DNA from: Amblyornis subalaris
Taxonomy: Eukaryota > Chordata > Aves > Passeriformes > Ptilonorhynchidae
Length of the DNA: 64,000 bases
Direction of reading: 5' to 3'
NCBI GenBank assembly: GCA_018881555.1
Contig: JACAXG010000012.1
Span: 6,436,087 to 6,500,086 of the forward strand
Part shown: piece after piece, positions 1 to 64,000 of the stretch
Layout: every line of letters begins with the position of its first letter
Numbering within the stretch: position 1 is the first letter of the stretch
Program-made: the position numbers and the translations under genes
The notes under the pieces: generated by a model
Told to the model about the DNA's origin: nothing
Seen by the model: only the letters and a program-made list of their open reading frames with translations
Databases searched by the model: none

Positions 1-714
1 CCTGATTCTGGATTATCTTTGCTCTGTTCCTCACATCCTTGCCTTACCTTTATTTCCTTAATTTAACCATAAGGGAAACACGTAACCAGCACCATAGTAG
101 AAGCATTGTGAAGTGGGAGCTACTTGTTCTTCTAATACCAGCCTATTTAGTGGGATTAAGCTCAAGTACTCACAAATTATGCTAAAGCTCTCATGAACAC
201 TTTCAAGTTCATCCCAGCACTCTTGCATAAAGATCTATGAAGGGGTTTTAGCCTAAGGAAGCCTGGTAACTTAAACAAGATTATCCTTAATGGAAGAGCA
301 AAAGAAGCAGATGGGGACACACACAAACAAATAAACAAAAATTACACCTCTTCTCCTCTGTGACCTGAGCCTTTTTGTCTCCCATTACCAAGTATGTGTT
401 ACTGCCTTTTCTTCAGATTCCTCACAACTGTACTTTTCTTAGCCACTTCTTTGCCCTTCTGTCCTTTTCACCACTCCCACTTCTGTTTGACCAACTCAGC
501 AGCAAACTACAAGTTCCTCAAAAGTAGTACATTTGTTAATATGAATGTGCACAAATGGTCTTTCCTTACCACTACATATGGGTAGTGAGATGTCCCATTT
601 TAGACATGAAACAGCACATTCGGTAAAAACAAGCCCAGAAACACAGGCTTTACAGCAAAGAGTGTGCTAGGAGTGCATCCAGAACAGAAAATAATCAGAA
701 ATTACTTAGTTTAC

Positions 715-3700
715 CTGTTTCTAGCTGGTGACTTCCCTGCATCCTCCTGGACAGAGCCAAGGCGTGCAGACAACGTGGTAGCTGAAGAGTCTGGATGAAC
801 CAAACTGCATGGAAAGGAGCGCGATAGAGATGTTTGAGATATTTGTAACATGCAGTGCCGTCAGAACAGCTGTAACTGAAGTACAGTTAATTGTCATGTT
901 ACCTCTCACTCACACCCATGATTGTTAAATCAATGAGGGAATAGGGAAATCTTACCCCATCTGTAGGCCAATGGCATCTGGAAGACAGTGCTCCAGTCTT
1001 CTCCCTTCAAACTCAACTGTTGAACAATACAGACTATTCCCGCTTCTTGTATTATCCTGCCTTCCCACCTGCTTCCCTTTCTTACACATCCTCCTCCCTT
1101 ACAGGCTGCTATTGCATGCTTTGGAGGCAGACACATTGCCCCATTTCTGCAGCATATCATCCTTGCAATCCAAGCAATGCTATCCATAGCTACTGCTAGA
1201 CAGCTTTTGCCAAGATAGCCTGACTGTAATTGTTTAACCCGATCACTATCACCTTTGCCCTCCTGTTTCCACACCAGGAGGAAGGACAGCAGATGTCTGA
1301 ACACCATCAAAAGAAATTCCTGTCAGCAAAACCATATCAGATNTAAGCCACTGAGGCCCACTGATACAGCTGTACTGACTGTGCTCTGGCACGATAAATG
1401 CTCCTAACATGATAAATGCTCCTCATGAGAAATCGTAAGCAATGCACCTTTGCCTGAGTAGCTGTAGTTATCCAGAGTACACCACTCCTTGACTTTTACA
1501 GGACATGGCCCTTCAAGTTAGTTGAAGCAGGAACTCAATGTTCCAACTGCTCAAAGAGCAGAGCAATGTCTGACAAGTCAATGCAGCATCAGTCCCCCTA
1601 AACGCTTTTCTCGCTGCTTTGTGGCATCTTATCTCAGATACATTATTTTGGAAAGAGACAATTCCCAAGTTTTCTTCTGAAACAAACTACTTCTCACAGA
1701 GAAGCCACTATTAGAACAAAACCTCTGCTTCATTATGAAGTTGTGAGTTGCCAGTTTCCACTGTGGCACCAGTGAAATTGGGTTTAAACCTCTTAAGGTC
1801 AATCAGGAACTTACCAAACACAGTATTTCAGAAAAGCACTGTAACCGACTGCTAAGTGCAAAAGCACTGAAGATAATGCTAATCCTCAATGTGGCTAAAG
1901 CAACAATAAGCCACCTAACCTCAAATCTCTCTTCTTCTCACACACAAAAACAGCCTATGTTCACTGTCTCCCAACAAGAATAAGTGTTCCATTATAGAGT
2001 TACCAGCCTTTCAACAGGAATTATTTTTCGAGTGCTACAAGCTGCCCAAAATAAAGATATAAATACTTTCTTTATATGTTCATGTCTACAAGCTGCTGAA
2101 TTGTCATAATAAAGATACTAATAACACATCTGAAGACAAAATTAACAATACCTTCAGTATTTTGTACATCTGAAGAGAAGATTCTGAGAACACATACTAT
2201 TCCCCGATTCAAAATTTGGTAGTATCTATCCCAAGCATTGTTACATTACCACTTTAAATGACCACAACAATAAACCAGAAGCACTTTCCTTTATTCAGGC
2301 CTAAAGCTGATCATTTAAATGCTCCCAGATAGGAGCACCATACTCCGAAAAGCAACATGCAAAGCAAGAGTCAGGGCATCTTCTGAAGACAGAAAATGGT
2401 TTGATGGGTATTTTTAAATACTACCAGAAGAGATCTGCTGAGGGTCATGTCACTAACACTACCACTCAGTTAAACAAAGGTTCTGATTCAAAACCTCCTC
2501 AGTAGTTTCACATCTGCCTGTTCTTCTGTTTTCAGAGAAATGAGCACAAATACCACACTTGATTATTTCTTCCTCCCCCCACATTAAATTAAATCAAGGT
2601 CCTCTGAAAATAACTTGCATAGCACTTCAGAAGTACAGTGTGCTTTTACTCATGGTCCAAAAATTAAGATCCCCTCATTTGAGAGCAATAGGAATAAATA
2701 TACTTTGAAAGGAGATTAGAAAACCTTCATAGCTGTCTTTTCAATCCCACTCATCTAAAAGAGGCAGTTATTCCCGTCATTTCTCTTTTACCTACACAGA
2801 GAGCATTTCTTATATTCTCTTGCCCAATTCAAAACCTGACAGGTCAAGCACCAATGTTACAATGACTTGCCTCTCAATACATTGGTGCTCAGCATGAAGT
2901 CATTCACTTTACCTTTGCCAGGTTAGGTCCTCCTCCAGGAAGATGTTGCGGCTGGCTTTGCGGCTCCCAACCGGTGTGCGCGGCTCGCCAGGATCCAGCA
3001 CGGATACAGAGCATGCAGAATCTGACAGGGCATTTAAGTCTTCTCCAATGGAGTTACTGTCTGTGGAGTGTGCATAGCTTAAGGCTATTTTACGGCAGTA
3101 AGTACAGGCTCGGAGATCCCCTATGGAAAAGGGAAACAGAGAGTGTAAGTGAACAGGAACAAACAGTACTCTGTTCCTACAGGATCAGAGGTGTACAGTG
3201 GTGAAAACAGAAGGATTTTCTGTTTCAAAACCTCTTTGCAAGTCTAATTCTCATACTCCCTTAAAGGGCAAAACCCCAGATAGTTACACACTCAGAGAAT
3301 TTTTCCAAGGCAAATGATGCATAACACAAAATCAGTGAGAGAGGAGAGAGAAGAGAGAAAAGGAGAGGGAGAGAGAAGGCGGGAGAAAGGGAGAGAGAAC
3401 ACATGCACGCTTAAATGATGGCAGAACGATAGCCAGTCAGATATGACATAACAGCTGATGTCTAGAATTTGGTAATTGGTATTTGAAAGACTTTCCCCTC
3501 ACCCTCAATTCAAACATGTTGCTTATTATATTTTAAAACTATGTTACTAAGCAGCAGTTTTTCCTTGAGCACACTTGTTATAGTGAACACCCTTGTTAAA
3601 GAGTGGCCATATTTGTTTCCTAGTGTGGTAAAAATTAGCAGGCATGACATAATCCACCACTGTCCATAAAGAAATTGGTAGAATTAGATCCTGTGACTCT

Positions 3701-6700
3701 TTTTCCTTATTTTTAAGCTCACTAACCTGTACAGCATTTTCTAGCAGATGCCAGGATCTAAAATGCAGTAGCTAAATGCAGATCTAAAATGCAAATAGAG
3801 CTAAGCACACAGAGACTGTTCTGTTTCTCAGTAAATAAACCTTACCTGTGTAGCCCATGAATTTTCCAGGGATTTCCTGATTGCAGCATCGACTACAGAA
3901 GATCTGCCCACAAAGTCGACAGTGGTGCCTCCTCCGGAAGGTGGTGAATTTCTCACTGCAGTCATAACATTCTTTGCACTGGCTGTCAGGCATCCAGTAC
4001 TGCTTCAAGTCACTGTCCTACAAGAGAAAGCAGCAGATAAAAGCTTTTCCTTTTGTAAATAAGAAAGCATGTTTAGTTTCGTGACTGCTTTGTAGACTGT
4101 GGTCATGGAAAGGAAAATTTCCTATATTCACATATCTGTGCACGTGTAAACACACTCTTGCATATAAGCGTGCAAAGGCACAGAAAGGATTTTTCGTGTG
4201 GTTTTATTGCGAGGCAGAAGGCTGAGAGCACTGAACTATGAGAATAAATCCAGTAAGACTTTGCCTTCTTTATCCAAGATGGAAGCAAAGCATAATAAAA
4301 CTGTCATATGATGTGGATAAAGGTCAAAAAGAAACAAAACATATGAAGTAGTGATTGCTCTTCCCTCTCATTTGCCCCTAGCATATGAGAGGTCCTCAAC
4401 TAGCACAGTTTAAAAATTAGAAGATAAAAAACCAAACCACCCCATATTAGTTGAAGCTGCTATCTAAGAGTAAATCAAGTTATTAACATGTAGGAAGACC
4501 ATTTCATATGTTTTGAAAGGATTATAGATACATGTAAAAAGTTTTATTATATTATCAAATTCTGCAACACTTCAGTAAATAACTGTAAAAACCTGTGTCC
4601 CAGATTGATCTTGTTTCAAAACTCCAGGTTAACTATTATGTGAAGAACACCGTGAAATTCGTATTTAGCAGACTACAATGTATATTAATTTACAGCATTN
4701 GTACAGCCACAGGAAAAATATAATCTTAAAAACAGAGAGTTAAAACTTCCATTTGGTGCTGAAGTTAGAGCAAGACAAACTCTCAATTGTGATTCTGAGC
4801 ACACCAGCTGCAACTACCATGGATGAAGACAACTGCAAATGGTCACATGACAGCCCTGACTGTGAAACACTCTTTGCTAGAATTCAGTTCTGGCAATAAG
4901 CCTTTTCACAGGGACTAAATACTCCAGGTTTTTCTTAGGAAGAGAAACTGCTGCAACTATTTTCTCAAAACAGAGAAGAGACTAATAACACAAGCGAAAG
5001 GCGATCCATGCCCAGATTTTCACATAAACAAAAAAACCCCATATCTTGAATTGGGATTTATTTTCAGATATTCACAAAGTAAAGTTTGACATAGCTGCTA
5101 GACCATATTTAGACCAAAACAGTTACGATCAACAAGACAACACTTTCATGCTGTCCTCACCCAAGAAAACTCATACAGAAAAAGGATGAAGACTGCTCAA
5201 GACAGTCTAGTTTTTTAGAGAATCTAGAAATTTTTAAGATGAACACTAAGCNTTAAGCAGGGAAAGTTGCAGTGAAGAGCTTTGCCAAGGAACTGCTGCA
5301 AAGCTGCAGGGGCTGCCATTTAACAGGTTTTGCTGCAACTCTTCACGATAAGCCAAATCTCTGGATCAATCACATAAAGAGGGGCTGTTCCAAACAGCAG
5401 TGCTGTGCCTCAGTTGCACATGACTAGGTGTACAGAAACCCAGCCACTGCTGGTGACACCTGCCAGCTCTCTGCCTTCCTCATGACACGAACAGCCTACA
5501 AGGAAGGGTTCAGAACAGAAGTCTGGCCCCTCTTAGCAGAAGAGGCTCATTAGAACAGCACCTTCCAGAACCTGACACGAGTTTTCTACAAGAGTAAAGA
5601 GACAGGCCAAGTCCACAGCAAGAACAAACTGTTGCCTGAAGTGACTCAAGCGAAATATGGCTGCAGTCAAGGGCAGTGATACGTTGCCTTCTGAACAGAA
5701 GTCAGCATGCTGACAAGTAACAGGCCGTTTTCAGAGAAAGACTTGGCCATATTCATTTACTGCTGCATCCTATCTGTTTGCCTGCTTTTGGAAGCTACTT
5801 CTCCAGTAACTTCAAATATGTCTGAAAATCTCTAGGGCCTTCAGAAGTCATCACAAACTGAAATTATAGTAAGGGGCACACTCAATGCCCTGCTTACTGC
5901 AATGAAAAGTTTCTGCTTCACTCTCAAAAATCTTGACCTTTCTACCAAAGCAAGATTATTCTTACGAACAGAATAGCACTGGAAGTTAAGTAAGTTTACT
6001 CAAAGTGTACCTATAAAAGCCATCAAGCCAAAATCCTTTTTCTTCTTCAACGAGTTTAATTAAATGTACTTTTGCCTGTTCATGTCTTGCCCACAGACAC
6101 AGCTATTTATACCATCACTTATAAATAGTTGTGGATTCTTTTCTCAACTAGATCCTCTTCTTAAAGGTATGGTTCAACTCAGCAGATGGAGGCGAAATTA
6201 GCAAGTCAGTAGAAACCACCAGATCCTTATTTATCTAAATCAAAAACGATTAACAGGGCAAGCCTTTCAAGAAAATATTGCTGACAAATCAGTACCACAG
6301 TAAGTAGCAGATTCAAACCATTCTCAGAATTCTCATTCCTATTTGTGACAGTCAACGTGTTTCACCTGCCCATGGTTAGCCTTCCAGGGAGACAACTATC
6401 AGGGCTTTTTTTCACTAGATTAGGTAATACATAAATGGAAAGGAGTCTAAAATGAGAGCATCTGGTCCAGGCACAAGAAGCCAAGTAACTGCAATGACTC
6501 ACTCCCACGATATGACAGATGTTTGGCAAGTCAAAAGTCAGCATCAACTAAAATTGTTTTCTTTGCAGCCACATAACGCTTTTTGAGTTTATTCACTCAT
6601 CCTTCAAACATCCAAAAAAAATTCCCATGATGTATCTAAAAACAAAGCTCAGAGGAGCCCAGTAAAGAGTTCATTTTCTAGGTGGTTTGGCCTACAAATC

Positions 6701-9418
6701 CTTCAAAAGAAGTACCTGGCTCTTCCCCTCCATGATTTCTTTGAGGCGTTTTAAAACAGTGCTGAGGCTTCTTAACTGAACTGCTGTTCGAGGATCATGA
6801 CCTCCAAGAGGTGGTTCTACTTTCCTTCGATTGTCTGAAAGGCAAGAGAGAGCAATATTCATTTCTTCCATGATACATCAACATACACATCACAACCCAA
6901 AGCCCCCTTAGAGGGAAAAACATTCACATATGTATACATTTTACAAAGTTACAATGTGTATCACTTCTTGCCCTTGCATTCTTTTCCCCGAAAAGGAGCT
7001 TCGGATGCCAGATAGCTTGCTTTGACTGACATTTTAAATACCACCCTCTGTGCTTAACAGAAGCCACTTAAGTTCTCTGAGAATGAAAGCATCTTTTAAA
7101 GAAGTGATTTTCAACCTACTATGTGAAGCTTGTAGTAGTCTTTTACAAAGCACTGAAGTCTCATTTTTAAAATGCCCTCTAGGATATTAATACTTTCAAA
7201 ATACTTGCAACAGCATTCACATTCATTCTAGAAGTAGTATAAGTCAATGCTTTAGCCTGAACTTATTTCTAAATGACTACAGCAAACATCAGGATTCCAT
7301 TGCTCAGTTTCTATTAAAAACAGTAATTCAGAATAAAATGCATTTAGAAGTTCACATTTTTGAGGGGTTTTTGGGGTTTTTCGTTTGGCTTGTTTTTTTC
7401 CTAAGAAAATTCAAGTTGTTGAGAACTTGTACAGTCATTCTTGATTAACTATAGCAAAGAGACTCCTGAATAAAAAGGTAATGCAGCCAATTTCTTTCCT
7501 ATAAAATGCTTGATTACTTTGAAGCATTGCTGTACAAGTTACAAATAGGATCCTTCTCTCTAGAAAGATTTGAAAACACAGTTCTGTATTTACCTAAACA
7601 TTTAAACATTTTCAGTCACTTTTCTATATCAATTTCTGAAAATTTTAAGGTTTCTTACCAGCTTCGTTGCTCTCCATCTGACTAGTGTTTTATCTAGCTT
7701 GCCCCTAGTACAGGAAGAACAGACATGGCTGCTTTCTGTTTACAGCCTCAGCTATCCCTGATGTCAGCGGGAATGCTGACAGCTCTGGCTGAAGCCTGTT
7801 AACTGTTGCTGTGCAGTAACAGCCACACTACTGCTTGTGTGCAGCACACCAAAACTCTCCCCGCAATGTGATTAAAACCGTGGGATTCCATGCCTCCTCT
7901 TCAGGTTCTTAGTAGGTATTTTTAGTTAATCAGCCCATATATAGCTGCTATATACAACAAAGAATGCACAACACTTTTCTTTTTAAGAGATTCTAGGGTG
8001 CTAAAACCCATTTCTGTGACTAGCTACTTGGAATTCTTTTTTTTTTTTTTAATCAAACAGACTTTTGGGCAGTACAAAGTTGCGTATTTTAGGGTGTTTA
8101 AAGGGACTTTCATATTTCAAGAAGACATTGATAATACCAGAGGAACCCCTGGCTCCGCCTTCCTTCTATCACAAGATCTATGCCGGGTTTACTTCCTGGA
8201 ACCTTCCTCTGAGTTCAAGAGTACCTCTGTTCCAGGAATGTTGCTTCCAATTCAAAGAATTATTATCAGATCTGCTGCTTAGCTACCTACAAATCTTGTC
8301 AGGCAAGTGATTCCCAAAATACAAACATACACAGCACTGAGGAAATGCCACAGGTAATGCCACACTGGTTCTTGTTAGTTAAATGCCCTTTTCTCTGTTA
8401 AACAATGTCAGAAGGATGTCATCTACATAAGAAAAAGCAAGCCAGCAGCAGCACATGGCCAACTTGTTTATACTAGAGAAGCTGACTGATACTCAGATTA
8501 AAATTCAGTTGGTCTTTTTCCTTCTCATTCATGAGATTTCCCCCTTTCTGAGGAAAAACATTGCATAGCAAGAAGGTAAGAAGTTACCGTTCCTCCAGTA
8601 AAGGACACACTGTGTCTAAAACACCATCCTTCAAAAAGAATTCACATGTATCAATCTTAGGTTAAGGCTTACTCCTGATCCAAGCTCCATCATTATAAGT
8701 ACCACAGCCATTCTCTCAGCTAATGAACACATGCTTTGTAGATGTATACATTCTCAGCGTTGCAACTGTATTTCCTCATTTCACCATTAAATCTGCAAAA
8801 CTCATGTTCCCTTCCACAAACACAGAAACCCTAAGAGTGTTTTTCTTGCTTTGCCCACATCATCATCCCAACTGCCATCAGTGTACCTCCGAAGAGTTTT
8901 CGTATCTCCTTTTGATTTGATCCCGAGAGGGTTGACCACACTTACACATCTAAGTAGTGGTAGGCCTTTTTGGTGCTTCTGAAGCAGCAAACCCAGTATA
9001 TCATAGAATCATAGAACATTAAGGGATTGGAATAGTCCTTAAAGATCATCCAGTTCCACTCCCCCTGCCATGGGAGGGACACCTCCCACTAGACCAGAAT
9101 GCTCATGGTTTGTCCAACCTGGCTTTGAACAGCTCCAGCGCTGGGACATCAACAACCTCCCTGGGCAACCTGTTCCAGTGTCTCACTGCCCTCACAGTTA
9201 AAAATGTCTTCTGCCTATCTAGCTCAAATTTCCCCTCTTTCGATTTGTACCGATGACTCCTTGTCACTACAGGAACTGTCACAACAGTTCCTGACAGAGA
9301 GTTCCTCTCTAGCTTCCCTGTAGACTCCCTTCAGATACTAGATACCTATGAGGTCTCCAGGTAACCTTCCCTTCCCTAGGCTGAACAGCCCCAATTTTCT
9401 CATGTTACAATATATATG

Positions 9419-9449
<31 letters not shown>

Positions 9450-12400
9450 GCTACTAAAAGAAACTTTTGCTTGTCATTGCTACGTCTCAGCCCTTAAATG
9501 TAACACACCAACATTAGTTTGGAACACATCTTTTCAGGAATACCAGTTTATGCAGCAATTGTGTTTTTTCTATCCATTCCCTTCCAATCTCCCTTCCAAT
9601 CTTTGTTCACTGAACAAAACCTCAAGAAAATGCCATACAGATTTCCAAATTGACTGACCTTCAACCTATTTTATTGTTCTCAAGTTAAAAATTAACTCCT
9701 ACAACTAAAAAATAAAAAAATAAGTTATCTTATAGGAAGAATGAGGGTTACTGTTGAAATATGTATTTATGGCTGCTGATCCTTGGCAAANCCTAGGAAA
9801 AAAATTCTGAATCATGTAAATATGTCTTTACAAGAGTTTCTTTCACGACTCTATAGTATTTTGTCATTTATTTTACAGTGAATGACAAGGCAAAAACACC
9901 ACAAGAACTACTTTGTTGCAACTTGTAATTTTACTTTATAGAAGGAGAGCTGACCATATACTAACACAAGAGGTGGAGAGATTCACACAGATTTCAACAA
10001 TAAAAAACCACACCTGCCAGCGATGCCATAGTTTTGCCAAAACAAAACAACATGAATGGCTTTCTAGTCATTTGCTGCCACAGCATACAATTTCATATTC
10101 AAGTTCACTACCACAGTTCAAACATCACATCTTGCTCAAGTCACTGCCATACAAAGTACTGACATGAAAAGTATGAAAACTGTCCTTAACTTCATTTTAC
10201 AAATGCATTTTCATGTTCCAAAATCTTTTTCATTAGAAAAGATGCTCTGGTATTAACTCATGCTCCACAATGATTTCCAGTAACCACCACATGCCTTCCT
10301 CAGGCCTTCTTCCCCCGTGTATGATCACTGGCCATTCCTTACTCCTACTAAGCTCCTTTGCCATTCCCTATTACTGCCACCCTGCTACAATTGTCTAGTA
10401 TTAACAGCATTATCCTGCATGACAGGGTAACAAGCTAGAAGTGCTTTTACTACCCTGCCCCCTCTTCAACTGGGTCAGCATTTCCAGTTTTCCTTAAACA
10501 GGATTTGCAAGCTGTGACATTATCTCAGTGACAATAGTTTCATTATCAGACTATTTTGGTTCAATCCAGCACCTTGAAAGCCCTCATCTGACAGCACAGG
10601 CACACGAAGTCCAAAACAACCAGCTGAGCCCACAGTCGCTTAACAGTGACACCAGCTCTACAGTACCTGCGCCAGCAGACGACAATGGAACAGACTACCC
10701 AAGAGAGGCCACACAAGTCATTGCAGAGTCTCAGCACTGGTTCTTCAGCCATACAACCCTCAGAGCACCTCTGACATAAGCCAGGCATCCAACAGCTCCT
10801 CCTATTTTCACAAAAGCCAGTAAAGAGCTATTATAATGTTTTTGTGCAAGCACTCCTGAAGGGAAGCACGCAACTGAAACCCTACGTATCTGATGCCAGA
10901 CAGTGTCCTACAAAAGCCACAATGCCCGCATGTTGTTCTGCACTTGCAGTTGTCAGCCAGCACAGTCCCTGAGCAATGAAGACCTGCTGCACAGACAGTA
11001 CAAGCTAATGGACAGGTGAGAGATGAGGGTCAGCATCTCCAGGAGCAATTTCATTTCATCGCTATTTAGAGGCACCAGCAGCAGCCTTTTATTTATTTAT
11101 TCCTTTCAGTTTGCTTAACTTGACACATTATTTAAGATCAAGTAGGCTAGAGAGACCTTTGTGAAGTGCTTATATATTTTCCTGCCTACACTTGCACGTT
11201 ATAAAGCATCTAAATAATGGCAAAGCCCAGAGAGACATTTACAGACCTGCAGATACAAGGCTACAAGAAAACTCAACTCGATTAGACACCTCACTGTCAC
11301 TGAACTCAGTGGGTGAAGCAACCTACCAATCTAGATGTTTACATAAATCCCATCACTTATTTCCCTACTTTTCANTATTTAGATATGACAATAGTTTCCA
11401 AGAAGTATTTGTGCAGGCCAGCATCAGCTGCAACAGCAGAAGTAAAATTCTCCGCTATTCAGTGTTCAGAAATCCTCAAGGACCTGATTATTCAGCACCT
11501 TTTAAGGTAAAAAAAGGCAAGAAAAATAATTTTCTAAAGTTTGCTTCAAAAAAAACCCCAACGGCTGATTTTTAAAGGACAATGCAAGTATTTTTCCCCA
11601 CTTTAAATAAAGTGAGATGGCCTAAAAATCTCCCCGCAAACCTTCTCACCAATCCAGTACACTTTTACATGCATTTCTCAGAGCTCATGTTTGTTACAGC
11701 AACAAGGTTATTTGGGGGAAAATACTCAACAGCAAGTCAGGCCACTCAGCACACAGTATCACAGAAATCTCTTCAAAAAGCCAGCAATTCCTGTTTGGTC
11801 TAACTTTACTTCTTTACAGGCTGATTCATCATCACATTTTTCTAAGTATACTTGCATCCAAACCCAGGGATATGAATGGACGTCCTGAAAAGGAGCTGGA
11901 ATAATACAGCAACAGTTCCTCCCATACACCTTAAACTAACTCTTATTCCCTGGCTGCTAAATCCCAGTGGAAGTCAAACTGCAAGATTATTTCTGCCTTC
12001 TTTGTATCATCAACATAGTTCATCTGAAGGTTTCTAACCTCTAACCTTCAGGCAATTTCCAAGGGATTTGCAAGAGGTACTAAGAATAAAGTAAATTGGG
12101 TTANCAGCCAAGAGCACATGGCTGTTCTTGGGACATTCGAGAAAAATCTTCAAAGAAGAGCCCAAGCAAACAAAACAAAATACACACACACAAAAAAAAA
12201 AAAAAAAACCACACCCACCCCAAACCTTAATTGGCTTGTTGGAAGAAGTACAACTAAATAAATCAAACAGTACTAGAGGGCAAGGAGGAAGATGATGAAC
12301 ATGTTTAACAAAACATGCAAATGACTTAGACAAAAAAGCTAGTTATCTGTACTAGACTTTTGTCTGGCTACCAAAACTACACATCTTTCTAAAAATCCCA

Positions 12401-12687
12401 TACACATTACAACATTTAGGATCTGATTTGTTTGCACTAGGTACCACACTCTTGGAAATACTGTCTTGCACAAGACTGTTAGCCAGTTTAGCAGTTTCCT
12501 CAAGGCTACTACTAACCAGTGACAGTAACCAGTCAGAACTCAAGAGGGACCTCTGCAATCTACTTCCTAGCTCTTCCAGATCTTCAGAAAGCCATTACAC
12601 AGTTGCACCTTTGAAATCACATGCAATTCCATTCCAGCTAAAAGATTCAGTATAGCATCTGGCAATAGTTTCAAGGTTAGGCAGGAC

Positions 12688-12722
<35 letters not shown>

Positions 12723-15060
12723 AAACATAAATTCCTATTCAATTCTCCTCAAAACAGCTACAAGCAAAAACCTGCATTTACAACTCCCTTGAAGACACTA
12801 ACATCAAATCAATTCAGGCTAAGCACCAAAGTTAAAGTTAGCATGTGGATGTTAAGAAACTGTAGTCTCTCAAGACAAAGCAGAAATATTCAGGATCAAG
12901 GTTCAAGTGACTCTAAAACACTGGATGTGTTTTGGCAGCCTCTTCTGTTCCAGACTGTTTTCCAATTGAAAGAGCAGAGCCCCAACAAGAAGTTGTCTTG
13001 CTGGAACACCAAGAAGGGTGGAGGGAACATGTTTCTGAGGTTAAAGTGCAATCTCACTAAGAGAAGCAGTATAGCCTCATACTAAATTCTGCTATGAATC
13101 TAGACAGTCAACGATCCTTTGCTCACCTCCTTCCACCTCACCCTGAAGCATCCCAGACTGGCCAGTAAAACATTGCCTTATAGAAAAAAGAGCTGAAATT
13201 ACCCAGAGTTGCAGAAGATCTTCTTTGCAGCTCACCAGTCAGTTGTTTTTTGTAAGGAATTGGTGATCTCAGAGACTGAGCCCTGGTGGGATGCTGAGGA
13301 CTGGACCAGCCACCACTCAATGCTTGTGGATCACTCTGTCCTGCCTCTGCTCTCTCTGCCGGGGATGAAAGCCTGCCATCATCTAGAGTGGACAAAAAGC
13401 AAGAAATCAACTGTTCAGACATGATAAAGAAAACCAGTAGTGTATGCAAAGCTAAGGGTAAAAAAATCTCTCACAAATAGCTCTTTTGGACCATGATTAA
13501 ACAAAACAAAATAAATGAAATCTTAGTTTTAGAAGTACTATACACATCATGGAAACAGGACAGTATGTAGAACTTGTCTTCAAGGCTCAGGCTATTTCAG
13601 AAATTCCTTAATGTGAAAAGTGTCAGAAAAAACCCTGGCAAATTATTCTTGAATATGAACCGGAATTATTCTTGGTGCATAGAATAGCTACACTTGATTA
13701 TCAGCGTCTGCCTTGAAAAAAGTTTTTCAGTTATTTTACAAGCTGGTACTCAGGTAACATTAAAGTTACCACAGCCTTTAATTTCCATCAGCAGATCAAG
13801 TATAGACAGGTTCTCATTGATTCCAGTAACATGCCCATTTCATGTGTTGTTGCAAGATTGTTTTCCCATTCATTCAACATAAGACTTTGCTGATTCCAGC
13901 TACATTTGTCAGAAACTAACAAATGAAGTCAATATTGCCCACATTTTATGTTACTTTCAAGAAATTAGCAATGACACGTGCTACCCTACCACACAATTTA
14001 ACATGAGTCATATCAAGTAATTGTTTTTCATTCTGCATAAGAAGAGCCTGAACAGATCGGTTTGCTTACACAAAAAGCTGTCTTGGCCCTCCTTCCCCAG
14101 CCCAAACACTGCTGAAGTATGCTTAGCAGAGCTGGATAATGAACAGACTAAACAAAAGCAGCTGACTAGTCTGCCATCTCCAACAAAGAGATACACAGAT
14201 TTAGCACAAAACCAAGGTGCATTCATTCACCACTCTTTGCGGGATATTTCTGTGGAACAAAATAGGGCTCACGCAGTTCTTTTAGTTTGCCTGCCGAGAA
14301 TGTATTTCATGATACATGCAGCATAAAGGCCAAAATCAAGTAATACTTTTTAATACACAAAACTTTCACAACACTTCAGACCTCTTGATGGGGAACACCC
14401 AAGCCATGCAAATTAAGTGTGGACTTCCTGTAAATACATTGCTTTACTGCAGCTCAGCTGTCACCCAACTGAGGGTACAAGACACACAGGAAGGTGAGGG
14501 ATGGATGAAGTCTGAAGGAAGAATTTGCACTGGAAGGACAAGCACATATTTTCCTCATACAGGTTGGCAGAGGGTTACTCCTATTTCAGCCCAAAAAAAC
14601 CTCATCCAGGCAAAGGAAATTCTGATGTCAAGCTAAGAATCTACACAATACTGTCTGCTAACTGGCTTGTCTTTGACTTTCATGGGCAGCCACAGATTTC
14701 TAGCTGCAAGATGCTGGCTATCTTCTCTCATAACAAAGCTCTACTATGTCACCCAAAAGCAAGATGCAACATCCCTCACAAAAGAACTGACATCAGCCCT
14801 TTGACATTATGCCCCTATATTCAGAGGTGTTTTTACAAGCAGCAGAGGGCACACCCAGCCCACACATACCCATCCATCCAGCACTTACCTTTGCTGAAAC
14901 GGAAGAGATTTACAAAAGAACTATAGGCTGATTTAAAAGGAGGCTCATCCTGGTCAGGAGTCAGGGGTTTGAAGTGAGTGAGATGAGACGGACTACTGGG
15001 AGAATGAGGTAGATCACTGGTAGAGTCCAGTGTCGGAGACCGTTTGTCATCTGCAGCCAT
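715..15060 (-). CDS. PIKFYVE: PIKFYVE, FYVE-containing phosphoinositide 5-kinase (5' part only; continues left of the window)
   Basis: This lipid kinase converts PI3P to PI(3,5)P2 on endosomes and lysosomes, in complex with VAC14 and FIG4. Six coding exons are visible, in transcript order: 15060-14889, 13355-13203, 6834-6716, 4017-3846, 3120-2913 and 804-715. Each has AG/GT borders and the phases join without a break, giving 914 nt (about 305 residues of a protein of roughly 2,100). The start is the ATG at 15060, ten bases inside an exon whose acceptor lies at 15071-15073; the protein begins MAADDKRSPTLDS as in mammals. The FYVE zinc finger is coded by the exons at 4017-3846 and 3120-2913: a WMPD motif, paired cysteines (CKECYDC), the basic RRHHCR patch that binds PI3P, and a closing RACTYC. 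No later exon is visible in bases 1-714, so the DEP, chaperonin-like and kinase domains lie outside the window. Family identity is secure; exon ends are inferred. Confidence 0.96.
3328..3398. repeat. purine-rich (GA)n-like tract
   Basis: Degenerate GAGA/GGAGA repeat of about 70 bases in the PIKFYVE intron 3,121-3,845. Confidence 0.85.
9001..9409 (-). mobile_element. CR1 LINE 3' fragment, antisense, in a PIKFYVE intron
   Basis: It begins with TCATAGAATCATAGAA, the reverse complement of the CR1 3' terminal octamer repeats. It continues with typical CR1 tail sequence in reverse (AAAGATCATCCAGTTCCA, CTCCCTGGGCAACCTGTTCC, TAGGCTGAACAGCCCC). It is 5' truncated at about 9,409, beside a TA microsatellite. 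It lies in the PIKFYVE intron between 6,834 and 13,203. Confidence 0.93.
9423..9449. repeat. (TA)n microsatellite
   Basis: Twenty-seven bases of perfect TA dinucleotide repeat, directly beside the truncated end of the CR1 fragment, in a PIKFYVE intron. Confidence 0.95.
12689..12720. repeat. 32-base poly(A) run
   Basis: Uninterrupted A run in the PIKFYVE intron between 6,834 and 13,203. No retrogene or SINE body is recognisable upstream, so it is listed only as a homopolymer. A shorter A run is at 12192-12208. Confidence 0.95.
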
Positions 15061-17757
15061 TTCACGTGCCCTGGAAAGAGTTCAGCAACACACATCATAC
15101 ACGGGAGGGTGAAACAGAACTTCTTCAGTCTTCTGAAAAGGAGGTGTCTCATTAGATCCTAGAGGGAAGACATTCACCCAAATGACCACAGACATCTGCT
15201 ATTAGCACAGATCAAGAGCGCCAGAGGAGCCTATGCCCTCTGCCCAGCCACTGACAAGAGAGCAGCACCTCTGCAGAGGGCAATTCAGAGTGCCCAGTTA
15301 AACATCCAGAGCAACAAAGTCAGTAAACAACCACTANACAGATGACACACCCCAGCCGAAGTTTAAGGGAACTTGGAGTTTTCAAATGGAGACCCTGCAT
15401 GCATATCACAAAGAAGTTTTAACTTTGACAGCTCTTCTCTAATGTTCTGACTTTTGCAGCCCTTGTAACAGTAAAACTCAAAACAGGCATGCCTGAGCAA
15501 GCACAAGGCAGACTCGTTGTTTGGCCAGGTTAACTTCAGAATGAGAAGTAAAATGAACTGCAAACAAAAGCAAGACTGAAAGATTAAGTTCGGTAGGAAA
15601 CTACTTCCCTCCCCTCTGCATTACAATAAAGGCCCTTGTGCAAGTTACCAGGGAAACAACCCAAACTGTGGTTTACTTGTTGTCAAATCTAACACCTCCA
15701 AACTCCACTGTTTTCAGGAGCAGCTACACTAAGGAAAAACAAAAACCCCAAACCACTTTCTGTATTAGGAGAAGCCATACTTATAAACCCTACTTTCTGT
15801 GTACCAGAGCTTCCATACAGCCAAGAGTCATACTTTTCCACAGCCCACACTCTTTAACCTGAACAGACACCCAATTTCTTTCACAACACCTCACTCAGCC
15901 TGCATTTCTATCCTGCTAGGCTAAGGTGCTTACTACCTTCATCTTCGTTTAAGCAAGACTTAGTGAAATGTTTGACAGAGCAGGAACACAGGGAACTGAG
16001 GGAATCTACGAGTGATGGCTNATTTTTACCGGTGCCAAGGATCAAAACCCTGTATGAGCCTACTTCCTGCTTAGCAGCTGATATACACTTCATGAAATAA
16101 CAATTTCCAGTTCCCACAATTGTTCCCTAGAACCTACAGGCATATATTGCTGACTAGAATATTTTCTTCCAAGTTCTAAGAAGCCACACTAAAAAAACTA
16201 TGCAGTCCAGAGAAAATCCATGTGATTGGCAAGTGACACTGGAAGTGCTAACAAGCTGCATGCAGCTCATGTGGCAAGGTTTGACTACTCCTACAAAGAA
16301 TGCAGAAAAGAGACTTGCATCTGCAAGTCATTCACATGACTTCTCAGTGGACTTCTGTTTGTTGCTCTGCATAGTAAGCACCTTCAGCTCCGAGTTTCTC
16401 CTGCTATTCACATATCCTTAGGAAAAGAACGCAGAGAGGCATCATTTACTAAGCTTCCAGAGAAACTTCAGTCAGGTTCTTTATATAAGGTTGAGTCTTA
16501 GCGTGGAATGCTTCCACATCGCTGTCCTCTGCAAATCAGGGTATGTTTTGTTGTTGTTCATGTCAGCAATATTTTTCAAACAGTGCTTAAACACCAGAGT
16601 TCATGGAGCATTTTCCTACAAGAGCACATCTTCTGATAAATTTGGAATTGTTCCTTCAATCTCAAGGCAACTAATAGTTTGCTTTTTAAGTGTTGAACAT
16701 ACAACAGGGGCGTACCTTCACACACACTACCACATTAAAAATGCCACTATGAAGTCAACCAGTTTTATAGGAAACTATGTTCATATTTCAGCAACTGACT
16801 ATTATAGCCTGGCAAGATAAAAGTTACAAGCAAGTCTCTGAACTTGCATGAAATATATATATATGTGGTTATACAAAAATAAACTTTAGTTTCAAGGGGA
16901 AAAAAACACATAGTAATTGCTCCTGTGACAGCAGTACTGGCCTAATTAAAACGATTGAAAAGAAGAGCATTGTACCTGGCAGTAGCTCCAGAAACACACG
17001 GATTTTCTGTGCTGCACAACACACTAGCTGTAGCGTGTATCAGCCTTTCTGTGCTTTAGTTGTCCCACTAAAGAGAAAATACTCCATCCCGTCCCACGGC
17101 AAGAAACCGAGAAATAGTCACTTATTTGTATATTACGGGAAATGAGAAAGCAAAGTGCACATAGCGGTCAACAGGCAGAAAACTAGAGTACATTTCTCTC
17201 AGGATCCTCACCAACAGCCACGGGGAATGCATCTAAATCCACCTGAAGCAGCAGCAATCACCAGCTCGTCACTGACAAATAGGGAGTACGAGAGTGGCTG
17301 TGAGCCTCCTCACACGGACTGCTGTTCCATCCAGAGCACCTCGGGGACATCCTGCGTCCCACAAAACTGACCGCAACTGCTCAGTGCCAGCAGAGTCCGG
17401 CCACTCCTTCTTACACGGACGCTACTCCCGGGCACTTGGATAACACAGCCGCGGTGCAAAACCACCCGCAACTCAAACACAACTGCGTGACACACACGCT
17501 TCACTTCCAACCTCTGCGCCGGAGCCACGCCGGCTGCTTTGCTCTCCCCGCTGTGAAGGGGACACCCCTGCCTTCCCTCGCCGGGCACGGCAGACCCGGA
17601 GATCACCCGCGGTGGGACGGGAAGGAAGCAGCGGGAAGCGACCCTCGGAGAGCCGCCGCCAGCCGCTACCAGGGGCCGGCGCGGGTAGGCCGGAGAAGGC
17701 TCGCGCACCATAGGGAGTACCCAGCGGCCCAGGGCGGCCCCAGCGGGCTGTGCTCAC

Positions 17758-17900
17758 CTGCTGCCCGCGGGTGCGGTGCCGATGCCGGTGCCGATGCTGG
17801 GGCGGCACCGCCGCTCTGCCTGCACCGCCCGGCCCAGCAACGCCGCCAGCCCCGATCAACCGCCCACCGACCGCGCCGCTCCCCGCCCAGGCATCGCCAA
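17758..17900 (-). other. PIKFYVE: PIKFYVE untranslated first exon (upstream end approximate)
   Basis: On the minus strand a strong donor (CAG|GTGAGC) ends an exon at 17758. The exon lies inside the CpG island, 2.7 kb upstream of the coding exon, whose acceptor is at 15071-15073. No start codon in frame with the PIKFYVE start is needed here, so it is read as 5' UTR. The 5' end is a guess; a CCAAT sequence near 17896 is a plausible upstream promoter element. Confidence 0.55.
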
Positions 17901-18624
17901 TCGAAGCTCCGCGCACTCCACCCGCCGGCAGCGCCCGGCCCCGCCCCGCGGCCCTTGCCGGCTGCTCCGCCCGGGCGCGGCACAGCCGGAGTGCTGCCTC
18001 GGGAGCCGCTGGCTGTGTGGAGAGCCCGTGAGTCCCGCGGGAAGTCATCGTACGCTGTATTTCATTAATATTCCGTTCTCTTCTATTCCCGCCCCGAAGT
18101 TCCTCCCCGGCCACGTTCCCCGTCTCGCCCCGGCCCCGGAAAGGTGCCCACTCCTGCTCCTCAGGGCGGGCAATGCGGGTGCTCCCCGGCCGTGGCGTCC
18201 ACACCGCCGCCTCCGCGCCAGCGGACGAGCCCGTGCCCGCTGTGGGTACCGCAAGCCTGGGCTGGGCTGCGGAGCTATCCCTGAGGCACCCCGAACCCCT
18301 CCGGCGCCAGCAGTTTCCCTGGGCCGGCACGCACTCACTGCGCGGGGGCGGCAAAGCGCGGAACGGGCTCGGCCCGGAACGACGGCGGCGCGGTCCGTGC
18401 TGCCGCGGGCCCCTCGCACGGGGGCACCGGCGCGCGAGAGCCGGGCGGGCCCGGCTGCAGGCCCCGCGCCAGCCTCGCGCCCCCTGGCGGCCCCGCGCCA
18501 CCGCCAGGGGGAGGGGCCGGGCGCGGCCGGCAGCGGGGGTGTGGCCGACAGGGGGCGCCGCGCCGGCCCGGCCGGGCGGGGCGAGGGGCGCGGCCGCATA
18601 AAGAGCCCTGCGCATAGCCCGACC

Positions 18625-18696
18625 CCGCATCGCGCCCGCACCGCGGCACGGAACGGAACGGGGACGGGATCGGGATCGGGACCGGGACCGCCGCAG
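18625..18696 (+). other. IDH1: IDH1 untranslated first exon (start approximate)
   Basis: The exon ends at a clean donor (CGCAG|GTAACG) at 18696/18697. About 30 bases upstream of the proposed start is a TATA-like CATAAAGA at 18597-18604. The last 45 bases are a degenerate tandem of GC-rich hexamers of the form CGGGAY (18648-18690), which would sit in the 5' UTR. The first coding exon begins 2.7 kb downstream. Confidence 0.5.
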
Positions 18697-21001
18697 GTAA
18701 CGGGGATCGGCACCGCCCCAGCGCGCTGCGGACTCGGCGGCTGCACCGCACCCATTGTCCTTCCCCTCCCGGGCGCGGCACCCCCGCCGCGCAGCGGGGC
18801 CCTGAGGGGCGCAATTGTGTTTAAGGGCTTTTTTTCCGCCGGTGCGGGCGGGACCCCGCGGCTGTCCCCCGCCCGCCGCGAGTGCCGCTGAGGCGCCTCG
18901 GGAGCTGAGGGTGCTGCACCGCGGGATCGCCTCTGGCCCAGGCTGGGCTGTCTCCTCCCGCAGTCTTGGGGTCTCCCGGTAGTCAGTGGTGTCCCCAGCG
19001 CGGGCCGGGCCCGGGGTCCTTCGCGTGTCCCCGCCCGGGAGGGGGAGCGGCCCCGGTGACGGCCGTGCAGTGCCGGGATTTCAGCCTCGGCCGTGGCGGC
19101 NGCTGCTGCCCGCGACCCGGTGGGCAAAGCCGCGCTGTGCCACGAGACTGCTTGCCGGGGACGAGTGAGGCCGAAAAACAAGCGCAGGCGAGAGCTCGAT
19201 TTGTGCCAGCGACCCGCTCCGCTGTCCCTGCGAGCTGCCTCCTCCGGAGAGTTCTGCTGTACAGCGGAGTTAAAGGACTTGTTGCAATAGTTAATTATTG
19301 ACTGTAGGCCCCGAGCCCTTCCTTGGGACCAAGGGGTATTTGGAAATACACGGTTTCTTCTAAGCTGCCTTGGCTGTTAAGGGCTGGGTACCTGCTGGGT
19401 TAAGTGTAATTGAAGTAGGGCTGCTGCAGGAGAAAGACCTTGCTGGCTTTTGGCAGTTCAGTATAAAATCAGAGGGGAAGAGTGGCAGAGTTGAACTCTA
19501 GGGAATGTGTGCTCTCTAGAGGAGCCTCTTGGCAGGTTGACCGATGTGCAGAAGAGCGATGCTACTGCAGTACTGCCCCAGTTCATGGAGAAACTGAGGA
19601 CACTGGTGTCTGAGGAGGGGAAAAGTACTGGNGCCATGATCAGATAAACATGTTGGATGCTGTTGGAGTCTTTGAAGAAGCTGCTGTTTCCACATATCAC
19701 TGGAGATGTATCTCAGTGGGGGTGTGTCTCACCTGCCTTTGTTCTCTTTGTGACAGCACTATCGAATAGTTCTGAAGCCAAACCTATTGCAATGACTGAC
19801 ATAGTCTGATTTGACTTAGTTATGTAGAACCAAACCATGAAACAAGTGATGGTGGGTTTGTGCCTGTCTACATTTTTACCTAAATGAATCAGACTGTTTC
19901 TCAGATTGTGTAAGTGCCAAAAGCAAAACCGAACTCTCCCGAGTAGTAATTCTGTGCCTAGGCCATGGACAGTGATACAGACCTTATTTAGATAGTCACA
20001 ATCGAAAATTGGGCTCAAAGTACTTGCCTAAATAAACTGAGGTCAAACAGAGTGTGGTCATGTGAAGTTCAAGTTTTCCATGAGGACTAGGGAGACCCAA
20101 TATAAGCCAAGATACTGTCTATGTTTGGGATAGAAGTGCCTGAAATAGTTTATCTTTTAAACTGAATCTCAGTAGCACAGTCTTATTTTACTTTTTTTGT
20201 TTTTTGGGTTTTGCACTTTAAACGGTTTGGAAAAGCTTAATCCTGTGAACATAGCTTAGAAAGCTTATTCTCTTCCCAGACTAAAAATGTTTAATAGATT
20301 GGAAATACAGCACTTTAATCATAAAGTTACTTTAATTAAAAGAAGAAAAGAAAATTTGAGCCCTGGGATAGTCTCCGCATGTGCTTGTAATGTGGGGCCC
20401 TTGCTCTCACCCCTCTGAATAATTCGGTCTGGATGAACAGATTCTGTGTACAGTAGGACCCTTCATTCTGGATCAAGTCATTCATGGCCCTAGGTATCTG
20501 TGAGACTGCAACCTCAGGCACGAGGGCTTGCTATCTCGCTGTAGTATCCCAGCAGCTGCACACAAGAACAAGACTGTCTTGGAGGGAGGAACTTGCCAAG
20601 TCATAACTCTTGCATAATCAGAGCCAAGAACCAAGAAACTGTGGCTGTTGGAAAGCAGGGTACTATGCTCGAGCAATTCAGTGGCTTGTGGGGGTTATAG
20701 ACAAAGAACAAAGTGCAAATAGAAGGGCAGAGTTCAAGTTTATTTTTTTGAGGCTTTGTTCACAAATATCTTGGGAAACCTCTGTTACCTACAGCAAACA
20801 TATCTGTCCAGTATTTATTTTAACTGTAGAAATAAAGCTTGCTATGAGAAAATACTCTTGATGTAGCCCTTGGATTTTTCTATCTGTTTTCTTCCTTCTT
20901 GGGGGATGAAGCCAATAAAGAAACTGACAGTATATTAATCTTAATAGTTTCAGCAGTATGAGCTGTTGCTGTAATCATGTCCTTTAATCCCTGATTTTCA
21001 G

Positions 21002-21050
21002 AAAAAGGTGGAAAAACAGGCAACTGGACTAGAACTCGCAAAATCTAGAG
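21002..21050 (+). other. IDH1: candidate alternative 5' UTR exon of IDH1
   Basis: A 49-base segment is bounded by a pyrimidine tract plus CAG (acceptor ending at 21001) and by GAG|GTAAAC (donor at 21051). It lies between the CpG-island exon and the first coding exon. IDH1 transcripts in other vertebrates use variable 5' UTR exons, so this could be an alternative leader exon. Splice-site appearance is the only evidence. Confidence 0.3.
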
Positions 21051-21346
21051 GTAAACAATGGTCATCTATTTCTGTGGAATTTGGGGGAAGAATTTGATCG
21101 TGTTTTCAAATTCTTTCGTACAACCATAATTAAAGCACATGCCCTTAATTCTCAGATATTAACCTTTTTTTTATCCTCATATAGATCTCCCTAGGAGCTG
21201 GAGCTTTAAGGAAAATACCAGTTAGCATGAACTAGGGATAAACTGTGGTTATTTTCAAGACTTTTTGGAGACATCCTGTATCCTGTGTTAGTGTCTCACC
21301 TGGTTGTGTTGTAAAAATGCATGATACATGTATTGGAAGTTTTTAA

Positions 21347-32414
<11,068 letters not shown>

Positions 32415-32474
32415 GACATGGGTTCTACTCAAGCTCCCCTAACAAAGTGTCTCCCACTTACATCAGAGTGTAAG

Positions 32475-32499
32475 TGGCACTGTATCGTGTTTTGTTGTG
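32475..32499 (+). repeat. left copy of a 25-base direct repeat flanking the insertion
   Basis: It begins TGGCACTGTATC and ends TTTGTTGTG. It matches 33556-33580 at 23 of 25 positions and borders the SGO2-derived segment directly. Confidence 0.9.
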
Positions 32500-33135
32500 C
32501 TTCTTTTAGGCTGTTCTTCAGCTTTGGCCTCTTGGTATTATCACACTGACAGATACCTCCTATCAGAATCATCTCTTTGCCCAATTACTCTAGTTTTTCT
32601 GTTGGTTTTCTGTCTGATGCTCTTTCTGCCTCACACTTGAGTCCTCTTGCAAAGCACAGGCACCTGAGGTCTTGTTCCTCAAGAAAAGTGAATTTTGTAG
32701 ACTNGAATCATCTGAGGGAACTTCATGACTTGAGAAGGTGTGAATTGGATTTTTTTAACAAGCTCTCCATACTTTGGATCTCAAAGATGGGTCCCTTCTT
32801 AACCTGTTGCATTAAGTCACCACTTTCAAGACTGTGCAGCTGTGCTGGATTCACTACATATATACTTCCAAGGTCTTGGACTTCATCAGGAGAATGGGAA
32901 TGGTGCTCCACACCACAGTCTCTATGCCTCCTGTCAAAAGCCCCCACACAAGCCGCCTGCCCCATCTCACAAACTTCAGTCTCACTAGAACATGTTGCAA
33001 CTTNTGGCTGAAGAAGCGTCTTTGCATTTTGAGCACACTCTTCACTTTGAGATCTATCAGGACTACTTTCTGCATTGTTTTCAATTGCAGTTGTTTTCTT
33101 TTTTCTTGTTCTTGCTTTTTTAGCAGTTGTTTTCA
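32499..33135 (-). pseudogene. duplicated internal fragment of SGO2 exon 7, frameshifted
   Basis: This segment copies part of the large SGO2 exon (about 39,470-40,070) in the same chromosomal orientation, so its remnant reading frame is on the minus strand. From about 32,720 to 33,095 I count only about half a dozen differences by eye, including one extra T in a T-run that breaks the frame. Nearer 32,500-32,720 it is more altered, and about 32,628-32,690 has no match in the parent. It begins exactly at the end of a 25-base direct repeat. It has no start, no splice sites and no complete ORF. It lies in the IDH1 3' UTR, so an IDH1 transcript reading through it would be antisense to SGO2 mRNA. 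Confidence 0.9.
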
Positions 33136-33189
33136 GTTTTAGTTGTTTAACAGGCTCCCTTTAGGGTACAAACATTCACCCATGATTAC

Positions 33190-33550
33190 TCAGTCTTGCT
33201 GAATTTTTACAGACAGTCTCACTCCCCTCAGATGTGAAACTATACCAATATATCGGTGATACTCTAATTGAAGGAGATTCCCATGAAAAGGTGGGAGAAG
33301 CAGCAGCAGCAGTATAGGAAGCATTACATGAAGCAGAAATTGAAATTCTGCCTGAAAAATGTCAAGAACCAAGTCGAGAAATAAAATTTTTAGGTACTTG
33401 GTGGATGCAGGAAATGCAGTAGTTCCTCCAGACACTTTAAAGGTATTAGAACAAATGCATATGCCCCCGTCAATGAAAGAATTACAAGAGTTAATGGGAA
33501 CCTTAGGAGGTTGGAGAAAACACGTACCTGGATTTTCTATCATTGCTCAC
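33190..33550 (+). mobile_element. endogenous retrovirus pol (reverse transcriptase) fragment, broken
   Basis: In plus-strand frames there is a short reverse-transcriptase stretch covering the catalytic loop region and the following connection segment. The conserved Y-x-D-D motif is altered at its first aspartate (to glycine), an in-frame stop follows, and a frameshift separates the two halves, which read in different frames. The sequence style, a conserved FLG-type motif followed by a proline-rich segment and a GGW-type motif, is closest by eye to class III (ERV-L-like) elements. No LTR, gag or env was seen next to it. It is non-functional and part of the composite insertion in the IDH1 3' UTR. 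Confidence 0.75.
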
Positions 33551-33555
33551 GTATC

Positions 33556-33580
33556 TGGCACTGTATCATGCTTTGTTGTG
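33556..33580 (+). repeat. right copy of the 25-base direct repeat
   Basis: This is the partner of 32475-32499, differing at two positions. It lies a few bases after the pol fragment. Together the copies resemble a long target-site duplication around a 1,056-base insert. Confidence 0.9.
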
Positions 33581-34338
33581 TAACATTTCAAACACTAGAT
33601 AAAAATCAACATAGGCACTTTTTAAATTTTTAGAAGATCATGTTTTCTGACAACTCTTGAGCTCCTGGGCTAAGCTCTACTTTTGCTAAGTAGATGAATG
33701 TGATACAAGCTCAGTGTGGGTCTGGATTCCTAATTTTGTTCACAGCAGACCTAAGGTTTCTCTCTATGACTTTGATCTATGTGTATCTCTTCCTCTCAGT
33801 CTGAAAGCCAGTTTGCGCCACAGCTCTGGTCAAACCAGTTGTGACCTACTGTCCAACAGACCTTAGAAATCAGAACCGTCCTCCTCTCTTCAGTACTTCC
33901 CAGTGAGTGGAAGTGACCTCAGAGGGCTATGCCAGCTCTACTGCAGCCCTTATCTTGTAGTGCCAACCAGAGCACAGTATCCTCATACTAAGGGATTTGG
34001 TTCCATTGCTACAGTCAGGACTGTAGCATTTCAGTAGCACTTAGTAAATGCTGGAACCAAGCCTTATAGGCTAAGAGCCNACCCAAGCCATGCTGCAGTG
34101 TCTAAATGCTGGCCATGCATTTAATTATGCTCCTTCTGACTGGATGTGAAGCATAGGAACTGTTAACCACTTCCCTCACTCCACAATTCATAAAGGTGCA
34201 AACTTTTCTCCGCTTGTCTGGGCTATTACTTACCCTTCTTGTTGTGTTACAGCAAGTCAGATCATGACTGTGAAAACTTACTCCATCCATGGTTGTGTGT
34301 TGGGGTTTTTTTTAAGGAATATTTTTAGTCCAGACTAA

Positions 34339-34344
34339 AATAAA
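34339..34344 (+). terminator. IDH1: polyadenylation signal, probable IDH1 3' end
   Basis: A canonical AATAAA is followed 20-45 bases later by a T/GT-rich stretch (about 34359-34382), the usual downstream element. A second AATAAA at about 34504 could be an alternative end. Confidence 0.6.
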
Positions 34345-34360
34345 AGCCAACTAACATTCT

Positions 34361-36975
34361 TTGTGTCTCCTTCCTTTGTGTGATTAGCAGGTAGGGGGAA
34401 ATTCTGCCTCAGAGAGAGATTGCAGTAGCCTTCAGCACAATCCAGTACATGCTGGGACAGACTGTCGGAACGTGATACAAACACAAAATATCTCCCTTTT
34501 TAGAATAAAGTTTTAATTTGTTCTGGTCCAGAGAAGGCTGTGATGTGTAGTATGATGGTAAGCATCAGGTAGTGTACAAGAATTTAAAAGATAGCACTTG
34601 CATTGAAATTTTATTTGGGAAGTAATATAAATGATACATCATCACTCAGCAAAACAAACTTGTTACACATGAACAAACTCTCACCCTCCAGCTGGTTGCT
34701 AGAGGTGGTGATGAGGATAGAGATGCCAATGTTAGACTAAATGAGCTAGCATTAACATTTGTTTGGGGATAAGCATGTGTTTGAAGCACAGCTCTGCAAC
34801 TGCTAGCAGCTGTCTACCTTTGATATTAATTAACACAATCTACTATTCTGTTATTGGCACAAGCACATAAGCACAGCTGGAAAAAGTCCCATTTCTGACC
34901 CAGAGAGGCAATGAAAACAATTACTGGGAACAGTTGGAGATCTATGTTCCTGCCTGGCTTCTGACAGCAGTAGGTCAACACAGTCAGGCAGGTCTAATAC
35001 AACAGCACATGTAACAAATTCCCTGTTATTCACTAGCTCCTACCTGCCTTCCAGAGTTACAGAGTACCAGAGAAAGCTTGGTAACTTCCAGAAAATGGAA
35101 CAAATAAATAAGAGGACATTTTTAAATCTTAGGCTTTTTGTTTCCTAGTTTTAATAACTTAACAGTATAGCTTAAATGTAAGCAATGTAGTAGCATTTAC
35201 CCGACTGCAGATGACACTATTTTCCCTCTGTACTAACAAAGTTTCCATCTTCTGGAGGACTCTCCTCATGAACTGATGGATGTTGCTGAAGTGCTAAGGA
35301 GAAATAGTAAGTATGGTCAGAAGAACAGAGCATCCCTCTTCCTGCTCTGCCACAAAGAGGAAACACTTTTCCTGCTTCTCAAGAGCCACATTTTCTTCCC
35401 TTTTACTACCCATATGATCCCTTCTTTTCCCCACCCCTCTCTCAAACATTTAGTATCAATAACCTTCAAAGTTACACTAGCAGATCCTAAAAAAGCAAGT
35501 GCTGGAAGCCAGCAGGTGCTCAGTCTGCAATGGAAGAAAATAGGACTTCCTGAAACACGACTGACCCCATCTGGAATACTGTGTCCAGCTCTGTGATTCC
35601 CAGCTTAAGAGGGAGATGGACCTGTTGGAGCAAAGCCAGAGGAGGGACACAAAGATGATCAGAGGGCTGGAGCACCTCTCCTATGAAGACAGGCTGAGAT
35701 TTGGGGTTGTTCAGCCTGGAAAACAGAAGGTCTCAGAGAGGCCTTATAGCACCTTCCAGTACCTAAAGGGGCTACAAGAAGGCTGAAGGGGGTACTTTTT
35801 ACATGGGCAAAGAGTGATAGGAAAAGGGAGGATGTTCTTAAACAGTTCTGTCCCATGGAATCCTCCCCTCCAATCATCTTTCCTGTAGCAATATTCAGAA
35901 TGTTTGAGACAAAACATGCTCAGGTCTGGTCCTAACCACCCTGTATTTCAAGTATTCCTTAACGTTGGTTGGTATAGGGCTCATCTTCTGCTGCAGGGAG
36001 CTTTACATAGCAGACAGGGGGAGAGAACAGGAAGGAAGCAGAAGGTAGCGAGTGGCTAATCATACAGCACATAAGAGCCATGCCCATCATTAAAACAGAC
36101 ATCCATCAATCTGTGTCAACCACTTTCCCCACCCCGTGAGTCCCAAAGATTTCGAAACAGAAGAAATCCATGATCCAAGGCTCGATTTGTCGAATTGGTC
36201 CTGGGGTTGCCTTAGTTGGAACAGTTCAGCTGTCTGGTCAGCCACCTCCATCTTTGCTCGGGCTTCTTCATTCATAGTTGAGCCTTGTGGCTAAACGCAC
36301 AAGCTTCCAGGAACTTGGGGGCTGCCTTTCAACCACTATTCTAATCCTGACTCCCTTCTGTTGTTATAAACTTGACTGCCTTGGCACTGGGACATCCTTC
36401 AGGAAGCCATTCTTTTTCCTCTTTCATCTTCTTGGTCATTCCCTTGGCTTTGACAGGTTTCTTTTTTCTTTTGTAGACAGAAGAGAAGAGGAACCCAGTG
36501 TCTGTAAATGGGTCACCCTGCCTCAGTTTCCTGCAGAAACAAAAGAGTTACATTGAACCATCAAGTATTCCTTGAAGACATGTATGATTTTAGTCCCTAA
36601 AATTTCTGATTTTACTGTAGTGCTTCCCCTATAAGATGATTAAGTGGTACAGTTTGTTTCTTGTCCAGTACAGAGTACCTTCTGGCAACATATAACCAGC
36701 TATTCACAGAAAGTTCAAACCGTGACACTTTTCTGGGAAAAACATCATATTACCCAGTAAACATAACAACAAAGTCATCATTTTAGGAGTAAATTATTCT
36801 GTGCAATAGCCATTGGATGTAGTGAATCTACAGTTTCTTAGGGAAAAGATGAAGCTAATTTGTTTAGGTACTCATATCTGCTAGTGAATATAGATACAGC
36901 CTGCTTCTCAGGAGGAAAGTATTACTCAGGTATGTAAAATTTTAGTCATCACAGAATGTAAATGAAATTAGGGCT
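34361..36975. other. gap between the convergent genes IDH1 and SGO2
   Basis: It holds one CR1 fragment (35555-35862) and a second AATAAA (about 34504). The minus ORF at 36090-36275 has no recognisable domain and no convincing splice context. I see no gene or RNA here. Confidence 0.5.
35555..35862 (+). mobile_element. CR1 LINE fragment, sense, between IDH1 and SGO2
   Basis: Typical CR1 ORF2 3' sequence can be read: GGAATACTGTGTCCAGCTCTG, AAGATGATCAGAGGGCTGGAG, CACCTCTCCTATGAAGACAG and TTCAGCCTGGAAAACAGAAG in order. It stops before the usual 3' octamers, so it is truncated at both ends. It sits in the gap between the two convergent genes. Confidence 0.92.
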
Positions 36976-36989
36976 TTTGCTGAGCTGTC

Positions 36990-36995
36990 TTTATT
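36990..36995 (-). terminator. SGO2: candidate SGO2 polyadenylation signal
   Basis: TTTATT on the plus strand is AATAAA on the minus strand. It lies 214 bases past the stop codon at 37209 and would give a compact 3' UTR if the last coding exon reads through to that stop. Confidence 0.4.
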
Positions 36996-37208
36996 TAGCC
37001 TGTATTTTATCCTCATGCTACTGCCTCATTAGCACTGGAGTACCACAGATGCAATCTGCTAAGAGATGTGCTCATTTCAACAAGTAAAATAACATCTTTG
37101 GTAGCTTGTTGCCAGAAGCTACACATCCATCTGCGCTAATGCAGAATTTTGACATAACCACACTGTGGTAGAAGAGGAAGGTCACAGAACACAAAGGGTA
37201 AGAGAACT

Positions 37209-40200
37209 TTAAACAAAGCAAGAGAGGGTCCAGCCCTGGAGAGTGAGTATATGAGAGCAGAGCAGGGGTTGCAGCATGGGAACAGTCATTGCAAGGAATA
37301 GTTTAAAGCCCAACCTTTTGATTGATGGCTCTTTGTAGCAGGCTGGCTTCTGCCTCCGCCTGGATGTGTGCCTTGATGCTTCCTCCGAGCTGGAGCAAGA
37401 CAGAACCGTGGCATTGTTCAAGTCCCGCAGTGGCCTGGTATCTGCAAAGGGAGACATTCATGTGATTTGATCAGTGATTTCCAAATCATTTCCAGATATC
37501 CTAAGAAATAACAGCTGCCAAATAGAAAGAGCTGCATTACCAGGTTTCTCTGAACATGCACAATCCTGAATCCAATCATACTCCCTCTAAATGCAGGTGA
37601 CCATTTTAATCCAAAAATACCAGACCTGCTCCTCAAAAGTCAGCTAATACATCAAATTAGGTCCCTCACTGAAAAAATACAGATCACTAATACTGACAGT
37701 ATCATGGGCCCTGGCATAGTCGAAAAATGATACAAAAACTCTGATAGTTGTAATGCCCAGAAGTTTCAGCCTGGAGGAGGCAGCAAGCTTATGGCACACA
37801 AACAACCTACGAGCAACCTACCGACTTCCAGCAAGACACAGGACCATGCCAGTGGTCACTGCAGCTTTCAAAGTGGAGTCAGCCGCAAGGGGGAGGGCAG
37901 GAGAACAAATCAAAGTACAGCCCACTCTAGTTGTTACAGGCCTGTTTGTCAACAGCTACAGAAAGAAAAACCCCACAAAACTACTCCACAGAGCATCCAT
38001 TAACAGCAACTCCCCCAAAGAAGCAGCTTAACTATTGTATTACCAGCCAAGGGATACACCCTTAAAATCCTTTTAAAAAACAAACTAACAAAACAAAACA
38101 AAAAAACCCACACAACCAAAATAATTTAGATTGGCTCCTGGTTAATTTCCAGTGAAGATATCACCTACGGGTATGAAATCTGAAACCTTGCAGCAGTAAC
38201 CAGTCTGGACCCAAAATTTGCCATCTTCTGGATATTTGGTGCCCCAATAATGCTGACTCCAGTAGGGTCAGCATCAAATTAGACTTTTCAACTGCTTGAG
38301 TACTTGATTTTCTAAATTAATAGGCATGCCTTGTAGATAACAAGAGTGGTAAGACAAGATTCAGCAAATGCTGCTAGTCTTGTCCCAATATCCACACATG
38401 GACAGGTGGACAAAAATTCTTACAGGAATGCTGATAAACTAGAAGCAAATGCAGCCACAGCAATGACTGGCCAGCACAAGTGGAAGCATAAATGGTGTAC
38501 TGGAGACTGATCTTTAACTGTGAAAAAAGAGAGGAGAGGAAATAAAATATAAGCACTTGCTGCATGGGTTTTTTGCCCTCATCTCCAAACACCGATACCT
38601 TCCCCAGGCTACCACCTACCAGGTTCCTGTGAAGGTGAGCTCCAAGAACTTGACTGAACTTGGTTTCTTTCCCCAGGTATGTCCTCTGCAGTTTTTTCTT
38701 TAAATATGAGTAAGTTTTCTGACCAAGCAGGAGATTTTGCTGGCATTCTGTTGCCCACAGTACTCAAGCTCGTGGAAACTGGTACCTCTGTAAGTCTGGA
38801 GCTGACAGGCAAAACTGCAGACTTGGTCACAGAGGAGGATTCAAGACCATGTGAAAGGTCCGTAAGACTATTTGTAAGTGGTATCTCAAGTATCTGCTCC
38901 TCCAGGAAAGCATCTGGTTCAGACAGCAGATGTGTAATGCAGGAAAACTTCCCCATCAGGACAGTTTGCTTGGATGCAAGTTCTGTGGAACTTATGAGAA
39001 CCTTAGCACCATCACTTTTTCTGGCAAGGCAATCAGTCTCTGGAGGTCTAGAGCTGCTCCTCTTCCTCTGAGGCTTGGGTTTGCAATAGGCTTCTTTTTT
39101 CAAAGCATTCATGTTGTTATCAAGTTCAGCTTGCCCTTTTTCTTGAAGGCCCCCTGTCTGGCTTTTATTGCTCTTTTGATTGCTCTTAGCAGCTCTGGGG
39201 ATTTTGCTCGCTTTGCTCCCAGGAACAGACCTGGGAGGTACATTTTCACCCCCTTCAACTTCTGTCTGGGTACAACCCAAGTTTCCTGCAAGATCCAAAG
39301 GATGGACAATATAAGTTTTCCTGCTGTGTTTAAGATTACCTGGCAAATTCTTTGTGCTCTCCTTAGCTACTCCTTGAACATCTATACAGGGCCTAAAAAC
39401 ATCAACTTCATTCCTCTGATCACAATTGCTTTTCCTGGCAGTCTTCTTCCTGCTTGTTTGGCTTCTTTTAGGCTGTTCTTCAGCTCTGGCCTCTGGTATT
39501 ATCACACTGTTTGGCAGATACTCCTCATGAGAATCATCTCTTTGCCCAATTACTCTAGTTTTTCTGTTGGCTTTCTGTCTGATGCTCTTTCTATTCACCC
39601 TTGAGAATTTTGGAGAATTTTGTAGACTGGAATCATCTGAGGGAACTTCATGACTTGAGAAGGTGTGAATTGGGTTTTTTAACAAGCTCTCCATACTTTG
39701 GATTTCAAAGATGGGTCCCTTCTTAACCTGTTGCATTAAGTCACCACTTTCAAGACTGTGCAGCTGTGCTGGATTCACTACATATGTACTTCCAAGGTCT
39801 TGGACTTCATCAGGAGAATGGGAATGGTGCTCCACACCACAGTCTCTATGCCTCCTGTCAAAAGCCCCCACACAAGCCGCCTGCCCCATCTCACAAACTT
39901 CAGTCTCACTAGAACATGTTGCAACTTTTGGCTGAAGAAGCGTCTTTGCATTTTGAGCACACTCTTCACTTTGAGATCTATCAGGACTACTTTCTGCCTT
40001 GTTTTCAATTGCAGTTGTTTTCTTTTTTCCTGTTCTTGCTTTTTTAACAGTCTTTTTCTCACCAGTTTTACAAATACCTTTGCTTGTAACCTTTACAGGA
40101 ACAAACTCAGGGACTTGGCTATAGCTGGGGTCCATTTCAAAAGCACACCCCATTTCTTTCGCCTGTGGCTGATCACAGAAACTCTCTTTACCCACAGAGT

Positions 40201-43200
40201 TTCTATGAGAAATAACAGCGGTTTGAGTAGGTGAAGCCAGGGGGCTGGGAGATCTCAGCTGTTGCTGTGTGTTGTCCTTGCTGGAGCTGCTGCTGTCCTT
40301 TGCAGTACTACCCCAAGCTGCCTGAGTGGAACAGACATGTGGGAAGATATCCAGAGTAGAAGATGGAGTGCTTGTAGCAAACAGGGTGGAACGCTTTCTC
40401 CTCTGAGTAACATGGCCTTGTGAGAGACGATCAAAGAAATGTTTTGCCATCTCATCAGCCTCACACGAAAGAGTATGACTTTCCCAGGCAAGTGCTGGCA
40501 GATTGTTGGGATTTTGTTCAGTGGTGCACAAGACCTCTGTTGGAAAGATAAAATTAATTTCTAAGACTAAGAAATGCAGCAGTCAAATGCCAGCTTTCCC
40601 CATACCACTAAAAGCCTTGCTCCATACACTACCACAAATCCAGAGAACAGAAAAAGCATGATCTTGTCTCTACAGGGACTCCCCAAACTTACTGTGTAAC
40701 AGAATTGCTCAGCTGGCTCCCCTCTGAACAAAAGGGCATCCCAAAGCAAGATCCCTTAACCAGCCATAATATTTAGGAACACTCATGATCTGTGTAAGAG
40801 TTATTATTTATATGGCAAATCCACAAGGAACAGTTGTACACCTAGTCACATCCTGCACCTTCAGACATCTCTGGAAATCTTATGTAAGCTCAGTGCTTAT
40901 TACTCAGAAAGCCTGACTTGCCACCTTGAGCTATTGCAAATGTGCCACATATCCCTCTGAAATCATCTAATTCTGGGATATACATAGCTCCAGCAATAAC
41001 AGCCCCAGTGGAGCATGTAGTTCCTACCAGTCATTAGGAGCTACTGAAGTCGTGGTTAAGAGCTAACTGGAGCTATGGCACTGCACTCATGCATTTCTGA
41101 GCACAGACATGCAAAGTCATACCAGAAGAACAGCAAAAGATGCAAATTTACCTCCAAAGATGCAAGAGTCATGAAAAGCCTCCTCTGTTTCCATTGCTTC
41201 AGTCAACTTCTTGCCATTCTCTTCCTGGTGGGACTGAGGTTTCTCAGCATGCTGTGGTGGCAAAGTATCTTTGGAGACAACAGGCACAATTTTCAGGGGC
41301 TCATTCGAAGGAGGTCTCTGAAGTTCTCCTGAGGATGTTTGTACTGCTGTGGAGCTGCCACCTTGCTGTCCTGCATCACACAGCTTGGAAATGGGCACCC
41401 TCATTGGCATCCCTGTAGCCCTGGTGAGAAGAAATAATGGCAATGGATCATATTTCTTATATATGACAGGCCCCAGAATCCAGCAGTCTAATTACAGCTT
41501 TCACCTCCATCGGGAGCTGCTGAAATACATCTCTGAAGGCTTCAAGTGCTGAAGAACACACACTGCCCAGGCAAGACAGACTTCCCATTTTTGAGCAAGC
41601 ACAACACATAAAGGAGAGCAACTGTTTTGACCACAGAAGCATGAGAAAAGTACATTGAGCCAACAAAGAAGTAAGGCTTTTCAAGCACACAAGTTGTGAG
41701 CACACGTTCCTTGCTGTGGAACACCGACGCAGCTGCTTGGTGTTATACATGTGGGCAGCTCAAAGGACTCTCCTGTCTCTAAAGGGGAGACCAGACAGAG
41801 GAGAAACAGAACTTCAGATATACTTCAAGAGATTCTGCTCTCACCATCTTTCCAGAATGCAAGCTTACATCATACAAGCAGGTGACTACTAAGCATTTTT
41901 ATGTAACAAACATCAAAGTAGCCAGCTATGGCACTCACTCAAGGAAATGTTGCAGTGCTCACCAGCTACAAAGGGAAAACTGCCTAAAAGTAACATGGCG
42001 TCGAAGAAAGGAGGTGAAAGCACCAGTTTTTGCACAGACTCAGCATTAAGATAAACAAGACAAGGAGTGGTAGTAGAAAGACAGAACAAAGGAAAGCATC
42101 AAGCAGTGGTGGTTCAGAGAACACATCTCATCTAAAACTGGCAACTAGGCACACATATAAAATACAAGAAGTTTAGCATATAGAAATTCAGGACAAGCTT
42201 AGTGGTATCATTTTAAAGCCCACCTCAGAAGCTGACCATCTGTAATATCATCAGCCCAGCTATCTTCAGTCATGCTGCTCTTCTGGCCACTGGACAAGGA
42301 TGCAGAATTTGTATGGAGCTGGAAAGAAGACAAATAGAAGAGTGGTTTAAAATTCTTGAAATCCCTCGTGCAGCCTTTTGCACAGAAACAGCAGAAGCTC
42401 AACTTCTCTGGAAAGTATGTAAAGTACTGCCAGTGACCCTCTCACGTTTAAAAATAAATTATGGAACAAATTGCAGCAGAATCAGATTATGTCTCCACAG
42501 GCCTAAGGATGAAGTTAAACTAGTTCAGATAATCTGAGACTAGGAAGCAGGAATATTTTCGCATCCACCCATGAGACAGGACATAGGGGAAAGTGTCCTA
42601 TTCCCTAGCCCAAGTTGCCAAGAAAATACTTTTAAAAAAAACTGAAAGAAGTCACAACTTCTCAGAACAAAAGAGCCTACTGGCCAATACAGCCAATAAT
42701 CCAGAGAAAAACAGTTTAAAACTGTAGCCCTTCCTACAGAAAAAGTTATCNCTGAAATCCTTAAAACCAAGCTAAAAACAAGGATGTAACCAGCACAATT
42801 CAAGCAAGCAAAAAAAACCAACACTGAAGTGAGCAGGCAACACAGAGCAAAAGACAGAGAAAAACACAGCCCTCTTCCCAGAGCAGTGTGCTCACATTTC
42901 CCATAGTTTACCTCAGACAGCTCGGCCATCTTAACTGCAGCCATAAGATTGTCCATTTTTTTCAACGTATTATTCTGTGTTGAGGTGATAAAGAGAGAGG
43001 AGCCATAAAGACATTAAATCAAAACACCTATTCCAACAAGGATACTGGTAGCCAGAGCAAGGCATATTCTAGGGAGAATACCGCTTGGGGGAAAAAAAAA
43101 AGCAAATGAATGGTGACGTTTTTCATATGCTGAGAATTCAGACATTCAACAACAGCTCAGTCCTCCCAAGGCTGAGATGCTAGTGCTGCATAACTTGCCT

Positions 43201-44362
43201 ACCACCCCTCCCCATGCCAGCCACATTGTTAGTGCCATACCAGGAAGGAGAGCCTGTGCCGCAGCACAGCATTCTGAAAGTGGCATTGCTTCACCTCCTT
43301 CTGTAAGATGGTCTTCTCCTGGGTGAGCCGCTGTGCATTGGCTTTCTCTGCATTGAGGGCCAGAGCCAACGCTTTATTGTTCTGCTTTAGGGAGACTTTA
43401 ATAGTGGAGGAGTTGTCTGTAAGAGACAGAGCAGTATCACACACAATCAGCATCCAAGGTCTCCATACGTCTCCCCTCAGCATACTTCTTTCTCTTCCCA
43501 GACTAACCTTCCTCAGATTCAGATCTCTACAACTCAACAGTCCCCNCACAAAATCAGCAGTATACTTCCTTCCAGCAATAGAAGTGTCCAGAGAAAACAG
43601 CAAGAAAAAAAATTCCATAATAACCTGCAACACTTCAGATATCCTCTCCATCCTCAGTGGGTCATGCTCAGGCAGCAAGCTACTGCTTCAATTCCTAATG
43701 AATGATGGCATGGTTCAAGCGCTGAGTTTAAAACCATATGCTTCTTGCTTTGAACAAGTCACCTACAGATTAAGTCCTCGTCACCATCCAAAAAGTGGGA
43801 GAAAAACCTATTTTCCTCTGTAGTTGCCCTTGAGCAGATTTGGAGCCCTGTTTCCCAATTTCAAAACAATTACATAAAAGTAATAGAAATATCTAACTTT
43901 TTCAAGGTAGTCCAAATTATCTCCTGTGCTATCTTTAAATTATTTCCCCCATAAAAACAAGTCAGTTGGGCTAGCTTCTCCACAGGAGTGCATATACACT
44001 AAAATACTTCAGGCACCTTTGGGCACCTTGAGTGGCACTTGACACTCCTCTGCAGGGCACTGAATTCACTAGAAACCCCCGGGCAGAGAAGCAGCTGAGA
44101 AGCAGCGAATGAGCTCTGGTAAGGGAGTGCTGCCCACCCCCGACGCCACGGCCAAAGGCCCAGTTATAAGCTGACATAGCTGGCAGCCTCTGCACACACC
44201 GCAACGCAAAATACACTCACTGATGATTTTCGTTTTGATTTTTGATGCAAGCGAGGCATTCAACTTCGCAGTCCTCAAGACACCCTTTTTCTTCTCCCGC
44301 ATCCGCTCCCTTACGCCGCTCAGGCTGAAGAAGGACGTCTCGGCGGCCTCCAACGCTGCCAT
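37209..44362 (-). CDS. SGO2: SGO2, shugoshin 2 (centromeric cohesin protector)
   Basis: Shugoshin 2 recruits PP2A to centromeres and protects cohesin, chiefly in meiosis. Coding exons in transcript order are 44362-44221, 43416-43241, 42974-42912, 42318-42224, 41420-41152, 40536-38620 and 37441-37209. They total 2,895 nt, 964 residues (human about 1,265), with borders and phases consistent. The N terminus holds the conserved [16 protein letters not shown] segment, then a coiled coil (QKEV-type heptads) that in the family binds PP2A. The 1.9-kb exon codes a low-complexity, Lys/Ser-rich middle. The last exon carries the shugoshin C-box ([14 protein letters not shown]), which binds phosphorylated H2A. 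The ATG at 44362 lies two bases after a CTCTCTTCAG acceptor; an upstream ATG at 44380 is less likely. The C terminus is uncertain: the exon either reads through to TAG/TAA at 37209 or splices at 37315 to an unseen short last exon, as in human. Confidence 0.92.
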
Positions 44363-44389
44363 CGCTGAAGAGAGCGACACTAAGCAGGG

Positions 44390-44740
44390 CTAGCACCCGT
44401 ATACCCTTCCGCAAGCCCTTACCGGCCAAGGCTCGCAGTGCCCCCGAGAAGCGGCGCCGCGGCCCTGCACAGCCTCGCGCCGACCCCCGGCGGAGGAGAA
44501 AAAGGAAGTCCTGCCCGCCAAGCGACTTTCGAACGCCCGCGGCCCGCCCCTCGCCCCACCCCGCGGGGCGTGGCCCCTTGTCTGTGCCTCCGCCGGGGCA
44601 GCTCCCCCCGTCCTCACGGGGAACACCGCCCCCGAAATGCCGCTTCACGGCCGCCGCGGCCCCGCTGCCTTCCTGGCTGGAAGCGCCGAACTTTGAGGCG
44701 CTGCTTGCTGCCGCCACCTGCCCCGGTCCCACAGAGCTAA
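44390..44740. promoter_or_regulatory. SGO2: CpG-island promoter and untranslated first exon of SGO2
   Basis: This GC-rich, CpG-dense block lies immediately upstream of the SGO2 start. A minus-strand donor (GGCCG|GTAAGG) at 44422/44423 would end a 5' UTR exon. With the acceptor before the ATG this gives an intron of only about 58 bases, so the leader may instead be unspliced. Confidence 0.65.
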
Positions 44741-47700
44741 ACCGCTCCTGGAATGCCTCAGAAAAGGCCAAGAGTTGTTCTGAAGGACATATCTCACCCA
44801 AAAATTAGGGTTTGCAGCTTTTACCTGTGAGAAGGTCACATTTTACTATCGATTAAAAAGAATTCTTTTTTTTCTTACGTAATTTACACTTCAATCCAAG
44901 TTAATGCAGTGTTTTCCAGACACCCTTGAATTTGCCCTCAAGAAGCTGACATTACATGTGCTGGTGTGATGATGTTAAATATTTTAAGGAAATGACACCT
45001 ACAGGAAAAGCAACCAAATAATTTGAAAAACAGCAATTTACAGTGGAGGTGCCGAGGGACTAAAGCTGGTAGAACCATGTCTGTTGTCCCAAAACAGGTT
45101 CTTTTATGTGTGCAAGAGGCTGATCCCCACACAGAGGTATTTGATTTATTTAGAGTTCTGCACAAAAAGGAATGCTGGATGTCAAATCCACTAAGCCAGC
45201 ACGATGACTATCAAAAATTTTCACTATTTATACATTTTAGTAAACAAAGGCATTAATATTCATTGGCTACAAGTTACATAGTTCTCTGGTAAATTAGTAG
45301 TCTATCTACTGTTATAGTCTACATGCTCAGTCTTTTTCTTGAGTTGGTGAGTTTCATGAGTTGCTGGTCGCAATCTCCCCCTGCCAGAATCACCTTCTAC
45401 CTACTTGGGGCTGACTTCAGCACACTTGCTGAGTTGGCTTTGTTAGTTTCTTCCTCATCTTGGGAGTTCTGCCAAATGTCCTTGTGGCTTGTAAATTCTG
45501 CATTCTTTGTTTCTGCTATCACTACTTCATCCTTCTCCCTAAACTTTGTTAACGTCCCACTGGAGCTGGGACTATTGAAACATCTCAAATTCTAACCCTC
45601 AGCAAGGCAATTCTACTGACAAGTAATTTATCTTTCTAACACCTGAACATCATACCTGCTGCCACATGCAAAGTAGCCCTTTGCAAGAATCCTAAATCCT
45701 ACTCCTATTTCATGTGGTATTTGTTAATACATTAGCTGATGAGCCTTAAACAATGTCAATTATTAAATATATTTATTCATTCCAAACTAATTAAGTAGCA
45801 GATTGACAAAACACCCTCCATACCTGCCCTGAAAATCAGACCTGCAGTGGGTAACAATTCTGCAGGCACACAGATCTGCCTGTAGCTTTATTTCTTGCTC
45901 TAGGGAAACAGACTGTCATTGAATGTGCTATGGCTATGGGGAAAAGATGTAAGTATCCTATAAGACATATTCTATGTTCCATGTGTGAAAAATTCCAGAA
46001 TTTGGGGGCTTAAATTCTCTCTACTAACTTTATTAGGCACACCAGTCAGCAAATTAAATTGCCAGGTGGCTTCTTAAAACAAGAGACCCTTTCCCACACA
46101 GCTCTGTTTAAACAGTGGAAATCTTTACTGGGAGATGTTGCAGATGTCATCACTCAAAATTTCAGTTTCACTTATTCAAAAAGTGATTGGACAGATTTGT
46201 AGAAGTTAAAATCAAGCAAGGGCTATTAACTGCCAAGGCAACACTTTTTGCTCCAGAAGGTCCTGAATTGGAGAACAGAGAAATACACTGAGAAAGTTTC
46301 ATGCCTCCTGGCACATTTCCTCCATCTCTTCTCCAGGCATCCACTAGTGAATGTGATTTTATCTTTACCAGGGAAAAGCACAAACACAGCAGCCCCCCCA
46401 CCGTGCAATTACATAGAAGCATTTTTTGCTTTTGGGGAAATGGCAGAGGTCAGCTCATCCGAGGACTAGGGACCAGATTCATTTCAGGAAAGTCCCTTTC
46501 TTCATCAGGGTATCACTTTTGCCACATAACAGGAGAGGGGGTGGGTTAGCAGGACTTTGCGTCAGTCCTGGCGTGGCTATGTTCACTTTGTGAAGGTCAC
46601 TTTTCCATCTTGCCTGGCCAGAGCAGCAGATAAGCCCCGCGTAGGTGTAACTGGTGGAAAGTTATACCCGGCAGGCAGTAGATCTGTGTTTCTCAGAGCA
46701 AACAAGCAGCAGGTCTACTGGAGACACGTTTGCCATGATGCCTGCAAGGAGGATGCTCTCAGAAATCAAATCCAACTTGATTACAAGCCCCTCAGCTGGA
46801 AAGAAAGGCGGGGAAGTGCTAAGCTTGGTGCTTCTTTTGCCATGGAATAAATGAAAAAGGCAAAGGAAATAAGGAAGAGAAAACACAGGACAAATTCTAT
46901 AAATGCCAAGTAGACTTCTTCCTGGAGAACATCTATGTCTGATGACAACACATTTCTTTTTATGTTTTCTTAGGCCATCACAAAGAGAGGCAACATTATG
47001 ATCATGTCTTAAACTTATTCCTATTTTTTACTAGGCAATCAGTTAATAACAGAAGTACATTTCCAAGGAGAGTGATGGCTCATTCATTCAGAACAGCCTG
47101 CAAACCTTCCTAATCTACAAAATCCAATAGCCTCTCACTAACTTGCTAGCCATCATGATACATTGGCTACCATCAGCAATCCTGCGAAAGATGTGCCCTA
47201 CATCCATTGGAAGGACAACAATGGGGTTTAGAACAGCAGGTTGGGATTTCTCAATTGTTAGAACTTCTACCAATACTGTAAGCAAAAACATAACACTCAT
47301 GAAGGAACAAGTAGCAAGATCCTTACTATATGCCACAAACACTGCAAATGGAACCCTAGATGGCCTCTTGGGAGGTATCAGGTCTAGTTTGTCATTCTTC
47401 CATTTGGTGGAATGCTGAAACAGTAGAAGTTGGTAGCTTTGTTTACAAGTAATTAGATCCATCAGAAAACCCAGTGAAGAGTCTCTGCCTCCCTTGTTAG
47501 CAAGTCTGCTATATTTCCAACCAGACACTCAGCACTGAAACTCAATGCCTAGAAGTGTATTAGGATCACCTAGCTTGAAACTGAAAACCCAAGCTGAAGG
47601 TACAGGTTTAACCTCTTCTCTGTGGTGGTTTTGGTTTGTTGCTTTTTTTCTTTTAATTTCTTTCAGCTCAGCAGCATTGTTTCTAAGCAACATGAGAAAG

Positions 47701-48474
47701 CACCAGTCCTGCATGCAGCCATAGTCTAATTTCCCTGGCACACAAACTGAGAGGCAGAGGCAAGAAAGGAACAGCAACATCAAGACGGAATTCCTCCTCA
47801 TAAATACCTGAAGTCAGAGACTCTCCAAATCGAGATCCTGAGGCCTATTGCAAAAGTTGACACAGGTAGAGCATGATTTCTTCTGTACCTTTGTGAAAGA
47901 GAGAATAGGGGGACAATATTCATTAACTGCTGTGTGTATCATGGAGCAGAGGAGTACAGCATTTACTTTGATGTTACAATAAATTGGTGGGCCAGGTGCT
48001 GGCTTCTCTCTTTGCTGTAACTTCATCTCTTACAGCCTGTCCTCTTCCCAGTCCATCCCCTCTTTCTACCACATAGATCATAGATCACAGATAATACACA
48101 CACAGTAGGGAGAGGAAGCCATGTGCTAAGAAACTTGAAAGTGGCAGCAGGTCAATAAATTGCATTATATTAGAGAATATGCATCACTGTTATGGGGATG
48201 CAAGCAAGCTGCAAGCTGATGCTTAAGACTGATGCTCATCTTAAACAGGCTCATTCTGCTCATTTCCCATTACCAAACTCTTTACCCTCACTTTCAGTAC
48301 TGTGCATGTTGTCTCCTTTCTTGGCTAAATTTTTCTCCGCTCCTATTTTAATCCTACTGTGGAAATGGTTTTGGCTATATTTTTGTAGGGAGTCTCCAAG
48401 TGTTCCACTCTCTTTACCGGTGATTAAGAGAATCACTGACAGAGATACGTAGGATGCACTTCTCTCTCTCCTAG
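44741..48474. other. intergenic region between the divergent genes SGO2 and C2orf80
   Basis: AT-rich sequence with no exon, RNA gene or CR1 element that I can recognise. C2orf80 5' UTR exons may lie here. A 137-codon minus ORF (47115-47528) and a 91-codon plus ORF (47143-47418) overlap; neither resembles a known family well enough to name. Confidence 0.5.
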
Positions 48475-48509
48475 ATCCACTGAGTTTTTGTTACAATGAC
48501 AACTAGAAT

Positions 48510-53544
<5,035 letters not shown>

Positions 53545-53730
53545 ATGTCACAGTCTTCTCTGCCCTTCTCAACTCTGTTCAGCACAAGATATTTCACAGT
53601 GACACTAATTTATAAGTGTCAATTCTAAATTGGATTGCACGACATTGGCAGGAGGTGTCACTCGTGAGCTGGAAAGTCAACTCCAGTAATATACACATGG
53701 AAATCGTTCTGGCTAACATCCCTGGGGGCA

Positions 53731-53822
53731 GGGAAGGGAAGGGAAGGGAAGGGAAGGGAAGGGAAGGGAAGGGAAGGGAAGGGAAGGGAAGGGAAGGGAA
53801 GGGAAGGGAAGGGAAGGGAAGG
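53731..53822 (+). repeat. (GGGAA)18 pentanucleotide microsatellite
   Basis: Eighteen perfect units plus GG, 186 bases past the C2orf80 stop codon and so probably in its 3' UTR. The regular GGG triplets could form G-quadruplexes on the plus strand or in RNA. The unit is the same motif class (AAGGG) that expands at human RFC1. Confidence 0.97.
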
Positions 53823-55237
53823 ACCCCACTACCCTCACTTTTAGGTTTAAAAAAAGTCTATTTTTTAAGAAATTAACAAAAATCTGACTCCATAAAGAAC
53901 CTAGTAATGTCAGATTAACCTAGCATGTTCATGAAATAGGTTCTGCCTTCCTATTTGTCCATGATTTGCTAAAGTCTTTTGTTTGCCACAGCTCCACTAA
54001 GCAAGAGAGCTAAGAAAACATTCCAGCAGCAGGGCTGGATTTCCTGAACTAGAGTAAGGGGGCTCCCCCACAATCCTGAGTTCAATGTGCATCACATGTC
54101 ACACAGCAGGAGGGAAGCTGATCTGCCATGCAGTCCCCATCTCTCCTGATGGATTCAGCCCTGCCTGCTGTGCTTGCACTTATTAACATTTGCATCCTGC
54201 AGGGAGCTACAAAAACAAAACAAGGAATCTCTCCAAGGAAGCCTGGAACAAACTCAAAAGTGAGGAATGCAAATGAAGCAAAGACTTAACAAAGACCTAG
54301 ACTTTATGTACCTCTCTTAGTTGTAGGTAAGCTAACTGATTTCTACCTTAGCTTTGGTAATACATTTGCAACTTGTGTTTTAGTTGGGGTTTCGTTTGTT
54401 TGTTTTCAAATCTTCACAGTCATTCCTTCCTTCCCATCCCATCATATCTTGAATCTAAGACATTCATTCCTCTTTGCTTAACCACTTTTCCCCTGCTTGC
54501 CCCTGCCAGTATGTTGGGAGCTTACATTTTCCCAGGGCATCCCTACTGCTTCTCAATGCACCATNCTACTTTTATAGAAATAATGAGTAGATGCAGCACT
54601 TCGGAGGCAGGGAATACACACTTTCCCTCTTCTACAGTGCTTTGCAACTCGCACACATGATCCAGTGTTGGGCAGGAATGAGCTTCCCTGCAGATGATGT
54701 GGGTTGTGCCTCCCAGGATGATCACGCTTCCTTCAGCTCTCCCCTTTAACCATTCTGCTTTCTTATTTTGGTAAAGGGCTCAGCTACAGAAAAAGTGTCT
54801 CCCTGCAGTGCCAAGGTAGCACTGAAGTCTGTCTTCCAATCCCCATTTGTAGGTTTACCTCTTTTATGTCCATGCCGTGCTGCCTAAGAACACTCTCCAT
54901 TCCCTAGATGGGCTGTCACTAATCACAGCTCAACACATTCACAAATTATAAATTAACTGGTCTTTGTTTCTTGCAAACAAATTCTGTAGAACCATAGGCA
55001 GCAGCCAGTGACAGGACCTGAGCAAATTTCACCCCAACTCAAACAGCATCAGTCTGACCCCTTAAAAGCCAAAACAGAGAAAAACTGTACCTTGAAATGA
55101 GGTCATTACAGGAGGGGAGCAGGGGATATTGCTGCTGAGGAAGTGACAGAACAATTGGTGAGGGGGTGGTTAAGATTAAACAGCTAGAGAGATTAACATG
55201 CTGTTAAAACATGACTGTTTTTTGTTCACTGACCTGT

Positions 55238-55243
55238 AATAAA
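55238..55243 (+). terminator. candidate C2orf80 polyadenylation signal
   Basis: This is the first canonical AATAAA I find after the C2orf80 stop, overlapped by a second. It lies 1.7 kb downstream, so an unseen nearer non-canonical signal is possible. Confidence 0.25.
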
Positions 55244-55244
55244 A

Positions 55245-58200
55245 TAAACAGTAAGACTAACAAATAAGTGATTAGCCTTGTTATTCCAGTGCTTTGTTAT
55301 TAGAGTACAGCCATGGTCTTCACATTTCTTTGCCTAATACTTTGTGGGTTTATAGGTAAGACTGGTGGAGTTGAGAGGAGTAAGCAACAGAAATCTTACT
55401 ATATATCTTACTTGTTATGCTAATAAGCATAAACCCAGTGTTTTATTTTCAGAATGCAAGTACCTGCCCTTTTACTACTCCCTCCTCTGTTGGCTGGCTG
55501 ACATCTGATTGTCTGCACATAAAAATCAAGCCCAGCAAGTCAGATGTTTTGCTGATCACATGTTGAGACTGTCAGAATTAGGGAGCTGAAAGGTGCTTGT
55601 GTGTGTCCCATAGGATTGGTGAATCATAACCTTCTGCCACCTTGCGTGAAAACTCCTCCTTTCCTGAGCTATATTGTCTCCTGATTTAAAAAAATGTCCT
55701 TGCAGTGAACAGACCAATTAGTCAGGACAACTTCAAACTCTTTCTTCAGCTATGCAGAAAGCAATGGACATAGTTCAGAGCTCAGATGCAATGCAGAGTC
55801 ATGAATTTGTTCTACAGGACCCAGAAGAGACCCCTGATCATATGTGCACTGTTTAGCACCAGTTGTCACATGCATGCATTTGGTGCCTGCCTTTGCACTG
55901 CAATACTTTCCACAGTGGGAAAGGTAAGAGGCCATTCTGGCTCTGTTCTTCCTAAGTGCCTGAAAACACGGTACAGCGACAAGTGGGGAACTGAACAAGG
56001 CATTATCTTCTTTTCCTTTGGTAATTTAAGTGGAAAATTGTACCCCAGAGGCTGACTCCAGCAACAGAACTCATGGTTGCTATTGCAATTCACAGCCCAG
56101 TTTATGACACCGAAATCAGATGGTTTCAGCTGACACTCTTGACTGTGGACAAGACAGCAGCTGAGGCACAGACATACTGTCTGCTGGACCAGAGATTCTA
56201 ACTCCTGAAATTGCTCCACATAAGTTTGCGAGTCAGTGTCTTTACACCACAGCCATAGTTACTAGAGCACTGCCCACACAAGCCAGCCCAAATTTCCCCC
56301 TCATTTCTGCTATAGTATTCCTGACTTAAGACATGTCACTACAGATTCTCTAGCTGGTCCTGAAAATTCTCACTCATTATGGTGAAGAGCTTTTTCCTAG
56401 CCAAATGTCATGTGGAAACAACTAGCATCCATCACGGAATGGCAAAATATCTATTTTCTCGCACAGATCGGTTTATCTGTTGGACAAAAATATAACCAAT
56501 CTGTTCTGAAAAGCATCGGTTTTGTCAGGTTGGAAAGTAATGTATTACGTCCACAGGATTATATATCTTCAAGAGGCAGCTGGCAGCAACAGCAAATAGC
56601 AGCCAAAGCCATGAGAAAATCAGTTTTACTCCTTGTCTCTAAAACACCGTAAAAGATGCTGGCTTCACAAGGGGAGTCATGGTTGAAAGATCTAAGAGTG
56701 CTTAGAGGTCCTCAAAACAGTAACTAGCCCAGACAGACTGTTATGAAAGTGATCTGCCAGGTACCTCCACACAGGTGTTTCCATTGCCAGTGCTAAAGAC
56801 ATCGTCCATTTAAGTGAAGCAAGTGTTTGGTGTGGTTGCCAAAGGCATCCAGGGCTAGACTTCATGGCCTTTCACGGGGACTTGCCAGCAGACAAACATC
56901 AAGCCCTGAACAGTGTACTTACAGTAATAGCAGCAATACATCAAGTCAAATACAACAGGCAAGCAAACATCATGACAAGGAAATCCAACAGGATGAAGGC
57001 AGGTGGTCTGAGGTAACACAAAATCTGGGAGAAAACGGCTGAATATACTGAAGAGGACAGAGGGGTATCTAACCTGCTTGGAAATGGTAAGTACACATTA
57101 GCACCTGTCATTTAATATGGACACAGGTAAAAACAGCATCAGTGAAGTGGTTTGTGACGGAAGGCTGTGAAGGTGGAAGTTTCATATTCCCCCCATCCAT
57201 TTTCCCAGAAGATACTCTTGTCTTTCTCTTTCCTTTCTTGCTACAGCACTGAAAGCCCTTTTCTTTGGCCTGAAATCTTGTAAGTAAAGCTGCACTCCAC
57301 TAAGTCTCCCAAACTTTGCCCTGCCCTCACTCCTTACAGCCACAAACACTCCTTTGTTCCATTGGAGGTGGAGACCATGTAGTTGAAAACAGAGCTCTTT
57401 TAAGTAAATTAGATCTATGAAGGTGTTCATCTGTGTGCCAAGTTATTAATGGATCATGTTGACAAGGTCTTCACATGCTTGAATGAGTTCCCCCAAAATA
57501 CGTAAGATTATAAATCTGGTTTTGGAGTGTGGTAGTTTGTTTTGATCTGAAGCCTCACCTACTGGTGATATAAGTCACTTTTATAACCAGCTTTGCATAT
57601 TCCATGAAGCAATTTGTTTTTAAGAGTCTATGATTTAGGTGCAAGAAAATGATAATCAGAATAGAGCAAGTCAAGGTTTGTTACAGCCCTGCACCAAAGA
57701 GGAAAAAAACAGAGGAAAAGTTCCCAAATGGAGGAATACAATTTTCTGTAGCCTACTAGCTATGTTTTAGGGTTAAAGCACTCTGCTTTAGCATTAAACA
57801 ACAGTCCTTCTGGGTTCCAGATAGAGAGCAGCTTGAGTTTAATGCCGTTTGCTCCCTTTGAATTTTTAAAACAGACTTTCAAAGGGAAAAAACTGAACCA
57901 ACTGACCCAAACTGATTTACAATGTTAGCCAGTAATTCAGATACACTGGTAAACATCTAGTAAGAATAATTTGATTTCAATCTTTATAGTCTTTCGGGAT
58001 GCAGCATTTAATCACATACCAGGAAGAGACNGAAACTTTTAATCACTATTTCCTCCTAACACATCTGTGTTAAAATCTGTACACAATAGAAAGGATTAGT
58101 GGGCAAAGGCTAACAACACCATGTGAGATGAAGATTTTTCCTGTCTTCAGGATAAAGTGTGTGACAAAGTATTGAAATTGAAGCAAAGTTCATCTGCTCT

Positions 58201-58620
58201 CCAAAAAAGGAAAGTTTGCCATGGGACAAACTTGGGGAAGAGGTAATCGACGCAGGGTGGGGAAGGAGAGGAACAGACCTACACCAGAAACTGCTCAGGT
58301 CTGCTGAGTTCAAGAGCTTTCAGGCAAAGGAGGTTCTGTAAAGAACCATTCTTTTATACTCATACACATGTTTGTACCTATCCCCCATTGGGTCAGATGC
58401 ACCACATGGAACAGCTAACAGCAGCTCAAAGTGTAGCCTACCCCTCAGTTACATGATAACTCAACTTGCACACAGCATCAGCAAATGCAGCACAAAACGC
58501 AGAAGAAATAAGAGTCCCCCATAGCAAATGCAATAAATGCCATAGCTACAATAAAGACAAAACATGAGAAACTCCCACAGCTTAGAATGGTCTTTTTTGT
58601 GTTACTTTTTGCAGATGCAG
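55245..58620. other. intergenic region after C2orf80
   Basis: No exons, RNA genes or interspersed repeats that I recognise. An 80-codon ORF at 56410-56652 has no family match by eye. Confidence 0.5.
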
Positions 58621-58634
58621 CATTAGGACTATGG

Positions 58635-58644
58635 TACATAAAAG
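58635..58644 (+). promoter_or_regulatory. TATA-like remnant of the gamma-crystallin pseudogene
   Basis: TACATAAAAG lies 55-64 bases upstream of the relic ATG at 58699. This is the spacing expected for a TATA box with the short 5' UTR typical of gamma-crystallin genes. Supported only by position and likeness. Confidence 0.4.
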
Positions 58645-58698
58645 CAAACACAATGTCTGCTAACAGCTCTCAACTTTCATCTCAGCAAATTGCCAAAA

Positions 58699-59381
58699 AT
58701 GGGAAAGAGAAGTGGAAACAGTATGACAGTCCCCTGCTCTGATGCAGACACCAGGGTGGACTATGAGTCTTTGCAAATGTTTATATTGCAGATCTTTTTT
58801 TATGAAGACAAGAGCTTCTGGGCCACTGCTGTGAATGTAGCAGAGAGCACCTTGACTTGCAGCCCTCTGTGAAACAATGCAATTCCTTTCAGGTAAAAAA
58901 AGGCCGCTAGATTATTTATGAGAGCTCAGTTACCCAGAACATCAGCACTTTTTAAAAAGGAAGAACGACCCTGACTTCCAGAAGTGGTTCAGTCTCTGCA
59001 ACTCTGTGAGGTCTTGTCATGTAATGCTACAAGTGAATTTTGCTTAGCAGCACATCCCAGTTTAAGAAAGTGGGTATAGTTTATCCTTTAAGAATATAAT
59101 TACACAGTCTCTCCAAGCAACTTGAGAGACAAGCAGAGTTCATTAAGGCAATGCAAATTTTCAGTGAAGATGAAGGAAATAATCTGTTTAATATCAAAGC
59201 TATTTCCAGGGCCTTTTCATAACTTGAAGATGCTAAAAGAAAATGGAGTGATTGTTCCCAGGTAGAGAGTATCTTTACATCACCCAGGGAAGGGCTGGCA
59301 GGCCTAGTTGATATAAGCTTCAAGCTTCTGCTGTGGGCTGATGTATGCAATTTGCTTATGACCATACTGTGTTACGATANA
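58699..59381 (+). pseudogene. gamma-crystallin (CRYG) pseudogene with three recognisable exons
   Basis: Gamma-crystallins are structural lens proteins built of four Greek-key motifs from three exons (a 9-base exon coding MGK, a 243-base exon, and one of about 275 bases). Here ATGGGAAAG (58699-58707) is followed, after an 84-base intron with a lost donor, by a TTGCAG acceptor and a 241-base exon 2 (58792-59032) ending in a GTGAAT donor. Exon 2 starts IFFYEDKSF (family ITFYED). It later shows, in a shifted frame, DFQKWFSLCNSVRSC (family DFQQWMGLNDSVRSC). Damage seen: a 1-base deletion just after the SF codons, a TAG at 58908-58910 where the family has Trp, and a second 1-base deletion after TATGAG. 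An exon 3 relic (about 59108-59381) is weaker: GAGAGACAA, a TTGAAGATGCT stretch, and GGTAGAGAGTATCTTTAC, like the family's RGRQYLL. It lies beside C2orf80, where mammals have the CRYG cluster. Confidence 0.85.
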
Positions 59382-62300
59382 ACGACACTTGAACACATTA
59401 AATCAGATTTGCAATTGGTACAGTTTTCCTAATAAAAAAGCTGTGTTGCTTAAAATCAAGCAAAGGATTAATACTTGCCAAGGTACTTCTCTCGTTAATC
59501 AGATATACTCCACAGTATAAGGCATAGCAGCAGGAACACTCCACATCCCCACGCTCACAAAGCTCAGCAGTTTCCCACACGGCAATTGCCTGCACACCAG
59601 TATATAATGGGAGCATTTGGAGTAACACAGTAAATGTCTTTTAGTAGCATAATTCTGAAAAGGCCACACTATTCAGGCCTGAATAGAGGGTAAGTGCCCT
59701 ACATCATCCCCAAATCGCATGAATACATTTGCTCCTATTGTCTCAATACAGGGTCCTTATAAATCCCATTTCTTCAAATCATAAAGCATCCTCCATTTAC
59801 TTGCTATCACATACGTGATCATGTCTATTTGTTGGCACACCTGAGCTTTTCCTTGTGGGTAAGAATTAAACCTTCTCTATTAGTTTCAAGAGTGAATCTT
59901 TTTGCAATCCCATCTCCAGAATAGAACACAAATTCTCAGAAATACACATAGAAGCTGGCAATGCTCCTTTTCCTCTATGTCTGTCTTGTTTAGTAATGTC
60001 AGAATCAGTTAGATTTCTGTCTTTCCTATATTTTTGCTATTTGCCACCACAGAGTTCTGTTTCCCACAATACTCAGCTCTATAAAAAAGAAAAGCCCCAA
60101 GGTTAAATGTTGGATCTCACTGATATTTGTCCCAGGCTATGTCCATCTCCCCAAGATTTGCTCCATCATTGTCTTAGGTGGCTCTTGGTTCTTGTATAAA
60201 ATGCCTAACTTCAGGGCAGTATTTATTGAAACCTAGGGAATAGAAAAGAATTCTTGACTGCAGTGCAGTAAATGCCCAAAATTGTCTCTTTGCAGAGGCT
60301 GGCTGACTAGCACTGAGTTACTGCTCCCATTCTAAATAAACAGTGAATGCATTCCAAAATCCTGTTTCAAACTAATCTTTCTTCAGTACTACAAACAAAT
60401 TAAAGTTGTGCAGTCCCAAGGGAAATCTGATTTCTTTCACATTTTTGGGGAAGAGGAGGAATAGTTTTAAAATATATTCACAATCAGTCAGTGGTTCATG
60501 ATAAGTTAAATATGAACTATATGAATAGTTAAATAAGTTAAATAAGTGTTAAAGGTCCAACTGCATACTGCTGGTAAGTGTACTCTTACCAAACCCCAGT
60601 AAGTGTAGTGCAAGGTCTGATTCTTTCATCTAAGTTCTCTATCNTTACAAGTTTTGAATCAAAGAATTGAGTTCAGCTCTATAAATGCCAGGGATAACAA
60701 TATGAAGTTGCACCTTTAACAGTTATTTAAATTATCATGTACTGTGGAACAGAAAAGTAAATCCCATTAATAGTTATATCCAGTGAATTACTAACTGAGG
60801 AAGAAAAGAAATATGCAGACGAACTTGGAATAATGTGAACACTGTGTTTGACATCAAATTCTTCAGGCAAACAAGCTGCTCCTACAGTTCTACCACCAGT
60901 CCAGCAAAGCTTTCCAGCCTTAACCCAGCTGATTCCTCCAAAATTAATTTTTCCAGATCCTTAAATCACACCATCTTTATGTTTTAGTGAACCTGTAACT
61001 TCATGAACTATATGCTTAACTGGTGTCAATTGCCCCTGCCTCTACTCACTTCAGAGCTGCGTTGACCTGTTGCAGTGGGAGACGGGGCAAAACCCCTCAA
61101 TTACCAGGTTATTCTGCATATAAAAGGAATTAAATAAGCATACCAGTGTAGGTTAGAAACAGGACAACATCTTGTGCTGGAAAAAGTCTATTGCAGCATT
61201 AATTAACATTCAATTACGTATATGCCTACTATTCATCACAGAATGCTGTGCCAGCAGGCACTCTGTGCAGTAATGAATAAGAGCCATAATAAAATGTAAC
61301 GAAACACAGGTAAGGGATCTCACATCTTAACATACCTCTCCTAGGCAAATATACTACTGTTTTTCAGCAGACTTCTTAGGATTTTTGGAAGGAGAAAGCA
61401 GTACAGAGAGCACAGAACTACGAAGACACTGCAACCTTATCTAGTATATGTTTAATTTTAAACAATTTCATCTTGGCTTGAAATGGTAGCCTTTGATTTT
61501 GTTTTGCCTAGCAAACATTCTGATAACGGAGTCCTTGAATAAAACCAAGCAACTTTTACAGCAGTGAGGTAGACTGATTAAAACTCACACCTCTGCTTGC
61601 TAATGTCAGAGACCTCATTTAGCCATTATTTCACATTCACATGACCCATCAGTAATAGCCTGATAACGATACTCACCAGCCTATCCCTGACAACACTCGA
61701 GAGGAAAACATATCTATTCTTTGCCCTGCTCGTCCTTTCTTTTGTACATGGGACACTATCTTTGCCCTCCTGCATGTCCTTTATTGCACGAAGTAAGCTG
61801 TTCAGCTGCTGCAAATGTTTGGTGTACATAAGAACACCATGCTTCAGCCAGAGAGAAATGGAGCGTGAAAAACTCAGCTCTCAGGGCAGAGGTGTGAAAA
61901 AGCATGTTTCCTCTTGTTCATGAACACCTAATATTGTGCGTTTATGGGAACTGCACCGTGTAAGTAATAAATGTGTTAGCATGCTTAGGTTAGCGTGGTA
62001 ACCCAGGTTTGCAAAATAACACAGCAGCTCAGGTACAGTATCTGCTCGTCTGCTTAGAATAGGGAACCAAAATACTTCACTTGTCTTCAGCAGGAATAAA
62101 ATAAAGAAAGAACAGACCAGTTCCCCAGACAGCAATTAACATATGTCTACTTACTGCACCAAAGTACCTGGTTCGATTAGTGCAATTGAGAACCTTGGCT
62201 ATGTAGTGATGTGTAGATTACATGCTGGCATTCCTCTGGTAAAGGGCAAGAATGAACAGAAATAACTATTCAGGGATCAGGGTGATAGGTAGGGTGTCTG

Positions 62301-64000
62301 GATTCTAGATTCTGCTGCATCCTAGAGTTTAGGGATGGCTAAACCTCTCCAAATTTTTTCATGTTAGACAGGAATGGTGGCAATTCCTAGTTTGAAGGAC
62401 CACTGAGAGGCTGCACTTTCTTTTGTTTGCAAATGTTCAGAGAATCTCAAGTAGACATTAAGAACAATGGTGCTAAAGGAGAGGAACATTGGGAGTTCAC
62501 AGAGTATCTAAGTTTTCACCAACAAGTCTTCTAGGCTCCTGCAGCTTGCCTCATGGTTGGTAGCAGGCACTACAGCTGCTGGCATGCAGGCTGTGCTTTT
62601 CTACAAAAACACTGCTATTTTCAGATTACTCCTATGCTTGAGTTTTTCTGAGGTGCAAAAGCGGTCAATCTCCACATAAAAGCTGCTGTTGTAACAGCCT
62701 ACTAGCTGAGGGCAACTGCAACAGATGTAAATAACCACACTTCTCAGACCATGGATACCATTTGTCTAACAAGATATTTTGGCTCCAGAGTTTAAGACCA
62801 ACCCACAGCCCTTCCTGCAGTGCACAGTTCATCTGTGGCATAGGGTCCTAGGAGGTGAAACTCTACAGGATTTGAGGAGAAGCCGTATGAGTACTTGGAA
62901 GACAAATACACTGAGAGTTTTTACACAGAGAGAAGAAACCTCCTGCTCAGAAAACCTCTTCAGCTAAAAAAGTTGAGGTCCTGAAGTTTGAATGAAATAT
63001 CATATATATTTGCTTCATATCTTCTTCAGTGCCTACTCATGACTGCAGTTGCTGCCAAGCTGTTTGACTGGCTGGGTGATTAGTGATGGCTGCTCTACAC
63101 CATGTGTTTGAGCCAAAAATTAAGGCATATTTGCTTCATGGTAGATTTTTTCTGAGTACTTCAGCCCAGAATAGATCCGTGTTTTTATTTTCTAGACTCA
63201 TTCCCTGGAAAGGTTTTACTCAGAGGGGAGAGGTTGCCAAGATATGAAATGTCTCAATACTCACAAAAAACTCAGGATTTGAAATGTGGCCCAGGAATAG
63301 CCTCAATGCTGGAATATGTCCCTCCAATATGCATGAAAAAATAAGTTCATGCATGTTGTAAGCTTTATGCACAATTGACAGTTTCCCTGTCCAGTAGAAT
63401 CTACATAGACCACTACAGCAAATTTCCAGATACATTCCATCTGCATAGGATAATGCAGCTATTTTTTTTCACTGATAAGCAATTCTGGGCTTCACTTAGC
63501 TAAGACAAGTTCTGGGTCCAAGTGCTAAAAGCTAGTGCACTCTTGTGTCCTTACAAGCAGTACGGGGAAGGAAGTCATAGGTAAAGAAGCTGGGAACAAG
63601 ACAGACTGAAAAGAAGTTGACTTGGGAGACCAATGAGGAGTGTTAAGAAGGACCAAAGAAACTGAGAATTAGTATGGGGATAGAAAAAAAAAACCCCTAA
63701 AATTAGGAAGGATACTAAAGTGTTGTTGGGTTTGGTTGTGGTTTGTTGTGGGTTGGCTTTTTTTTTTAATTAACATGTTGGACATTGCCCAGTAGCAGCA
63801 ATACTCCAATGTCTATGCAACTGCACTTGAGCACCTGCAAAAACTGTATTGCACATTGATGCAAACCAGCAAGTATTTTTCCGTAGCAAATCTTTGCTCT
63901 GCTAGATACAAGAGCCAGAGACAGTATGGAAAAAGTTTATCATCTTAGTAAATGAAAAGCAAAAAAACCCCCACATGCCTACTTAAGGCTGTGCAAGAAA
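59382..64000. other. intergenic region to the window end
   Basis: AT-rich sequence with short ORFs only. I searched by eye for further crystallin motifs (YED, WxxYE) and CR1 tails on both strands and found none. A G/T-rich low-complexity stretch is at about 63720-63770. Confidence 0.5.

Follow-up and report, generated by a model that had tools for sequence, protein, structure and literature searches.

A decayed lens gamma-crystallin gene of the CRYGA-F type beside C2orf80 in the bird Amblyornis subalaris

Sequence and profile alignment revealed the relic of a CRYGA-F-type lens gamma-crystallin gene, with three exons at positions 58699-60316 of the plus strand, in a 64,000-nucleotide stretch of the Amblyornis subalaris genome (C46:6436087-6500086, the whole of which is hereafter called the window). 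The relic is a unitary pseudogene, a kind of object already known, that is, a formerly coding gene which now carries ten disabling lesions. We hold it very probable that this intron-bearing gene decayed at its ancestral place, where it was the first of a tandem cluster, and that the cluster probably broke down one gene at a time, later than an early neoavian ancestor in which there were still working copies.

Gene structure and disabling lesions

The first exon (ATGGGAAAG, Met-Gly-Lys) spans 58699-58707 (+), and the same MGK start is found in gene models P0115 and P0117. This three-codon exon, described in the original prediction, is present, but its splice donor has been lost and reads AGAAGT instead of GT, so that we infer its 3' border; the intron borders were read from the consensus. 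Intron 1 (58708-58791, +, 84 bases) ends in the acceptor TTGCAG, and an egret (Egretta) model, P0134, runs into this same intron. The relic of exon 2, which corresponds to the N-terminal domain, occupies 58792-59032 (+) on the evidence of sequence, protein searches and profile alignment. It had been described as 241 bases long with intact acceptor and donor, and both its length and its signals, TTGCAG and GTGAAT, were as stated. Intron 2 (59033-60052, +, 1,020 bases) runs from this donor to the acceptor CCACAG. Exons 1 and 2 thus have the extent originally given to the relic, but exon 3, which corresponds to the C-terminal domain, had been overlooked. It was found by tblastn with human CRYGD (E 3e-6) and by profile alignment at 60053-60316 (+); it measures 264 bases and ends in the ancestral stop TGA at 60314-60316, and an AATAAA motif follows 18 bases 3' of this stop (60335-60340, +). 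The relic shows the CRYGA-F plan of a three-codon exon 1 and one exon for each domain, the alignment with the bird profile placing the whole C-terminal domain in the single exon 3. In gammaN and beta genes this domain is split between exons. The several disabling lesions would suit a processed pseudogene, a retrocopy made from a gamma-crystallin mRNA, but the retained introns at 58708-58791 and 59033-60052, both at the positions of the family, together with the synteny with C2orf80, refute this reading with near certainty.

Relative to bird gene models, the ten lesions are five frame-breaking indels, four stops and the lost splice donor. Exon 2 lacks one base at 58822 and another at 58926, and a Trp codon has become TAG at 58908; all three of these lesions had been predicted, and a frameshift-aware alignment recovered them. 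Exon 3 has stops at 60104 (TAA), 60241 (TAG) and 60308 (TAG), net losses of 8 bases near 60126 and 5 bases near 60216, and a gain of one base near 60276, which together account for its length (264 = 276 - 8 - 5 + 1, the bird consensus having 91 codons plus stop, or 276 bases). Altogether, 38 of 158 residues differ between the relic and the bird consensus, and the differences affect 15 of 50 conserved and 10 of 45 variable columns (p=0.49, with small numbers). The relic has been released from protein constraint, and the locus probably makes no crystallin. The 24 unknown bases in the window might suggest that the gene works and that sequencing or assembly introduced the errors. However, this is highly improbable in view of ten lesions of differing kinds, two of them net losses of several bases, of the divergence from the bird consensus at conserved and variable columns alike, and of the recurrence of both exon-2 deletions in another gene model, P0130.

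Identity and genomic neighbourhood

The claim that this is a decayed gamma-crystallin was borne out by translated searches and by profiles. A composite reading of exon 2, assembled by hand with X at the breaks, matched gammaE/F proteins at 2.9e-12 and 5e-12, whereas the best gammaS match was at 6.7e-5; an unassembled 33-aa piece from a single frame of this exon matched gammaC at 1.5e-7 and gammaS at 0.024. Pfam recognized PF00030 in the composite at 9e-6 and no family in either of the two single-frame exon-2 pieces. In frameshift-tolerant alignment, a bird-free CRYG profile of 79 rows (78 of 120 listed proteins, namely those of 172-178 aa, plus CRYGD) scored 97.9 for exon 2 and 69.3 for exon 3; the window, when dinucleotide-shuffled 40 times and scored on both strands, gave no more than 27.5. 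Its remaining plus-strand rows overlap exon 2, and its best minus-strand score was 21.1. A bird profile, built from eight of the 14 bird models described below, scored 166.5 and 123.7 for the two exons (shuffles at most 25.5); as these models were partly found via the relic, this profile is not independent and the bird-free profile is the independent test.

A tree was built with ten of the 14 bird models (P0127, P0128, P0129 and P0169 left out) and with one human sequence each of gammaS and gammaN as the outgroup. The relic fell within the bird clade (100/100), which grouped with mammalian CRYGA-F (100/99); gammaS and gammaN stood apart, and the crocodilian gammas lay outside the group of birds and mammalian CRYGA-F. 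The bird stem branch was long (0.45).

The whole genome (1.08 Gb) was searched with PF00030 and with alligator gamma-2, the best candidates alone being scored. PF00030 gave 47 matches, none of them on C46, and five of the 47 were translated. Alligator gamma-2 gave 34 matches at E up to 10, the relic among them at 0.0038, and, C106 apart, none of the further matches that span a whole domain was more than 38% identical. The open exon pair on C106 matches human gammaS at 71% and 79% and is gammaS; the open exon on C779 matches gammaN at 76% and is gammaN. Neither search yielded an open CRYGA-F-type exon among the candidates scored, a procedure that could miss a copy, and no working counterpart of the relic gene was found in the genome, as befits a unitary pseudogene. 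Descent from a duplicate of gammaS, gammaN or a beta-crystallin, all of the same superfamily, has little to commend it: the gammaS match is far weaker, the tree places the relic with CRYGA-F, the C-terminal domain is whole in one exon, and gammaS and gammaN have open exons at loci of their own. Neither its sequence grouping nor its location assigns the relic to gammaS or gammaN, and we consider this origin very unlikely.

As in CRYGA-F genes, the relic lies 3' of C2orf80 on the same strand. The upstream anchor of the region is IDH1, whose coding exons at 21386-32399 (+) were found by tblastn with the human protein in eight pieces of 44-93% identity (E 9.7e-9 to 5.5e-58), the lowest of which enters non-coding sequence. 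The exons of the next gene upstream, at 49380-52830 (+), were found by tblastn with the squirrel and argali models P0046 and P0043; the peptide joined from these pieces matched Pfam DUF5563 at 9.1e-51, and we take the gene to be C2orf80, in agreement with the predicted mammalian-like adjacency. Both the argali and the squirrel models fuse C2orf80 with CRYG, and a seriema (Cariama) model, P0140, fuses a part matching 52741-52827 to a bird CRYG, which indicates that the C2orf80-CRYG order is common to mammals and birds. The retained introns, the adjoining C2orf80, the CRYGA-F clade and the finding of no open CRYGA-F-type exon elsewhere argue, as originally proposed, for a gene that decayed in place and against a processed copy.

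Between IDH1 and C2orf80, the segments 32547-33050 and 39512-39974 are copies of each other at a distance of about 6.9 kb; three blocks of them are 91-99% identical, and they represent either a recent duplication or an assembly duplicate. The second copy lies inside a large minus-strand ORF (38609-40531), in which Pfam gives no family; the suggestion that this ORF encodes Shugoshin was discarded.

Immediately upstream of exon 1, a conserved block at 58596-58698 (+) contains the TATA-like sequence CATAAAAG (58637-58644). Compared with the nightjar (Antrostomus) model P0126, 31 of 37 virtual codons of this block are identical, the last few being in exon 1, whereas exons 2-3 agree at 99 of 157 (p=0.019 by Fisher's test, for a comparison picked post hoc). 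The relic and P0131 agree at 30/37 of these codons, and the nightjar and P0131 at 28/37. The promoter may have survived longer than the gene. The Maf-like sequence TGCAGATGCAGCA at 58610-58622, compared with TGCTGACTCAGCA, was not accepted as evidence, as the window holds 38 such matches against 29.1 expected and 12 of 100 shuffles reach the same number.

A scan of 100 kb from C46:6494000 revealed two further decayed CRYG exons downstream on the plus strand, the second weaker than the first. The first, an exon-3-like relic at C46:6500437-6500593, sits about 350 bases beyond the end of the window. It scored 50.0 with a mixed profile, 48.6 with a crocodilian and 30.8 with a bird profile, and gharial and alligator gamma-2 match it at 1.0e-4 and 1.4e-4. 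The second, an exon-2-like relic at C46:6504262-6504448, scored 41.4 with the mixed profile and, over a shorter stretch, 33.8 and 32.1 with the crocodilian and bird profiles; a frog gamma matches it at 0.001, and single crocodilian proteins at just 0.11-0.26. In 40 shuffles of the 100 kb these three profiles reached at most 29.3, 27.7 and 27.9, respectively. The relic is therefore part of a tandem CRYG array, likely a dead cluster with traces of two more genes behind it.

Inside the window itself, with the relic masked, a second CRYG was not accepted: the best score, 25.2 at 63450-63488 (+), is at chance level when taken alone (shuffles at most 25.5). Compared with exon 2 at the nucleotide level, this stretch, chosen once the scan had been seen, scores 36, a value also attained by 8 of 500 stretches taken at random. 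On account of its spacing to the downstream relic, we keep it as a sequence with which exon 2 of a second decayed CRYG, the middle gene of the cluster, may begin; exon 3 of that gene would be the relic at C46:6500437-6500593. The tail of the Otus sunia model P0179 contains GKYRRFTDW and GAMTAKVGFFQP, to be compared with GKYR*FTKW and GFMTAKAGSFLP in exon 3 of the middle relic (E just 0.12); P0179 is perhaps chimeric, joining parts of two CRYG genes that lie in tandem.

Bird gene models and the age of the loss

The reading of the relic gave 11 matches among 5.8 billion proteins: nine bird models plus P0130 and P0131 (source tag lgn). A profile of seven bird models gave 226 matches, of which 120 were listed, adding Egretta, Ibidorhyncha, Cariama, Bubo and Otus. 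Among the matches listed there are at least 14 bird models of the relic gene, from 13 species, and several are nearly open; those named CRGB or CRGD include models from Pandion, Circaetus, Calonectris, Hydrobates, Herpetotheres and Egretta. The 13 species are presumably all Neoaves, and no Galloanserae, palaeognath, squamate or turtle is named among the best 120 of the 226 matches. All these models are automated, some are LOW QUALITY, partial or oddly spliced, and model builders can skip frameshifts.

Sharing of the lesions was followed in four of the 14 bird models and in P0130 and P0131. The Egretta, Antrostomus, Calonectris and Circaetus models each need a shift at both 58822 and 58926 (the first one in Egretta being placed at 58831), whereas P0130, which has breaks of its own, crosses both positions without a shift and so shares both deletions. 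P0131 crosses 58822 without a shift and has a gap at 58926. At the level of protein models, the suggested check for shared inactivating mutations thus had a divided outcome, with both deletions in P0130, at least one in P0131 and neither in the four bird models. Judged by eye, P0131 and Antrostomus seem to have an altered start codon, and of the 11 bird models that extend over the column of the TAG at 58908, 10 keep the Trp. The egret model is not labelled LOW QUALITY, and its frame runs through exons 2-3.

The Bubo scandiacus model P0169 is a fused one, and the latter of its two parts represents a further gamma-crystallin exon 2 in a good state of preservation (PF00030 at 6.9e-19; 71% to alligator gamma-2 over 55 residues), which suggests that owls may keep a second CRYG in a better state.

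The bird consensus, counted over 11 of the 14 models (P0127, P0129 and P0169 left out), keeps 49 of the 55 columns that are conserved in 19 other tetrapod sequences, from which it follows that the common bird ancestor was under constraint. Continuing selection in birds was not seen in four slow lineages, which were picked after the branch lengths had been seen: pooled over them, 16 of 218 conserved and 16 of 189 variable positions had changed (p=0.71). Such equal change also fits an older loss followed by slow decay, and the open frames of these lineages may therefore be survivors and not working genes. Neutral simulation put the divergence of the relic between 0.10 and 0.15 substitutions per site, at about 0.13. 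The avian neutral rate is near 2e-9 per site and year. At this rate, constraint would have ended, very roughly, of the order of 65 million years ago. The suspicion of a loss that is perhaps not very ancient is supported by the bird models that are free of the lesions of the relic, although these models are automated and the date is an estimate.

Alternatively, the gene could have died a single time, on the avian stem or before Neoaves, the nearly open models elsewhere being artefacts of pipelines that skip lesions. Protein-level constraint is indeed undetectable among birds, several models are of poor quality and the bird stem branch is long. However, all four of the bird models aligned need both exon-2 frameshifts, the Trp is almost always kept at the TAG column, the egret model reads through, and most of the conserved columns survive in the bird consensus; we regard a single death as possible but rather unlikely. 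The models suggest instead several separate and fairly recent losses of the gene, not one at the origin of birds. In the course of events that we propose for this repeated loss, the gene would still have been working in the early neoavian ancestor, and constraint would have lapsed around the neoavian radiation, when delta-crystallin and its relatives would already have been carrying the soft, accommodating bird lens. Once other proteins did its optical work, the cluster would have been left unconstrained to decay in place, lesions then gathering independently, lineage by lineage. We give an even chance to a more far-reaching proposal, according to which at least three C2orf80-linked CRYG genes worked in the ancestor of Neoaves and died independently in many lineages, so that owls, petrels, eagles and herons may keep an open, even expressed copy. 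If this is true, the sequence in which lesions arose in the various birds would document how enzyme crystallins took the place of gamma-crystallins in the accommodating lens.

Comparison with known gamma-crystallins

According to a 2012 review (PMC3554465), the clustered gamma-crystallins have no orthologs in non-mammalian vertebrates, and their loss in birds is mentioned. In this review gamma-crystallins are proteins suited to lenses that are dense and inflexible, and their loss is tied to lenses that accommodate, among them the lenses of birds. The authors of PMC9012887 say that their data suggest that delta-crystallin replaces gamma-crystallin in birds, and in PMC11118217 the loss of gamma-crystallin genes was already suspected to be common. 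A CRYGA-F relic in birds was not found in the titles and abstract openings covered, most subscription journals lying outside this coverage. The locus itself is now known, with its gene structure, neighbours and lesions and with partly open relatives in other birds, and the loss of hard-lens proteins in birds, so far a mere absence, would become a succession of mutations that can be dated. For annotators, it means that the CRGB/CRGD models in bird genomes represent a real bird gene.

The mammalian CRYGA-CRYGF cluster (human 2q) resembles the relic in its MGK/N-domain/C-domain exons, its tandem arrangement and the position of C2orf80 upstream on the same strand (P0043, P0046). Unlike the mammalian genes, the bird relic is disabled and its further copies are mere traces. 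The bird copies form a clade of their own, with no one-to-one orthology to mammalian CRYG A, B, C or D. Human CRYGEP and CRYGFP (PMC3554465) are, like the relic, CRYG pseudogenes of the same cluster; however, they accompany working CRYGC and CRYGD, whereas no open CRYGA-F-type exon was found in the genome of the relic. Bird CRYGS and CRYGN belong to other subfamilies and other loci, which in this genome are those on C106 and C779 with their open exons. They are the remaining gamma-crystallins of birds, as Chen et al. reportedly stated in 2016. Finally, the CRGB and CRGD models of other birds are the same gene as the relic, with which they form the 100/100 clade, and they read as largely open where the relic is broken.
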